Source of the DNA: Leptotrichia buccalis C-1013-b
GTDB lineage: Bacteria; Fusobacteriota; Fusobacteriia; Fusobacteriales; Leptotrichiaceae
NCBI RefSeq assembly: GCF_000023905.1
Contig: NC_013192.1
Coordinates: 992,001 to 1,056,000, forward strand
Length of the DNA stretch: 64,000 nt
Direction of reading: 5' to 3'
Below, one piece after another: positions 1 through 64,000 of the stretch (position 1 is the stretch's first letter; every line of letters begins with the position of its first letter). The translations under genes and the position numbers were made by a program. Under the pieces are notes generated by a model. The model made no database searches. It was not told the origin of the DNA and worked only from the letters and a program-made list of their open reading frames with translations.

Positions 1-742
1 ATTTTATTGGTGTCGCTACTGGATAAACTTCTGTCCCTGTTATTTTAAAATATGTTCTCTCTTCTTTTGTTCTTTTCCCAAATTGAGAATACTTTAAGTT
101 TGGTGTCTGTGTTGGCATATTCTTAAAAAATCCTACAAATACCTTATCTGAGTATGCCATTACTGGCTGTCCTGTATACGATGCTATTCTTTTTAAATAT
201 TCCCAGTCTGTTTCATTATACTGGATTGTCATTCTTGGTACTAACTGCATATCTTCACCAACATTTACAATTTTTCCATCATTTGTACCGTAATTCCCAT
301 TTATTTCCTCCGCTATCGCTGAATATGTTAATGTCGGATCTTGAAATGAACGGTATCTCGGTATTCTATCCAAAAGAATACTTTTTGAAATTGCTGTAAT
401 TTCTACTGTCAAGGCTCCTGCTGTAGTTTCATTTATTTGAAGTTCTTTTATTACTCCATTTAGAAATATTTTTTCTGTTGAATTTCCAGTATTATCAGCA
501 ATATTACTTCTTCCCAGTATTTTTATCTCCTTATCCCCTTTTCTGTCTATCAAGGCATCGTATAAACTTAACTGGTTTACTGAACCAATATACTTTATTT
601 TACCAATTGTATGTTCCCCTATCCTTGAATCAATTTCCAGTTTCATATCTCTCCAAAGTATCTGCTGTCCATCTATTTCTATTTTTATTCTTTCTGCCGA
701 AAAAAACTCCACTGGTTTTTGGTTGTTTAAATTATTATTCAT
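1..742 (-). CDS. VgrG/phage gpD-like spike protein, N-terminal part (cut by window edge)
   Basis: The reading frame starts at the ATG at 740-742 and runs off position 1, so only about 247 N-terminal residues are visible. The start region carries the signature KPVEFFSAERIKIEID, which the three complete spike genes of this window share. Spike proteins of this family (VgrG/gpD) form the needle tip of contractile injection systems and carry PAAR-tipped effectors. The nucleotide sequence aligns without gaps to 35085-35826 and is nearly identical to it, so this is a recent duplicate or a gene-conversion partner of that spike gene. The kinase gene lies immediately upstream (47 bases). The family is clear; the type of secretion system is inferred. 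Confidence 0.85.
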   Translation of the reverse strand, partial: MNNNLNNQKPVEFFSAERIKIEIDGQQILWRDMKLEIDSRIGEHTIGKIKYIGSVNQLSLYDALIDRKGDKEIKILGRSNIADNTGNSTEKIFLNGVIKELQINETTAGALTVEITAISKSILLDRIPRYRSFQDPTLTYSAIAEEINGNYGTNDGKIVNVGEDMQLVPRMTIQYNETDWEYLKRIASYTGQPVMAYSDKVFVGFFKNMPTQTPNLKYSQFGKRTKEERTYFKITGTEVYPVATPIK

Positions 743-788
743 TTCATATCACTTCTTTCTCTTTAAAAATTTTTTCTTCCATACATTT

Positions 789-1652
789 CTAAATGTCCTT
801 AAAATCTAATTTTTCAAATTCCGATTTCATTTCAACAACATTGTTAAATCTGCCCTTTATCTCTACTTCCATTCCCTTTTCAATAAATTTTCTTATATCC
901 TCACTTATATCTTCATCAAAAATCAATTCAGGATTATAGAATCTTTTTAATACTTCATCTGGTTTCTTTTTAGTTATCATAAAATATAGTAATGCCGAAA
1001 GGCTATATATATCCGTTCTTTCATCATTTTCAGCTTTTAATGAGTACATTTCAAGGGGAGAGTATCCGTCTGTTACTTTTATATATGTTCCATTTTTTTC
1101 ATCAAAATATATGCTTGATCCAAAATCTATTATTTTTATTTTATTTTTCTTATTGATTAATATATTTGAAGGCTTTACATCCCTATGAATTATTTTTTCG
1201 TTATGAATTTTTATAAATATATCTAAAATATCAAAATATATTTTTTTTATATCTTCACCTTTTACATTTTCTTCATTAAGTATATACTGTTTTAATGTTG
1301 GAAAATTAAAATATTCCTCGACAATATAAACTGTCTTATTTTCCTTAAAATAATCAAACAATTCAATTATTCTACTTTTAGAGTTTGAATCAAGTACATT
1401 ATGCAGATGTGCCAATATTTCCGCTTCCCTGTCAAAACTTTCCTTTACTTCCTTTAATCTATCCTCATATTTTTTAGTAAAAACTTCCTGATTCGCTCCC
1501 CTGATAACTAGCTGTGATGGAAAACATTCTTTTATAACATATCTTTTTTTCTTGTTAAATGTTAAATATACATTTGAAAAATCACTTTCTGCAATCACCT
1601 GTTTTATTTCATATTTATTTTTCAACTTATAATTTACTGGTAAATAATTCAT
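789..1652 (-). CDS. Ser/Thr protein kinase (PpkA-like, soluble)
   Basis: This 287-residue protein is a single eukaryotic-type kinase domain. It shows the catalytic lysine in YVIKE (about residue 41), the catalytic loop HRDVKPSN (about 155), the DFG metal motif, and an activation-segment end GYSPLEM. The glycine-rich loop is degenerate (IAESDFSNVYL). There is no transmembrane helix or sensory tail, unlike classical PpkA. With the PP2C-like gene just upstream and FHA genes further on, it completes a kinase/phosphatase/FHA set like the threonine-phosphorylation pathway that controls many type VI secretion systems. It ends with TAG. The kinase function is well supported; control of secretion is inferred from context. 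Confidence 0.9.
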   Translation of the reverse strand: MNYLPVNYKLKNKYEIKQVIAESDFSNVYLTFNKKKRYVIKECFPSQLVIRGANQEVFTKKYEDRLKEVKESFDREAEILAHLHNVLDSNSKSRIIELFDYFKENKTVYIVEEYFNFPTLKQYILNEENVKGEDIKKIYFDILDIFIKIHNEKIIHRDVKPSNILINKKNKIKIIDFGSSIYFDEKNGTYIKVTDGYSPLEMYSLKAENDERTDIYSLSALLYFMITKKKPDEVLKRFYNPELIFDEDISEDIRKFIEKGMEVEIKGRFNNVVEMKSEFEKLDFKDI

Positions 1653-1760
1653 AAAAACTCCTTTTTTCTAATATTAAATTTTTATTTAATTAATAAGTTT
1701 ATAATCAACCTTCTATATCTCGTTTTAAACTAAAATTACTATACAACAAAAATATTCTGA

Positions 1761-2936
1761 TTAAATAACATTTCCATTATTATCTCTTCCTAATTTTTTC
1801 CAATTCTGTCTAATTTCCTCATCAAGTGAATCATATGATTTTCTTGTTGTTCTAGGTTTTAATTTTGTTTTTGGTTTTACATTTGTATTGCTTTTCTCTC
1901 TTTTTGGCTGTTTTTTTACAGGATTAACAGGTGTGCTAATTTCTCTTTTTACTTCTGGAAGTTTCACTGCCTTGCTCTGATTTTCCTGTTCCAATTTTTC
2001 AATCTTTTTTTCTTCTTCATTTTGTGGCGGTAATACAGCTACTTTTTCCAATTTTTCTTCTACAACTGGTGCTGGAATTTGTGGTTGAAAATTTTCTGGC
2101 TTAACTAGTTCCACTATCTTTGTATTTTCTACTTTTTTATTTTTATTCTGTTCTTCTATAAGCTGCTGCTGTTTCTTCTGTTTTTCAGTTTTACTGTTAT
2201 AAATTGTTTTTCCTACTGCTGTAATAAAAAAGACAGTTATTAGTATTGGAAGTATGTAATTAAGCGGATTTACTCTTTCCATTACAGTAGTAGTTACTGG
2301 ATATTCTTCTTTTTCCAAATTTTCGACAAAAATAGACAAAAATGGTATCTCAATTTTTCTTTGTATCTCTATATTATTTACTTTCTGGCTCAATTCATTC
2401 TCAAAACCAAAACGGGTGCTATTTCTTATAAACATATCCAATATGTCATTTTCATTCACTATTTCCCAAAATGCCGATGTTCCTGATAATATATAATCAT
2501 ATTTTTTTAAATCTAGACTTACTATTGTATCTCCCTCAATTTCTTCAATTAATTCATTATCACGGAAAATCTTTACTTTTGAATTACCTATATTTCCCAC
2601 TATCATTTTATCATCTTCAGCTGCCACTATTGATGTTGAAAATTTACTGTAGTAATCCATATTTCTTTTAATTTTGCTTTCGATTATTTCTTTATTTGCC
2701 ACATTAAGAAGATGTGTCATATTATCTTCTGTCAGGCTATTATTTGAAAAGTATGCTTCAGCCACAGCTGTTACTGCAATTTTTGCGACATTTTCCTTCT
2801 TCTCAGTATCTTCCATTAATATCCAAAATCCTTTTTTCCCTTCTGGAATAAACGCAGAAAATGTATTTTCCTCTTGATCTGTATTATGGTGTTCTCTAAA
2901 AAAGTATGTTGAATATTTAGTTTTTGTTATTTGCAT
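1761..2936 (-). CDS. PP2C-like protein with membrane anchor, probably catalytically degenerate
   Basis: This 391-residue protein has an N-terminal PP2C-like domain (about 1-210), one transmembrane helix near residues 230-250, and a long Lys/Glu/Pro-rich tail. The PP2C strand motif is recognisable as GNIGNSKVKIF. The aspartates that bind metal in active enzymes are missing where DGMGG is expected: the sequence there reads ILMEDTEKK. A second PP2C-like protein at 15855-18239 keeps more of the motif (AADGYDEEAG). I infer that this is a pseudophosphatase or scaffold that balances the neighbouring kinase. The fold assignment is fairly sure; loss of activity is judged by eye. Confidence 0.75.
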   Translation of the reverse strand: MQITKTKYSTYFFREHHNTDQEENTFSAFIPEGKKGFWILMEDTEKKENVAKIAVTAVAEAYFSNNSLTEDNMTHLLNVANKEIIESKIKRNMDYYSKFSTSIVAAEDDKMIVGNIGNSKVKIFRDNELIEEIEGDTIVSLDLKKYDYILSGTSAFWEIVNENDILDMFIRNSTRFGFENELSQKVNNIEIQRKIEIPFLSIFVENLEKEEYPVTTTVMERVNPLNYILPILITVFFITAVGKTIYNSKTEKQKKQQQLIEEQNKNKKVENTKIVELVKPENFQPQIPAPVVEEKLEKVAVLPPQNEEEKKIEKLEQENQSKAVKLPEVKREISTPVNPVKKQPKREKSNTNVKPKTKLKPRTTRKSYDSLDEEIRQNWKKLGRDNNGNVI

Positions 2937-2957
2937 AATAGTTACCTTCCTTTAAAT

Positions 2958-3668
2958 TTAAAAAATTGACAATGATTCAATTGTCATTGTTTCCTCAATT
3001 CCTATTACTCCAAAATGATGTTCCCAATAAACTTTTGTTCTTAATCCCATTGGCAAAAATAACTTTGAAAGCAGTCTAAATTTTTTCCTGTTTTTTTCAT
3101 TTTTTTGGCTATTAATATAGATAACAAGTTTATCCTCTGAAACCTTATTATTGTATATTATCGAGTCAGGGTATATTTTCTTTATAATTTCCTCAAAAGC
3201 GTACATCCCGTTTGAATGTTTATACATGTCATTTATTGTGTTAGCAATATTTATTTTTTCTATCCTATCAAACTCTTTTATCAAATTCTGTATCTTACCC
3301 CCATATCTTCCTTCTTCCAAATCCTTAACTATTTTACGGTTTATTATAATCTTTTTATTCATCCCTTCATACAAGTCAAGTTTTGCCAATATATGCACCA
3401 TTACATTAAAAACTATCTTTCTAACTTCCTCATAATCTTTTTTTATATTTATATCAATAATATTTGACAAAATCTTATTAAATCTCAAAAATGGATTTAT
3501 CTCAATTTCCATCTCCTCATCAAAATAATTTATATCTTTGTCATTTATCTCCATATATGGCGAAATTTGCTTCGATAACACATATTTTATCTTATTTATA
3601 TCCTCCTCTTTCTGAAACATTTCATAAATAACATTCCATATATATTGATACTGTTTTTTATTATCCAT
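2958..3668 (-). CDS. Conserved hypothetical protein of the injection-system locus
   Basis: This 236-residue protein has no domain I recognise. It is rich in Ile, Lys and Glu, has no signal peptide or membrane segment, and ends in a hydrophobic beta-type stretch (HHFGVIGIEETMTIESLSIF). It lies 21 bases upstream of the PP2C-like gene and in the same orientation, so the two are probably co-transcribed with the kinase. A structural, baseplate-like or regulatory-complex role is possible from position alone. I cannot choose between them. Confidence 0.6.
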   Translation of the reverse strand: MDNKKQYQYIWNVIYEMFQKEEDINKIKYVLSKQISPYMEINDKDINYFDEEMEIEINPFLRFNKILSNIIDINIKKDYEEVRKIVFNVMVHILAKLDLYEGMNKKIIINRKIVKDLEEGRYGGKIQNLIKEFDRIEKINIANTINDMYKHSNGMYAFEEIIKKIYPDSIIYNNKVSEDKLVIYINSQKNEKNRKKFRLLSKLFLPMGLRTKVYWEHHFGVIGIEETMTIESLSIF

Positions 3669-3802
3669 TATATTCCATCTCCTTTACTTCTTTCTAAAAA
3701 TTTTCCTCTTATCTCTAATCTCTACAATAAACTTTTTCCAAATATTTTATAATTCTACTTTTCCCCATCTCTCTATTTCCATTCATCCACACTTTCTTAT
3801 TT

Positions 3803-5065
3803 CTATTTATCTTCTTTCATTCTTTTAAGAAAATATTTCTTTCTTAACTGCTGTGGCGTAAGTTTCTTTTCTTCTTCTATCTTTATTCTCTCATTTTCTT
3901 TCACATGTTCATCTTGAATAGATAATCCCATTGTATTACTAAATATTTTTAATACCTCTTCTATTTCATATTTTCCTTTTGTATCAAACGTTAACGTTTC
4001 AAGATAACTTTTCAAATACCATTTTATATACTCATATACTCTTTTTTTCAAATCAGTATCAAAATTCTCTATTCTTTCAATAAATTTTTTTAATGGAAAT
4101 ACATTTCCCTGCCCTAAAACTCCATTCCCAAAAAAACCTTCTTCACCTGTACTTAGCCAGTTTTGTATTTCAGTAAATTTCTTATCAGCTTCCAATTTAT
4201 CAATTTGTTCTTGTGTCAGTTCTGGTTTTGTTTCCTTAGACGATACAGATGTTTTAGTATTTTGAGAATCTAATATTTTATTTTCTTGTTCTTCAGTTTC
4301 TTTTTCTAATGAGTTTTCTAAATTATTTCCATAATATCTAGTAATATCAGTATAAGCATAATATTTTTTTATAACTTCATCTTCAGAATAAGTTGTTATA
4401 TATCTTAAATTCCCATTTTTATCATATGTTTTTACCTCATTTTCTAATAATCCCTCTTTATATTCTCCTTCCTCTTCTAACTCACCACTATCATAATATC
4501 TTAAATATTTCCCATGTTTTTTCCCATTATACATAAATCCTTCAAAAATCAAGTTCCTGTTCTCATCATAACCTTTTAAAATTTCTGTATTTCCATCCAA
4601 AAGTGGCTCTATCTCTCTTTCAACATTTCCATCTGGATAATAAAGTTTCCACGCACCTTTCATTTCTCCATTTATAAAATTACCCTCTTCTTTGATAACA
4701 CCAGTTGGATAATACCATTTCCAATGCCCAGCTTTTTCATCATTTTCAAGAAAACCATCTATTTGCAATATTCCTGTTTCATAATAAATTTTGTATGTTC
4801 CATTTCTTTTACCATTTTCTGAGTAATATTCCTCTATTTTTTCTTGTCCATTTGGATAATATTGTGTATTTTTTTTATATCTTTTACCATCTTTCAATTG
4901 CCCTCTTACTTGAATTCTTTCTTCATACCCGTATATTTCAATATGTCCAGTAAAAGGTTCTCCATCCTTATAAAAAACATCTTCTCCATCTTCATTTTTT
5001 TTAACTACAAATATTTCTCTTATATCATCTTCTGGATATATTTTCATTACTTTTATTATTTTCAT
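3803..5065 (-). CDS. YwqK/MORN-like repeat protein with extra C-terminal domain
   Basis: The ATG at 5063-5065 is the better start: the in-frame TTG at 5077 overlaps the GGAGG ribosome site. The protein (420 residues) carries repeated MORN-like units of the type YYPTGVIKEEGNFINGEMKG over roughly residues 50-250. Databases call this the YwqK family, sometimes labelled antitoxin. A charged linker and a separate helical C-terminal domain follow (about 320-415, containing TLTFDTKGKYEIEEVLKIF). That C-terminal domain is repeated as an isolated fragment at 15613-15795. A second YwqK-like gene lies at 10629. The position at the end of an immunity-gene run suggests a role with toxins or effector loading, but none is proven. 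It ends with TAG. Confidence 0.75.
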   Translation of the reverse strand: MKIIKVMKIYPEDDIREIFVVKKNEDGEDVFYKDGEPFTGHIEIYGYEERIQVRGQLKDGKRYKKNTQYYPNGQEKIEEYYSENGKRNGTYKIYYETGILQIDGFLENDEKAGHWKWYYPTGVIKEEGNFINGEMKGAWKLYYPDGNVEREIEPLLDGNTEILKGYDENRNLIFEGFMYNGKKHGKYLRYYDSGELEEEGEYKEGLLENEVKTYDKNGNLRYITTYSEDEVIKKYYAYTDITRYYGNNLENSLEKETEEQENKILDSQNTKTSVSSKETKPELTQEQIDKLEADKKFTEIQNWLSTGEEGFFGNGVLGQGNVFPLKKFIERIENFDTDLKKRVYEYIKWYLKSYLETLTFDTKGKYEIEEVLKIFSNTMGLSIQDEHVKENERIKIEEEKKLTPQQLRKKYFLKRMKEDK

Positions 5066-5080
5066 AATTTCCTCCAACTT

Positions 5081-5500
5081 TTAATGAAATCTATCAAATA
5101 AATTTTTTAAATCTATTACAGGCGGTTCCCTTCTTTCTTTATCTATTTTATTGTAATAATCTTCAAGCTCTTTTTCTACAACTTCTCTTTCAGTTTCAAA
5201 ATTTTCCATATTTTCCAAATAATAAATTAACAAATAATGAAAAAATTCTTCATGTGCATAAAAAACCTTCATTACTTCATCTTTTATCTCAGTTACTATA
5301 TACACTGCCTTTTCTAATATTTCCTCTTTCCAAATAATTTTTATTCTTATCTTTTTATTAAAAAAATATAACTCAGTTTCATCGCATATTTTTGAAACAA
5401 TATTAACAAAATTTTCTTTTTTCTCCATTACCATTAAAAACAAATCATGTTTATTCATTCCTAAATTTTCATAAAAATCTTCTATTATTAATTTTTCCAT
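5081..5500 (-). CDS. Immunity-like protein, shortest of three tandem paralogues
   Basis: This 139-residue protein shares its core with the next two genes upstream: an N-terminal NKHDLF motif and the block YAHEEFFHYLLIYYLEN, matched by YSYEELFHYMFSYYLEN and YTYEEFLHYFLTYYLEN in the paralogues. It lacks the C-terminal half of its neighbours. The core loosely resembles immunity proteins of the CdiI ribonuclease-immunity type. That likeness is from memory and weak. The tandem arrangement downstream of a PAAR-Hint-toxin gene supports an immunity-bank interpretation. The stop is only 15 bases from the YwqK-like gene start, so the two are probably co-transcribed. Confidence 0.6.
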   Translation of the reverse strand: MEKLIIEDFYENLGMNKHDLFLMVMEKKENFVNIVSKICDETELYFFNKKIRIKIIWKEEILEKAVYIVTEIKDEVMKVFYAHEEFFHYLLIYYLENMENFETEREVVEKELEDYYNKIDKERREPPVIDLKNLFDRFH

Positions 5501-5502
5501 AA

Positions 5503-6447
5503 TTATTCTCCTAACTCTTCTTTAAATTTTTCAAACATTCCTTTTATTTCATTGTCATTATAAATTTTTTCATAAGCATTTACTATTATTTCCAGTTCCT
5601 TAATAAAATCTTGCTTTGATATTTCTTCCATATTTGCAGTTATTCTTTTATTTTTATAAATTTCAAATTTTTTCTTTTCAGAATCACTGTATTGGGAATA
5701 ATAGAGATTTATATCGTTTTCTAAAAATTGGTTATAATATTCAATTTTTACATTTTTTTCAATAATTACAGCATAACTTTCCAAAATTTTATCAAACCCG
5801 CTGAAATAACCGTTTACTCTTATAAATTTTCTTTTTCCTTTTAAAAATTCCAATAATATATTTTTATTCATTAAATATGAAAAAAACTTTTTTGCAATAT
5901 TAATACTAAAATAACTTATATGCTTTTCAATTTGAATATCATAGTTATATTCTATCAAAAAATTTCTTAACTTATCCCTTTTCAAAATTTTTTCTATATT
6001 TAAGTTTAATTTATATTTTTTATTATTGTTTATTTCTTCAATATATCTCTGAAAAGAATTTTCTATTTTATTCAAAATATCAGCAAAACAACAGATATTT
6101 TCCAAATAGTAACTAAACATATAATGAAACAGTTCTTCATAACTATAATAAATTTTTATTTCCCTGTCATTAAAATATTGAACAATGTACAAATCTCTCT
6201 CATCTTCTTCCATTTCATACCAATAATTCACTAATCCTATTCCCAAAAACTCATTGGAAAAAAATGGTTCTTCATCATTATTATTATACAAGTAATCCAA
6301 TAAATCAGCAAAACTTCCTATTTCATCAACTGTATAAACTAATAAATCATACTTATTCTTGTCTATTAAATCTGTTGTTCCTATTTCAGTAACTTGATTA
6401 AAAAGATTTTTCTTTACTTTTAATAATTTATTTTTAAATATATTCAT
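5503..6447 (-). CDS. Immunity-like protein, second of three tandem paralogues
   Basis: This 314-residue soluble protein has an N-terminal half that carries the shared motifs (NKYDLLVYTVDEIG, YSYEELFHYMFSYYLEN). Its C-terminal half ends in EIKGMFEKFKEELGE, almost the same as the end of the gene at 6481. It is separated by 2 bases from the short paralogue downstream and by 33 bases from the long one upstream. A strongly similar C-terminus combined with more divergent middles is typical of tandem duplication followed by diversification. The immunity function is inferred from context; it could also be an effector-binding accessory protein. Confidence 0.6.
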   Translation of the reverse strand: MNIFKNKLLKVKKNLFNQVTEIGTTDLIDKNKYDLLVYTVDEIGSFADLLDYLYNNNDEEPFFSNEFLGIGLVNYWYEMEEDERDLYIVQYFNDREIKIYYSYEELFHYMFSYYLENICCFADILNKIENSFQRYIEEINNNKKYKLNLNIEKILKRDKLRNFLIEYNYDIQIEKHISYFSINIAKKFFSYLMNKNILLEFLKGKRKFIRVNGYFSGFDKILESYAVIIEKNVKIEYYNQFLENDINLYYSQYSDSEKKKFEIYKNKRITANMEEISKQDFIKELEIIVNAYEKIYNDNEIKGMFEKFKEELGE

Positions 6448-6480
6448 TATATTTCTTTTCCTTTATCAGTTTCAATACAA

Positions 6481-7485
6481 CTATTCTCCCAACTCTTCCT
6501 TAAATTTTTCAAACATTCCTTTTACTTCATTATCCTTATAAATTTCTCCGTAAGCATTCACTACTATTTTAAGTTCCTTGATAAAATTCTGTTTTGATAC
6601 AACTTCTACATTCATTTTATCCCTTGTCCCTTTAAATCTTTCTTTTACAAATTTATCGGTTTCTTCTTTTGTTACAAAATTTCCAGCGTATTCTTCTGAC
6701 AAAATATCGGAAATGTTATATGCACGATATGTTATTCCTAATTTATCAATTACATTACGATATTTTCCTAAATCAATTTCAGTATAATAATTTATTGAAA
6801 TGTCTTTTTCTATTTTAATATTGTATCCCTCACTATATCCTCTATCTCCAAAATAATATGCCACTCCTATCTTAAATTCTCTTCTACCTTGAAAAAATTT
6901 TTTCAATATATCTTTTCCAAGCAAATAAGACATAAATTTCTTTAATATATTTATATCCCAATAGTTTATGTATTCATTATAGTGATTTATAAAACCATAT
7001 AAATATTTATTTTCTTCAATATTATACTCTAACAAAAAATTTCTAAGTTTATCTTTTTTGAATATGTCCATCACATTTAATCTTATTTTATATTCTTTAG
7101 CATTGTCTATATGCCTTGTATAATTTAAAAATTCTTGTTCAATAAAACTTATCATATTTGCATAACAATGTATATTTTCCAGATAATAAGTTAAAAAATA
7201 ATGTAAAAACTCTTCGTATGTATAGTAAACTCTTATTTCATTTGCATCACCTCTTATGTTTCTATGAAACTTTGAAATATATGTTGCAGTTTCATCATTA
7301 TCATTCCAGCCACTATTTATTTTAAATCCTAAATATTCATCACTGTCATATCCTGTATTATCCAAATAAAAACCCGATATTATAACTGGAAAATCCCCTA
7401 TTTCATTTATCATTGTTGTAAAAAGATCATATTTATTCATTTTAAATTCTTGATTAATATTTTCTCTTAATTTTTTTATACTCAT
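6481..7485 (-). CDS. Immunity-like protein, third of three tandem paralogues
   Basis: This 334-residue protein is homologous over its whole length to the gene at 5503. It contains MNKYDLFTTMINEIG and YTYEEFLHYFLTYYLEN, and ends GMFEKFKEELGE. It stops with TAG where the paralogue stops with TAA. That shows TAG is a genuine stop codon in this genome. There is no signal peptide, so it should act in the cytoplasm, which fits immunity to a nuclease-type toxin. The gene starts 20 bases downstream of the DUF4926-like gene, within one run of genes that begins at the toxin. Confidence 0.6.
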   Translation of the reverse strand: MSIKKLRENINQEFKMNKYDLFTTMINEIGDFPVIISGFYLDNTGYDSDEYLGFKINSGWNDNDETATYISKFHRNIRGDANEIRVYYTYEEFLHYFLTYYLENIHCYANMISFIEQEFLNYTRHIDNAKEYKIRLNVMDIFKKDKLRNFLLEYNIEENKYLYGFINHYNEYINYWDINILKKFMSYLLGKDILKKFFQGRREFKIGVAYYFGDRGYSEGYNIKIEKDISINYYTEIDLGKYRNVIDKLGITYRAYNISDILSEEYAGNFVTKEETDKFVKERFKGTRDKMNVEVVSKQNFIKELKIVVNAYGEIYKDNEVKGMFEKFKEELGE

Positions 7486-7505
7486 TTTTTTCCTATTATA
7501 TTTTT

Positions 7506-7736
7506 TTATTTTATTCTTTCAAAATTTTGTTCATTAACTATTAAAATTTCTAAAGTTTCCTCATTTTCAATAAATTCAACCATATAATCATTTGGAAATT
7601 CAGAAAATACCATTACTACTGCTCCTACTGTATTCTTTTTAACTTTTTCTGATAAATCAATTTTTGATTTTACTACACCGTATTCATTTAACATAAAAAA
7701 ACTCCCTTCATTATTTTTTATGTACCTTGTTGACAT
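7506..7736 (-). CDS. DUF4926-like small protein
   Basis: This 76-residue protein has the pattern of the DUF4926 family: an N-terminal block on maintaining an open or closed strand (LNEYGVVKSKIDL), a central KNTVGAVVMVFSE, and DYMVEFIENE followed by a hydrophobic strand. Such small beta-rich proteins are common next to polymorphic toxins and are often suspected immunity proteins. It starts 1 base after the stop of the gene at 7738. The family assignment is by pattern recall only; function is inferred from neighbours. Confidence 0.6.
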   Translation of the reverse strand: MSTRYIKNNEGSFFMLNEYGVVKSKIDLSEKVKKNTVGAVVMVFSEFPNDYMVEFIENEETLEILIVNEQNFERIK

Positions 7737-7737
7737 A

Positions 7738-8365
7738 TTATTCTCCTTCTATTTTCATTTTTTCAATTTCATTTTTTAATTTTCCTAATGAATTTAAATA
7801 TTCTAAATATTGTTTCCCTATTTTTTCATTTGTTTTCATCCATTCTTTTATATCTGAATTTTCTTGTATTTTTTTATTTTTTATTTTCAACAAAAATTTT
7901 AAATATTTTTCTCCTATTTTTATATTTTCCATTATACGTCTGTGAGTATCATCAACTAATTGTTTATCTTCTTCATCCAATTCATTACTATTCCATATAA
8001 TTTGATTTTTAAAAATTTCTTATTTCATTTGGATAATAATAAACTGATATAAAAGCTGTTATCACTCCTTCGCTATCTCTACCAATAAAATTTTCATCTA
8101 GCCATTCATCTTTAACTTCACTTAAAACTTCATAAATATACCCTTCAAATCCTATTTCTTTTATATTGTCAAAATATCCTTCTGCATACTCAGAATTATA
8201 ATTAGATTCACTTTGCTCTAAGTATCTCCCTTTAATCTTTATATTTTTATTTTCCCATATAAATTCTAAAATTTCGTCATCGTCTTCTCTTTTTGATAAA
8301 AATTCATATAAATTATCTATTATATCAATTTGTTCTCCGTACCACTGTAACATTTTTTTCTCCAT
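7738..8365 (-). pseudogene. Candidate immunity gene for the type 50 toxin, split by a +1 frameshift
   Basis: Two open frames appear to be one gene. The upstream part starts best at the ATG at 8363-8365 (MEKKMLQWYGEQ) and stops at 8009 after YYYPNEIRNF. The downstream part is open in the next frame from before 8009 to 7738. It has no ATG start of its own; only an internal TTG at 7978-7980 is available. The shift falls at a T5A5 tract (8006-8015). Removing one base there would give one protein of about 210 residues. The gene lies directly behind the toxin gene and its start overlaps nothing essential, which is the usual place for immunity. Acidic composition (many Asp/Glu) also fits. Two independent small genes are the alternative reading. 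Confidence 0.5.
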
Positions 8366-8372
8366 TCTTGTT

Positions 8373-10611
8373 TTATTTTTTATTTGGATGTTCTGGAACA
8401 ACGTGAACTAATCCTTTTTTACTATAATGTATTTTAAATTTCGGTGTAATTAATCTTTCGTTTCTTCTATTATTAATATAAATTCCTTGATATTCTCCTT
8501 GAGTATCTATTATTTCATAAAAGTTTCCACTTCTAGGGTCTTGAACAAAATTTCCTGTTGCTTTGAATTTTTTAAAAATATTTTTAGCATCATCCATACT
8601 AACTTCACTTTTATGTCTTTCACTTTGATAATTTCTATGATTCGGATCATGTTTCCCTTGACTTCCTTCATTTAACCTAAAATCTTCAATATTTTTTCCC
8701 AGTTCATTTTCAATTTTTCTTTTATTATCATTGATTTTAGTTTCATCATCAAGTAAAATCCCCGTTCCACCAATACAATCATCCAAATTATGGTTCAACA
8801 ATCCTTCTCCACCTACATAATAATTCCTAGTCCCTTCTACACTAAAATTATAAACTTTCTGTTCTTTTTGGTACTTTATTATTTCTATTTCTAGTATTTC
8901 TACTTCTTTTCCCTCAAAATCTGTTAATTTCATATTAGTATTTAAAAATCCTGCTAATATATATTGTCCATTTACATAAAATGGATGTTCTGGGGTTGTA
9001 AATATTATGTCTTTTTTTGTTTTTATTTTTACTAATAAATCAGTTGTATGTAGATATACTGCTTGTACACTTTTTAAAATATTTTCCTTTTTTATTTCAT
9101 CATAGCCGTATATTTTGTCACCTACTTTTATTTCCTCAATTTTTTTAATTCCATGTTCTGTTAAAACAAAGGTTCCTTCTGCAAAACATCTTGTACCTTT
9201 ACAGTATAAATCACAATTCATACTTTCTTCATATCTTGCTCTTGCATTCTTATACCTTGTTTCTATATCCAGTTCTGAAGTTTTTCCATTTGACATTTTT
9301 CTTTTAGATTTATTTCCTGACATAACACGGTAGCTTTTCATCGCTCCAGCAGCTGCTGAAAATCCTACATAAGTTTCATACATACTTTTTATATTTTTTC
9401 CGTCAATATATTCATCATCGTAGTTAAAACCCCTTATATACTGTTGTTTTATTGTATACTGTTGCATAGCATGTTCCGTACTCATATAGCTACCTACGAT
9501 ACTGTTTTTAAATTTTATTCCATTTTTTTCATATTCTTTAATTGTACTTTGGTTTTCTCTTTTATTTAAAAAATTTCCAAAATCATCAACTACTAGAGTT
9601 ACACTTCCATCTTTATTTTTTTTTATAATCTACAATTTTAACATTTAAATCATCAAACCATTTATCACTTTTTTTGTCAAATTCTTTTATACTTTTTACC
9701 CATTGTATATTATTATGCGAATTTTGCTTTTTTTCACCCCTTTTCTTAGCCTCATTAGCCCAATCTTTTTTTGTTTTTTCAATAATTTCCTTACTTATTT
9801 CCCTTTTTTCACGATAATTATTAGAATCTGTATATATAACTCCTCTTACTGGAAAATCTTTATCTTTTGTTTCTCTTACCCGATATTCATTTCCTAATAA
9901 TTCTACTTTTTGTATTGCTTTCCTTTCTGTAAAAAAGATTCCATTTTTATTAAATTCATTTACGTCAGTTTGTAAATTTTTATTCAATTCAATCTTATTA
10001 AAATCATTCTGCATTTGTCCCCTTGTTGTAATATCTAATGTTGGAAATTTTCCATTTGTAAATTTAAAATCTTCTACATTCATTGGTTGATTATATTTTT
10101 TTGATAAATATTCACTCAATTTTTTTTTGATTTCTTCTTTGGTTCCTCCTTGTGAAGCTATTTTCATTAGTTCCTCAGAATCTTTTGCTATTGTTTCTGA
10201 CGTTAAAAATTGACCTGAATGTATTACTCTTATAATTCCGCCTTTTTGGCATCGTGCAAAGGAATTTTTAGATAAACATTGATTGCCTCCGCAAAATTTA
10301 TCTTCTATATAATTTTCCCAATCGCCTTCAATAATTAATTCACATTTTGCATTATCATTATAGATACAACTTTGAAACGGGGGGATATTTTCGAATGTTT
10401 CTTTGTCTTTTTTAGTTGCAACTAACTTATTTTTTATTTCATAATCATTTTGACTGGTTACTTGTAAATTAGTTTTCTCTCCAGGACAGCCATCACAAAT
10501 TAACTCAGCTCCATCAACTACATATTCTATTTCAGAAAGATCTGCTAAATCCAATTTTGCAGCCGTATTCTCACCCAATATTAATGCTTCATTTAAAAAT
10601 AATCCGTTCAT
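8373..10611 (-). pseudogene. PAAR-like (DUF4280) - Hint - Ntox50 polymorphic toxin, split at an A9 tract
   Basis: The first part (9613-10611, 332 residues) starts at MNGLFLNEA behind an AGAGG site. It has the DUF4280/PAAR-like signature DGAELICDGCPGEK and several Cys. The second part (8373 to about 9612) continues in the next frame. It holds a Hint autoprocessing domain starting at Cys of CFAEGTFVLTEHG and ending LLNHN. After that comes a C-terminal toxin with QGKHDPNHRNYQ and IHYSKKGLVHVVPEHP, the pattern of bacterial toxin type 50, a predicted nuclease. The frames meet at nine A residues (sense strand; 9616-9624). Eight As would make one protein of about 745 residues. Either a mutation, phase variation, or transcriptional slippage joins them. 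The effector identity is well supported; activity as it stands is uncertain. Confidence 0.8.
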
Positions 10612-10628
10612 ACCAAACCTCTTTTATT

Positions 10629-11231
10629 TTAACTCTTTATTTCTATGCCATTTACATATCTAGTTTTCATAATTTCCCTGCCAGCTTCATCAAAATATAT
10701 CTCTTCTCCATTTTTTTCACTATCCCTAAGAAAACACTTATATAAAAGTATACCACTTTTTGAATATTTTTTATAATTTCCATAAAACATATTATTTTTT
10801 GTAGGACATTCACATTTTAATTCTCCGCTTTCATAAAATTTTTTCCAAATACCATTCTGTTTATTTAAAACATATGAAGTTTCAACATCTAAATTTCCAT
10901 TCTTATAATACGACTTCCATGTACCTTCCATTTTATCGTATCTCATTTCTCCAACTTCCATTAGTTCTCCACTTTCATAAAATCCTTTATAATTTCCACT
11001 CAATTCCCCAAATTTATATGTTTCAATTTTTTCAACATTCCCATTTTCATAAAAATATCTCCATTCTCCCGATTTTAACCCTTTTTCAATTTGTCCTGTC
11101 ACTTTAACTTTATCACTATTATTAAATCGAATTTCTATTTTCCCTGTGTAATATTTTTCATTATTTAAAATATAATAATTTTTACCATTCATTCTTTTTT
11201 TTGACAATTCTACTTTTTCATAATTTTTCAT
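10629..11231 (-). CDS. YwqK/MORN-like repeat protein
   Basis: This 200-residue protein is made almost wholly of MORN-like units such as EWRYFYENGNVEKIETYKFG, about six copies. It sits between the spike gene at 11261 and the PAAR-Hint-toxin gene at 10611, with 17-29 base gaps. In other cassettes of this window that slot is taken by adaptor-like proteins, so a role in coupling effector to spike is a reasonable guess. The database label antitoxin for YwqK relatives is not evidence for function here. It lacks the C-terminal domain of the larger relative at 3803. Confidence 0.75.
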   Translation of the reverse strand: MKNYEKVELSKKRMNGKNYYILNNEKYYTGKIEIRFNNSDKVKVTGQIEKGLKSGEWRYFYENGNVEKIETYKFGELSGNYKGFYESGELMEVGEMRYDKMEGTWKSYYKNGNLDVETSYVLNKQNGIWKKFYESGELKCECPTKNNMFYGNYKKYSKSGILLYKCFLRDSEKNGEEIYFDEAGREIMKTRYVNGIEIKS

Positions 11232-11260
11232 TACCCATTATTCTCCAATCCAATTTACTA

Positions 11261-12991
11261 TTAATGTACTTTTACCTTCCCACCTTTTATATCTGTTGTT
11301 CCTGCTCCATCTCCTATGGAAACTTGTCCTCCTGTCGCTGACAATTTTGCACCTCCTTTAATGTCAACACTGCTATTTCCCTTAACATTGACATTATTAG
11401 GATCTATTGTTACTTTAGAACTTCCGACAACTGAATTTACAGATTTTGAACCTATAACATTTACGTTCGATGTTGTTGAGATAACCCCTACGTTACTTCT
11501 TCCTGCTACATTAATCGTTCCTGAAGATTCCATACTTATAACATTACCAGTATTCATAGTAAATTTTTCACTGTCTAAAGTAAAATCATACATCGGTTTC
11601 CCATTATTCGCCCCACCTTGACTATTCCCCAAAGTAAAATTCCTTTTATCAGGATTTGTAAACCTTCCATTCCCATCATTATTAACCGCACCCAGCACTA
11701 TTGCATGTGTTTCATTTCCATTTGGAAAATAAAGTGCTACCCTATCATTTACTTCTGGTGCTGGTGTAAATCCTGTATTACTTTGACTATATGGAGTTAC
11801 ATAAGGAAAATAACTTTTCCCAGCATATTTATCCTCAAATGACTGTCCATTTTCTCCTAATTTTAACAATCCTTCCGTTAAATTCAATGTCATTACAGCT
11901 ATATCACTCGCTTTAACTCTTTCTTTTACATTTTCATTCTGATTTTCAGCTTTTTCTATATATTTATTAAGCGGTTTTGCTCCAATCTTTCTTCCCTCAA
12001 GATTATCTGAATTTCCATCAGTCCTTCCATGATTACTCTTGCTTTCATCTGTTCTTGCAATATGGACTGTTCTTGCTTCTATTACTGCTCCTCTTATCTT
12101 TTCGTGTGGTATTGGATCTATAAAGTAGTCTGTCTGTTTTCCAAGTGTGTATTCGCATTTTAAAGTATTTCCTTCGTTGTATATTCTGCTTTCTATAACA
12201 TAATAATCGTTTTCAGTTTCTTCTCCGCCTGCCCTGTTTCTAGTCTTTAATTTTATTGGGGTTGAAACAGGATATACTTCTGTTCCTGTTATTTTGTACA
12301 TTGTCCTTTTATTTTTCTTGCTTTTTCCATATTGGGAATATGTTGTATTCGGTGTCTGCACAGCCTGATTTTTCAAAAATCCAACTAGGACTTTATCATA
12401 ATAAGGCATTACTGGCTGTCCTGTATACGAAGCCAGTCTTTTTAGATATTCCCAGTCTGTTTCATTATACTGGATTGTCATTCTTGGGACTTCTTTCATA
12501 TCTTCTCCCACGCTTATTATTTTTTCTCCATTTGCCCCATAATTTTTATTAATTTCTTCAGCTATTGCTGAATAAGTTAGTGAAGGATCCTGAAATGAAC
12601 GGTATCTTGGTATTCTGTCAAGAATAATGCTTTTAGAAATACAGGTAATTTCCACTACTAAAGAGCCTGTCTTAATTTCAGAAAGTTTGATATCGTCAAT
12701 TATCCCATTTAAAAATATTTTATCATTTGAAGTTCCGTTTTCATTTGAAATATTGCTTCTTCCAGAAATAATAATTTTAATATCCTCATCCTTGTCTATT
12801 GCGGCATCATAAATACTTATCTGCTGTAAAGAAGCTATGTACTTTATTTTCCCAACAGTATGCTCCCCAATTTTTGAATCTATTTTTAAAGTCATATCCC
12901 TCCACAATATTTGCTGCCCATCAATTTCTATTTTTATTCTTTCTGCTGAAAAAAATTCCACTGGTTTCTGATTTTGCAAGATACTGTTCAT
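11261..12991 (-). CDS. VgrG/phage gpD-like spike protein with long beta-helix tail
   Basis: This 576-residue spike protein begins with the family signature KPVEFFSAERIKIEID. Its central gp5-like OB region contains GENGQSFEDKYAGKSYFPYV and VALYFPNGNETHAIVLGA. The tail differs from the other copies: instead of the Ser/Ala-rich helical end it has a repetitive beta-helix-like stretch (INVAGRSNVGVISTTSNVNV, VDIKGGAKLSATGG) that would lengthen the needle and present the PAAR-like tip. It heads the cassette YwqK-like, PAAR-Hint-toxin, immunity. A conventional ATG with a GGAGTGA site sets the start. Confidence 0.85.
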   Translation of the reverse strand: MNSILQNQKPVEFFSAERIKIEIDGQQILWRDMTLKIDSKIGEHTVGKIKYIASLQQISIYDAAIDKDEDIKIIISGRSNISNENGTSNDKIFLNGIIDDIKLSEIKTGSLVVEITCISKSIILDRIPRYRSFQDPSLTYSAIAEEINKNYGANGEKIISVGEDMKEVPRMTIQYNETDWEYLKRLASYTGQPVMPYYDKVLVGFLKNQAVQTPNTTYSQYGKSKKNKRTMYKITGTEVYPVSTPIKLKTRNRAGGEETENDYYVIESRIYNEGNTLKCEYTLGKQTDYFIDPIPHEKIRGAVIEARTVHIARTDESKSNHGRTDGNSDNLEGRKIGAKPLNKYIEKAENQNENVKERVKASDIAVMTLNLTEGLLKLGENGQSFEDKYAGKSYFPYVTPYSQSNTGFTPAPEVNDRVALYFPNGNETHAIVLGAVNNDGNGRFTNPDKRNFTLGNSQGGANNGKPMYDFTLDSEKFTMNTGNVISMESSGTINVAGRSNVGVISTTSNVNVIGSKSVNSVVGSSKVTIDPNNVNVKGNSSVDIKGGAKLSATGGQVSIGDGAGTTDIKGGKVKVH

Positions 12992-13040
12992 TTCATATCA
13001 CTCCTTTTTTATTCTTAATTATTACTTATTCTCAAAAAAT

Positions 13041-14303
13041 TTAAGAAAACTTTACTATAATTTCATATTCTGGAAAGAAAAAGTTTATTACAGAACAGAA
13101 ATAGTCTATCTTATCCTGTTTAAAAATCATATTTTCAGGAAAATCTATCGTAATAACAAGCTTATCCTTTGAAAATGTTTTTACGATTTCCCTTGATATT
13201 TCATCAACTATATATCCATATTTATTTTCAAAATAATCAAATTCTTTTAAATATCCATTTACTTCGACTCTTTTTAATTTTATTTCCCCTAAATATTCAT
13301 AAGCATTTGCCAATCTATATATCTCCAGTTCGCTTCTAATCCTATTTTTATATTTTTGTCTAATTCTGTTAAGCATATTTTTATTCATTTTATTTGATAT
13401 TAATTCAAATTTCTGTTCATTGTACCTGTTTTCACTACGAATATTTTTCACTGTTAAAGTTGACCAGTTTTCTATATTTTTTAGTTTTGAATTTATTTCC
13501 ACTATTCCATTTTCTTTAAAAATTATGTCCGTTATTGCTCCTTTGCTGTCTTTTGTATTTATAAAAGTCTGTCCTTCTTGCAGTATCGTTGTCTGATGTA
13601 CATACATTCCCTCATCTTCCCTCAGCAGGTAAGTATTTGTCGTTATGTTATTTTCAAATACATTCCACATAAGGACATAATCCCTAAAATACTCATTTTC
13701 TATTTCAGGAAACTCATAATTTATTTCTTCAAGATTTATATTTTTTAATATCCTTTCATCAAGTTCTTTATTATCTTCCAATTTTAAGATTACATTGTAA
13801 AATTTAGTATTATATGGCATTATAAATGGCTTCCAACGGATTTTATTTGTTTCATACATTTCATAAAGCTCTTTTTCCTTTTTTACATATTTATCTGTAT
13901 TTTTTAATCTTACCTTAAATTTATATTCCTCATTATTTATTTTTACTGTCGCAGAATATAGTTTATTTTCTACATTTTTCAAATTTTTATTGTCTGATGT
14001 TATTAAAATTTCTTCCAATATATGCTCATCTTTTTCGACATTTTCAAGTTCCAGAGAAACTGGACTCATTTCATCGTCATATTCCGCTATTTCATCTTTA
14101 TGAATAGGAATCGTGTATATCGGATATTCCTTTTTATTGTCAAAATACTTTTCCACAACTTTTTCCACATCACCCATATCCAAATTTATTTTTTCCATAA
14201 AATAATTATAAAATTCGTTTATTTCTTCCCTCAAATAAACCCTGTCCTTCTCATCCACAAGTTTTATCAATGATTTTTCCAGCAATTCTTCTATCTTTTT
14301 CAT
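13041..14303 (-). CDS. Adaptor- or baseplate-like protein A (paralogue of the next gene)
   Basis: The ATG at 14301-14303 is preferred over the in-frame TTG at 14312. The product is about 420 residues, soluble, with no known domain. Its middle aligns with the gene at 14313: IRWKPFIMPYNTKFYN against IKWENIYCPFAYKAFS, a conserved W-N in VLMWNVFENN and ILCWNINEET, and a later Y-x-H. Both end in a hydrophobic strand. The two genes are 9 bases apart and likely form one complex. They lie just upstream of a spike gene, so baseplate or spike-loading functions are plausible. I do not recognise the family by a functional name. Confidence 0.6.
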   Translation of the reverse strand: MKKIEELLEKSLIKLVDEKDRVYLREEINEFYNYFMEKINLDMGDVEKVVEKYFDNKKEYPIYTIPIHKDEIAEYDDEMSPVSLELENVEKDEHILEEILITSDNKNLKNVENKLYSATVKINNEEYKFKVRLKNTDKYVKKEKELYEMYETNKIRWKPFIMPYNTKFYNVILKLEDNKELDERILKNINLEEINYEFPEIENEYFRDYVLMWNVFENNITTNTYLLREDEGMYVHQTTILQEGQTFINTKDSKGAITDIIFKENGIVEINSKLKNIENWSTLTVKNIRSENRYNEQKFELISNKMNKNMLNRIRQKYKNRIRSELEIYRLANAYEYLGEIKLKRVEVNGYLKEFDYFENKYGYIVDEISREIVKTFSKDKLVITIDFPENMIFKQDKIDYFCSVINFFFPEYEIIVKFS

Positions 14304-14312
14304 AATTTTCAA

Positions 14313-15557
14313 TTAGAACTCAGTAAATATGCAGTCGCAATCTACTAGATATTCTTCCAAAACTCCTTTCATAAAGCTAATTATATCCGAACTATATTTA
14401 GATTTTACATATTTCAATCTCAAATACAATCTTTTTCTTTTATTTTTCAGCAAAAACTCATCCCTGTTCTTAATCTGCAAATCATATGTTTCAATAATCC
14501 TGCTATTCTCATCAGAAAATCCCTCTATACCGTAATCATCAAATACTTCATATTGTTGTAATACATTATTCATTTCTGCTATGCTTCTTAATATCAAAAC
14601 CATTTCAGTATTCTGATTATTCTGTCTATTATATTTTTTTATATTCCCATACAGCCTAACTTTCTTTGTAAAGTTAAAATCAATATTTTTTATAAAATAA
14701 AGTTTTAATCTTTCATACTTTATATTGCTTGTTATTATCTTTATAAACTCCCCATCTCTGTATAAAAATTCAAAATTTCTTGTACTTTTGTCCACAAGCA
14801 CATTCTCATCTCTTTCTTCCAATATATGCTCATAATAAATCTGTTCCTCCGATGGACGTACTAATATTTCAGGATATTTAGTTTCTTCATTTATATTCCA
14901 GCACAATATTTTTTCTATCATACTTTTCCTTATTTCTTTAGGAAAATTTACTTTTATAGTTACTTTATCAAAATTTTCTATGTTATTTATATTCTCTGGA
15001 AAATCTTCTGCTATTAGCGAAAATGCCTTATATGCAAAAGGACAATAAATATTTTCCCATTTTATATTATTTCTTTGTATAACTTCAGACATTTCCCTCA
15101 ATTTTTTTATATATTTCTCCTCTTTAACTAACCTAAACCCAACCTTATATTTATTTCCAAATTCATCTGTTACTTCCCCATCTATTTTCTTTCCATCAAT
15201 CTCCTTCAACTTTTCATAGGACATATCAAGAAATATAGTCTTATACACCCTTTCTTCTTCAGCATCCTCATCAAACAGCATTTTTGATACCTTCTTATTT
15301 AAATCACTCAAAAACATCGGAGAAATTTTCCTTTCATAAAGCCTCATTTCCTCCCTGTCCAGCAACACAGTCCCAATTGTATAATCCACAACTTCCCCAT
15401 TTAATGAATCCGCAACCCTTTCAATAAGTGAACTTACCCTTTCATGCTGTTCCTGCAACAGTTCAAAACTTGCATGATTTATTGCCACCTTCTCTTCATC
15501 CGATATATTTTTCAATGCCCTAGACTTCAGTATATTTTCTAAACTTTTTTTATCCAT
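14313..15557 (-). CDS. Adaptor- or baseplate-like protein B
   Basis: This 414-residue protein is paralogous to the downstream gene (shared W-N core around residues 150-230 and a similar C-terminal strand, here VDCDCIFTEF). It has no signal peptide or membrane helix. The N-terminus is helical and predicted to pack as a coiled segment (SLENILKSRALKNISDEEK). The C-terminal third contains a block related to the spike-adjacent proteins at 22531, 25881 and 33320 (KRLYLRLKYVKSKYSSDIIS). The pair is the best candidate for a structural module of the injection system in this part of the locus, by position and co-conservation only. Confidence 0.6.
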   Translation of the reverse strand: MDKKSLENILKSRALKNISDEEKVAINHASFELLQEQHERVSSLIERVADSLNGEVVDYTIGTVLLDREEMRLYERKISPMFLSDLNKKVSKMLFDEDAEEERVYKTIFLDMSYEKLKEIDGKKIDGEVTDEFGNKYKVGFRLVKEEKYIKKLREMSEVIQRNNIKWENIYCPFAYKAFSLIAEDFPENINNIENFDKVTIKVNFPKEIRKSMIEKILCWNINEETKYPEILVRPSEEQIYYEHILEERDENVLVDKSTRNFEFLYRDGEFIKIITSNIKYERLKLYFIKNIDFNFTKKVRLYGNIKKYNRQNNQNTEMVLILRSIAEMNNVLQQYEVFDDYGIEGFSDENSRIIETYDLQIKNRDEFLLKNKRKRLYLRLKYVKSKYSSDIISFMKGVLEEYLVDCDCIFTEF

Positions 15558-15612
15558 TTTCTATTCCTCTCGTTTCATTTTTAACAATTTATTTTTTAGA
15601 CTTCTTTCATTT

Positions 15613-15795
15613 TTATTTTTCTTCTTTAGGCAATCCCATTATTTCCCTAAATTTCTCCAACGCCATCTCTATTTCATATTTTTCCCCTGTGTCAAATGTT
15701 ATCGTACTAATATAATCTTTCGTGTATGAATCTTTATAGCTGTAATCAGTATTAAAATCTTTTATTCTGTCAACAAACTTGCTTACTAGAAACAT
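15613..15795 (-). pseudogene. Orphan fragment of a YwqK-type C-terminal domain
   Basis: This 60-residue frame matches only the C-terminal domain of the YwqK-like protein at 3803. It reads SKFVDRIKDFNTD, TITFDTGEKYEIEMALEKF and REIMGLP, where the larger protein has KKFIERIENFDTD, TLTFDTKGKYEIEEVLKIF and NTMGL. No repeat region precedes it and no good ribosome site is visible. It is best read as the relic of a deleted gene or displaced domain. Confidence 0.6.
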
Positions 15796-15854
15796 ACTTT
15801 CTTAGATTTTTAAATTAAATAATTTTTTATATTTTAAATACTCTTAAAAGTGTA

Positions 15855-18239
15855 TTATTTCCAGAACTGCCACCATTTTTTTCCAGCCTTTGAAGTTGCT
15901 TTTTTCAATTTCTTTTCTACTCTTTTTTGAATTTCATTTGATTCGTTAGTTAGTTTCATATTATCTAATGCTAACTGATATTTTTTCTGACTCTCTTGCC
16001 AGTTTTTTTTCTTGTATTCATCATCCCCTTGTTCCTCATACAAATACCCTTCTGCTCTAGTGACTTTTTGTCCTAAATATTCTATCTTGTTAGTCTGATC
16101 ATCAAAATCACTTGCTGATTTTAATTCTTCAAAGATTTTTTTAGATTCATTGTATTTAGCTATACTTTCTGTATATCTTTTCAAGGTAAACATCTGATCT
16201 GCCTGCATTTCTAAATTCGTAGCATTTTCTATACTTTGTGCAATTTTTTTCCTTCTCTGTTTCTCCTGCTCAATCTCTCTCTGTCTAGCCGCAATCTCTG
16301 CTTCTTTTGCTGCTATTGCCTGTTGTTCCTTGATTTTCTGTTGTTTTAATTCTTCTGCATTTCTTGCTTCTAATTCTCTCATTTCAGTTTCTTTTTGCTT
16401 TAATTCAGCATCTTTTTTGCTTTCAAACTTAATAAATTCCTGAGCCTGTGAAATAAATTTATTTACGTTATTCACATTATTGCTATCTCCCAACCCTTGA
16501 TAAATATTCTTAGCTTTTGTAAGCAATGTTATTGCTTCAGCGGGATTATTTGCAGTTATTTGATTTAATCCTTCTTGAACCATATTATTTGCTGTTTGAA
16601 GGCTTGACATCTGTCTTGCATTTAATTCATTTATCTTATTATCAATTTCCTATGCCTTAGCAGTATCTCCTAGGCTTTGATACATTTGTCTTGCCTGATA
16701 ATACGACTGTCTTGATTTATTAGTATCTGTCGGAGATAATAAATCAGCCTGGTTCTCAGTTAGCATTGCCCCATTATATTCTGTTTTTGCCTTGTCATCT
16801 ATTTCAGCTATTTTTCTTTCAATATTTGCAACATAGTCTGCACGTCCATTTACTAGATAAAGTTCTGAAGCAGTTTTATAATTTTCTTTTGCCAAATTAT
16901 AGTTTCCTGCTGAAAAAGCCTGGTTTCCCGCTGTTTCAATTGCTAAAGCTTCTTTTAATTTACTAGATGAATCTATTCTTGCATTTAACGTTGTTAAAAC
17001 TTCATCTGTATTAAGTTCATCCTTTTTGTAAGTATTTTCTTCCAAAACATATTTTGCCTCTTGGTATTTTCTTGACGCTTCGTCATAATTTCCCGAATTA
17101 AATAGCTGATTTGCCTCATTTATATCCTGAAATGCCTTTTGTAATTTTGAAGTCTGGGATATTTTAGTATTTACAGCACTTATTCTTTTTTCAACGTCAG
17201 CTCTTTTACCATTAGCTCCCGTAAAAAATCCTATTATTCCTCTGGATTTAGGTTTCAATTTTTCAAGTTCCGCCTTTTCCAGCTTAAAACTTTCTATCGC
17301 ATTATTAAAATCTTTTTTAACAATATCATCGTTTGCCTGTTCTTCGTATACTGCCGCTCTTTTTATAATATTATTTCTTTTACTTATATTCCAAAATGTC
17401 AAGGACAATATTATTACTAGAACTGCTAAAGATATTAACCCAACTTTTATCCAAAATTTCTTCTTATCCTTTTCAACAGGTTCAGGTGATGCCACTTTTT
17501 CCACATTTACTAGTGCAAAAGTATAGTTTTCCACACTTTCTCTTGTTGTTGCCATAACTTTATGTTCCAATGATCTTAATAAACTATCTTTATTTGGGTA
17601 TCTTGAAATTTCAACTTCCATTTCCCTTTCATCAATATTTTCCCAAAATCCTATTGTTGTTAAACATAGCATATCATTTTCCTGAAGTGTTACAGGATTT
17701 TTTATAATATTTGGCTTTATCTTTCCAAAATCTCCTATCGCCTGAAGCAAATCATTTCTTTGTCTATGATACTTCATATCATTCATATCAAGTGCATTTT
17801 CATCTACCAGAAGCTGAGCTATTGTGTCATCTCTACTTTGAGAAACCACATAACCGCCTCTCAAATGATAAAGCCTTGTATTCCCAACATTTCCATATAA
17901 GAATGAATTGTAATTACTTATTACAACTAAAAGAGAAGTATGCATTAATGAATATTTTTCAGTTTCCTCCTGCTTTTCTTTCACTTTTAAATTTGCATAT
18001 TCCATTATCTCCTTAATCACATCTGGATTAAAGCGTGGACGTAACATAAAATATTCTATTGCAGAACTTACTGCTAACTTTGCAGCCACATCAGCTCCAG
18101 CTTCTTCATCATATCCATCAGCAGCCACCCATATTGCATAATTATCCAGCTGGGTATATCCAAAATAGTCATTATTTTTCCCTTTAGTCCCAGCTTCACT
18201 AAAAAATCTCGTTTCAAACTTTGCTTCTTCTTTTCTCAT
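15855..18239 (-). pseudogene. PP2C-like phosphatase with membrane helix and TPR tail, interrupted by in-frame TAG
   Basis: One continuous frame of 794 codons is split by a single TAG at 16650-16652. Residues 1-240 form a PP2C-like domain with metal-type motifs KGKNNDYFGY and AADGYDEEAG and the strand GNVGNTRLYHLRGG. The late aspartate motif is altered (TTIGFWEN). A transmembrane helix (about 262-283) is followed by TPR-like repeats of NAIESFKLEKAELEKL type that continue past the TAG to a Glu/Lys coiled coil and the end KKWWQFW. The repeat phase is unbroken across TAG, so a CAG-to-TAG change is likely. An ATG at 16610 could restart the tail. This is the probable phosphatase partner of the kinase at 789. 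Confidence 0.8.
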
Positions 18240-18381
18240 TAAGCTCTCCTACTAGGGCGTGTCTGAAAACTCAAAATCAATGATATTTTTAATGATTATC
18301 AAATAATATACTCAAAATCAATGAGTTGAAACATTGCTCTCAGTCTGATACAATAAAAGAAAAGCACAGGAGGCTTCTATC

Positions 18382-18726
18382 ATGCAAAGAAGATATGAAA
18401 TATCAGATGAACAATGGAATAAAATAAAGCATATGTTTCCCAAAGCTAAAACAGGACGTCCAGGCAAGGATTTACGCCTGATGTTTAATGCCGTGCTATG
18501 GATTGCCTGCAGCGGTGCACCTTGGAGAGACCTTCCTGAACGTTTCGGTTCATGGAAGACGGTCTATTCTCGTTTCTGCAAATGGCGTGACGAGGGGACT
18601 CTGCTTAAAATATTTGAGCATTTAAGGGAAGATGCCGACTATGAGAACTTGAGCATTGACTCTACAGTAGTTAAAGCCCACCAGAGCAGTGCAGGAGCTA
18701 AAAAAGGGCAAAAGATTCAGAAGTGA
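18382..18726 (+). CDS. IS5-family transposase, first frame
   Basis: This 114-residue N-terminal part contains the DUF4096-like start (RRYEISDEQWNKIKHMFP), the conserved AVLWIACSGAPWRDLPERFG block, and the first catalytic aspartate region LSIDSTVVKAH. It has a good AGGAGG site. It overlaps the second frame by 4 bases; a -1 shift in the A-rich overlap (18700-18726) would make the full DDE transposase. Two-frame organisation is normal for the IS427 group. Confidence 0.9.
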   Translation: MQRRYEISDEQWNKIKHMFPKAKTGRPGKDLRLMFNAVLWIACSGAPWRDLPERFGSWKTVYSRFCKWRDEGTLLKIFEHLREDADYENLSIDSTVVKAHQSSAGAKKGQKIQK

Positions 18727-19148
18727 ATCAGCACATCAGGAGAAGCTCAGGTGGAAGGACAACTAAGATCCATGCAGTTGTTGATGGACTTGGAAATCCG
18801 CTGTATATAAAACTTAGTGCAGGACAGATTCACGATAGTACGCAAGCAATTAAAATATTGTCGCAGCTAAGCATAAAAGACAGCAACATACTGGCAGACA
18901 AGGCATACGGAACAAAGGAAGTTCGGGAGTACATAAGAAAACACGGGGGAGAATGTGTAATACCTCCGAAGTCAAATGCAGTAAACAAATGGGAATGCGA
19001 TTACCATATCTACAAGGAAAGACATCTTGTGGAATGTTTTTTCAATAAGTTTAAACAGTTCCGCAGAATAGGGACACGCTATGATAAGCTGGCAAGCACA
19101 TTCATAAATTTTATTTATATAGGATGCATAATAATTTTAATAAAATAA
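18723..19148 (+). CDS. IS5-family transposase, second frame
   Basis: This 141-residue C-terminal part carries the GRTTKIHAVVDGLGNPL block, the second catalytic aspartate in ILADKAYGTKEVREY, and the catalytic glutamate in ERHLVECFFNKFKQFRRI. It lies in the -1 frame relative to the first part, and its apparent start codon is a GTG without a clear ribosome site, so it is likely made only as a frameshift fusion. No inactivating change was seen, so the element may be active. Confidence 0.9.
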   Translation: MNQHIRRSSGGRTTKIHAVVDGLGNPLYIKLSAGQIHDSTQAIKILSQLSIKDSNILADKAYGTKEVREYIRKHGGECVIPPKSNAVNKWECDYHIYKERHLVECFFNKFKQFRRIGTRYDKLASTFINFIYIGCIIILIK

Positions 19149-19215
19149 ATTTAAGTAATCATTAAAAATATCATTGATTTTGAGTTTTCAGACACGCCCT
19201 AATATTATCTAAAAA

Positions 19216-19265
19216 AAAACAATATTAAAACTAAATTTTATATTTTTAAATTCTAATATTGTTTT
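19216..19265 (-). terminator. Rho-independent terminator after the FHA gene
   Basis: Perfect 12-base arms (19216-19227 and 19254-19265) are followed, in the minus direction, by a run of T residues (plus-strand A run 19211-19219). It lies 14 bases below the stop of the FHA gene and would end transcription of the gene run above before the IS and the PP2C-TPR gene. Confidence 0.75.
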
Positions 19266-19278
19266 CCTCATTTATTTA

Positions 19279-19815
19279 TTAACTTTCTTTTGTTTTATCC
19301 TTGCTCCAATCAAAATTTTGACCACAAAACTCAACAAATACAAATTTACTTTCCCCTATCTCCAATGTATCAAAACTTTGAAGCTGTCTTGTATTGTATA
19401 CTGCCTCATCACTAAGATATATTAATCCATTTGCATCTCCAGGAGTAATATAGAATTCCCTATTTTTGGGATTATAACTAATTGAACAATGATTTTTTCT
19501 TGAAATATTCATATCTCCTTCGATCCTAATGTCCATGCCTTCTCCACGTCCTAAAAAATTTCTCTCTGATACTATTTTGAAGTCTTTTCCTTTTTCCGCT
19601 CCTGCTATACAAACTAGCCAACCTACCACAGGATCTACTCTGCTGTCTTTTGCCCAGTACGCTGTTGTTCTGTCATCATCATCCAATTCCTCTACCAAAT
19701 TAACTTTTTTTTCCTTAATTTCAGGTTTCAATCCTTCAGATTTACAATATGGACAATTCTCTCCATATCTTGATACATCATACATGTGTCCATTTTTACA
19801 TCTGTCTAATCTCAT
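19279..19815 (-). CDS. FHA-domain protein with N-terminal zinc ribbon
   Basis: This 178-residue protein begins with a CxxGHMYD...CPYC zinc-ribbon-like motif (residues 6-26). An acidic linker containing Thr follows, then an FHA domain (about 75-170) with NFLGRGEGMDIRI, the phosphothreonine-binding SRKNHCSISY, and a variant NG motif (DANGLIYL). FHA domains bind phosphothreonine. The linker DDDDRTTAYW resembles the pThr sites of Fha/GarA-type proteins and may be the kinase target. Together with the kinase and PP2C genes it supports post-translational control of the injection system. It is the last gene before a terminator. Confidence 0.85.
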   Translation of the reverse strand: MRLDRCKNGHMYDVSRYGENCPYCKSEGLKPEIKEKKVNLVEELDDDDRTTAYWAKDSRVDPVVGWLVCIAGAEKGKDFKIVSERNFLGRGEGMDIRIEGDMNISRKNHCSISYNPKNREFYITPGDANGLIYLSDEAVYNTRQLQSFDTLEIGESKFVFVEFCGQNFDWSKDKTKES

Positions 19816-19876
19816 TTTTTTCCTCCAATTTTTTTATATTATTTATTAAAATTTTTCTCTAATTAAATAACCCTCT

Positions 19877-21121
19877 TTATTGTTTTTTATTTATTGCTGT
19901 AGCCTCATTTAAAAATTTTTCATACTGCTTTATTCTTCCGCTTTGACCTTCGTTATAATTTTTTAATTTTGTTGAGTTTTTAACCACATCTACCCATTCT
20001 TTTATTTCTTTCAATTTTTTTTCTCTATAATAATATTTTAACAAATATTTAATTGCTCTATAATCTTTTAGCTCAGCCGCTTTTAAATACAAATCAAAAG
20101 ATTCGAGTTTATAACCTTCTTCTTCCAAAATTTGTGCTAAATATATTTGTGAATCAGTGTATCCTGCATTCGCTGCTATCCGATACCATTTTTTTGCTTC
20201 ATCAATATTTCTATTTCTATGCTCAATAATTCCTATAAAAACAGCAGCTTTCTTTAAACCATTTTCATATGCTTTTTTATATTTTTCCATTCCTTTTTCT
20301 TTTTCATCCTTAAAACGATAATAAAAATCAGCTGTATACAAAATTCCTTCTTTTTTTAACTTCTCCATTTGTAAAAAATATTTTTCTGCTGTATCATAAT
20401 CTTTTTTTAAAATACTTTCCTCTCCTTTTATATACAACTCAAAGAACTCTTTATCCATTCTATCTTTTGATAAACTGTATTCCAGTAAATCATTTGCTTC
20501 ATCATCAAATCTAAAAATTTCTTTTGTATTTAATATTTTATCTTGCCAGTATTTCAATTTTTCATTATCTTTTTTCATATAATATATTTTTATTAAGTCT
20601 AACATCGAATCCGCATCTTTGCGATTTCCAGCTTCTATAAAATATTTCTCAGCCTCATTTTTTCTATTTGTTTTATATAAAAACGTAGCAAAAGATTTAT
20701 ATCCTAATACATTCTCTTTATCCAATGATTTTTTGTACCATTCTTCCGCCTTTTTATAATCATTATTATCCTCAGCAATCATACCTAAAATTGTACCTGC
20801 CTTTTTATTTCCTTTTTCAAAAGCTATCTCATACCTCTTTTTCCCTTCATTTTCATCAATATGTTCATAATACATATCTGCAATTGAAACATAAGCAGTT
20901 TTGTCATATTTTGCCACTTTTAAAAAATACTTTTCCGCTTCTTTATAGTTTTCTCTGTTCAATTCATAGGCAATTCTTGCCATTAATTGAGCTTTTTCAG
21001 GATTTTTTTTATTTTCCTGATGAAAGGAAACATCATCAATGTCTTCTATTATTACTTCTTTTTCTCGATTTCCACAACTTATTAATATACAAAAAAAGAT
21101 TATCAAAATAAATTTTTTCAT
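19877..21121 (-). CDS. Sel1/TPR-repeat lipoprotein, candidate immunity protein
   Basis: This 414-residue protein has a lipoprotein signal peptide (lipobox LISCG, Cys at about residue 16). TPR/Sel1-like repeats of the type KKAEEWYKKSLDKE fill the rest. It follows the PAAR-like effector at 21173 by 51 bases. It is a longer, divergent relative of the four lipoproteins at 28413-33312. A periplasm-facing repeat lipoprotein coded directly after an effector is a typical immunity arrangement in type VI-like systems. The family is sure; immunity is inferred. Confidence 0.75.
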   Translation of the reverse strand: MKKFILIIFFCILISCGNREKEVIIEDIDDVSFHQENKKNPEKAQLMARIAYELNRENYKEAEKYFLKVAKYDKTAYVSIADMYYEHIDENEGKKRYEIAFEKGNKKAGTILGMIAEDNNDYKKAEEWYKKSLDKENVLGYKSFATFLYKTNRKNEAEKYFIEAGNRKDADSMLDLIKIYYMKKDNEKLKYWQDKILNTKEIFRFDDEANDLLEYSLSKDRMDKEFFELYIKGEESILKKDYDTAEKYFLQMEKLKKEGILYTADFYYRFKDEKEKGMEKYKKAYENGLKKAAVFIGIIEHRNRNIDEAKKWYRIAANAGYTDSQIYLAQILEEEGYKLESFDLYLKAAELKDYRAIKYLLKYYYREKKLKEIKEWVDVVKNSTKLKNYNEGQSGRIKQYEKFLNEATAINKKQ

Positions 21122-21172
21122 TATAATTTTTCTCCTACAAAATAATATTAAATTTTACTTTATGATGTTTAT

Positions 21173-22513
21173 TTAAAACAATGGTTTAGTATTGTCTTTT
21201 TCAGTCATAATAAGATACTTGTTATTTTTCATATACTCTATACTCCGTCTATATCGATTATTACTAGGATAAAAAAATTTTAAAAAGTTTCTGTGTTCTG
21301 GGACATGATGATTTATATAATCGTACACTTCATAATTCACTGTTGCTTCCTTTAATTTATCTTTTATTATATTCATCCCTATCTTTTTAGGCTTTAATTC
21401 ACTTGAAACTTCTTTAAATACATTTTTTTCTGGTTTTACCCCTTCCTTCACCCCATCCTTTAAACCATCAAGAACTGCATCAGAAATGTCTTCAACCCCA
21501 TTCTCAACAGTGTATTTTTTACCCTTTCTTATTTCCCCTTTTAATGGCGGATATTTTAATCCTTTCTCAAAGTTTTTTTTACCTTCTGCTTCTAATTCTT
21601 CATCTCCTATAATTTTTCCTAACAACATCATCCTGTATCCATTAAGCGTTACACTATTAAATGGTGAAGCTTCAAAGCCTCTTCCAGTTTTAAATGCTGC
21701 TTTTTTATAATTCTCCAAAATATTTGAAATTACATTTGGAATATTTTCTGGTACCTTTTTTATTCCTCCATTAAAAAGAATACCTATATTTTCAGAATCA
21801 ATATATGAAACTCCTATAAAATCAATTATTCCTTCTAATGATACAAAAATCCATGGATTATCTTCATAAAACATTAAAAATTCATTTTTTTTACCTTCAA
21901 ATTCACTAAAATCTTGTCCATTAAAAACTATATCTAATTCAACATTATGTTTTCCACAACACAATTTACTTGTCATTAATACAACTCTTTTTCCATTTGA
22001 AATTATATTTTGTGATAAAGTTTCTTCTTTCCAATAAAATCCTTTTTTATCACAAATTCCTCCTTTTAAACATTTTGTAACTCCTGAAGAAAAGTTTTTA
22101 GGTTCTTTGTCTGCTTCTGTCGCAATTGGATCTTCTCCCATGAGTTTAACACTTTCATCATAGATTCTTAAAAATATAATACCTTGATACCCTGCTGGCC
22201 TACCTCCAGCATCAACTTTATCCAAATACGGACAATATAAATAGGCTCCATCACACACTAAAGAATCTGCTTCTTCTCCACTCAATTCTAACGTTACATC
22301 CATTGAATCTGTTTTAGTAATTCCACCTATTGTTCCATCTGAATTTTTCCATTCCCTTATTTTTGTCCTATTAATTTTTATGTCTTTTACTTTATTAGTT
22401 TTATAATAATCTTGTGTTACTTGTTTTATTGTATCTGATTCATCATACCCAAAAGAATAAATTGCACCTTTTTTTTCTAAATTATCAAAAACTGTTTTTA
22501 TTTTATCTTTCAT
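21173..22513 (-). CDS. PAAR-like (DUF4280-type) effector with unknown C-terminal domain
   Basis: This 446-residue protein has the PAAR-like core (about 80-200) with DSLVCDGAYLYCPYLDK, GGICDKKGFYWKEE and the Cys/His motif KLCCGKHNVEL. An unusual 80-residue N-terminal extension precedes the core. The C-terminus (about 330-446) is basic and ends with a His-rich stretch NHHVPEHRNF and a run of Arg/Tyr, perhaps a catalytic site. No known toxin family was recognised. A strong AAAGGAGG site sets the start. It stands third after the spike gene at 24171 and is followed by its candidate immunity lipoprotein. Confidence 0.75.
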   Translation of the reverse strand: MKDKIKTVFDNLEKKGAIYSFGYDESDTIKQVTQDYYKTNKVKDIKINRTKIREWKNSDGTIGGITKTDSMDVTLELSGEEADSLVCDGAYLYCPYLDKVDAGGRPAGYQGIIFLRIYDESVKLMGEDPIATEADKEPKNFSSGVTKCLKGGICDKKGFYWKEETLSQNIISNGKRVVLMTSKLCCGKHNVELDIVFNGQDFSEFEGKKNEFLMFYEDNPWIFVSLEGIIDFIGVSYIDSENIGILFNGGIKKVPENIPNVISNILENYKKAAFKTGRGFEASPFNSVTLNGYRMMLLGKIIGDEELEAEGKKNFEKGLKYPPLKGEIRKGKKYTVENGVEDISDAVLDGLKDGVKEGVKPEKNVFKEVSSELKPKKIGMNIIKDKLKEATVNYEVYDYINHHVPEHRNFLKFFYPSNNRYRRSIEYMKNNKYLIMTEKDNTKPLF

Positions 22514-22530
22514 TAAATTACATCCTCCTT

Positions 22531-23377
<847 letters not shown>

Positions 23378-23391
<14 letters not shown>

Positions 23392-24178
23392 ACCTTTCTA
23401 AAAGTTCCCTTTTAAAATAAATAATCTTTTTTATTTCATCTGTTTCTTGTTTATTAATTAATTTAATTACATCATCAACTTTTAAAGTTATTCCTTTATT
23501 ATCAAATAAAATAAATCTTTCATATTCAAGATTTAAATTTTCCCATTCTATTTTATATTTATTTCTAATTTCTTTTTTTAACTTTTCTTTTTTTAATTTC
23601 AAATAATTAATTCTTCCTTTTATTGTATTAATTCCATCATTTTTACGGTGATCTAACAACATAGGAATTGAATATGAAACAATTTCTTTTATATCTAATT
23701 TCTTATTAGATAGATCATTATAAAATAGGTTGTAAAATCTTCTTTTTTTTATAAAAATAGTGAATATTTCATTATTTTTAACTAACTTTCTAAAATTATT
23801 TAGCATTGCAAAAGTTAATTTTAAATTGGCATTTTCAATTTTTTTAATTTCTTCTTGTACTAATTCTATTTTTATTAAAATTTCTTCAACATTTAAAATT
23901 CCAACTAATTCAAAATTTTCATTTACTAATATCTCTAATTCATCAAAAATAAAATTTTTAAAAATTTTTTCTTTTAAATATTCTGTTCTATATAAATGGT
24001 ATTGTTCCTTAATTCTATAAACACAATATCTCTTTGCTTCATATTCTACCTCTGATAATTTTTCTAAAATGATATCACACTGTTCATCATCTTTTAATTG
24101 GTTATTTTTAGTATTAATTTCAAATAACTTTACATATTTATATTTTTCTTTTACTAAATTTTCTGTAACTTTATTCAT
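23378..24178 (-). CDS. Hypothetical spike-linked protein
   Basis: This 266-residue protein is rich in Lys, Glu, Ile and Asn, with a likely coiled coil around residues 185-225 (INYLKLKKEKLKKEI). Its start overlaps the stop of the spike gene by 8 bases (translational coupling), and its end overlaps the next adaptor-like gene. No domain was recognised. Tight coupling to the spike gene suggests that its product binds the spike or its cargo. It lacks a signal peptide. Confidence 0.55.
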
Positions 24179-25835
24179 TAATTAACACCTTACCTCCAGC
24201 TGCAACTTTAGAAGTCCCAGAAGAAATAATAGTTGTGTTATTATTTGAGATCAAAGTTGTATTTTCAGTAGATGTATTATTGATATTTTGAGCAATTATA
24301 GATTTTACTCCTTGTATCATTTCAGAATAATTTTTAGCACTATTACTTATATTCCCCGCACTCTCTGAAATACTGTCCGCACTTTCCGATATACTACTAG
24401 CAGTCTGTGAAATTGAACTTGCCGCACTTGTTGACAAACTATTAGTCGCAAGCACCATATTAAAGTCCGAATCCCCAACATGATAATTCCTGTTGGCCAC
24501 ATCAGTAAATCTACCATTTCCATCATTATTAACCGCTCCTAAAACTATTGCATGTGTCTCATTTCCATTCGGAAAATAGAGTGCCACTCTGTCATTTGCT
24601 TCTGGTGCTGGTGTAAATCCTGTATTACTTTGACTATATGGAGTTACATAAGGAAAATAACTCTTTCCAGCATATTTATCTTCAAAAGACTGCCCATTTT
24701 CTCCCAATTTTAGCAATCCTTCCGTTAAATCTAATGTCATTACAGCTATATCACTTGCTTTAACTCTTTCTTTTACGTTTGCATTTTGATTTTCAGCTTT
24801 TTCTATATACTTATTAAGTGGTTTTGCTCCAATTGTTCTGCCTTCAAGATTATCCGAACTTCCATCAGTCCTTCCATGATTACTCTTACTTTCATCTGTC
24901 CTTGCAATATGCACGGTTCTTGCTTCTATTACTGCTCCTCTTATCTTTTCATGCGGTATTGGATCTACAAAATAATCTGTCTGTTTTCCTAGCTTGTATT
25001 CGCACTTTAAGGTGTTTCCTTCATTGTATATTCTGCTTTCTATTACATAGTAGTCATTTTCCACTTCTTCGCCTGATACTCTGTTTCTAATTTTTAATTT
25101 TATTGGGGTTGATACTGAATACACTTCCGTTCCTTCTACCCTGTAATATGTTCTTTCCTCCTCCGTTTCCTTTCCAAAATATGAGTATGTCAAGTTTGGT
25201 GTCTGTGCTGGCATATTCTTGAAAAATCCTACTAAAACTTTGTTTGAGTTTGCCATCAATGGTTGTCCTGTATACGACGCTATTCTCTTTAAGTATTCCC
25301 AGTCTGTTTCATTATACTGGATTGTCATTCTTGGGACTTCTTTCATATCTTCCCCTACATTTACCAATGTTTCTCCATCATTATAATTTTTATTCACTTC
25401 CTGTGCTATATCTGTATACGTAAGTGTCGGATCCTGAAATGAACGGTATCTCGGTATTCTGTCAAGAAGTATGCTCTTTGAACTGCACACTAACTCAACT
25501 GCCAACGCTCCTGCCTTTGTTTCCTTTATCCTAAATTTACTTATCACTCCATTTAAGAATATTTTATCTGTAGCATTTCCTGCTTCGTCCGATATGTTGC
25601 TTCTTCCTGTAACTACTATTGTCTTGTCGCCTTTTTTATCTATCAGGGCATCGTATAAACTTAACTGATTTGGTGATGCCATATATTTTATTTTCCCAAT
25701 TGTATGTTCCCCTATTCTTGAATCTATTTCAAGATTCATATCTCTCCAAAGTATCTGCTGTCCATCTATTTCTATCTTTATTCTTTCAGCTGAAAAAAAT
25801 TCCACTGGCTTTTGATTATTTAAATTATTCTCCAT
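24171..25835 (-). CDS. VgrG/phage gpD-like spike protein
   Basis: This 554-residue spike has the same N-terminal signature and OB core (KYAGKSYFPYVTPYSQSNTG) as the other copies. The tail is a Ser/Ala-rich helical stretch (SSISQTASSISESADSISES) that ends in a short beta strand rich in Asn and Gly. It shares this tail type with the copy at 34156, but the last 60 residues differ. It heads a cassette of two adaptor-like genes, a PAAR-like effector and a lipoprotein. The start ATG follows a GGAGTGA site. Confidence 0.85.
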   Translation of the reverse strand: MENNLNNQKPVEFFSAERIKIEIDGQQILWRDMNLEIDSRIGEHTIGKIKYMASPNQLSLYDALIDKKGDKTIVVTGRSNISDEAGNATDKIFLNGVISKFRIKETKAGALAVELVCSSKSILLDRIPRYRSFQDPTLTYTDIAQEVNKNYNDGETLVNVGEDMKEVPRMTIQYNETDWEYLKRIASYTGQPLMANSNKVLVGFFKNMPAQTPNLTYSYFGKETEEERTYYRVEGTEVYSVSTPIKLKIRNRVSGEEVENDYYVIESRIYNEGNTLKCEYKLGKQTDYFVDPIPHEKIRGAVIEARTVHIARTDESKSNHGRTDGSSDNLEGRTIGAKPLNKYIEKAENQNANVKERVKASDIAVMTLDLTEGLLKLGENGQSFEDKYAGKSYFPYVTPYSQSNTGFTPAPEANDRVALYFPNGNETHAIVLGAVNNDGNGRFTDVANRNYHVGDSDFNMVLATNSLSTSAASSISQTASSISESADSISESAGNISNSAKNYSEMIQGVKSIIAQNINNTSTENTTLISNNNTTIISSGTSKVAAGGKVLINE

Positions 25836-25880
25836 TTTTACATCACTCCTTTTACAAATCAGTTTCTTTAATCATTTCTA

Positions 25881-26972
25881 CTATAATTCTCCAAATATTT
25901 CTTCAAGAACTTTCAAAACATCTTCTTTTGAAATATATATCCTATCTCTTTCTCCTTCTAAAAGTTCCAAAAATCCTATTTTATTCGTTTCTATATACCG
26001 TTTCAATGTCTTAAAAATTTTAGGCTTTTCTGAAAGTGCTATCCCATCCACAAAATTTTCAAATTCCTGTCTATCAATTTCCTTTTTACGCCCCATTTTA
26101 TCCAAATATTCAAACAATTCCCCAACAGCCTCATCACATGTTCTTCCTTTATTTCTCATATTTTCATCAATTTCTAAAATTTCTAGAAGCTCTAAAGTTC
26201 TTTTAGACACTGTTGTGATATTAAAAAGCTTAATTTCTTTATTGACTTCTATTTGTTCTAATATATCTTCATATTCATTATAAATATAATATCCTTCTAT
26301 AAAAAATTCTAATTCTAATTCTGAAGTTACAGGAATTTCAAATAATTTTATCAATATTTCTTTAAATTTTTCAAACTTAATCCTACTGTTATCTAAGATC
26401 TCTTTAAAATTTATTTTTATTCTTTTATCATCTATGCTTTGAATTTTATATTCTATTGTTGTTGGAACACCCCAACCATAAATAATTTCTAAACTCTCTG
26501 ATTCTAAAGTATTATCTCTTATTTTTTTTATTTTATCAAATTTAAAAAGATACTGTAAAATACTTTCTTCTTCTATTTCAGCTTCTAAATTTTCTAGTTT
26601 TAAACCTTCTTTCGCTTTTGTTAATATTGTATTTACTTCCAAAGCTTTAGATGGATATTTTCTAAAATAATCGAAAGTTTTCTTATCTAATTTATTTATT
26701 AAATCTTTTTTATTTGTAATTACAAAAGTATCATTTTCATATTCTATTTTTAAAGGAGTAAACTCTTTTGACACTTCATTATAAAAATGTCTTTTAAAGC
26801 TTATATCACTACTTATTTCTTGATAATCAGTCTTATTTGTTATTTTATAATATGTTATTTCATTTTCTTTGTTTTTTTTTATTTCATATAACATCTCTTC
26901 ATTTTTTAAAGTTTTTTTTATTTTACCATCATATTGTATAATCTTTGATTTACTTTGATATAAATTTTTCAT
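25881..26972 (-). CDS. Adaptor-like or immunity-like hypothetical protein
   Basis: This 363-residue soluble protein lies between the PAAR-like effector at 27018 and the spike gene at 24171. A middle block (KFEKFKEILIKLFEIP, FFIEGYYIYNEYEDI) is related to the blocks in the proteins at 22531 and 33320. The C-terminus is helical and acidic (IYISKEDVLKVLEEIFGEL). Because it directly follows an effector it could be the cognate immunity protein; because of the shared block it could be a loader for the next spike. Sequence alone does not decide. Confidence 0.55.
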   Translation of the reverse strand: MKNLYQSKSKIIQYDGKIKKTLKNEEMLYEIKKNKENEITYYKITNKTDYQEISSDISFKRHFYNEVSKEFTPLKIEYENDTFVITNKKDLINKLDKKTFDYFRKYPSKALEVNTILTKAKEGLKLENLEAEIEEESILQYLFKFDKIKKIRDNTLESESLEIIYGWGVPTTIEYKIQSIDDKRIKINFKEILDNSRIKFEKFKEILIKLFEIPVTSELELEFFIEGYYIYNEYEDILEQIEVNKEIKLFNITTVSKRTLELLEILEIDENMRNKGRTCDEAVGELFEYLDKMGRKKEIDRQEFENFVDGIALSEKPKIFKTLKRYIETNKIGFLELLEGERDRIYISKEDVLKVLEEIFGEL

Positions 26973-27017
26973 ATTCTCTTCTTTCCATAAATATTTAAAA
27001 TTTTTAAAATAAAATAT

Positions 27018-28400
27018 TTATTTTATTTTTTCTATTATTCTTCGGCTAGTTCCAAATCTTCTGTTTAAATATTCAATTTTTAAATCCGCCACACTTTTAG
27101 CTGTATCTACTGGACTTAATGTCATACTTATTGGATTAGTTATTACATCAGATATTAACTCCTGAGTTTCTTTCAATTTTGCATAATTAAAATCTTTAAC
27201 TGTTGCACTATTAATAAGAAAACTTCTTTGATTTTCCAAATTTATCAATCCTTGGTTACTTATGTTAAGCTTATTTATTTTTGCTTGCTTATTTGGTCTA
27301 GAAAGATATTCTTTAAATTTATCTGCTCTTTTAGGACTAAGCCTAAGCATAGTTTTAACAGCATTTTCATTTTTGGATACATCTATTGTTTGACTTGAAA
27401 TATCATATGCATTATTTATAAGTTCTCTAGCATTTATATTTGTTGGCTGATTTACAATATAATCATCAAAACTAAAATTCTTAACTTTTTTTAAAACTAC
27501 ATAACTACTTCCAGCCATTCCCTTAACTCCTTCAAATATTTCATAACCATCATAAAGTATTGCAAATCCTTTTGCTGTATCTTCTGGTATACCAACAACT
27601 TCTGTTTGAAATCTAACTAATATATCTTCACCTGTTGTTAATTGTTCGTAACTTCTAACTCCATCAAACATATTTCTTGCACCATCTAAAACTAATAATC
27701 CATTTCCTGTAAAAATTCCTCCGCCTACTTCCACTAATCCAATTACAAATTGAAATCTTGATACAAATATTAGAATTTTCTTTCTTCTATTTGCATTAAG
27801 TCCTACATCAGTAAGTGCTTTTTCAACCCAGGCATATTGAATATCCGCATTTTGCCCATTGTTTAAAACTGTTATTCTAGCTCCAGGATATTTTTTACAA
27901 GTTAAAACAGAATCTTTAGTTAGGGCTTCAAACCCGTTCATTAAAACTAATTGAGATACATTTGTCCACTCATTAGCAAAAGCCTTTATAGCACATTTTC
28001 TACCTTCTTGACATTCCAATTCAGGATTTGGATCAAAATTATCGGCATGTACACAAAAAGTTGTTCCCGCAGCATTCCCTCCCATCAAAAATGTTCCTGC
28101 CATATAATCTGGAACATTAAATCTAATAAATTTTTCGTATTTTCTCTCAATAGTATACGGATTATCTTGTGCACCTATATTTGAAAATTTACAGTGAGAA
28201 CAAATTAAATTTGCTCCATCACATACCATTGTATCTGCATCTTGATTAGAAAGATATCTATAACCTTTTTCTTGTTCTTCTTTTTTTAATTGCTCTTTTG
28301 ATTTAAATTCATCAGGAAATCTTACGAGTCCTTTATGTCTATGAGCTACTCTTCTATACTGTCGTGCAAGCCTTTTTTCTATTTCTATTTCTTCATTCAT
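27018..28400 (-). CDS. PAAR-like (DUF4280) effector with unknown C-terminal toxin
   Basis: This 460-residue protein has a PAAR-like domain (about 50-185) with ADTMVCDGANLICSHCKF, NPELECQEGRKCAIKA and a closing DSVLTCKKYPGARITV. A glycine-rich, moderately hydrophobic stretch follows (about 205-300; VIGLVEVGGGIFTGNG) that might insert in membranes. The end is a basic helical region (EYLNRRFGTSRRIIEKIK). No toxin family was recognised. It is the only intact PAAR-like gene of the lipoprotein array above it; four relatives upstream are remnants or absent. Confidence 0.75.
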   Translation of the reverse strand: MNEEIEIEKRLARQYRRVAHRHKGLVRFPDEFKSKEQLKKEEQEKGYRYLSNQDADTMVCDGANLICSHCKFSNIGAQDNPYTIERKYEKFIRFNVPDYMAGTFLMGGNAAGTTFCVHADNFDPNPELECQEGRKCAIKAFANEWTNVSQLVLMNGFEALTKDSVLTCKKYPGARITVLNNGQNADIQYAWVEKALTDVGLNANRRKKILIFVSRFQFVIGLVEVGGGIFTGNGLLVLDGARNMFDGVRSYEQLTTGEDILVRFQTEVVGIPEDTAKGFAILYDGYEIFEGVKGMAGSSYVVLKKVKNFSFDDYIVNQPTNINARELINNAYDISSQTIDVSKNENAVKTMLRLSPKRADKFKEYLSRPNKQAKINKLNISNQGLINLENQRSFLINSATVKDFNYAKLKETQELISDVITNPISMTLSPVDTAKSVADLKIEYLNRRFGTSRRIIEKIK

Positions 28401-28412
28401 TATTTTTCCTTT

Positions 28413-29360
28413 CTAAAATTGCTTATCGTTCTCTAAATTTTTCAATAATTCCTTTGCAGGTTCATTCCCTAAATTTATTGCTTTCTTATAATATTCTCGT
28501 GCTTCTTTAAAATTTTCCTGACGTTCATATACAAGCCCTAATAGCTCTAAAGAATCTGCTTTTTCTTCATTATTTGGTGCAAGTTTAACTGCCATCAAAA
28601 AATATTTTTTTGCCTCATCATATTTTTTTTCTTGTCCATATTTTGTTCCTAAAATAAAGATAGAAGTATAATTCCCTTTTTCAGAGCCTTTTTTATACAC
28701 TTCCATCGATTCTTCCCTTTTTCCTAAATCTTCCAGCAAACTTCCCCATCCTACATAGCCATCATAATCTCCTTCTTCTATCATCTGTCTAAATATTTTT
28801 ATTGCTTCATCGTATTTTTTTTCTTCACGCAGTACTTGGGCTTTGTAATATTTTAGACTTTTTATTTTTCCAAATTCTCTTAATATTTTTTTTGTTTCTT
28901 CATCATTACCACGTTTCACATACAAGTTTACTACATTGTTTTCAGAACTCTTATCTCCATTTTTAGCTGCTATCATATAATATTCTATAGCTTCTTGTAT
29001 CTTTCCATTTGTTTCATAGTAATAAGCTAAATTATAAGTTATATCATTTATTCCTTTTTCTGCAGCTATTTTTGCCCATTTTTCAAAATTTCTATAATCT
29101 TTCTTCTTTAAATAATAGTCTGTTAAATATTTTAATGATTCAGGCTTATAATTTACCACTTTTTCAAAATATATTATAGCTACTTCAGGATTATTTCCAT
29201 AATATATCTTTGCTGTGTAAAACATATCACTTATATCCTTAGCTGTAGGATTTTTCCCTATTTTTTCAATATGTTCCTTTGCCATTTGTATTTGATTTTC
29301 TTTTTGATTACAATTAAACACCGTGAAAATTATCAATACAATTAATAATAATTTTTTCAT
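28413..29360 (-). CDS. TPR/Sel1 lipoprotein, array copy 1
   Basis: This 315-residue protein has a lipoprotein signal (VFNC lipobox at about residue 17) and TPR/Sel1-like repeats (GKIQEAIEYYMIAAKNGDKS). It shares its signal peptide and first repeats with the three array copies upstream but is the most divergent. It lies 12 bases before the intact PAAR-like effector. As an outer-membrane or periplasmic repeat lipoprotein next to an effector, it is a candidate immunity protein. Binding surfaces made of TPR units would suit recognition of many toxins. Confidence 0.75.
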   Translation of the reverse strand: MKKLLLIVLIIFTVFNCNQKENQIQMAKEHIEKIGKNPTAKDISDMFYTAKIYYGNNPEVAIIYFEKVVNYKPESLKYLTDYYLKKKDYRNFEKWAKIAAEKGINDITYNLAYYYETNGKIQEAIEYYMIAAKNGDKSSENNVVNLYVKRGNDEETKKILREFGKIKSLKYYKAQVLREEKKYDEAIKIFRQMIEEGDYDGYVGWGSLLEDLGKREESMEVYKKGSEKGNYTSIFILGTKYGQEKKYDEAKKYFLMAVKLAPNNEEKADSLELLGLVYERQENFKEAREYYKKAINLGNEPAKELLKNLENDKQF

Positions 29361-29369
29361 TCATTATCT

Positions 29370-29710
29370 CCTTTTCTTTATCCTTTACTTCAACTTTTTC
29401 TATTAATTCTAAAGTGTTATCCATTTTTAGTTTCTTCATAGGTATTCTTAATTTTCTTATTTTCATAATAAATTTTTTAATTATATGAAAATGAAAACAA
29501 ATTAAGATTAGCTCCACCACATACCATTGTATCAGCCTCTTCTTTTGTTAATGATTTAATCCCTGTCCTTTTTTCTTCTTCTTTTTGTTTAAATTGTTCA
29601 GCTGTTAAAAAAATATCTGATTTTTCAGGTATTCTTAAATGTCTTACTTTTTTTAATTGCATTTCATATGTTTTATCATTAAGCCCTGTTTCTTCGTCTA
29701 TTATTTCCAT
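29370..29710 (-). pseudogene. PAAR-like gene remnant 1 with fused C-terminal tail
   Basis: The frame starts at MEIIDEETGLNDKTYE and reaches the PAAR-like motif ADTMVCGGANLN, then stops at SFSYN (29477). A second frame continues with the degenerate tail LKMDNTLELIEKVEVKDKE, which is the C-terminus of the protein at 33320. The body of a PAAR-like effector is therefore missing, and a frameshift separates the tail. The remnant lies immediately before the array lipoprotein at 28413. Confidence 0.65.
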
Positions 29711-29727
29711 AATTTAATTCCCCTTTC

Positions 29728-30663
29728 TTATTTATTTTCTATATCCTGTAATCTTCTAAACGAAACTTCATTATCTCCTAAATCAATGGCTTTTTGATAC
29801 CATTTCTTTGCTTCTTCATAATTCCCTTCCATTTCATAACAATATCCTATTGCGGAAGTAGCTACTTTTTCACTTCGCTTAGCGCCTATTAAATAATATT
29901 TTCTACATTCTTTATAGTTTTTTTCTTGTATATAAAGATTTCCCAGAAAATATGCAGAATCAATATTTCCTTTCTCCACTCCTTTTTTATAAATATTTAT
30001 AGCTTCATCTTTTTTATTTAATTTTTCTAATAATAATCCCCAACCCATATAACCATCTGAATATCCTTGTTTTATCATTTGTTTATATATTTCAAAACTT
30101 TTTTCATATTCTTTTTTCATATTAAAATAACTTGCCTTTCGTAACATTAAATTACTTTCATCTCCCTTTTCTCCTAATTTTTTTAATATTTTTTTAGTTT
30201 TTTCATCATTTCCTTTTTCAACATATAAAAATATTAAATTATTTTTGGAATCAATATCTCCATTTTTAGCCGCTATCAAATAATATTTTGTTGCATTTTC
30301 TATATCACCTTTTTGTTCATAATAATATGCAAAATTATGTGTTGCTGGACTTATTCCTCTATCCGCCGCATATTTTGCCCATTTTTCATAATTTGCATAA
30401 TCTTTTTTATTATAATAATATTCTGCAAGATAATTCGAGGCTTCTGGCTTATCCTTTACTATTCTTTCAAAGTAAAGCATTGCCATCTCGGGATTGCTTC
30501 CATAATAAATTCTTCCATTATCATACATCTCGTTTATATCTCTTGTTGTAGGATTTTTCCCTATTTTTTCAATATGTTCCTTTGCCATTTGTATTTGATT
30601 TTCTTTTTGACTACAATTAAACACTGTGAAAATTATCAATACAATTAATAATAATTTCTTCAT
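29728..30663 (-). CDS. TPR/Sel1 lipoprotein, array copy 2
   Basis: This 311-residue lipoprotein has signal peptide MKKLLLIVLIIFTVFNCS and TPR/Sel1 repeats. About the first 150 residues are nearly identical to copies 3 and 4 (for example AAKNGD following EQKGDIENATKYYLI), while the C-terminal half has its own sequence. This pattern fits toxin-specific variation at the C-terminus. Its end (GYCYEMEGNYEEAKKWYQKA) resembles that of copy 4. Confidence 0.75.
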   Translation of the reverse strand: MKKLLLIVLIIFTVFNCSQKENQIQMAKEHIEKIGKNPTTRDINEMYDNGRIYYGSNPEMAMLYFERIVKDKPEASNYLAEYYYNKKDYANYEKWAKYAADRGISPATHNFAYYYEQKGDIENATKYYLIAAKNGDIDSKNNLIFLYVEKGNDEKTKKILKKLGEKGDESNLMLRKASYFNMKKEYEKSFEIYKQMIKQGYSDGYMGWGLLLEKLNKKDEAINIYKKGVEKGNIDSAYFLGNLYIQEKNYKECRKYYLIGAKRSEKVATSAIGYCYEMEGNYEEAKKWYQKAIDLGDNEVSFRRLQDIENK

Positions 30664-30830
30664 TCTCTATCTACTCCCTTTTTTTACCTTTTATTTCAAC
30701 TTTTTTTGTTAATTCTAAATCATTATCCATTTTTAATATTGTTTTTTCGTAGACATTCTTAATTTTCTTGTTTTCATAATAAATTTTTAAATTATATGAA
30801 AATAAAAACAAATTAAGTTTAGCTTCATCA
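30262..30830. repeat. Direct repeat unit of the lipoprotein array (copy in lipoprotein 2)
   Basis: About 570 bases covering the 5' half of the lipoprotein gene, its ribosome site and the tail of the preceding gene are nearly identical here, at about 31597-32160 and at about 32912-33452. The repeat starts inside the lipoprotein reading frame and ends inside the preceding gene. Recombination between copies would therefore swap lipoprotein C-termini and preceding genes. Confidence 0.85.
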
Positions 30831-31021
30831 CATACCATTGTATCAGCCTCTTCTTTTGCTAATGATTTAAGCCCTGTTCTTTTTTCTTCTTCTCTTCTTT
30901 GTACTTCCTTATAAGTTGAAAAAATATCTGGCATTTCTGGTCTTTTCAAATGTCTTACTTTTTTTAGTTATGCTTCTATTGTTAAGGATGTAACACCTGT
31001 TTTCTCATCTACTATTTCCAT
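30671..31021 (-). pseudogene. PAAR-like gene remnant 2 with fused C-terminal tail
   Basis: The gene start MEIVDEKTGVTSLTIEA is followed by an in-frame TAA where the relative at 29710 has a Gln codon. The frame then continues LKKVRHLKRPEMPDIF and ADTMVCDEAKLN, then joins the shared tail NLKIYYENKKIKNVYEKTI and ends KGKKRE. The first stop and the loss of the PAAR body mark it as a relic. A product from the ATG at 30949 (92 residues) is possible but unlikely to be a PAAR tip. Confidence 0.65.
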
Positions 31022-31034
31022 TAATTATTCACTC

Positions 31035-31997
31035 CTAATCTTTTTGATATTTTAGTTTTTCTTCCATTTCTTCTATTTTATATTTTTGGCTTTCTAATCC
31101 ATTATTAACAGCTTTTTTATACCATTCTTTAGCTTGTTTATAATCTCCTGTTTGTTCCTTACACCAAGCAATGGCTCCCATACTATATTGATTGTAGTGC
31201 TTATCATTTTTTTCTAAAACCATAAAATAATACTTTTCTGCTTCTTTATAATTTTTTTCTCTAACATATATATTACCTAAAAGACACATAGAGTGGATAT
31301 TTCCTTTCTCAATCCCCTTTTTATAAATATTTATAGCTTCATCTCTTTTTCCCATATCATTTAATAAAAGTCCCCATCCCATATAACCATCTGAATACCC
31401 TTTTTCTATCATTTTTTTATAAATTTCAATACTCTTATTGTATTCTTTTCTTCTTTTATAATGAGAGGCTTTTCGTAACATTAATTCATTTTCCGTTCCT
31501 TCTTCGCCTAATTCTGCTAAAATTTTTTTAGTTTCTTCATCATTTCCTCTTTCAATATACAAAAGTATCACATCATTTTTCGAGTCCTTATCTCCATTTT
31601 TAGCCGCTATCAAATAATATTTTGTTGCGTTCTCTATATCACCTTTTTGTTCATAATAATATGCAAAATTATGTGTTGCTGGACTTATTCCTCTATCCGC
31701 CGCATATTTTGCCCATTTTTCATAATTTGCATAATCTTTTTTATTATAATAATATTCTGCAAGATAATTCGAGGCTTCTGGCTTATCCTTTACTACTCTT
31801 TCAAAATAAAGCATTGCCATCTCGGGATTGCTTCCATAATAAATTTTTCCATTATCATACATCTCGTTTATATCTCTTGTTGTAGGATTTTTCCCTATTT
31901 TCTCAATATGTTCCTTTGCCATTTGTATTTGATTTTCTTTTTGACTACAATTAAACACTGTGAAAATTATCAATACAATTAATAATAATTTCTTCAT
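31035..31997 (-). CDS. TPR/Sel1 lipoprotein, array copy 3
   Basis: This 320-residue lipoprotein has the same signal peptide and N-terminal repeats as copies 2 and 4. The C-terminal half is distinct and ends in a Lys/Glu-rich helix (KYKIEEMEEKLKYQKD). It probably faces the periplasm. It is separated from the remnant downstream by 13 bases. Immunity is inferred from its place in the array. Confidence 0.75.
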   Translation of the reverse strand: MKKLLLIVLIIFTVFNCSQKENQIQMAKEHIEKIGKNPTTRDINEMYDNGKIYYGSNPEMAMLYFERVVKDKPEASNYLAEYYYNKKDYANYEKWAKYAADRGISPATHNFAYYYEQKGDIENATKYYLIAAKNGDKDSKNDVILLYIERGNDEETKKILAELGEEGTENELMLRKASHYKRRKEYNKSIEIYKKMIEKGYSDGYMGWGLLLNDMGKRDEAINIYKKGIEKGNIHSMCLLGNIYVREKNYKEAEKYYFMVLEKNDKHYNQYSMGAIAWCKEQTGDYKQAKEWYKKAVNNGLESQKYKIEEMEEKLKYQKD

Positions 31998-32004
31998 TCG
32001 TTAT

Positions 32005-32352
32005 CTACTCCCTTTTTTTACCTTTTACTTCAACTTTTTCTGTTAATTCTAAATCATTATCCATTTTTAATATTGTTTTTTCGTAGACATTCTTAATTTT
32101 CTTGTTTTCATAATAAATTTTTAAATTATATGAAAATGAAGACAAATTAAGTTTAGCTCCATCACATACCATTGTATCAGCCTCTTCTTTTGTTAATATT
32201 TTCATTCCTGTTTTTTTTCTAATTCTTTTTGTATTCTTTCTTGAGATGTCATTAAAATATCTGGTTTTTTAGGTGTTCTTAAGTGTCTCACTTTTTTAGT
32301 TGCTTTCATATGTCTTATCATTAAACCCTGTCTCTTCATTTATTATTTCCAT
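32005..32352 (-). pseudogene. PAAR-like gene remnant 3 with fused C-terminal tail
   Basis: The start MEIINEETGFNDKTYE matches remnant 1, then a one-base change near 32305 shifts the frame. The following frame reads KKVRHLRTPKKPDILM and ADTMVCDGAKLN, then the shared tail NLKIYYENKKIKNVYEKTI. As in the other remnants, the PAAR body and any toxin are absent. Only the last 66 residues form an open frame with an ATG (32205). Confidence 0.65.
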
Positions 32353-32367
32353 AATTTAATACCCTTC

Positions 32368-33312
32368 TTACTTATTTCCTATGTCTTGTAATCTTTCGGA
32401 CGCAAATTCCTTTTCACCTAAATCAACAGCTTTTTTATACCATTTCTTTGCTTCTTCATAATTCCCTTCCATTTCATAACAATATCCTACTGCAGAAGTG
32501 GCTCTTTCATCTTTTTTCTTTTTTTCTAATCTTATTAAATAATGTTTTCTTGCTTCTTTATAATTTTTTTCTATAAGATATTTTGCTCCTAGTTCAAAAG
32601 CTGCTATTGAACTGCCGTTGTTCATTGCTTTTTCTAGTATTTTTTTCCCTTCTTCTTTCTTACCTAAATTTTCATAAAATAAAACTCCTTTTTCTGTGTA
32701 GCCTTCCACTTCCCCTTTTTTTATAAGATTATCGTAAATTTCTAAACTCTTATCATATCTTTCTTTTGTCTTAAAAAAAGAAGCTTTTCTAATTAAAAAA
32801 TCATTTTCAGTATCTTTTTCGCCTAATTCTTTCAAAATTTTCTTAGTTTCTTTATCATTTCCTCTTTCAAAATATAAAAGTTGTAAATCGTTCCGTGAAT
32901 CTTTATCTCCATTTTTAGCCGCTATCAAATAATATTTTGTTGCATTTTCTATATCACCTTTTTGTTCATAATAATATGCAAAATTATGTGTTGCTGGACT
33001 TATTCCTCTATCCGCCGCATATTTTGCCCATTTTTCATAATTTGCATAATCTTTTTTATTATAATAATATTCTGCAAGATAATTCGAGGCTTCTGGCTTA
33101 TCCTTTACTATTCTTTCAAAGTAAAGCATTGCCATCTCGGGATTGCTTCCATAATAAATTCTTCCATTATCATACATCTCGTTTATATCTCTTGTTGTAG
33201 GATTTTTCCCTATTTTCTCAATATGTTCCTTTGCCATTTGTATTTGATTTTCTTTTTGACTACAATTAAACACTGTGAAAATTATCAATACAATTAATAA
33301 TAATTTCTTCAT
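32368..33312 (-). CDS. TPR/Sel1 lipoprotein, array copy 4
   Basis: This 314-residue lipoprotein is nearly identical to copies 2 and 3 over the signal peptide and first repeats. The middle and end differ (EKDTENDFLIRKASFFKTKE), and the final repeat is close to copy 2. It begins 7 bases after the adaptor-like gene at 33320. It is the first lipoprotein of the array in transcription order. Confidence 0.75.
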   Translation of the reverse strand: MKKLLLIVLIIFTVFNCSQKENQIQMAKEHIEKIGKNPTTRDINEMYDNGRIYYGSNPEMAMLYFERIVKDKPEASNYLAEYYYNKKDYANYEKWAKYAADRGISPATHNFAYYYEQKGDIENATKYYLIAAKNGDKDSRNDLQLLYFERGNDKETKKILKELGEKDTENDFLIRKASFFKTKERYDKSLEIYDNLIKKGEVEGYTEKGVLFYENLGKKEEGKKILEKAMNNGSSIAAFELGAKYLIEKNYKEARKHYLIRLEKKKKDERATSAVGYCYEMEGNYEEAKKWYKKAVDLGEKEFASERLQDIGNK

Positions 33313-33319
33313 TCGTTAT

Positions 33320-34141
33320 CTACTCCTTTTCTTTACCCTTTACTTTAACTTTCTCTGTTAATTCTAAATCATTATCCATTTTTAATATTGTTTTTTCGTA
33401 GACATTCTTAATTTTCTTGTTTTCATAATGAATTTTTAAATTATATGAAAATGTATAATCCTTTATTTCTTTTTTAAAAAATTTACTCAACTTTTCTTTG
33501 AAATACGAATTACTAATTCTATCAGTATCAATTTTTCCATATATTTCGACATAATTTTCTTTTATTTTTTCAAAAAGTTTAACTGGTATAGCTACATCTT
33601 CTAAAAAATCTACTATATAAAATCCTTTTTCTTTAATAGAGAACTCAAAATTTCTGTAATATGGGGAGCAAAATAAACATTTAATAAATTTATTATCATT
33701 TATAGAATTAAAAAGCAGCTGTTCATCTTGTATTACTATTTTATATTTCTCAATATTTTGTAAAATTTTTGTATATCTATTATCTTGGTTTTGTTGCATA
33801 TAAAAAGTTTGAATCATACTTGCCTTTCTTTTTAATTCATCAATATTTAAAATTTTACAAAAGTAACTTTTCTTATCCAGATATATTTCAAGCATTGAAA
33901 AAATATCAAAAGAAATTTTTTCCATCTCATTTACTTTTTTTCCATTTGTAATAATTTCTATATCTTTTTCTATTAATTTAAAAAATTCATAATCTTTTTC
34001 TAAATTATCATCATTTCTATCAAGATTTTCCAACTGAATATTTGATGTGTAACTGGTTAAATAAGATTTCATATTATAAAAATCCATTATTTCTCTTTCA
34101 AATAAAAATTCATATCCATTTAAATAAATAGTATTTTCCAA
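33320..34141 (-). CDS. Adaptor-like protein, donor of the tail shared with PAAR remnants
   Basis: This 273-residue soluble protein follows the spike gene at 34156 by 14 bases. The last 45 residues (YTFSYNLKIHYENKKIKN onward) are the same as the tails fused to the PAAR-like remnants at 30671 and 32005. The body is unique. A C-terminal block aligns loosely with the adaptor-like protein at 22531. By position it should load cargo on the spike, but no PAAR-like effector follows it directly; the lipoprotein array does. It could also be a chimera created by the recombination that built the array. Confidence 0.55.
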   Translation of the reverse strand: MENTIYLNGYEFLFEREIMDFYNMKSYLTSYTSNIQLENLDRNDDNLEKDYEFFKLIEKDIEIITNGKKVNEMEKISFDIFSMLEIYLDKKSYFCKILNIDELKRKASMIQTFYMQQNQDNRYTKILQNIEKYKIVIQDEQLLFNSINDNKFIKCLFCSPYYRNFEFSIKEKGFYIVDFLEDVAIPVKLFEKIKENYVEIYGKIDTDRISNSYFKEKLSKFFKKEIKDYTFSYNLKIHYENKKIKNVYEKTILKMDNDLELTEKVKVKGKEKE

Positions 34142-34155
34142 AATATTTCCTCCAC

Positions 34156-35826
34156 TTATCCATTAATTAATACATTACTTCCACCATTTACTACTGAAAA
34201 ACCACTAGAATTAATTGCTGTATCTCCATTTGACTGTATATTTGTATTTCCTTGAGATACTTGTAAAATTTCATTAGCTATTAGAGTTTTACTTCCTTCC
34301 ACAATTTCAGAATAATTTTTAGCACTATTACTTATATTCCCAGCACTCTCTGAAATACTGTCCGCACTTTCAGATATACTGCTAGCAGTCTGTGAAATTG
34401 AACTTGCCACACTTGTTGACAAACTGTTAGTCGCAAGCACCATATTAAAGTCCGAATCTCCCACGTGATAATTTCTATTAGCTACATCAGTAAATCTTCC
34501 ATTTCCATCATTATTCAAAGCCCCTATTACAAAAGTCTTTGTTTCATTCCCATTGGGAAAATAAAGTGCTACTCTGTCATTTACTTCTGGTGCTGGTGTA
34601 AATCCTGTATTTGTCTGACTATATGGAGTTACATATGGAAAATAACTTTTCCCAGCATACTTATCCTCAAAGGATTGCCCATTTTCTCCCAAATCCATAA
34701 GCCCTTCTGTTAAATTTAATGTCATAACTGCAATATCTTTTGTCTTGACTTTTTCTTTTGTATTTTCATTCTGATTATTTTCAGTTTTCTCTATATATTT
34801 ATTAAGTGGTTTTGCTCCAATCTTTCTTCCCTCAAGATTATCCGAACTTCTATCACTTCTTCCGTGATTGCTCTTGCTTTCATCTGTTCTTGCAATATGC
34901 ACTGTTCTTGCTTCTATTACTGCTCCTCTTATCTTTTCATGCGGTATTGGATCTACAAAGTAGTCTGTCTGTTTTCCAAGTATATATTCACATTTTAATG
35001 TGTTTCCCTCATTATAAATTTTATTTTCAAGAACATAGTAATCGTTTTCTACTTCTTCTCCTGACACTCTGTTTCTAGTCTTTAATTTTATTGGTGTCGC
35101 TACTGGATAAACTTCTGTCCCTGTTATTTTAAAATATGTTCTCTCTTCTTTTGTTCTTTTCCCAAATTGAGAATACTTTAAGTTCGGCGTCTGTGCTGGC
35201 ATATTCTTAAAAAATCCTACAAATACCTTATCTGAGTATGCCATTACTGGCTGTCCTGTATATGAAGCCAATCTTTTTAAATATTCCCAGTCTGTTTCAT
35301 TATACTGGATTGTCATTCTTGGTACTGCCTGCATATCTTCACCAACATTTACAATTTTTCCATCATTTGTACCGTAATTTCCATTTATTTCCTCCGCTAT
35401 CGCTGAATAAGTTAATGTTGGATCTTGAAATGAACGGTATCTCGGTATTCTATCCAAAAGAATACTTTTTGAAATTGCTGTAATTTCTACTGTCAAGGCT
35501 CCTGCTGTAGTTTCATTTATTTGAAGCTCTTTTATTACTCCATTTAGAAATATTTTTTCTGTTGAATTTCCAGTATTATCAGCAATATTACTTCTTCCCA
35601 GTATTTTTATCTCCTTATCCCCTCTTCTGTCTATCAAGGCATCGTATAAACTTAACTGGTTTACTGAACCAATATACTTTATTTTCCCAATCGTATGTTC
35701 CCCTATCCTTGAATCAATTTCCAGTTTCATATCTCTCCAAAGTATCTGCTGTCCATCTATTTCTATTTTTATTCTTTCTGCCGAAAAAAACTCCACTGGC
35801 TTTTGATTATTTAAATTATTCTCCAT
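34156..35826 (-). CDS. VgrG/phage gpD-like spike protein
   Basis: This 556-residue spike carries the signature KPVEFFSAERIKIEID at its N-terminus and the OB core KYAGKSYFPYVTPYSQTNTG at about 385-405. It has the Ser/Ala helical tail shared with the 24171 copy and a short closing beta strand. Its first 247 codons are almost identical to the spike fragment at the left edge of the window, while the rest cannot be compared. It heads the lipoprotein-array cassette and follows an FHA gene by 27 bases. Confidence 0.85.
   Translation of the reverse strand: MENNLNNQKPVEFFSAERIKIEIDGQQILWRDMKLEIDSRIGEHTIGKIKYIGSVNQLSLYDALIDRRGDKEIKILGRSNIADNTGNSTEKIFLNGVIKELQINETTAGALTVEITAISKSILLDRIPRYRSFQDPTLTYSAIAEEINGNYGTNDGKIVNVGEDMQAVPRMTIQYNETDWEYLKRLASYTGQPVMAYSDKVFVGFFKNMPAQTPNLKYSQFGKRTKEERTYFKITGTEVYPVATPIKLKTRNRVSGEEVENDYYVLENKIYNEGNTLKCEYILGKQTDYFVDPIPHEKIRGAVIEARTVHIARTDESKSNHGRSDRSSDNLEGRKIGAKPLNKYIEKTENNQNENTKEKVKTKDIAVMTLNLTEGLMDLGENGQSFEDKYAGKSYFPYVTPYSQTNTGFTPAPEVNDRVALYFPNGNETKTFVIGALNNDGNGRFTDVANRNYHVGDSDFNMVLATNSLSTSVASSISQTASSISESADSISESAGNISNSAKNYSEIVEGSKTLIANEILQVSQGNTNIQSNGDTAINSSGFSVVNGGSNVLING
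35085..35826. repeat. 742-base duplicate of the left window edge
   Basis: This stretch aligns base for base, without gaps, with positions 1-742 and shows only scattered substitutions. It covers the N-terminal third of two spike genes 35 kb apart in the same orientation. It would allow gene conversion or deletion of everything between. Confidence 0.9.
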
Positions 35827-35853
35827 TTTTAACCTACTTCCTTGAACAAATCA

Positions 35854-36669
35854 TTATTTCAACAATATTTTTGTTGTTGCTAAATATATTATATCTCCAC
35901 TTTCAACTTTTACAGGCACATTTCTTTTTAATTTTATTTTTCTTCTGTCATCTTTCTTTTCTATTCCGCTTCCATTTTGTGAACCTAAATCTTCATAGTA
36001 CCAAACTCCGTTTACTCTGTTCAACATTCCATGAGCCCTGCTTACCAAATTTGAATATACTCCTTCACTCACGTCTATATCCACCTTGTTTCTAGGTGTT
36101 CTTTTCCCTATCAGCAATGAAGATGCTCTTCCAATCTTCCATACTTTAATATCATAATCATCTGAATTTTTTAAAATTATATTTTCAATTTGATTCTTTT
36201 CGACTTCCTCTATTTCTTTTACTTTATCCAAAAATACATGATGTTCTCTTTCACGCTCATTCTTTATTTCCTTTATCTCATCATTAACTTCCACTCTTTC
36301 TTTAAATCTTTCGACTATAAGAAGATACAATGTTAGTGCTATAAATATAAAAATTGCAATATATAGACTTTTCACAGAATATCCAGCCATATGAATATAT
36401 ACAAAAGTAAAAAATAGTATAATCAGAATTATTATATTTTTTAAATTAAAAAAATTATACTGTCTTTCCCCTCTGGCAGCCATTTGTCTTTTTTCATATT
36501 TTCTAATCCCTTTGTCTACTGACATCGAAGTTGGTTTTTCGCTATCTCTCTTGGAAGATACAGATTTTTTTCTTAAACTTTCAACTCTGTACAGGCTTCC
36601 TCTTCCAGAAAATACATTAAAAAATCTACTTCTTATTCTACTTAAAAAACTTCTTATTCTCCAAAGCAT
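35854..36669 (-). CDS. Membrane-anchored FHA-domain protein
   Basis: This 271-residue protein has an N-terminal basic region. Two adjacent transmembrane helices (about 75-120; IIILIILFFTFVYIHM and LYIAIFIFIALTLYLLIV) and a coiled linker follow. The C-terminal FHA domain (about 185-268) has SLLIGKRTPRNKVDID, the binding motif VSRAHGML, and GSQNGS. FHA binds phosphothreonine, so it should recruit kinase targets to the membrane, as Fha/TagH-type proteins do in type VI systems. It lies between the spike and the J-domain genes. The fold is sure; its partner is inferred. Confidence 0.85.
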   Translation of the reverse strand: MLWRIRSFLSRIRSRFFNVFSGRGSLYRVESLRKKSVSSKRDSEKPTSMSVDKGIRKYEKRQMAARGERQYNFFNLKNIIILIILFFTFVYIHMAGYSVKSLYIAIFIFIALTLYLLIVERFKERVEVNDEIKEIKNEREREHHVFLDKVKEIEEVEKNQIENIILKNSDDYDIKVWKIGRASSLLIGKRTPRNKVDIDVSEGVYSNLVSRAHGMLNRVNGVWYYEDLGSQNGSGIEKKDDRRKIKLKRNVPVKVESGDIIYLATTKILLK

Positions 36670-36749
36670 TTTATTATTTCCTTTCTTTCTAAAATCAAAC
36701 CTAAATTCTAATTTTATTTTTTATTTTAAAGTTTTTATTTACGATTATC

Positions 36750-37217
36750 TTATTTATTCTTTTTAGGTTTAAAAAAGTTTTCAAAACTTTGTTCCATACT
36801 TTTTTTATGTTCCCTCATTTTATCTTTGTCAGAACTGCTCATATTATTGACATCAAAAGCACTTTCAAACATATTCTTTATATCATTTGGATTTGCTGAA
36901 AAATTACGGAAAAATGCCTCAGCCCCCCTTTTAGCTGATTCACTATTCTGTTCAGCCCTGCTTGATTTTTTCCCATCAAATCTCTGGCTGTTATTACTAT
37001 TCCTCTTATTCTTCCTTTTCTCATCATATTCTTTTCTTTTATTCTCATCCCCAAGTATCTCATACGCTTCACTAACCGTCTTAAACATTTCTTCAGCCTT
37101 TTTATCATTAGGATTCCTGTCTGGATGATATTTCATGGCTAATTTTCTGTATTTGGCTTTTATCTCTTTGGCATCAGCGTCTTCTGAAACACCTAGTATT
37201 TTATAATAATTTATCAT
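36750..37217 (-). CDS. J-domain (DnaJ-like) protein
   Basis: This 155-residue protein has a complete N-terminal J domain (residues 1-70) with the HPD motif at about 31-33 in [11 protein letters not shown] Lys/Arg/Ser/Asn-rich tail follows without the Gly/Phe or zinc-finger regions of full DnaJ. It would stimulate an Hsp70 for a local task. In this setting it may help fold or disassemble injection-system proteins, or load effectors. Position next to the FHA gene supports that, but nothing more does. Confidence 0.85.
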
Positions 37218-37400
37218 AATAAAAACTCCACTCCCTTGTCTTAGTTAAAAAATATAGTTTTTTTATATTTATCTAATATAAAAATCATCTGTCTCTTTTT
37301 TTGTAAAATTCATTTAGTTTTAAAAAAATTTATAATCAATAATCTCTTATTAATCATATGTTAATAATAAGTTTGTTATTTTTAATATTTTTTATTATTC

Positions 37401-37952
37401 TTATTTTATTTTAAAGTTTTCTTTACTTCCTACCATTTTATATATCGTTTTACATGTATAATAGCAGTGATAATATGGATTTGATGAATTTTCTCTAGTA
37501 GTCAAAAATTTTTTTCCTCTTTCATAACATATTCCATTTATAAATTTTAATAAATTTCTTCTAGAATAATACATATCCACAACAATATTTGCTGGATCTG
37601 CAAATACATCTACACCTATGTCTGCTTTCTTAGTATGTCTTGAAATATTAGAAGAATATTCTTTAAGAATATTAAGATATTTTTTGGTTTCTTCTGGTAA
37701 TTTTTCAAATACTCTCAAATTAGTTTCTGCTGTTATATACAAATCCATATGAATTAATATCTCTATAGCTATAGAGTGACTTGTTTTAAAGAAATTTCTT
37801 CCGCCTAAGTTATTCCGTTTTTTCTCTATTTTATGTATAGCTGTTAATTGATAAGCCATATCTTCAAGAACCATAAATTCTTCTAAATAACAAAGCTCCA
37901 ACATATCTAAACTATTAATTTTAATACCTAAACTATTTTTCCTAAAATTCAC
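37401..37952 (-). CDS. Hypothetical protein with GTG start
   Basis: The frame begins at GTG (37950-37952), and a short open stretch continues upstream (NGRYYFLLV) to a stop. A GGGAG site lies unusually far upstream, and the 11-base segment TTAATGGGAGA occurs twice just above the start. The 183-residue protein is basic and rich in Tyr, Cys and His, with YYHCYYTCKTIYK near the end. No domain was recognised. The 23-codon frame before it, MGVDRKIRYSINGRHLM, may be the true or decayed N-terminus in another frame. It could be a toxin or immunity fragment. Confidence 0.45.
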   Translation of the reverse strand: MNFRKNSLGIKINSLDMLELCYLEEFMVLEDMAYQLTAIHKIEKKRNNLGGRNFFKTSHSIAIEILIHMDLYITAETNLRVFEKLPEETKKYLNILKEYSSNISRHTKKADIGVDVFADPANIVVDMYYSRRNLLKFINGICYERGKKFLTTRENSSNPYYHCYYTCKTIYKMVGSKENFKIK

Positions 37953-38046
37953 TAATAAAAAATAATATCTCCCATTAAATGTCTCCCATTAATTGAATAT
38001 CGAATTTTTCTATCTACTCCCATTATTCTTACCTCTTTTTAATTTA

Positions 38047-38922
38047 TTAAAATTCATTACCTTTTAACATTTTTACATACATGTTTACCAAAACAAAACC
38101 AAGACTTTCTGATACTTGTAAATTTTTACTTACATAAATTTGTTTTAATTCATTATTTTTTAAATCATATATTTTTAATGCTTCGTAATAACCATTTTTA
38201 CTTGTAAAATATATTTTTATAAATTTTTTTTCTTTATCTTGTAATTTTACAAATTCTTTTATTCTATTTGCTAATAAATCCATACTTTCATTATCAATAG
38301 AATTTTTAATTTGAACATTAATAATTTCATCTAAATCTTTTAAACTCCCTTCATTTTCATAATAAGAACTATAAGAATTTATTGCATCTTTTTCAATTAT
38401 CTCTACTTCATTAACCATTGGCATTTTTTCTATTATTTTTCTTAACTCCTTATTATTCTTTGTATAAATAATATCTGTGCTATATACAATTTTTCTTGGT
38501 TCCATATAAAAATTTGTTAAAAAATATAAAAATAATTTCCCACAAAAAAAACTCAATATTAATAAAAATATTTTCCTAAAATCTTTTATTTTTATAAAAG
38601 GTTTTAAAATGATTAAAAACTTGAATAAAGTTAATATTATCAAAGCAATTAAAATATACGTATTAAATTTTTTATTCCAATCCCTAAAACTTGAATAAGT
38701 TACTAGAAAACAAGTAAATCCAAGTATAAAAACTACAAAATATTCATTGAATTTTTCTTTTCTAGTAAAAATTTTAATAAAAAATATAAAAGATAAAATT
38801 AAATTTATTAATAACCAAAATCCTGTTAAAATATTTGAATAACCATTAAAAAGTAATTGTATATTTCTAATTAAGGTAATTATATACAACATATTATATA
38901 TATTTTTTTTCATTATTCTCAC
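38047..38922 (-). CDS. Polytopic membrane protein, unknown
   Basis: This 291-residue protein has four hydrophobic segments in the first 145 residues (for example GFWLLINLILSFIFFIKIF and IFLLILSFFCGKLFLYFL). A soluble C-terminal domain of about 145 residues follows, rich in charged residues and ending YVKMLKGNEF. It is separated by 1 base from the probable tube or tail gene at 38924. It could be an immunity protein in the inner membrane or a membrane component of the apparatus. No family was recognised. Confidence 0.55.
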   Translation of the reverse strand: MRIMKKNIYNMLYIITLIRNIQLLFNGYSNILTGFWLLINLILSFIFFIKIFTRKEKFNEYFVVFILGFTCFLVTYSSFRDWNKKFNTYILIALIILTLFKFLIILKPFIKIKDFRKIFLLILSFFCGKLFLYFLTNFYMEPRKIVYSTDIIYTKNNKELRKIIEKMPMVNEVEIIEKDAINSYSSYYENEGSLKDLDEIINVQIKNSIDNESMDLLANRIKEFVKLQDKEKKFIKIYFTSKNGYYEALKIYDLKNNELKQIYVSKNLQVSESLGFVLVNMYVKMLKGNEF

Positions 38923-38923
38923 C

Positions 38924-39817
38924 CTATTTTAAATTTATTCCATCCTCATTAAATCCTGTTTGTTTCAAAATCAAAAGAAATTGTCCTTCCCCAGTAGAAA
39001 CTCTAAAATCCTGATCAAAACTTTCCACATACATTTTAGGAAAATACAATTCAAACGTCTTTCCTCCCCCTAAATCTGTTTGCACCATTACATCCCTAGT
39101 TGATTTTTCATCTCCATAAGTCATTGCCCACATTGACAGCTCTTTTACATTTTCTTTATTTTGATCATACAAATTGCTTTCTCCAAAATTTCCGAGTCCT
39201 CCAAACATTCCTTTCAGGCTGTTTCCTATTCCATTTGTAAATGAATTTGTCATTGGCAGCGTTGAGCTTACTCCTAATACTTGTGAAACAAGTTTGCTTT
39301 TACTGCTTTCTTTTGCTTTTTTAGCGACTGATTCAGTAATTCCGCTTGATGATAAGAGGTTACTGCTTAATGAAGCTTCTGGAAGTTCTTCTCCTGCTTC
39401 ATTATCTTTGTCAAATAAATGTTTTACACTTTTATATTGGTTAAATAATGTTCCCATGCCAAGTGTTCCCATTATTCCACTGACTATCCCTTCGCCTTCA
39501 TCTTCGGGACTATTGTTTTCTGAAGCTGTGGGAAACAATCTTCCTACAATTCTTAATGTTACTTGGCTTTGAGAAGCACTCATTGTTTCACCATATATTG
39601 GGTTTGTGCTGTAAGATACTTCCAGTATTTCATCACTTGAAAGAATCACTCCGCCTTGCTGTGTCAGTCCTCCCATTGCACTTGAAATTGGATTTTTATT
39701 TTCTCCGCTTGATACAAAGTTCATTGCTACATTTGGAACTGAAACGTTACCTAAACCTCCAAACGGATTATTTGATGTATTGTTATTTCCTCCAGCTATA
39801 CTTACTCTAAATTTCAT
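38924..39817 (-). CDS. Probable tail/structural protein
   Basis: The 297-residue protein starts MKFRVSIAGGNNN. Its Gly/Ser/Asn-rich middle (about 20-200) has several GGL and GNF motifs. The C-terminal domain is beta-rich, with GGGKTFELYFPKMYVESF and FRVSTGEGQFLLILKQTG. The terminal domain pattern resembles tail tube or tail terminator proteins, and it lies next to the broken tube-like gene at 40706. The glycine-rich linker suggests surface display. I call it structural with moderate confidence. Confidence 0.5.
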   Translation of the reverse strand: MKFRVSIAGGNNNTSNNPFGGLGNVSVPNVAMNFVSSGENKNPISSAMGGLTQQGGVILSSDEILEVSYSTNPIYGETMSASQSQVTLRIVGRLFPTASENNSPEDEGEGIVSGIMGTLGMGTLFNQYKSVKHLFDKDNEAGEELPEASLSSNLLSSSGITESVAKKAKESSKSKLVSQVLGVSSTLPMTNSFTNGIGNSLKGMFGGLGNFGESNLYDQNKENVKELSMWAMTYGDEKSTRDVMVQTDLGGGKTFELYFPKMYVESFDQDFRVSTGEGQFLLILKQTGFNEDGINLK

Positions 39818-39853
39818 AATTTTTCCTCCTGTTTATTTCTTTTATTTAAATTT

Positions 39854-40637
39854 TTATTCTACTATTATTTTTCTAGGTATTATTCGTTTTTTCTCAACTT
39901 TTTTTCTTTCTGTTCCTAAATTATCTAATATTGTCAATAAATGTCTAAACATTTGTTCATTTGTATAATTTTCATTTGTCAAATTAAGTTTTGCATTTAT
40001 ATATGAAGTTATAACATCTCGTTCTATAAACATCCTGCTGTAGACAAGTTACATAGAAATTTATATCAAAAATATCAAGATTTTCCTTTTTTGAAACTTC
40101 CTTTCCCCATAGTTTTAATACATGTGGATGAAAAGTTCCCCATTTATGTGCTGAAGAATATTTTGTATTTATAATTTCCATCAAGTTAAAATCTCTTCTC
40201 AAATCCCTGAAATTTTGATAATCATTTCTCAATTCAGCCCCTTCTCTTGTGATAAACCTTGTTATCTCAATTTCATCTTCATTAACATTTTCCCCAAGTT
40301 CCAGCACAAAACGTCCTTCCCTTATATAATATTTTCTTTCTTCTATATCTGACATTAATTTAAGTTTTAATATATATCGTTCTTCTTGTTTTGGCATATC
40401 AAATATATAATCTTCCTTCATCCAAAAAAGTTCCCCGTTGCATTTTGCCATTCCTTTTGTAATTGTCACTATTCTCTCGCTATAATTGGGTATCAAGTCG
40501 AACCCTTTTATTATTCCATTACTTTTGTCAGAATACATCAAGCTCAACACTTCAAGCGGGTTATCCCTTAATAAATCTAAATCTTCCTTTTCCAGCACAT
40601 TTCCTTTTTTAAAAACTGGATATTTATTTATAAACAT
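39854..40637 (-). pseudogene. Fibre- or baseplate-like protein gene with frameshift near its 3' end
   Basis: The frame starts at MFINKYPVFKKGNVLEKEDL behind a GGAGGAAAT site and runs 217 codons. It stops at 39984 after a Cys-rich nonsense-like end (VYRTRCYNFIYKCKT). In the +1 frame the sequence carries on smoothly with LVYSRMFIERDVITSYINAK to a stop at 39854. The expected C-terminus is therefore shifted by one base around 40035-40055, not in a homopolymer. The body has the type SNGIIKGFDLIPN and KYNGELFW-like surface strands. It resembles tail-fibre or cargo proteins that start with NKYPVF. Activity is probably impaired. Confidence 0.55.
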
Positions 40638-40667
40638 TATTTTTGTAATTTCCTCCTATAAAAATAA

Positions 40668-40697
40668 AAGGAGATAGACGGGATTGTCTACCTCCTT
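40668..40697 (-). terminator. Terminator or attenuator hairpin after the tube-like gene
   Basis: In the minus direction AAGGAGGTAGAC, a six-base loop and GTCTATCTCCTT form a 12-base stem with one mismatch. TTTTATTTTT follows directly. It lies between the tube-like gene and the fibre-like gene, as expected where the tube must be made in excess. Confidence 0.8.
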
Positions 40698-40705
40698 GTG
40701 TTACA

Positions 40706-41176
40706 TTATGCTTCCTGAGCAGCATATCCACCTTCAATTGCAACTTCCTTAACTTTCTCTTTTTTCTGTTTGATTTTCAATGAGAATGTTCCAGTCCCTG
40801 CCTGATTTCCATAGGCCTCTTCGTAATCAACAACAAACGCATTTGCCATATCAATTTTTCTTACCATTTGTCCTGCGGATATTACCTCTAATGATACAGT
40901 TCTATATGCATCACTAGATTCAGCAGGTACTAATGACCATTGAGCAACCTTTCTTGTATCATCTTCGGCATCTCCATTTGCAGCTGCCTAAATTTTTCCT
41001 TTAATTTCAATGATAATATTTATTCCCAAATCAGTTGCTCTTGCGTTTGAATCATCAGGTGATTCTGAAAGAAATTTAACATCCAAGGTGCTTTCCTTTT
41101 CTAACAAAATTTCTTCTCCTTGTCCTTTTACGTCCTAAATTGCAAATTTTTGAAATTTGATTTTAATTTCTAACTT
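40706..41176 (-). pseudogene. Probable tail-tube gene, start lost and two in-frame TAG codons
   Basis: One frame of about 155 codons can be read from the stop at 40706 back to the TAA that ends the nuclease gene (41177-41179). It contains TAG at 40988-40990 (after IEIKGKI) and at 41135-41137 (after KFQKFAI). Between them the sequence is coherent: GQGEEILLEKESTLDVKFLS and, downstream, NAFVVDYEEAYGNQAGTGTF. The composition fits tail-tube/Hcp-like beta barrels. No ATG lies in frame above the first TAG. Loss of the 5' end, with the nuclease gene directly abutting, points to disruption. Identity as tube is inferred. Confidence 0.55.
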
Positions 41177-42835
41177 TTATTTACTGACAACCTTCACACT
41201 TTTACCATAAAACGCTATGCCAAGTTTCAAAATATTTTTTATTCCTCTAGCCTTCAACCTTGTATCGTATTTTTTCTCATCTATTTGCTTCAAAGCCTCT
41301 TCTGCCTTTGCTCTCATTCCTTTTTCAGTTTTTGAAATTTTAAATTCCATAAGAAAAGCCTTCTCATTGCTTTTTACTGGTATCATCGCCAAATCATACC
41401 TTCCATATCCACTCTCATTATTTGAAATAATTTCATATTTTCCCATCAAAAAACCAACAAGCCCTATCATAAATACCTGATAAATTTTCTCCATTTCACT
41501 ATCCAAGTCAAAATGGCTTAACATATTTATCATTATTTCACCTAATGTTTTCTCAAATTTTTTAATATCTCCATTTTCAAGTGCTTTTATCAAAATACTT
41601 GTCTTTACTTCCGTTCCAAAAAATCTATTCAAAAATAAATTTCCAAAATAGCTTCTTATTTCCCTGTTTGGTATTTTCAGATTATAAGTATTTTGGAACT
41701 CCGTTCTTTCTGGCTGTTCTTCAGCTTTTGTCAAATATCCGCTATATAAAAATAACTGCCATATTTCATCATCCCTGCTCAAAATACTTTTTATTGTAGT
41801 CCCATCCGAAATATATTTTTCAATACTCTCTCCATCAGTAAATTTTTTTAAATCAGCATAAACACTTTCTCCAGCGTAATCAAGCATATTTTCTAAAAAC
41901 GTATTTCCAGAAATATTTGCCCAATATGCTTTTATCTCTTGATTATCAATAAAATTTACAATAGACCAAGGATTGTATACTTTATTGTCTCCAAAAATAT
42001 ATCCGTTATACCAAGTTCTGACTTCTTCCATTTTATATTCCATCTCAAAGCAATCAAGCATTTCAACCACTTCATTTTCAAGAAGCCCAAAATACTCAGC
42101 ATACCTTTTGCTTAATACCGTATCCACTTTCAAATTATTTAATCCTGAAAAAATTCCTTCCTTTATTATTCTTGTTATCCCGGTCAAAATTCCATATTTC
42201 AAGGAATCATTTGTTTTTAATGCGGAACTATAAAACACTTGAAAAAAGTTTATTGCTTCATTATAATATCCGTTATTAAAAGCATTTATTATCGGTGCAT
42301 CATATTCATCTATCAAAATTATTACTTTTTTACTGTAATATTTATTTAAATATTTTGACAAATCCAAAAGAGAAGTTTTAAAATTTTTTTCGTTACCTGT
42401 CATTTCCCAAATTTTATCAAATTGTCTTTTTTCAACGAAATTTAATTTTTCTCTTAAAAATTCATATTCATTAAAAACTTTATACATAATATCCTTAAGA
42501 CTTTCAAGACATTCTTCCCAACTATTCTCCTTCAAATCCTTTAACGAAATAAATATAACTGGATATTTCCCTTGTTCACTCATATATTTACTATCAGATA
42601 TTTTTAAATTTTCAAAAAGTTTTCTATTTTCTTCTTTGTTCTCAACATCAAAAAAATATTTAAGCATTGACATATTAAGCGTTTTTCCAAATCTTCTTGG
42701 CCTTGTAAATAATATTACTTTTGCTTTATTTGCTAATATTTCATCTATCAAGAATGTTTTGTCAACATAATAATACCCTTCTTCCCTTAATTCTTTATAA
42801 TTTTCAATTCCTACAGGAATTGCCTTTTTATTCAT
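41177..42835 (-). CDS. AAA-ATPase-like protein with PD-(D/E)XK nuclease domain
   Basis: This 552-residue protein has an N-terminal AAA-ATPase_like domain with TRPRRFGKTLNMSM (Walker A, about 42-55) and YYVDKTFLIDEIL just before it. The C-terminal nuclease-like domain has SGYGRYDLAMIP and FLMEFKIS (the D and E-x-K of PD-(D/E)XK). This family is highly multiplied in Fusobacteria and Bacteroidetes and is of unknown use. It has its own strong GGGAGG site and promoter. It lies between the decayed injection locus and the conjugative segment and seems to have arrived separately. Confidence 0.85.
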   Translation of the reverse strand: MNKKAIPVGIENYKELREEGYYYVDKTFLIDEILANKAKVILFTRPRRFGKTLNMSMLKYFFDVENKEENRKLFENLKISDSKYMSEQGKYPVIFISLKDLKENSWEECLESLKDIMYKVFNEYEFLREKLNFVEKRQFDKIWEMTGNEKNFKTSLLDLSKYLNKYYSKKVIILIDEYDAPIINAFNNGYYNEAINFFQVFYSSALKTNDSLKYGILTGITRIIKEGIFSGLNNLKVDTVLSKRYAEYFGLLENEVVEMLDCFEMEYKMEEVRTWYNGYIFGDNKVYNPWSIVNFIDNQEIKAYWANISGNTFLENMLDYAGESVYADLKKFTDGESIEKYISDGTTIKSILSRDDEIWQLFLYSGYLTKAEEQPERTEFQNTYNLKIPNREIRSYFGNLFLNRFFGTEVKTSILIKALENGDIKKFEKTLGEIMINMLSHFDLDSEMEKIYQVFMIGLVGFLMGKYEIISNNESGYGRYDLAMIPVKSNEKAFLMEFKISKTEKGMRAKAEEALKQIDEKKYDTRLKARGIKNILKLGIAFYGKSVKVVSK

Positions 42836-42887
42836 AAAACCACCTCCCTAACAAATATAAAATTCATCTAAAAATAGAAATAATACA

Positions 42888-42914
42888 ATTATATTGTAAT
42901 ATAGTATACATCAA
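42888..42914 (-). promoter_or_regulatory. Promoter of the AAA/nuclease gene
   Basis: On the minus strand TTGATG (plus 42909-42914) and TATAAT (42888-42893) are 15 bases apart. They lie about 50 bases above the ATG, which is preceded by GGGAGG (42841-42848). The -10 box is perfect and the -35 box is good; the spacing is a little short. Confidence 0.6.
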
Positions 42915-43018
42915 AAAAAAGAAAAGAGCAACACCTAAAAAATTAATCATTTTTCTCTGTTACTCTCACTCTAAAAACACAAACTTAAATTCTTTTAATT
43001 ATTTATCAATATTTTACA

Positions 43019-46000
43019 TTATTTCTCAAAATCATCATTATCCAAATCCTGAATATCCTCTTTTTCCTTAATCTCTTCCTTCTCTTTCATTCCCTCCTCT
43101 ATCAATTTATTAACCTCGCTTAATCTTTCAATCTTTTCTAATAGTAAATCTGCTTTTTCAAAAGGCTTATTAACTTCTTCTTTTGCATTAGAAAATTCTT
43201 CCCTGTAATTTTCAAGCCTTGCCTTTTCTTTTTCCAGTTTTTCAGGAATTTTATCTAACAAATTATCCATTCTCGTTATATTTCCAATTGAATCTTTCCC
43301 AAAATCAGTATAATATTTTTCTTTGTTTTCCAATACACATTTATATTTTTTCTCATAGAAGTCAAAATTTGAAGACAGTTTAAATCCTCTATAATTTCCA
43401 ATAATTTGAGGCTCATCAGATATTCCAGTACCCTTTATAGCTTTTAAAAGCTCTTCTCCAGCTTCTTTTTTATCATAAATTTTGGTTCCGTTAATTTCAA
43501 TAGATGTAAATTTATCCTCATTATTTGATTTTGGCTCTATTTTAGAAATATCTTCCTTCACATTTTCAATATATTTTTCCATTTTACTAATTTTTACAGG
43601 ATATTCCTTTGTTATTTTATCCTCAAGACGATATAAGTTTGACTTGTAATTGGCTTCGAGCATTCTTAACTTATTTACTTCCATATCTAAATCCATTTTT
43701 TCCTTAATTAAAGGATTTCCAGTTGCAAGTGCCTTTATTTCAGCATAGTTTAAAGAGCTTTCATCAACATCTTCTGCTACTCTGACTGGAGTTTTTGAAG
43801 TCATAATTTGGCTTATAAACTTTTGTTTATTCTCAATAGTTTGCCATAAGTAAGCATCAAATGTATTCTCGGTAACATATCTATAAATCTCCACTTTCTT
43901 ATTTTCATTCCCCTGTCTGACTATCCTTCCTGCCCGTTGTTCCAAATCTGAAGGACGCCACGGAACATCTAAGTCGTGAAGTGCAATTAATTTTGTCTGT
44001 ACATTTGTTCCTGCTCCCATTTTTTGTGTTGAACCTAATAGTATTCTTACATCTCCTGTTCTTACTTTTGCAAAAAGTTCATCCTTTTGCTTTTCAGAAT
44101 TTGCATTATGAATAAATGCTATTTCTTCGTCAGGAATACCTTTATTAATCAACTTTTCCTTTAAATCTTCATAAATATTAAAACTTCCATCGTTTTTGGG
44201 AGTAGACATATCAGAAAATACAAGCTGTGCAGATTTTTTCCCAACGCTTTCTTTCCATATATTGTAAATATTTTCTACGCAGGCATTTACTTTGCTATTT
44301 TCATCATCAGGAAGCATTTCATTTACAAGCCTCTGATCTAGTGCAAGTTTTTTACCGTCATTTGTAATTTTTAACATATTGTCTTCTGTTGGTTCTACGT
44401 TTCTGTTTCTTACTTCTTCTGCTCTTTCTGAAAGACTTTCTAATATTAATTTCTGTTCCTCTGTTGGTTTAGTCAATACTTTTTTATACTCTACTTCAGG
44501 TGTTGGCAAATTTAGCATATCAGCAGTTTGTATATCTGCAAACTGTTTGACATTGTTCATAAGTTCAGGAAGATTATAGAATTTTGCAAATCTTGTTTTA
44601 GTTCTGTAGCCGTTTCCTTCAGGAGATAATTCAATAGCTGTAACTGTTTCCCCAAATGTGCTTGCCCAGGAATCAAAATTTTGATGTCCTTGTTTTTTGA
44701 GTTCATCATACTGTAAATATCTTTGCATTGTATAAAGTTCCGACATAGTATTGGAAACTGGTGTACCTGTTGCAAATACGACTCCTTTTCCATTTGTTAT
44801 CTCATCCATATATCTACATTTCATAAACATATCCGATGATTTTAATGCTTCAGTTTGTCCTATTCCTGCCACATTTCTCATTTTAGTGTATAAAAACAAA
44901 TTTTTAAATGAATGCGCCTCATCTACATACAGCTTATCAACTCCTAATTCTTCAAATGTAACGACATTATCCTTTTTAAAATCATCATTTAATTTTTTTA
45001 GTCTTACTTCCAGTTTCTTTTTTGTACCTTCAAGCTGTTTTACAGTAAAATTCTGATTATTTTCCTGCTTTAATGTTTGGATATTTTGTATAATCTCATC
45101 TATTTCATTTTGTATATGTTTTTGCTGATAATCCTTACTCATCGGTATTTTTTCAAACTGAGAATGTCCTATTATTACAGCGTCGTATTCTCCAGTCGCA
45201 ATTCTTCCAATGAATCTCTTTCTATTTTTAGGTTCAAAATCCTTTTTAGTCGCCACAAGAATATTTGCTCCTTGATAAAGTTCCAGAAATTCCCTTCCCA
45301 GCTGTTCCGTTAAATGATTAGGGACTACAAACATTGATTTTGTTGCAAGTCCAAGTCTTTTAGATTCCATAGCGGAAGCGACCATTTCAAAAGTTTTTCC
45401 TGCTCCTACAACGTGTGCAAGCAGTGTATTTCCACCATACAATGTTCTTGCAACTGCATTTAACTGATGTAGCCTTAATTTTATTTCAGGATTTATGCCA
45501 TTAAAAGTAAGATGGCTTCCATCAAATTCTCTTAAACGGATTGAATTAAATTTTTCGTTATATATTTCAGTCAGCTCATTCCTTCTTTCCAAATCCCTAA
45601 AAATCCAGTCCTTAAAAGCCTGTTTAATTATATCCTGTTTTTGTCCTGCCAGCATTGTTTCCTTTTTATTTAAAATTGCTATTCTTTTACCTTCTGAATC
45701 TGTTTCATAATCAAAAATTTTTGTATCTCTCAAGTTCAGTGCATCTTCTATAAGTTTATATGCATTTGCCCTTTCAGTTCCAAAGGTCATAACAGCGAGC
45801 GGATTATCATTGTCTATATTCTTGTTTTCTATTCTCCATTCAGAAGTATATTCAGAATAATGTACTTTAATGTATGAACTCTTATATGCTGGTGTCTTTA
45901 ATGTTTCCACAATAAAATTCTTTATATGATTTTTAGGAACCCAAGTTGCTCCAATTCTGACATTTATCTCGCTTGCTTCAAGTGGCTTAGGCATTACTTC

Positions 46001-49000
46001 TTGCAATTTTTCTTTTTGAAAATTTAGTATTTCAGAACTTATTCCATTTTTTTCTTCATCAGAAAGAGAATTAAATTTGTCAATATATTCTATTTTTTCT
46101 CTTATATTTCCACTTAAATATTCATCCTGTGTTACATATTGAAATTCCTGTGGAAAATCTTGATTTATATCAAGAAATATTTCCCCTTTTAAACTGTCAA
46201 TTAACTCTTCTTTTTTCATACCAGTAAGATTTGTCATATATTCAAAATCCACTTTTGCCTTTTGAGAAATTGAAAGGATTAATGCTTCCTGCGGAGTATC
46301 TACTTTATCTATAACTTTTGATTGCTTTATAGTTCTTTTGGAAAAAATATCTCCTTTTTTTTTAAAGTTTCCACGTTCATCAAATATTTCTATTGAAGAT
46401 AATAAGGAATAATTGGAATCTTCAGTAAATAATCTCGAATTTGCTCTTGAATTTAAGTATCCATACTTATTAATAAATCCATCATATATTCTATTTAGTT
46501 TTTCCTGTTCAATTTTTAGTCTATCATCTGTTTCCCCGTCTTTTTGAATTTGAATAACTTTTCTTAATGAAGATGTAAGTTCTATATACTTTGATATTTT
46601 ATCCTTATCTCTATCTGATAAATCTTGTAATATCATTTCACTATTTTCTTTAAAATAAATATCGTTATCTTTTTTGAAAAATGAAAAATTCCTTATTTCA
46701 TAATTTTCATTTTCAACTGCAATTACATTTTCTTTTTCTTCAGCGAAAGTTTTTTCATAACTTCCTTCTATATTCCCAACCGCTTTTTCTAATTCATCTT
46801 TTAAATTACTATTTTCTTTCGGCACACAAGTCAATGTTTTCCCAAAACGTCCACTAACTTCCTCCATTTTTCCTAAAACCATATCAGGATTATCTACAAA
46901 ATACTGATTATATACAAATCCTTCAGAATCAGATTTAACCGCATACCAGTCCTGCTCCTCTTTATTTGTATTTTCCCTTTTCTTTAAAAATATAATATCC
47001 GATGTTACTTCAGTTCCAGCAACACCTTTAAATGTATCATTTGGAAGCCTTATTGCCCCTAATAATTCCGCTCTTTCTCCAATGTATCTTCTTACACTGT
47101 CATCCTTTTTATCAAACGTTCCAGAAGAAGTTATGAAAGCCATAATTCCGCCTTTTTTTACCTTATCCAACGATTTTGCAATAAAGTAGTCGTGTATCAT
47201 AAAGTTCAGTTTTTCATATTCTCTGTCCATTACCTTAAAATCTCCAAACGGAACATTTCCTATTACAACATCAAATGAATTGTTGGAAAATTCTGTTTTT
47301 TCAAATCCTTTTACTTGAATATTACTTTCAGGATAAAGTTTTTTAGCAATATTTCCGCTGACACTGTCTAGTTCTACACCATATATCTTTGATTTTTCTA
47401 ATTCATCAGGCAAATTACCTATAAAGTTTCCCACACCACAACTTGGCTCTAAAATATTTCCGCCTTCAAATCCAAGCTGCTGTATTCCTTTATAAATGGA
47501 ATCAATTACTATTTTAGGAGTATAAAAAGCTGTCAATGTACTTGCCTTAGCATTATCATATTCTTCCTGTGTCAAATTTTCTTTTAAAAAATTTCTTGCT
47601 TCTTCCCATTGTCCACCTTTATTTTCATCAAATACATCGGCTAATCCTCCCCAACCAACATATTTAGAAAGTGTTATCTTTTCATCATCTGTAGCTTTTC
47701 TTTCACTCAATTTTTTTAAAACTTTTATAGCTTCAATATTATTGTTTAGACGCTCTGACGGCAATAGTTTTTCAGATTGGATTTCTTCAGTAATTTTAAA
47801 ATTTTTAGAAATATTATCTTTACTATTTTCTTCATCTGCATAAGGATGTATTATTTCATCATTTTCAATAATATTTTCTGTTTCCTTTTCAGGAATAAAA
47901 TATTGATTTTCATCTATAAGTTCCTGTATCCTTTTTTCTATCTTATTCCAAGACAGGACTACCTTAACTTCATTAGCACTAAAATGATTTTTATATAACT
48001 TCATATTTTGGGAAGTATAAAAGGCATCATCAATAAAATCTCCACGGTCAGGTATTGAGAAGCCGCCTATTCCATATTCCTGTTTCAAATATTTTATTCT
48101 ATCTTCCTTTGAACTGTTATCTTGAAAAAAATTATAGATAGATTCCGCTCCGCTGTATGATTTTAATACATCATCGATATTCTTTTGAGTAATTATATTA
48201 TCATTTTCTATTTGTAAATTATCTGATTGTAAGTTATTTCCCTGAGAGAAGAGAGTAGGCTGTTCATAAGTCCTACCCATTCTATTTGATCTTTTTCTTT
48301 TAATTTTTCGGTTAATCCCATAGTTTTCATCATTTTGGGTTTTTCTATCTCCCAAAATTTCTCCACTTCTGCCTGAATTGAAAATAGATGTTCCATAACT
48401 TCTCCCTTCATTAGAAGATTTTTCAAAAATTCCGCTTTCTCTTGTTCCAAGTATTTCATTCTCGCTCGTCCCCAAGAGTTGAGTTTGCTCAAGTCTATTT
48501 CTTCTTCCTCCAAATTCGGAACTAACACTTGAAATTTTTTGTCCAGCAATATCATTTTGTAAGTCCCTCCCATCTGTTCGTAGGATGTTTGCTTCACTAC
48601 TGGAGTATATATCCCGTTCTCTATCAGATATTCTTTCCCGTCTATCATCTTTTTCAGCATATTCCAATTCCTCCTCATTTTTTTCATTTTCTATCTCATA
48701 TCCAATTTTGCTATTTTGTTCTAAAGTTTTTTCATTATTTATTTTTTGAATTTCTTTGCTTACTTTAATTAAAACTTTTTTAACTACATTAGATATTTCT
48801 AATGATATTAATTCCATAGTTCTAAAATCTGAAAACAAGGAATAAATCTCTTTTTCCTTTTCATTAAATATATCCTTTTTATTAATTCCCATCCTTTGAT
48901 CAAGTGCGATTAAAACAGATTTTTTGATAAAACTTTCAAGAACTTCTGTATCCTTGTAGTTAAAAGTGTCTAATTTGCTGTTTTCAAGCATTGTCTGGTT

Positions 49001-49414
49001 TATAAGTTCCATTTGTGCTTCTTCAAAATCTGATTTTCCTGTCATTCTTTCAAAAACATCCTTATGAGTTCTATTATTAAATTCCCATAATTTAGGTTTT
49101 TCATCGTTTCCCTTATCTAAAGATACTGTCTGTGTAACATCAAAAATATATCTGACATTCTTTTTTCCACTTCTTATATTATATATAGGTATTCCTTTCT
49201 GATTTCTTTCTACAACTCTGTTAAAGTTTTCTTTCCAAAAGTCATATTCTGCACAGGCTACAGCTTCAGGACGAATAAAAAATATATTTAACTGATCCAA
49301 TGCAGAGTATTTATAATTGTTTCCTACGACATGAAGATAGTTAATATATTCACTAAAATCTTCATTTATCTTTTTATGTGCATTTTCCAATACAGTTTGA
49401 ATCTTATACCCCAT
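43019..49414 (-). CDS. Giant adenine methylase / SNF2-type helicase of conjugative elements
   Basis: This 2131-residue protein has a DNA adenine methylase domain (about 630-840) with EPSCGVGNF (SAM motif) and NVPFG (catalytic NPPF type). An SNF2-like helicase follows, with Walker [11 protein letters not shown] (about 1335), YVDEAHSF (about 1495), ATGTPVSN, and the C-terminal helicase motif [10 protein letters not shown] (about 1830). The N-terminus carries a short domain typical of such plasmid proteins ([15 protein letters not shown]). A charged, disordered linker fills about 220-480. These proteins are common cargo of conjugative elements and may modify or protect the transferred DNA. They could act as an anti-restriction or an addiction-like factor. 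Shadow frames inside are not genes. Confidence 0.9.
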
Positions 49415-49458
49415 TTCTTCCCCCTAATATAAAATTTGGCAATTTCAAATTTTAATTA

Positions 49459-51531
49459 TCATTTTTCTATTTTTATAAAATCTTTTCTTTGCAAGTTCAA
49501 ATAATCTCCATTTACCTCTATTCCAAAATGTGCATTATATTCCTTTCCGCTTTTGCTTTTTATCTTAAATACAACCTGTTCCCCACTTAATAATTTTTTT
49601 GCATTATCCTTATTTATCTTTATTTTTTGTCCAAAATAATTTGCTTCTTTCCAAAGAGATGTTTTACATCCATTCTTATAATTACTGCAATAGTAACTTT
49701 TACTATTCTCATAAATATTACTGTTGCATTTAGGACATTTTCCAATAACTTCCATTTCTTTTTCAAATTTTTCAACTTCTACATCTTGATTTATTATATT
49801 TTGCAATTCATTTTCAGTTTTCTCAATAATATCACTTATATTTTTTCTGTTATTATAAATATCTTTCTGAAGCATAGAAAATTCAACAGTCTTTTCTGCA
49901 TAAAGATTAATATGCAATAAATCCAGCAGCTCGATTAACTTTATCCCCTTTTCAGTTATACTAAAATTCTGTTTTTCAGAAGTAATATATCCATATTTCT
50001 TAGCATTTTCAATTATCCCTGTTCTAGTTGCCTCCGTACCAATCTCTACTCCTTTCATTATTTCTCTATATTCCTGTGTATCATCCTCATCTTCTTGTTT
50101 TTTTTCTTTTCTAAAAGGATTTTTTAAATAATTACTTAAATTTTCCTCAGTAACTTTTTTAGGAGAAACTGTTAATTTATCAACAACTTTAAAATCAATA
50201 TCAATTTCCTGACTAATTTCAAAATACGGCAACTTATTATCAACCTTCTGATTTTCATATTTTAAAAATCCTTCCTGTTTTACTGATTTTCCTTTTAAAT
50301 TAAATATTTCATTTCCCACAGCAATCTTTATTTCAGTTTGATTAATTATCGCTTGCTCCTTCAAAAAGTTAGAAATAAATCTATTTCTTATTGTTTCAAA
50401 AATTATCTTTTCTTCCAAATTCAAACTATTCATATCAGGAATTTTTAAAGTTGGCATTACTGCACTATGGCTCTCAATCTTGCTGCTGTCAAATATTTTT
50501 TTACTATCTTTAAATTCCAATCTATAATCACTATATAATTTTATAAGTTCTCTCACTTTGTCTTTTTCTTCTTCGGCAAGATATTCGGTATTTGTTCTAG
50601 GATATGTAATAAATCCCTTTTCATAGAGCTTTTGTATAGTTTCAAGAGATTTTGCAAAACTTATTTTCTTTTCTTTCGATAATTTACTTTGTAATTTTGA
50701 AAGTGAAAAAAGTTTTGGAGGATTAAGAATAATTTCCTTTTCAGTTATATCCTTCACAATTCCTTTATTTCTATTTAACTCGTACGAATAATTTTTAGCT
50801 TTTTCAAGTTCTAAAAGATTGTATTTTTTATCACAAATAAGTTTTAACAAAGTTCCATTACACATAGTTTCGCTCTCAATAGTAAAATATTTTTCAGGAC
50901 TGAAATTTTTAATTGTCAAATCTCTATCATAAATATATTTTATAACTGGAATAAGAACACGCCCGACTGGAAAAAGCATATTTGCCTTTAATGAAATATA
51001 CCTTGTAAGATTGATTCCCATAAGCCAGTCCATATATGTCCTTGCAAGCCCTTCATTATGTAAATTTCTATATTTAAAATTATCTTCAAGATTATTTATG
51101 GCTTTTCTTATAGTTTCTTCAGTTTGTTCAGGAAGCCACAATCTTTTTATCTTCTTATCAGTTTTTATGGCATTGATAATAATATCCACTATAATTTGCC
51201 CTTCCCTGTCTGCATCTCCCGCATTTACTATCTCATCAACTTCCTTGCTGTTAATAAGGTTTTTTAGTATCTTATACTGTTTCTTTATTCCCAAATCATT
51301 TTTTAATTCAAATTCAAACTCTTTAGGAAAAAATGGCAGTTTAACTTCACTCCATTTCCTTTTTTCTCCAACATATCCATCAACATCCCTTAATTTAAAC
51401 AAATGTCCAAAAGCCCAAGAAACAATATACTTTTCATTTTCCATATATCCCTCTTTATTAACTCTGATATCCAATGCACTTGCAATATTACGTGCAAGAC
51501 TTGGCTTTTCTGCTATTATTAATTTTTTCAT
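49459..51531 (-). CDS. topB: DNA topoisomerase III (plasmid-type)
   Basis: This 690-residue type IA topoisomerase has the TOPRIM start LIIAEKPSLARNIA, acidic motif AGDADREGQIIVD (about 100), and active-site tyrosine in FITYPRTNTEYL (about 310). A C-terminal zinc finger CPKCNSNIYE...CSNYKNGC lies at about 597-620. Such enzymes resolve and relax DNA during conjugative transfer and replication and are a hallmark of these elements. It is separated from the methylase-helicase by 44 bases. Confidence 0.95.
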   Translation of the reverse strand: MKKLIIAEKPSLARNIASALDIRVNKEGYMENEKYIVSWAFGHLFKLRDVDGYVGEKRKWSEVKLPFFPKEFEFELKNDLGIKKQYKILKNLINSKEVDEIVNAGDADREGQIIVDIIINAIKTDKKIKRLWLPEQTEETIRKAINNLEDNFKYRNLHNEGLARTYMDWLMGINLTRYISLKANMLFPVGRVLIPVIKYIYDRDLTIKNFSPEKYFTIESETMCNGTLLKLICDKKYNLLELEKAKNYSYELNRNKGIVKDITEKEIILNPPKLFSLSKLQSKLSKEKKISFAKSLETIQKLYEKGFITYPRTNTEYLAEEEKDKVRELIKLYSDYRLEFKDSKKIFDSSKIESHSAVMPTLKIPDMNSLNLEEKIIFETIRNRFISNFLKEQAIINQTEIKIAVGNEIFNLKGKSVKQEGFLKYENQKVDNKLPYFEISQEIDIDFKVVDKLTVSPKKVTEENLSNYLKNPFRKEKKQEDEDDTQEYREIMKGVEIGTEATRTGIIENAKKYGYITSEKQNFSITEKGIKLIELLDLLHINLYAEKTVEFSMLQKDIYNNRKNISDIIEKTENELQNIINQDVEVEKFEKEMEVIGKCPKCNSNIYENSKSYYCSNYKNGCKTSLWKEANYFGQKIKINKDNAKKLLSGEQVVFKIKSKSGKEYNAHFGIEVNGDYLNLQRKDFIKIEK

Positions 51532-51549
51532 ATTTTCTTCCTTTTACAT

Positions 51550-51972
51550 TTATCTTTCTAAATCTTTGTCATCAGTATTCCGAAAACTTTTAGAAAAACT
51601 TTGCTTTTGGTTTTCATTTTTATTTTTCTCTTTCTCAGTTTTTAAATACTCATTATTCTTTATCCCTTCATTTAATATTTCAATTTTCCAATCATCTCCG
51701 TAATACATAAATTCTACATTTTTAAATTTATCAGCTTCCTCTATACAATCACTAAAATCATGTTCCAAAGTATCAAAACTAAACTCATCATATTTTAAAT
51801 TTAAAGTATTAATTGTATCTCTCAATTCTTTTACAAATTCTTTGTTATATACATTCCCAAATTTTTCTTCTATTTTTGATAAAATATGTTCTGATGAATA
51901 ATATACATTTTCTTTGTCAAATTCCACACCATCAATTTCTCCTAAAAATTGTTGAATTACCTTACTTTCCAT
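51550..51972 (-). CDS. Hypothetical acidic protein of the conjugative segment
   Basis: This 140-residue protein has a folded-looking N-terminal part (about 1-100; HILSKIEEKFGNVYNKEF, FMYYGDDWKIEIL) and a disordered, charged C-terminus. It has no signal peptide. It lies 18 bases before topB. I do not recognise it. It may be a small accessory or regulatory protein. Confidence 0.6.
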   Translation of the reverse strand: MESKVIQQFLGEIDGVEFDKENVYYSSEHILSKIEEKFGNVYNKEFVKELRDTINTLNLKYDEFSFDTLEHDFSDCIEEADKFKNVEFMYYGDDWKIEILNEGIKNNEYLKTEKEKNKNENQKQSFSKSFRNTDDKDLER

Positions 51973-51988
51973 ACTATCTCCTTCACAT

Positions 51989-52534
51989 TTATATAACCGA
52001 CACTGCCCATCTAAATTTATCTTGATAAAATCCAGTAAAGTCTGATACAGTTACTCTTTTGCTTTTTGAACTGGCATGTATAAACTGTCTATTCCCAATA
52101 TACATCCCGACATGTGAAATTCTACCTTTTCCTAAAGTTTCAAAAAATAATAAATCTCCTTTTTTAATGTTGTTATGTAATTTTGGCTTAAATACTGACT
52201 GTTCTGCTGAAACACGTGGAATTGTAATTCCTAGTGTTCTCTTAATCACATATTGTACAAAGCTGGAGCAGTCAAAGCTATTGTTTCCAGTTGCACCATA
52301 TACATAAGGCTTTCCAATCTGAGTTTTTGCAAATTCTACAATTTTATATCTTATTTTTTCTTCGTTATCTTTATTATTTTTATATGTATTATCTTTTGTA
52401 TCATTTTCAGTTGTTTCTATTTTTTTGTCATTTTCAATCATCAGTTGTTTTTGAAAATTAATCATCCCTTTAGAAAAAGACAGAGAAGAAATAATAAAGA
52501 CTCCAGTTAAAATTTTTTTGGTATTGTTAAACAT
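51989..52534 (-). CDS. Secreted NlpC/P60 cell-wall hydrolase
   Basis: The 181-residue protein has a signal peptide (residues 1-22, ending SLSFSKG). Its NlpC/P60 domain shows the catalytic Cys in SFDCSSFVQYV, His in ISHVGMYIGN and the polar third residue region QFIHASS. It cuts peptide cross-links of peptidoglycan. Together with the lytic transglycosylase just upstream it opens the wall for the conjugation channel. The tandem of the two wall enzymes is typical of conjugative elements. Confidence 0.9.
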   Translation of the reverse strand: MFNNTKKILTGVFIISSLSFSKGMINFQKQLMIENDKKIETTENDTKDNTYKNNKDNEEKIRYKIVEFAKTQIGKPYVYGATGNNSFDCSSFVQYVIKRTLGITIPRVSAEQSVFKPKLHNNIKKGDLLFFETLGKGRISHVGMYIGNRQFIHASSKSKRVTVSDFTGFYQDKFRWAVSVI

Positions 52535-52666
52535 AAATTTTTCACTCCTTTAAATCTTGTTTTACAAATTTTATTGTTTTTTGCTGCTCAGCGTTTTTTT
52601 CAAAACTCATGTAATGAAAAAAGACACTGACCTAATTTTGATTTTCTCACGTGCGAGAAAATATAG

Positions 52667-53374
52667 TTATAAGTTTATTATTTTATTATATTTCTGAATT
52701 ACCTTTGGTATATATTCCCTTGTTTCCTTTATTCTTTTCCAAGCATTGTTTGCTAATCTTCCACATCCTGCATTATAGCAGACCAGCATTTTTGAAACAC
52801 TTCCAGTTTTTTCGTAATCTCTTTTTAAATGCAGCACACCACCCTTTATATTTCCTGATATGCTGTTATCCACTCCAAATTCCTTAAAATTAAAAGGCAT
52901 TAACTGCATAAGTCCTCTTGCTCCAGCACTTGATACTGTTGAATGATTAAAATGGCTTTCAGTATTCATAACTGCTAAAACTAAATATGGATTAAAGTTA
53001 TACTCCTTGCTATATTTGAAAACATAGCCAAGTATATTTTGTATTTCATTTTCATTTAGCCTACTGTTCTGTGTTTTAATATATTCAATAAGTTTTCTAC
53101 TTCCAATATTTTTTTGAATATGAGAAGCATTATTAACTTTTTTTACAGCCTTATCATCATAAAATAATCTGTTGTTTTGCGATTGAATATTACTTATATC
53201 TTCTTTAGGTGAACTGTTTAATTCTTTACTTTTGTCAGCACTACTGTCAGTTTGCATTTTCAATTTCTCAATTCTTTCCTGTTCAACTTTTTCTTTCTGT
53301 CTTTCAAAACTTATCTCTCCGCCAGAAAATAAAATTTTTGAAACTATCATAAGAAGCAATATACACTTTTTCAT
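52667..53374 (-). CDS. Secreted lytic transglycosylase (VirB1-like)
   Basis: This 235-residue protein has a signal peptide (LLLMIVSKILFSGG), a Glu/Lys/Ser-rich spacer, and an SLT-type catalytic domain (about 120-235). That domain has the catalytic Glu in NTESHFNHS, the motif GARGLMQLMP and CYNAGCGRL. It cleaves the glycan strands of peptidoglycan for assembly of the transfer channel. A 7-base palindrome (52642-52661) follows its stop without a clear T run. Confidence 0.9.
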   Translation of the reverse strand: MKKCILLLMIVSKILFSGGEISFERQKEKVEQERIEKLKMQTDSSADKSKELNSSPKEDISNIQSQNNRLFYDDKAVKKVNNASHIQKNIGSRKLIEYIKTQNSRLNENEIQNILGYVFKYSKEYNFNPYLVLAVMNTESHFNHSTVSSAGARGLMQLMPFNFKEFGVDNSISGNIKGGVLHLKRDYEKTGSVSKMLVCYNAGCGRLANNAWKRIKETREYIPKVIQKYNKIINL

Positions 53375-53392
53375 TTATAGTCATCTCCTTTG

Positions 53393-54460
53393 CTATCTTT
53401 CAATTTCAATATTCTTGCTTTTTATTTTCGGATTTGTATAATTTATCTTTATTTCCTCATAATCGGTCTTTCCATCCAAATCAGTATCTTTTGAATATGG
53501 ATTTGTTCCGTATACAAATTTTTCTTCCCTATCTGTCAATCTATCAAAATCACTGTCCTTATATTTTTCCTTAATTTCCTCTATTTCCTGCTTAATATTT
53601 TCATCTCCATAACTTAGAGCGTCTTCATTTCTCTTTAAAACTTCCGTTACAACATCTTTATCCTTTTGCATTTTGGAACTTGCATATTGGTAAGAATTAG
53701 GGTAATTTTTTACAGATTCCATTACTATTTCCTTATCATTTTTCAATTCCTCACTTGCAAATTGTAAAGCCCGTCCGTCCTGTTTCACTGCTTCCAAAAC
53801 TAAATCCCTGTTATTTTTAAGCCTTTCACTTGCATATTCAAGATTTTTCCCATTTTCTTTGACTTTTTTCATGACATATTTTTCATCATCTCTTATTTTC
53901 TCTGAAGAATAATATTTAAATGTATTTTTTCCTGCATATATTGAGGCTTCATACCATTTTTCCATTTTATCAGCCTTATTTCTAAGTTCATTCATTTTGT
54001 TTTCCTCAATGTATTTTTCCAATTTTTCATTAGTAATTGATTTTATTTCCTTTTTATCCTTTAACATCAAATATTCTCGAAGATACTCGTTATTTTTATC
54101 TTTTTCAAGCATATTTCTAATTTTTTCCATTGTTTTACTGTCATATCCACTTTTTACATACAGCTCAACATCCTCTTCAGATAATCCTTTTTCAAATCCT
54201 TTCCTTATTTCCTTCATCTGATTTACATCCAGCTTTTTCATCACAAGTTTTTCCCATTTGCTATCATCCAAGTTATTTTCAGCTCTTTTCTGCAATATTT
54301 CCTCATTAAGTACAGGTGTTACACATAATTTAAACTGTTCAAGAGTCAAGTTTGATTTTATCATTTTCTTTATTTCCTGTTTTTCATCTTTAGAAAATTT
54401 TACTCCTATTCTTTTCAAATAGTCTTTTTTCTCATTTTTTTGAAACACACTCAACAACAT
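53393..54460 (-). CDS. DUF4116-repeat protein with calcium-binding-like tail
   Basis: This 355-residue protein is helical with several DUF4116-like units (LVLEAVKQDGRALQFASEEL). It ends with a DxDxDG-type repeat region (TDLDGKTDYEEIKINYTNP, about 325-345), like thrombospondin type 3 or EF-hand calcium loops. There is no signal peptide. DUF4116 repeats occur in phages, plasmids and giant viruses; function is unknown. Here it is a cytoplasmic accessory of the element, placed between the wall enzymes and the coiled-coil genes. Confidence 0.75.
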   Translation of the reverse strand: MLLSVFQKNEKKDYLKRIGVKFSKDEKQEIKKMIKSNLTLEQFKLCVTPVLNEEILQKRAENNLDDSKWEKLVMKKLDVNQMKEIRKGFEKGLSEEDVELYVKSGYDSKTMEKIRNMLEKDKNNEYLREYLMLKDKKEIKSITNEKLEKYIEENKMNELRNKADKMEKWYEASIYAGKNTFKYYSSEKIRDDEKYVMKKVKENGKNLEYASERLKNNRDLVLEAVKQDGRALQFASEELKNDKEIVMESVKNYPNSYQYASSKMQKDKDVVTEVLKRNEDALSYGDENIKQEIEEIKEKYKDSDFDRLTDREEKFVYGTNPYSKDTDLDGKTDYEEIKINYTNPKIKSKNIEIER

Positions 54461-54490
54461 TATTCTAGCCCTTTCTTATTAATTAAAATT

Positions 54491-55162
54491 TTATCTCTTT
54501 TTTGTTTCCTGTCCTTTTACAAATTTTTTGTAATCTATTATCAAATTATTCATTTTTATCAGTTCATTCACTCCTCCAATAATATTTTTAAAAACAGTAT
54601 CATATTCTCTTCGGCTCATTATCTTTATTCTTTTATTTTTCAATTTTCTCAGTATCAATACAGCTTCTAACTTATTTCTGTATATAAAGTCGTTTTCATT
54701 TAGATATTCTTTAAATCCCAACTTTCTATCTATTTCTTCATTCAAATTTTTTAATTCATTTTCCCTCTCAGTTACTTTTTCATCCAATTTCTGTATTTCC
54801 ACATCAATTTCATTTTCTCTAATTTTTAAAGCGTCTTCCGTTTCATATAGCTTTTCTCTCCTATCTCGATAAATTTTTTTCTGTTGCTGTTCTAACTGAT
54901 AAATTTTTTCATCATATTCACTTTCAATTCTCCTCTTTTCCTGATTATATTTTCTTTCCTCATCGTGTATAAACTGTTCAAGTTCTTCAGCAAGTTCAGC
55001 TTTTATTTCTAATTTTTCTAATTTCACCCTTTCTTTTAATTCATCGCCTTGAAGTTCCGTTACTTTGTTAGTTTTTTTTCGCTCTATTTCTTCAAAATCT
55101 TCACTTTCTAAGGGAGAAAATCCTTCATTTTTCATCATTTCTTTCAAATTATCTAAACTCAT
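54491..55162 (-). CDS. Coiled-coil protein of the transfer segment
   Basis: This 223-residue protein is almost entirely a Glu/Lys/Arg coiled coil (about 40-150; LEQQQKKIYRDRREKLYE). A C-terminal part (about 155-223) is slightly hydrophobic. It overlaps the upstream gene by 14 bases, so the two are co-translated. A scaffold or transfer-complex accessory is plausible. No signal peptide or known domain. Confidence 0.65.
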   Translation of the reverse strand: MSLDNLKEMMKNEGFSPLESEDFEEIERKKTNKVTELQGDELKERVKLEKLEIKAELAEELEQFIHDEERKYNQEKRRIESEYDEKIYQLEQQQKKIYRDRREKLYETEDALKIRENEIDVEIQKLDEKVTERENELKNLNEEIDRKLGFKEYLNENDFIYRNKLEAVLILRKLKNKRIKIMSRREYDTVFKNIIGGVNELIKMNNLIIDYKKFVKGQETKKR

Positions 55163-55541
55163 CTTTTTTCTCCAATCTTCGTTTCAACATCTGTTTCTTT
55201 TCTTCTCTCATCTGAAACTCTTCACCTCCCATAATTTTACAGTCTTTAATTTCATCATTGCTTAAAAACTGAAATTTCATAAAATATCCCAGCAACGTTG
55301 CCTTATCTTCATTTAAAATATTCGCAATTTCAAGCAGAACTCCCATTTCAATCAGTTTTCTTGTTCTTTGCTTCCATTTTTGATTTTTTTCCGATGTATT
55401 TAGCCTTCTTGTATCATTTGCTATTTCTCGTCTGATTTCCTTTATTTTTTCATCTGTCTTAACTATTTTCTTATGTATTTCAATTTTCTTTTTTTCATTA
55501 GATTTCAGTTTAATCATCTTATCTTCATATTCTAAACTCAT
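55149..55541 (-). CDS. Small basic protein, possible relaxosome accessory
   Basis: This 130-residue protein is highly charged, with a helical first half (KIEIHKKIVKTDEKIKEIRR) and a MGVLLEIANILNEDKATLLG block near residue 70-85. That block resembles the conserved end of small MobC/TraD-type (conjugal transfer TraD) proteins of Ti/IncP elements. The gene overlaps both neighbours. The resemblance is from memory and moderate. Confidence 0.5.
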   Translation of the reverse strand: MSLEYEDKMIKLKSNEKKKIEIHKKIVKTDEKIKEIRREIANDTRRLNTSEKNQKWKQRTRKLIEMGVLLEIANILNEDKATLLGYFMKFQFLSNDEIKDCKIMGGEEFQMREEKKQMLKRRLEKKDEFR

Positions 55542-56049
55542 ATATCAACCTTGCTTTTTTCTCTATTTTTGACTTCTTTATTGCACCATAATATCTTCCG
55601 TCAAATGTCCCCCTGACTTTAGATAATGTCAAAACTTCATCTTCCTTTATTTTCCCATTGAAATTAGACGATATTTCAGGAAATATTTCTCCATAATCTT
55701 CACCGTTTACATATATCCGGTTACCTTTTATCTCAACTTTATCTTCATAAAATGCCGCAACAGGCTTTACTGGTTTAAACATTGTCCCTTTTATACTTGT
55801 CAAATTTTTATATTTATCATCCACCTCATAAACAACTAAATCCCCCTTTTTCAACATTCCATCAAATTTTTCCAGTTTGTATATTCCTAATGGAATTGAG
55901 GGTGTTACATTTATTACATAAATATTTGACAATAGATGTAGTACTGTGAATGTTATGGCAAGAAATATTGATACAGAAAGCATTATCAAGTTAAACTTTT
56001 TAGTTCGTATATCCACAATTTCCTCCCACTTTTTAATTTCCTTTGGCAA
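55525..56049 (-). CDS. traF: Conjugative signal peptidase, TraF type (S26)
   Basis: This 174-residue protein has one N-terminal transmembrane helix (about 20-45) directly followed by TPSIPLGIYK with the catalytic serine at about residue 51. The general-base lysine is in FKPVKPVAAFYED. The strand motif ...KGNRIYVNGEDYG is conserved in the S26 fold. TraF peptidases process and cyclise the pilin of P-type conjugation systems. It overlaps the next gene upstream by 17 bases. Confidence 0.85.
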   Translation of the reverse strand: MPKEIKKWEEIVDIRTKKFNLIMLSVSIFLAITFTVLHLLSNIYVINVTPSIPLGIYKLEKFDGMLKKGDLVVYEVDDKYKNLTSIKGTMFKPVKPVAAFYEDKVEIKGNRIYVNGEDYGEIFPEISSNFNGKIKEDEVLTLSKVRGTFDGRYYGAIKKSKIEKKARLIYEFRI

Positions 56050-56938
56050 GTGTCGTTGTTATCTTGTCTGCCTCATTCATTACAAAAGCCATTATCATTC
56101 CTACTGTGATAAACAAAAATATAGTTTCATATTTCAATTCCTTAAAAGTAACTTCCCCAAATCCTGCCATATCCAAGTTTTTAAATACTATTCCTCCCAG
56201 TGCCATTATTACAACTATTTTACTTCCTGTGAGAAATAGCGTTGTCAATGCTTTATTTCCTAAATCTCTTTTTGTAATCGAATTTACATCAAAAGGCAAA
56301 AATACCCAAGATAAGCCCAAAGCCATTCTAAACTGCAATACCGCCATCATCATTTCAAATATTATTCTTACCACAAAATAATAAACAAGAATAATAACCC
56401 CTATTAACAATAGCATTTTCCCAAGTTCTTCAAAAAATAGTCTTGAATCAGTAACAATATTAAAAAAATTAAAGTTTGATTCATTAATAATCTTTAAAAT
56501 TTTCCCTGTTTCCCTTCCAGCTATTGCCCATATGTTATTTAAGGTTACATTTCCTCCATTGCTCCTAATAAAATATGAGCCAATTCCAGAAAATATTCTA
56601 TATCCCATTTCAATTAGAGAAACTGCATTAGGTATAACATATGCCAATATTGAAAATTTTATCATTATTCTTAGTAAGGACATCCATAAATTTTCCAATA
56701 TATTTTTTACTATATAACTATATAAAACCCACATTATTTCAAGAACTGTGAGTACACTTAAAAGGGCTAATAAGCCTGGTATCATCTTTTCTATCCCGCT
56801 ATTTACCATTTGTACAAATTCATTTTGAATATTATCCCAATCCACTAATAATGATGATTTTGTAGATGAAACACTATTTCCAGCAGAAATTGTTATTAAA
56901 CTAAAAACAAAAAAAAAGATAATTACAATTTTTTTCAT
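56033..56938 (-). CDS. VirB6/TrbL-like polytopic membrane protein (smaller copy)
   Basis: This 301-residue protein has a signal-peptide-like start, then at least five transmembrane helices (LLALLSVLTVLEIMWVLY, LLLIGVIILVYYFVVRI, FLFITVGMIMAFVM). The periplasmic loop and the GLSWVFLPFD motif fit the VirB6/TrbL channel family. A larger TrbL-like protein is encoded at 59962. Having two may mean one is a duplicate or that they form different parts of the channel. It is preceded by a terminator that isolates it from the stability island. Confidence 0.75.
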   Translation of the reverse strand: MKKIVIIFFFVFSLITISAGNSVSSTKSSLLVDWDNIQNEFVQMVNSGIEKMIPGLLALLSVLTVLEIMWVLYSYIVKNILENLWMSLLRIMIKFSILAYVIPNAVSLIEMGYRIFSGIGSYFIRSNGGNVTLNNIWAIAGRETGKILKIINESNFNFFNIVTDSRLFFEELGKMLLLIGVIILVYYFVVRIIFEMMMAVLQFRMALGLSWVFLPFDVNSITKRDLGNKALTTLFLTGSKIVVIMALGGIVFKNLDMAGFGEVTFKELKYETIFLFITVGMIMAFVMNEADKITTTLAKGN

Positions 56939-56971
56939 ATTTCTTTTAATTCTCCTTCCTAAAAAACAAAA

Positions 56972-56998
56972 AAAGACTAGAATTTTAATCTAGTCTTT
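56972..56998 (-). terminator. Terminator of the stability island
   Basis: Perfect 10-base arms (56972-56981 and 56989-56998; AAAGACTAGA) with a seven-base loop are followed, in the minus direction, by T-rich DNA (plus-strand A run 56961-56974). It ends transcription of the toxin-antitoxin genes before the transfer genes. Confidence 0.85.
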
Positions 56999-57055
56999 CA
57001 TACCTTAAAATTAAGGTAACTTATTTAATTTTTTATCTAATTTTTACATTTATTA

Positions 57056-57336
57056 TTATTTCCCGTGATTATATGCAGTAAAGTCAAAATCAAATCCTAT
57101 TATATGAAAAACATTTGCTGATGTAAATCCAACCAACTTTTTAACCGAATATCCATTAACTTATCCAAAACTATTCCTTTGGCTTCGTTTGATTCTTTAG
57201 AATTTTTAAACCTGTTAAAATTATAGTTTTTGTTTTTAGTCAAATATTTGAAACAAAAAACAGGATAAGATAATAATTTTACCTCTGAAATATTTTTAAA
57301 GTTATTATTCTTTAACTTTTTAATTTTTTTAGACAA
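57056..57336 (-). pseudogene. Partner gene of the Panacea antitoxin, frameshifted near its 3' end
   Basis: The 78-codon open frame starts 8 bases inside the end of the Panacea gene (coupled) and stops at 57100 after LDLHQQMFFI. In the next frame the sequence continues FHIIGFDFDFTAYNHGK to a stop at 57056. A T5 tract (sense) lies at the break. The first part is basic (KKIKKLKNNNFKN). Toxins paired with Panacea antitoxins are encoded like this, and the FDFDFT motif looks like a conserved end. The toxin is probably inactive. No family name is known to me. Confidence 0.5.
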
Positions 57337-57763
57337 TAATTTCTTTAAAGCTCTCTTTCATTAAATCCTGTGGGATAACATTATTTATTTTAGTTTCTAC
57401 ATACGGTTTTTCTGTGTGAGTTAAATTTCTCAATCCCCACGCAGAATATTCTCCAAATACATTATATACTTCCGTCAATATTTTCTCTGTTTCCTTATCA
57501 ATATCCACTTTATCAAATTCTTTTATATCGTCTGAACTACACTTTTTATACTTTTGATATATTTCCTCAACTACTGACCCGTGATTCCACGCTACAATAT
57601 TATTTGAAAATAATGGAGCATTTTTTAATGCAAGATACGCTGATTGAGCATAATAGAGTAATTTTTGAAATTTTAAATTACTCATTCCATCCGCACCTTG
57701 ATTAGTTTCCATATACGAATTATAAATTAAAAACCAGTTGGCAATATCTTTTACATCATACAT
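57329..57763 (-). CDS. Panacea-domain antitoxin (SocA/DUF4065 family)
   Basis: This 144-residue protein (start at ATG 57761-57763 behind GAGGTG; the earlier GTG overlaps the ribosome site) has the Panacea fold signature: KDIANWFLIYNS at its start, LKFQKLLYYAQSAYLA, and VAWNHGSVVEEIYQKYK. It ends with the LTHTEKPY motif. Panacea domains neutralise diverse partner toxins. The broken partner lies directly downstream with a translational overlap. A TATAAT at 57784-57789 could start transcription. Confidence 0.9.
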   Translation of the reverse strand: MYDVKDIANWFLIYNSYMETNQGADGMSNLKFQKLLYYAQSAYLALKNAPLFSNNIVAWNHGSVVEEIYQKYKKCSSDDIKEFDKVDIDKETEKILTEVYNVFGEYSAWGLRNLTHTEKPYVETKINNVIPQDLMKESFKEIIV

Positions 57764-57794
57764 CTTTTTCACCTCATTTAAATATTATATCAAT

Positions 57795-58376
57795 TTATTT
57801 TAATTCCATTATCATAACTTTTAAACCTTCTTCTGAAGTTAAACTTTCTAGCATTTTAAATCCAAAATTTTGATAAAATGAAATAAGTTTCGGTTCATTT
57901 TGGCATTCAAGCCATATATATTTTACATTTATCAGTTCTTTTATTTTCAAAAAAAGATCATATGCAAATGTAAGAAGTTCTCTGCCTGTTATTAAGTTTT
58001 CTATATCGTCTGAATAATTTTTACCTAGTTGACCTAACAAAAAACTACTTGTCATCAAATCACCATTTTTTAATATTGCAGCACTATTTCCTAACTTTTT
58101 TTGTTGTGTTTTAGATAAAATACCAAAATTTTCTTTTGGAATAACTAAACTTCTATTTGCTATTGTAAAGTATCCTAAAATCTCATTATCTTCAGAAAAT
58201 ACCACATATGTTGAAGAAATAGATGATTTTTCAAATTTAATTGCTTTTTCGTGTAAAAAAATTTCTATATCATTTTTTGTTCCTGAATTTTTTATACTCC
58301 TGAAATTTTTTAACATTTCATTTATATCTATTTCTTCATATTCATTCAATAATTTACGTAAATTCTTACTTTCCAA
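57795..58376 (-). CDS. GNAT acetyltransferase, toxin-like (pair 1)
   Basis: This 193-residue protein starts at a TTG that follows the antitoxin stop directly. It has an acetyl-CoA domain with the GNAT core: FRSIKNSG, AGYFTIANRSL-like (LGYFTIANRSLVIP), LLGQLGKNYSDD and the end YIWLECQNEPKLISFYQNFGF. This order is that of TacT/AtaT-type GNAT toxins. A second, related pair is at 59086. The pair could acetylate aminoacyl-tRNA, as relatives do; that is established for the family and inferred here. Confidence 0.8.
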   Translation of the reverse strand: MESKNLRKLLNEYEEIDINEMLKNFRSIKNSGTKNDIEIFLHEKAIKFEKSSISSTYVVFSEDNEILGYFTIANRSLVIPKENFGILSKTQQKKLGNSAAILKNGDLMTSSFLLGQLGKNYSDDIENLITGRELLTFAYDLFLKIKELINVKYIWLECQNEPKLISFYQNFGFKMLESLTSEEGLKVMIMELK

Positions 58377-58553
58377 TTATTTTTTTTCCTTTTTTCTAAG
58401 TCTAAATTTTTTCCCTATTGCTTCAATATCAGCTTCTTTATATTCCAAATTAGGTACTTTATTTACAGTAAAACCTTCTTCTGTCATTTTTATTAATTCT
58501 TCAGCTGCTTCTTTACTTAATTCTAAATTCTTGAAAAAACTTGAAGTTGCCAT
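58377..58553 (-). CDS. Small antitoxin-like protein (pair 1)
   Basis: The true start is the ATG at 58551-58553 (MATSSFFKNLEL); the earlier GTG overlaps the AGAGGTG site. This 58-residue protein contains SKEAAEELIKMTEEG and a basic end KFRLRKKEKK. It shares MATSSF and the leader sequence with the antitoxin of pair 2. It directly precedes a GNAT toxin. It is probably an antitoxin that binds the acetyltransferase, with autoregulation by the conserved leader. Confidence 0.7.
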   Translation of the reverse strand: MATSSFFKNLELSKEAAEELIKMTEEGFTVNKVPNLEYKEADIEAIGKKFRLRKKEKK

Positions 58554-58594
58554 TTTTATCACCTCTTTTAAATCTCTATTTTTATAATATTCAA

Positions 58595-59050
58595 TTAAAA
58601 TTTTTTATCATTAAAATATCTTACAGTAAATTCATATTTAAGAAACTCATCCACTCTTCGATTATCCTTTATACTTCTCAGATATTGATAAAGCTGTTCT
58701 GTTTCATCTTCATTAAAAAAATCATTGCAACAGTTATGAAGTGAAGATAACTGGTAATCTTTCATTGTTAATACCAAATCTGCAATTGCTCTTGGAAAAT
58801 TAGCAATATACACTTCCCTTTTGCTTGGATAATCTATTATTCTTTTCTTTATTCCAGAATTTCCTAAAACATTTGTCGTGTTATACAGATTTATTGCCTT
58901 GTCTTTATCATAAGAAAATAAATAAGTCCTCGGATGCCAAGCAGCAGTATTTCTATTTTCATCAGGAATATTCAATGCTTCCCATCTAGATATATAACTT
59001 GTTGAAGAAGTTTTTGGTATTATTCTTTCATATAATTTAATTATTCTCAT
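58595..59050 (-). CDS. Hypothetical protein of the stability island
   Basis: This 151-residue soluble protein sits between the two GNAT pairs. It has several aromatic and charged blocks (AAWHPRTYLFSYDKDKAI, NCCNDFFNEDETEQLYQYL). Its family is unknown to me. It may be an unpaired toxin or defence protein, or may be independent cargo. Its ribosome site is weak. Confidence 0.5.
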   Translation of the reverse strand: MRIIKLYERIIPKTSSTSYISRWEALNIPDENRNTAAWHPRTYLFSYDKDKAINLYNTTNVLGNSGIKKRIIDYPSKREVYIANFPRAIADLVLTMKDYQLSSLHNCCNDFFNEDETEQLYQYLRSIKDNRRVDEFLKYEFTVRYFNDKKF

Positions 59051-59085
59051 ATTCTTTATGATAACTATTTTATTCTTTTAAAACC

Positions 59086-59655
59086 TTATTTTAATTCCAT
59101 TATCATTACATTATAACCATTTTCAGAAATAAAATTATCTATTTTAGAAAATCCAAAATTTTGGTAAAAATTCAAAATTTTTTCATTATTTTGACATTCC
59201 AACCAAATAAATTTTACTCTAATTTTCTGTCTAATTTCTAACAATAACTCATATGCAATTTTTAAAATTTCATTTCCTGTTAAATTATTTTTCTCTAAAT
59301 TAAAGTTTTTACCAACTTGACCTAAAAGAAAACTATTAATTACATAATCACCTGATTTATTTTCAGAAGCACTTTTAGTTAATCTTTTTTTTAAAGTTTT
59401 TGAAATTATATCTAAATCTTCCTTTTGAAGTATTAAACTTCTATTTGCTATGGAAAAATATCCTGCTAATTTTTTTTCAGAATTAAAAATTAAATATGTT
59501 GAAGAAATCGAAATTTTTTCAAAGAAAATAGCCTTATTTATTAAAAAATTTTCAATGTCCTTGTCTTTGCTTCTAAATCCTTTTAATTTATTACGAACTT
59601 TATCTTCTCCAATTTGTGATAATAACTCTGTTAAAGAAAATGTAGTAAATTTCAT
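59086..59655 (-). CDS. GNAT acetyltransferase, toxin-like (pair 2)
   Basis: This 189-residue protein is a paralogue of the GNAT protein at 57795: KLKGFRSKDKDIENF, AGYFSIANRSLILQ, FLLGQVGKNFN and FIWLECQNNEKILNFYQNFGF match. The start ATG overlaps the antitoxin stop by one base. It is the second acetyltransferase toxin-like protein in 2.3 kb. Whether the two pairs cross-neutralise is open. Confidence 0.8.
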   Translation of the reverse strand: MKFTTFSLTELLSQIGEDKVRNKLKGFRSKDKDIENFLINKAIFFEKISISSTYLIFNSEKKLAGYFSIANRSLILQKEDLDIISKTLKKRLTKSASENKSGDYVINSFLLGQVGKNFNLEKNNLTGNEILKIAYELLLEIRQKIRVKFIWLECQNNEKILNFYQNFGFSKIDNFISENGYNVMIMELK

Positions 59656-59840
59656 TATTCTCCTTTCTTTTCAGAAGATTCTTCAAAAAATTTTTTGATA
59701 TCATTACCCTTAATAAGTTCATATTCTACATCTACATCTAGTGGTTTATTATTTTTTGCATTTTCAATAGCTTCTAAAAATGATGAAATTTTTTCTTCTG
59801 TATCAAACTTTAATTCTGTTGTAAAACTTGAAGTTGCCAT
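59655..59840 (-). CDS. Small antitoxin-like protein (pair 2)
   Basis: The true start is ATG 59838-59840 (MATSSFTTELKFDTEEK). The 61-residue protein has an acidic C-terminus (FFEESSEKKGE). It shares the MATSSF start and the 40-base leader with the antitoxin of pair 1, but the rest differs, which would give specificity. A good promoter lies directly above it, so it may drive the whole island. Confidence 0.7.
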   Translation of the reverse strand: MATSSFTTELKFDTEEKISSFLEAIENAKNNKPLDVDVEYELIKGNDIKKFFEESSEKKGE

Positions 59841-59878
59841 TTTTATCACCTCTTTTAAATTTCTATTTTTACAGTAAT

Positions 59879-59906
59879 ATTATATCACATCTAATAGTTT
59901 TTTCAA
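59879..59906 (-). promoter_or_regulatory. Promoter of the stability island
   Basis: On the minus strand TTGAAA (plus 59901-59906) and TATAAT (59879-59884) lie 16 bases apart, about 38 bases above the antitoxin start. This is the best sigma-70-like promoter seen in the region and likely drives antitoxin 2, GNAT 2 and perhaps the genes below. Confidence 0.75.
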
Positions 59907-59961
59907 TCTGAATTTTTTAAGACTAGATTAATATTCTATTGTCATTGTCCCTGTGTGTATT

Positions 59962-61422
59962 TTATTCTTTATTCTCTTTTTCCCTATTTATTTCAGATTC
60001 TGTAAAAGTTTCATCGTTTTTTCTTTCTCTTTCCATTTCAGATTCTGCAAAGGTTTTATTGCTGCTATTTTCTTTCGTCTTTTCAGATCTTGTATTTTCT
60101 GAATTTTTTTGTGTTCCGTTATCACTTGACTGTTTTCGAGAATCTTCATTTGAAGCTTCATTACTGTTATCGTTTTTCATCTTTTCTTGATTTTTTTCAT
60201 TTGTATCTTGAGAATTTTCATTTTCAGTATTTGTATTTTCTGTTTCCTGAGATTCATTTCTTTCAGGATTTTCTCTATCATCTTTTTTATTTCCCATAAT
60301 TTTTTTTATTCCATCTGTAGCTGTGTTTTTTACCTTTTTAGCTGAGGTAACTGGATCAAAGTCCATTGTCATTATTTTTATTGCTTTTCCTGCATTTTCA
60401 GCAGCCGAAGCAGTCATCTTTCCAGGATATTTTCCAACTTCATATCCTATTTTTGCACCAGTTTTCATACCTGCTAATGCTCCTGCTCCTCCAGAAGATA
60501 TTCCTCCAGCAACTGTACCAATTGCAGCACCTAGTCCACCGACTGCCGCACCTCCCAAGACGGATGTAATTCCACCTATAGCTGACCCACCTGCACTGAT
60601 AACATTCCCCGTGAAGTATCCAAGCTGTGAACCATTTAATCCACCGTGTCCATATAAAATTAGAGAAGCTATGCTCTGATAATTTTTTATTAAAAATGAA
60701 ATTGCTATAAACACTGCAAGCCACACAATTATAGTATGAGGCTCGTTATTTTCTGCTCCTATATTTTCAGGAATAGGATAGGATTTTAGTATTTTTATTC
60801 CCATAGATGATAGAGCGACTGCAACCATTAGATGAGTTCCTGATCCAACTACTGCTCCTAAAGTTTTTCTACCTATATCGCTCAAAGTATCAAGTGGAAG
60901 ACAAGCAAGATATATTATTGCCAGTCTTCCGACTACATGGAACTGTATTATAGCTATTGTTATTGTTGATATTATAAACACTAGAAATATGAATCCAATA
61001 ATAAAGAGAATAAAATACAGAATAGCCCAAAAATCTTGGAACTTTAAACCTATACTTAAAAACTTACTTAATTCTTCCCATAACTTATCCCAAATACTCT
61101 GTACTTTTAATGGACTTCCCAGTCCTTCTCCAAATAAATTTCCTATATCGGAAAATAATTTATACGCCATATCTAATAGTTTCTTGTACATTTTTATAAG
61201 TTCAAAAGTTAGTACATATCTTAAAAGTTTTTTTAATGTTTCGACAAGAGTATTCCCTATATTTTCCGACCAGTTAAAAAAAGCTGTAAATGATAAGTCC
61301 AGTACAGCAAATGTAGAAGCAAGTGTCAATATTACAACCATTAAAGTTGTCATCCCAGTATCCAGCATACTGATTATTGGTTCAATTAGTGCCGTATCAA
61401 ATTGAAAATTTGCCGCTGCCAA
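59962..61422 (-). CDS. trbL: TrbL-like conjugation membrane protein
   Basis: This 486-residue protein starts at TTG (61420-61422) behind a strong AAGGAGG site. It has seven or so transmembrane helices in the first 300 residues (for example MTTLMVVILTLASTFAVL, FILFIIGFIFLVFIIST). A Gly/Ala-rich hydrophobic stretch (AGGSAIGGITSVLGGAAVGG) and a disordered Glu/Asn/Ser tail with two copies of a TF-ESEM/ESEI repeat follow. This is the layout of TrbL, the inner-membrane channel protein of P-type systems. It lies between the stability island and the trbJ gene. Confidence 0.85.
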   Translation of the reverse strand: MAAANFQFDTALIEPIISMLDTGMTTLMVVILTLASTFAVLDLSFTAFFNWSENIGNTLVETLKKLLRYVLTFELIKMYKKLLDMAYKLFSDIGNLFGEGLGSPLKVQSIWDKLWEELSKFLSIGLKFQDFWAILYFILFIIGFIFLVFIISTITIAIIQFHVVGRLAIIYLACLPLDTLSDIGRKTLGAVVGSGTHLMVAVALSSMGIKILKSYPIPENIGAENNEPHTIIVWLAVFIAISFLIKNYQSIASLILYGHGGLNGSQLGYFTGNVISAGGSAIGGITSVLGGAAVGGLGAAIGTVAGGISSGGAGALAGMKTGAKIGYEVGKYPGKMTASAAENAGKAIKIMTMDFDPVTSAKKVKNTATDGIKKIMGNKKDDRENPERNESQETENTNTENENSQDTNEKNQEKMKNDNSNEASNEDSRKQSSDNGTQKNSENTRSEKTKENSSNKTFAESEMERERKNDETFTESEINREKENKE

Positions 61423-61434
61423 TTATTTTCCTCC

Positions 61435-62162
61435 TTATTTCTTATGTTTTTTTACTTCATTTTCCATTGCCTTTATATGATTGTTTAAACTGTTTTTTGT
61501 ATATTCACTTCTTTTTTGAGCTTCTCTTCTTGCCTGCACTTCTTCAGCCGCCTTTAATGCATCAAGTCTGTTTGTAGTTGAAATCATATCAGCTATTGCG
61601 TTCATCTGTATTGACAAGTTGGCGCTCCACTGTGATAACACTTCAAGGACTTGTTGTGGATTTTTTGCTTCGTGAGTTTTTCTTATAAGAATTTTTGCAT
61701 TATCTGATGTCTTTTTCATTGCCACTTCATTCATAGATCCTGATTTCATTGCGTCCTTTGAGAGATTGTCAAGTGTATTTGTAAATCTGTCAAGAAGAGC
61801 CATATATTGTCTGTTATTTGCTTCAGCATAGACGTCTTTAAACCACAATTCAGCTTTTTTGCGTCTCTTAATGTCGATTTTGTAGTGTTTGTTATACTGA
61901 CCAAAGTCTTTATTGTATCGTCATATTGGCTTATATATTTTTTTAGATATTCTTCAGGTAATTTCTTTGAAAGTTCAATTTGTCTTTCTATTTCTTTCAA
62001 TTGTGCATTTAGGCTTTTTAATGTTTGTGCATTGATTGCTACACTTTCAAAGTATGTTTTCATTTGCCAGTAATCTGAAGTTGCACCTCCTCCAAGCATT
62101 CCTGAAAATGAATTTATTGATATAACTGTCATTAATATTAAAAAGAATATTATTTTTTTCAT
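61435..62162 (-). CDS. trbJ: TrbJ-like periplasmic protein, two frames joined at A AAA AAG
   Basis: The first frame (61746-62162, 138 codons) has a signal peptide (FFLILMTVISINSFSG) and the helical region AQLKEIERQIELSKKLP. Its last 35 codons read as nonsense-like. The second frame (61435-61848) continues the helical protein (WFKDVYAEANNRQYM, RREAQKRSEYTKNSL). Reading -1 at the heptamer A AAA AAG (sense, about 61854-61860) gives KKAELWFKDVYAE, a smooth join, and a 242-residue TrbJ/VirB5-sized product. Either programmed frameshifting or a single-base loss in the A run explains this. TrbJ is a component of the pilus or channel tip. Confidence 0.7.
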
Positions 62163-62163
62163 T

Positions 62164-64000
62164 TTAGTTACCTCCCTGTATAATTTCTTTGCATCTTCTA
62201 AATTCTTTGCTATTTTTGCCCAGCTTGTATTCTAACCATTTTAAATTTATTTCTTTTAAATCCTTTGTTTCAGCACATATTTCCTGTATTTTCATCTGAT
62301 CTGTCGAACTTGCAGAACCTACATAAGCTAGTTCAATTTTACCTAAATCCATTTCAAATTCTCTTGATCCAAGATCACTTTTATAAAAATATTGTTTCTG
62401 CATTTCCCCTCGTGCAACTTTTTCAATTTCTATTGAATTTAAGCCAAATTTTGAATAAAGGTCTTTCCAGTAATTCTGTGCCTGTGGAGAAGGGAGAAGT
62501 ATTTTTGTCTTACATCCATCAACTATTGCAGGTGTTATTTCAGATTTTGCAATTTCATCAAGCGACTGTGTTGCAAAGATTATAAAGGCATTCAGTTTTG
62601 CAAGGGTTCTAAGCCAGTCATTAAATTTAAGCCTGAAACTTTCGTTTTCCATTGCAAACCAAGCCTCATCAACTACGATTGCAGTTAAATAGTCCTTTGT
62701 TAATTTTTCCACTTCTATTCTATGAAACAGATAGCTTAATATAGGAGCCGTCGCTTTTGGATCTTCTATTATTCTTCCCATTTCAAATACTTGCCAGTTT
62801 GAATCTGAAAAATTATCCTCATTATTATCAAAATATTTTCCATATGAACCTGTATTTGTGTATGGCTCAAGTGCCTGCTGAATTTCCTTGTTCATAACTG
62901 TAAATGCAAAATTTGTCATTGTTCTCCTGTTAGGCGGATCGTTTGAAAGAGTCGTAAGCGTTTCCCAGATTGTACTTTTCATATCAGGCGTTACAATTAC
63001 ATTTTCCTGCTGAAGAAGAGAAATTATCCAGTTGCTTGCAAATGCTCTTTCTGTTTCGATATGAATATTTGCAAGCGGTTGAAATGCCAAATCATTATCT
63101 CCGCCTTTTCCCAAGTCATAAAATTTTCCGCCCATACAGGCAGTCAAGACACGTATCGAACCACCTTTATCAAAAAAGAATACCTGGGCGTTTGGATATT
63201 TTTTTAGTTCAGCTGTTATCATACCTAGTAATACAGATTTTCCAGACCTTGTTGGACCTGCTATTAGCGTATGTGCCGCATCCTTTATATGAAGATTAAA
63301 GTAAAATATATCATTCAAATCTGTTTTAGTCATCATAAGCGGAACTCCTGTAATATTTTTCTTATCCCTAAAAAATTCATTTACTTCCTCTCCACGATAC
63401 AGCGATGAAGTAGGAAAAAGACAGCTTAAAAGCATTGAATTTATTGGATATTTTCTTATATTTGCCTTCACATTTCCCGGAATAGCCCCTAAATATGAGG
63501 GGAAAATATTGTACTTGTCAATCGAGCAAGTAAAATCCTGTTCATCAAATATTGTTACTATTTTAAGTGCATTGTCCTCAATCCTTTTTAAATCTTCATC
63601 AGCAAGTATTATGGTAAATGTGTAATAGCCATAATTTATTCCACCTTCCTTAAATTCATTTAAAGCCATTTTTGCCTCTTCTGTTTTTGCTAGTTCCAGC
63701 TCATCAATATTAAATGAAGGCTTTTTAGTTATGGCTTCCGTTATATACTGCCCAAAGTTCTTCTGCTTTCCCTGATGAAAAATAAAGAAGTTTTTTAACA
63801 TCTTTTTTGCTTCATTTGGTGAAAGAATAATATACCTTGCTGACATTCTAAATTCAAAGTCCAGACTTTCAAGTTTTTTTAAAACTCTTGACTCTATGTC
63901 ATCAGGAAATAAATTAATTGAGATTGTCCTTAAATGTTTTGCCTTAGTCAATCTTTGTATTTTTGTATCTTTTCCATTTTCAAAACTTGAATTTGATAAA
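62164..64000 (-). CDS. VirB4/TrbE conjugation ATPase (N-terminus beyond window)
   Basis: The frame remains open to the right edge (codons read LSNSSFENGKDTKIQ), so the TTG at 63951 is not the start. The N-terminal part has the CagE/VirB4 features (LDFEFRMSARYIILSPNE, PSYLGAIPGNVK). The ATPase core has Walker A AGPTRSGKSVLLG (about 235 from the TTG), Walker B TAIVVDEAWFAME and ATQSLDEIAKS. VirB4 ATPases power assembly of the channel and pilus. It stops 2 bases before trbJ, as in P-type transfer operons. Confidence 0.9.
   Translation of the reverse strand, partial: LSNSSFENGKDTKIQRLTKAKHLRTISINLFPDDIESRVLKKLESLDFEFRMSARYIILSPNEAKKMLKNFFIFHQGKQKNFGQYITEAITKKPSFNIDELELAKTEEAKMALNEFKEGGINYGYYTFTIILADEDLKRIEDNALKIVTIFDEQDFTCSIDKYNIFPSYLGAIPGNVKANIRKYPINSMLLSCLFPTSSLYRGEEVNEFFRDKKNITGVPLMMTKTDLNDIFYFNLHIKDAAHTLIAGPTRSGKSVLLGMITAELKKYPNAQVFFFDKGGSIRVLTACMGGKFYDLGKGGDNDLAFQPLANIHIETERAFASNWIISLLQQENVIVTPDMKSTIWETLTTLSNDPPNRRTMTNFAFTVMNKEIQQALEPYTNTGSYGKYFDNNEDNFSDSNWQVFEMGRIIEDPKATAPILSYLFHRIEVEKLTKDYLTAIVVDEAWFAMENESFRLKFNDWLRTLAKLNAFIIFATQSLDEIAKSEITPAIVDGCKTKILLPSPQAQNYWKDLYSKFGLNSIEIEKVARGEMQKQYFYKSDLGSREFEMDLGKIELAYVGSASSTDQMKIQEICAETKDLKEINLKWLEYKLGKNSKEFRRCKEIIQGGN

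Follow-up and report, generated by a model that had tools for sequence, protein, structure and literature searches.

A decayed injection-type locus and a conjugative element lie side by side in the genome of Leptotrichia buccalis C-1013-b, separated by a single intact gene, raising the question of whether this gene marks an insertion boundary, is itself a mobile gene, or has a function of its own. The region was analysed as a 64,000-nucleotide window (G000:C1:992001-1056000, from the single 2,465,610-base contig of genome G000), and positions refer to this window unless another contig or locus is named. The gene (41177..42835, minus strand) is an intact open reading frame of 552 amino acids encoding, on profile, motif and model evidence, an AAA/STAND ATPase joined to a PD-(D/E)XK nuclease. 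Its placement in a preliminary description of the sequence was confirmed: the locus with the VgrG-like gene lies to the left, and to the right a DarB-like antirestriction gene (43019..49414, minus strand; profile match) is the first gene of the conjugative-element side, followed by T4SS genes (TrbE/VirB4-like and TrbL), with this side extending to an integrase gene at G000:1070.6 kb.

Profile searches of the 552-aa protein returned PF09820 (AAA-ATPase_like; E 1.2e-53, 182.3 bits, curated cut-off 26.1) and PF08011 (PDDEXK_9; E 5.2e-21, 75 bits, curated cut-off 25.5) as the sole Pfam domains, and no transposase domain was found. Both domains exceed their curated cut-offs and all motif residues are kept, placing the protein in the DUF1703 family, to which a nuclease domain and an AAA+ domain with a variant Walker A motif were assigned in 2007 (PMC1913061). 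An alignment of 43 sequences located the Walker A variant at residues 45-52 (42680..42703, minus strand), with the family-invariant string RPRRFGK, and the Walker B region at 42302..42319 (minus strand); the PD-(D/E)XK nuclease domain (41186..41494, minus strand) was assigned by profile, alignment and fold. Walker A K51, Walker B D176 and E177, and nuclease D481, E497, K499 and Q517 are invariant in 43/43 sequences, and the core is under purifying selection (window copy versus the L079 copy, dN/dS about 0.14). The gene is an intact member of a widespread ATPase-nuclease family with a resemblance to immune receptors.

The distribution of the family is patchy and multi-copy. Of the copies in genome G000, five are intact, one contains a stop and one is a fragment, and relatives were present in 29 of the 40 genomes searched, with up to 17 matches per genome; a 76.8% match to the gene is present on a plasmid record (38,144 bases) of Leptotrichia sp. 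oral taxon 221. The family had been described as one of Fusobacteria and Bacteroidetes; it is indeed widespread, but it is not restricted to those groups, since relatives occur in Clostridia, Selenomonadales, Aminicenantes, Dependentiae, Elusimicrobia, Parabeggiatoa and others, one Clostridia genome having 38 family matches, fragments included. A phage association was considered and set aside: the 34 phage records matched were all named 'Bacteriophage sp.' and, among the 30 listed, were unannotated, so that carriage was not established, and the 24 viral-contig loci entered the analyses as sequences only. Loci L065, L066, L067, L070, L072 and L081 show a variable region in which AAA-nuclease copies are interspersed with small orphan genes that recur, a zeta-toxin-like gene and a nitroreductase gene; three of the six also have gltX nearby. 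IS605-type TnpB genes (L063 11565-12662, L286, L073 ~16.7 kb and L074 ~7.85 kb) adjoin AAA-nuclease copies or directly follow a truncated copy.

The left side of the junction consists of a tube-like pseudogene (40709..41134, minus strand), recognised by comparison with intact loci, in which codons 6-145 remain, the start and first five codons are gone and in-frame stops are present. The AAA gene was earlier thought to have its stop codon fused to this broken frame; the in-frame stop is there, but the 42 bp past the AAA stop (41135..41176, minus strand) form a 3' tail that junction alignment showed to be common to four junction copies and part of the AAA unit, the tube homology starting at 41134. 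The terms 'tube-like' and 'sheath-like' are labels taken solely from the preliminary description and from position, as the intact 145-aa and 721-aa relatives gave no Pfam, PHROG or convincing PDB-sequence match. The intact injection-type locus, found in G005 (L060) and G009 (L062), has a 721-aa ORF, about 42 bp, and a 145-aa tube-like ORF, while in G000, G001, G002 and a second G005 locus the AAA gene and its 42-bp tail immediately precede codon 6 of the tube-like gene. The 721-aa ORF had no match in the window or in the junction loci examined; in G005 an 81% relative lies ~9 kb from the junction. The same AAA/tube junction in four genomes, together with the intact order in G005 and G009, therefore indicates one shared replacement event, in which an AAA gene with IS30 debris at its 5' side would, on a single occasion, have taken the place of the sheath-like gene of an injection locus and of the beginning of its tube-like gene. 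The window contains VgrG-like gene parts repeated along the injection locus (alignments of the relatives' gene at 1-773, 11261-12991, 24171-25835 and 34156-35826) and, at 29728-33312, a tandem of three like-sized ORFs (311-320 aa), each with an opposite-strand 111-aa ORF.

On the other side of the gene, the 5' flank (42836..43001, minus strand) is held in common with an AAA relic in G008, and the portion up to ~42941 is also present in G001, G002 and G005. Within this flank, the beginning of an IS30-type transposase gene survives as a remnant (42905..42946, plus strand; type recognised by eye rather than by profile). A site-specific cargo end at 'GTGTTGC' (~42941), suspected since four genomes diverge there, was rejected because the sequence belongs to the start of the IS30-type transposase gene, found elsewhere, and homology to the G008 relic continues to 43001. 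A left-hand AAA-nuclease fragment far to the left of the injection locus (G000:980614-980943; L083 8614-8943) was considered as the second end of an element, and reads as an unrelated copy because it lies beside autotransporter-like fragments, like the G012 copy beside an autotransporter-like gene. The gene had also been credited with its own promoter, for which no support was obtained: no promoter-like match was present on the minus strand from 42836 to 43019, and the region as a whole had 16 matches compared with 13.7 (sd 3.5) in shuffled sequence.

Further upstream, the DNA is different in each of the four junction genomes: G000 has DarB/T4SS genes; G001 has conjugation genes and, beside tRNA-Phe, an integrase-like gene (identified by eye); G002 has an IS605 TnpB element at that tRNA cluster; and G005 has an integrase-like remnant beside a TrmA-like gene (both by eye). 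Under the replacement model, the derivative now lies beside different element or integrase DNA in the four genomes. A MITE-like hairpin repeat of ~60 bp (CATAGTAAGAATGAT ... ATCATTTTTACTATG) occurs at ~11.4 kb in L061, near an integrase-like remnant, and at ~14.0 kb in L063, near the tRNA cluster. The suggestion that the gene marks the insertion boundary is accordingly supported in part, the AAA/tube junction being shared and the sequence beyond it differing. Conservation of the neighbour order in distant relatives, which was to refute the preliminary description, was not seen, as the order was found only within the genus. Could the gene then be simple cargo of the conjugative element or the injection locus, placed by the integration of the element? 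The recurrence of one junction in four genomes, some beside integrase-like genes or tRNA-Phe, is what this would produce; however, G008 has a relic of this AAA unit, together with 166 bp of its 5' flank, at a different position, and close relatives (77-84%) are found in unrelated parts of the chromosome, so a boundary marker is already insufficient as a full account and is considered very improbable as the whole explanation.

Sites with and without a copy were compared in 13 genomes of the genus, a comparison with empty sites that the preliminary description had proposed. The recF site (between yaaA and recF, by eye; L087 3035-4657, G000:3035-4657; close to the contig start in several genomes) has a full-length copy in four genomes, a partial copy in four and none in five, and the partial copies decay by internal deletion; the L084 site is occupied in seven genomes and empty in six. 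No target duplication was seen at the empty recF and L084 sites. The short target repeats anticipated around 41,150 and 42,930 were likewise absent, as only short AT-rich matches, none bracketing the gene, were present, and no terminal inverted repeats, target-site duplication or fixed ends were found for the AAA-nuclease gene. Among 25 close copies, most comparisons between copies in different surroundings lose homology about 85-145 bp upstream and 8-25 bp downstream, with exceptions in which a pair shares less, or shares one flank further, and the ends of the unit differ between subfamilies. The idea that the gene is itself mobile thus holds in so far as single genes were gained and lost at two other sites, but the gene is not a transposon. 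Because there is no duplication, inverted end or transposase domain and the ends vary by subfamily, the gain and loss data are explained less well by transposition than by recombination and horizontal transfer of gene-sized units.

Comparison of the junction sisters showed that the gene is a mosaic. Over codons ~95-160, the window copy is 96-99% identical to that of G005, and both are 54% identical to G001 and G002, with downstream flanks 90-99% identical; mosaicism also extends beyond this segment, the window copy being ~79% identical to its three junction sisters over a part of the gene where the sisters are 93-99% alike. Alignments and the predicted model place an exchangeable helical cassette between Walker A and Walker B, at residues ~101-165 (42341..42535, minus strand; type 1 in the window). 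In 24 close copies, amino-acid differences average 0.48-0.53 over residues 101-160 compared with 0.02-0.31 elsewhere, and the cassette falls into six discrete types (29-60% identical between most versions), while the rest of the protein is 81-98% identical. With a sliding 62-residue window, 101/145 pairs were at or below 60% identity at residues 101-162, and none were for starts at or before 61 or at or after 141. Five pairs were examined for breakpoints, which recurred near codons 103 and 165. The N-terminal 40 residues were sorted into five groups, and several cassette types occur with each of two of these. In a site-compatibility test, nearby-site incompatibility was 0.367 compared with a permuted mean of 0.491 (sd 0.008), with 0/1000 permutations as low; the clade copy in L082, which is split by stops, was left out of this test and of cassette typing.

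A segment of this kind might result from exchange or from relaxed constraint, and since synonymous sites separate the two, pS values of cores and cassettes were compared. In a tandem trio of head-to-tail AAA-nuclease genes in G022 (L246, G022:C1:1751676-1756832), with near-identical cores and three different cassettes, core pS was 0.12-0.20 and pN 0.003-0.005, whereas cassette pS was 0.53-0.65 and pN 0.23-0.32. Two tandem pairs from another family of the order behaved in the same way, with core synonymous/nonsynonymous differences of 21%/0.8% versus 63%/47% in the cassette (G037) and 20%/1.7% versus 74%/42% (G033). The converse was seen between the tube-site copy of G001 (L059) and the copy at the VgrG-side site of G005 (L064), whose cassettes are identical (pS 0.00) in cores with pS 0.27. 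Among the Clostridia (29 usable copies from 30 loci), two Tepidibacter copies have a core identity of 0.83 and a cassette identity of 0.98, while the nearest core relative (0.97) of one of them has a cassette identity of 0.59. Exchange is not seen in every comparison: of 115 pairs with core pS below 0.3, cassette pS was at most 0.35 in 66 and at least 0.6 in 12, and several Lachnospiraceae pairs have kept cassette identity near 0.8. A segment of ~60 residues has been exchanged between copies, and the same is seen in Clostridia as well as in a second fusobacterial family.

Cassettes are almost never repeated within a genome. In 101 copies from 17 genomes, a chosen part of all matches (full-length only, limited to the regions retrieved), 46 cassette types were distinguished and 15/17 genomes had no type twice; one genome had 14 copies with 14 different cassettes, the highest count among those examined. 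One G037 tandem copy, absent from the first clustering owing to an identical C-terminus, is a distinct copy and is counted among the 101. A cassette type was held in common by 2/354 within-genome pairs compared with 119/4696 between-genome pairs. Permutation of labels gave p 0.003 in one subfamily (0/27 pairs) and p 0.13 in the largest (2/60), and orthology may be part of the reason why cassettes within a genome differ.

A fold model of the protein (43-sequence alignment, mean pLDDT 87.9), which is predicted and not solved, shows the cassette as helices (106-167) flanked by strands 93-97 and 171-176, the latter being the Walker B strand. The best VIA-align match to this predicted model is the archaeal STAND ATPase 2qen (PABY2304; Z 17.3, 4.2 A, 305 residues aligned), with a second, 2fna (SSO1545), at Z 16.7, both over residues 4-405; these are the closest solved folds over residues 4-399, although they share 14-15% identity with the 552-aa protein, and their chains have only 350-352 residues and therefore no nuclease domain of the present kind following. 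Plant NLR (resistosome), CED-4 and Apaf-1 (apoptosome) chains come next, and EfAvs5 (Z 11.3), Avs3 (Z 11.1) and TnsC (up to Z 10.6) lower in the list, which is a second look at Foldseek hits and does not exclude families missing from it. Residues 395-552 folded alone (pLDDT 82.5) matched the CidB/CinB nuclease domains (Z 11.6-8.6) and EcoRV (Z 8.0). The predicted fold is that of a STAND/NLR-like ATPase with a restriction-like nuclease. A STAND ATPase core is thus predicted in common with Avs and NLR receptors (Avs3 8dgc, EfAvs5 9jap, plant NLRs and CED-4); however, no C-terminal repeat sensor typical of these was seen, residues ~405-552 being the nuclease part, the variable part lies inside the nucleotide-binding domain, and no PADLOC family matched the 552-aa protein at E <= 0.1. 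Some Avs proteins carry nuclease effectors.

Several features have precedents in the literature. Proteins of the DUF1703 family have the same two domains, the RPRRFGK Walker A and the PD-(D/E)XK motifs (PMC1913061), and expansion to 25 paralogs in a Cardinium strain, with horizontal origin, recombination and unknown function, was reported in 2019 (PMC6387759); the accessible parts of these sources mention no discrete segment between Walker A and Walker B, cassette types or STAND/NLR fold match. Elsewhere, fragments of the family were treated as MITE candidates (PMC12039267), PF09820 was listed for RADAR, PARIS and Old-tin proteins (PMC10952713), and the domain pair appeared among the genomic neighbours of a Fusobacterium enzyme family (PMC11602996). 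The Wolbachia CifB proteins (CidB/CinB), which supply the closest nuclease fold, have the same architecture in their simplest build, an AAA-ATPase and a PD-(D/E)XK domain, but they have two nuclease domains and a CifA partner (PMC12445526), whereas no recurrent partner gene was seen beside the present family in the loci scanned. Sensors linked to STAND/NACHT systems are diversified by diversity-generating retroelements (DGRs; PMC10907252), which likewise act on a putative sensor in a STAND-type conflict system; DGRs, however, work by error-prone reverse transcription, and the present family by exchange of long-diverged cassettes between copies. No paper on an exchangeable segment in the PF09820/PF08011 family was found in the literature searched, which took in few subscription journals, and no experiment on any family member was found there.

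Taken together, the data are best explained, with moderate confidence, by an NLR-like STAND ATPase-nuclease with a ~62-residue cassette exchanged between paralogs and strains. The gene probably encodes a stand-alone STAND nuclease with an exchangeable recognition module, directed against phages or mobile elements, a function that we infer from its build and behaviour; a defence role is the most economical because the gene is dispensable, multi-copy, horizontally moving and of STAND-nuclease build. The lack of any PADLOC match counts against such a role, as does the lack of a visible association with defence islands among the neighbours scanned. Exchange of the cassette would take place by homologous recombination in the conserved DNA on both sides of it. 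The cassette would recognise something variable, such as a phage or plasmid product, or DNA; binding of this ligand would lead to nucleotide exchange and ATP-dependent assembly of the ATPases, and assembly would activate the nuclease, with destruction of invader or host DNA. The cassette could alternatively set partner, assembly or DNA-contact specificity.

An ordinary set of horizontally spread paralogs with an unrecognised housekeeping role, for example in DNA repair, with a loosely constrained cassette and a mosaic arising from frequent paralog recombination as in Cardinium (PMC6387759), appears rather unlikely. That other parts of the gene are mosaic too would be expected of such paralogs, as would the lack of a visible defence neighbourhood: among 136 of the 139 immediate neighbours scanned in 77 named loci, the most frequent Pfam family occurred 4/136 times, no recurrent partner gene was present, and defence hits were scattered, at most 2/136 per model, in a scan run without a background control. 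However, it is only the cassette that falls to such low identity between most versions while flanking DNA stays high, and the versions are discrete and conserved within a type, as in the identical cassettes of L059 and L064, unlike relaxed drift; copies are moreover absent at many sites. A selfish gene, whose AAA/nuclease protein cuts a target and copies its own gene into the break in a homing-like manner, with the cassette setting the site, is less probable still. Multiple patchy copies, single-gene gain and loss with empty sites, the short flanks shared by most non-syntenic copies of one clade and the TnsC folds of a transposition system in the fold list all suit such a gene. Cassette type does not track site, however: type 1 was found in four contexts (after pth in G001, G002 and G003, at the tube site in G000 and G005, after the autotransporter-like gene in G012 and at a further site in G006; names by eye), and at the tube site two genomes carry type 1 and the other two type 5, which disfavours cassette-targeted homing. 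The lack of fixed ends, terminal repeats and target duplication and the internal deletions in partial recF-site copies also speak against it.

The NLR-like ATPase-nuclease with an exchanged cassette gives a family with no function assigned in the literature found, despite its presence in many phyla and up to dozens of matches in a genome, a concrete hypothesis, built on a bounded exchangeable segment and an NLR-like predicted fold. Tentatively, at least two bacterial phyla may keep repertoires of NLR-like STAND nucleases in which a recognition segment inside the ATPase domain is reshuffled by recombination and horizontal transfer, amounting to combinatorial immune receptors without repeat sensors. 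If the cassette is a recognition module, these proteins would form a large unrecognised receptor family, and its natural variants would provide a ready series for finding the ligand.
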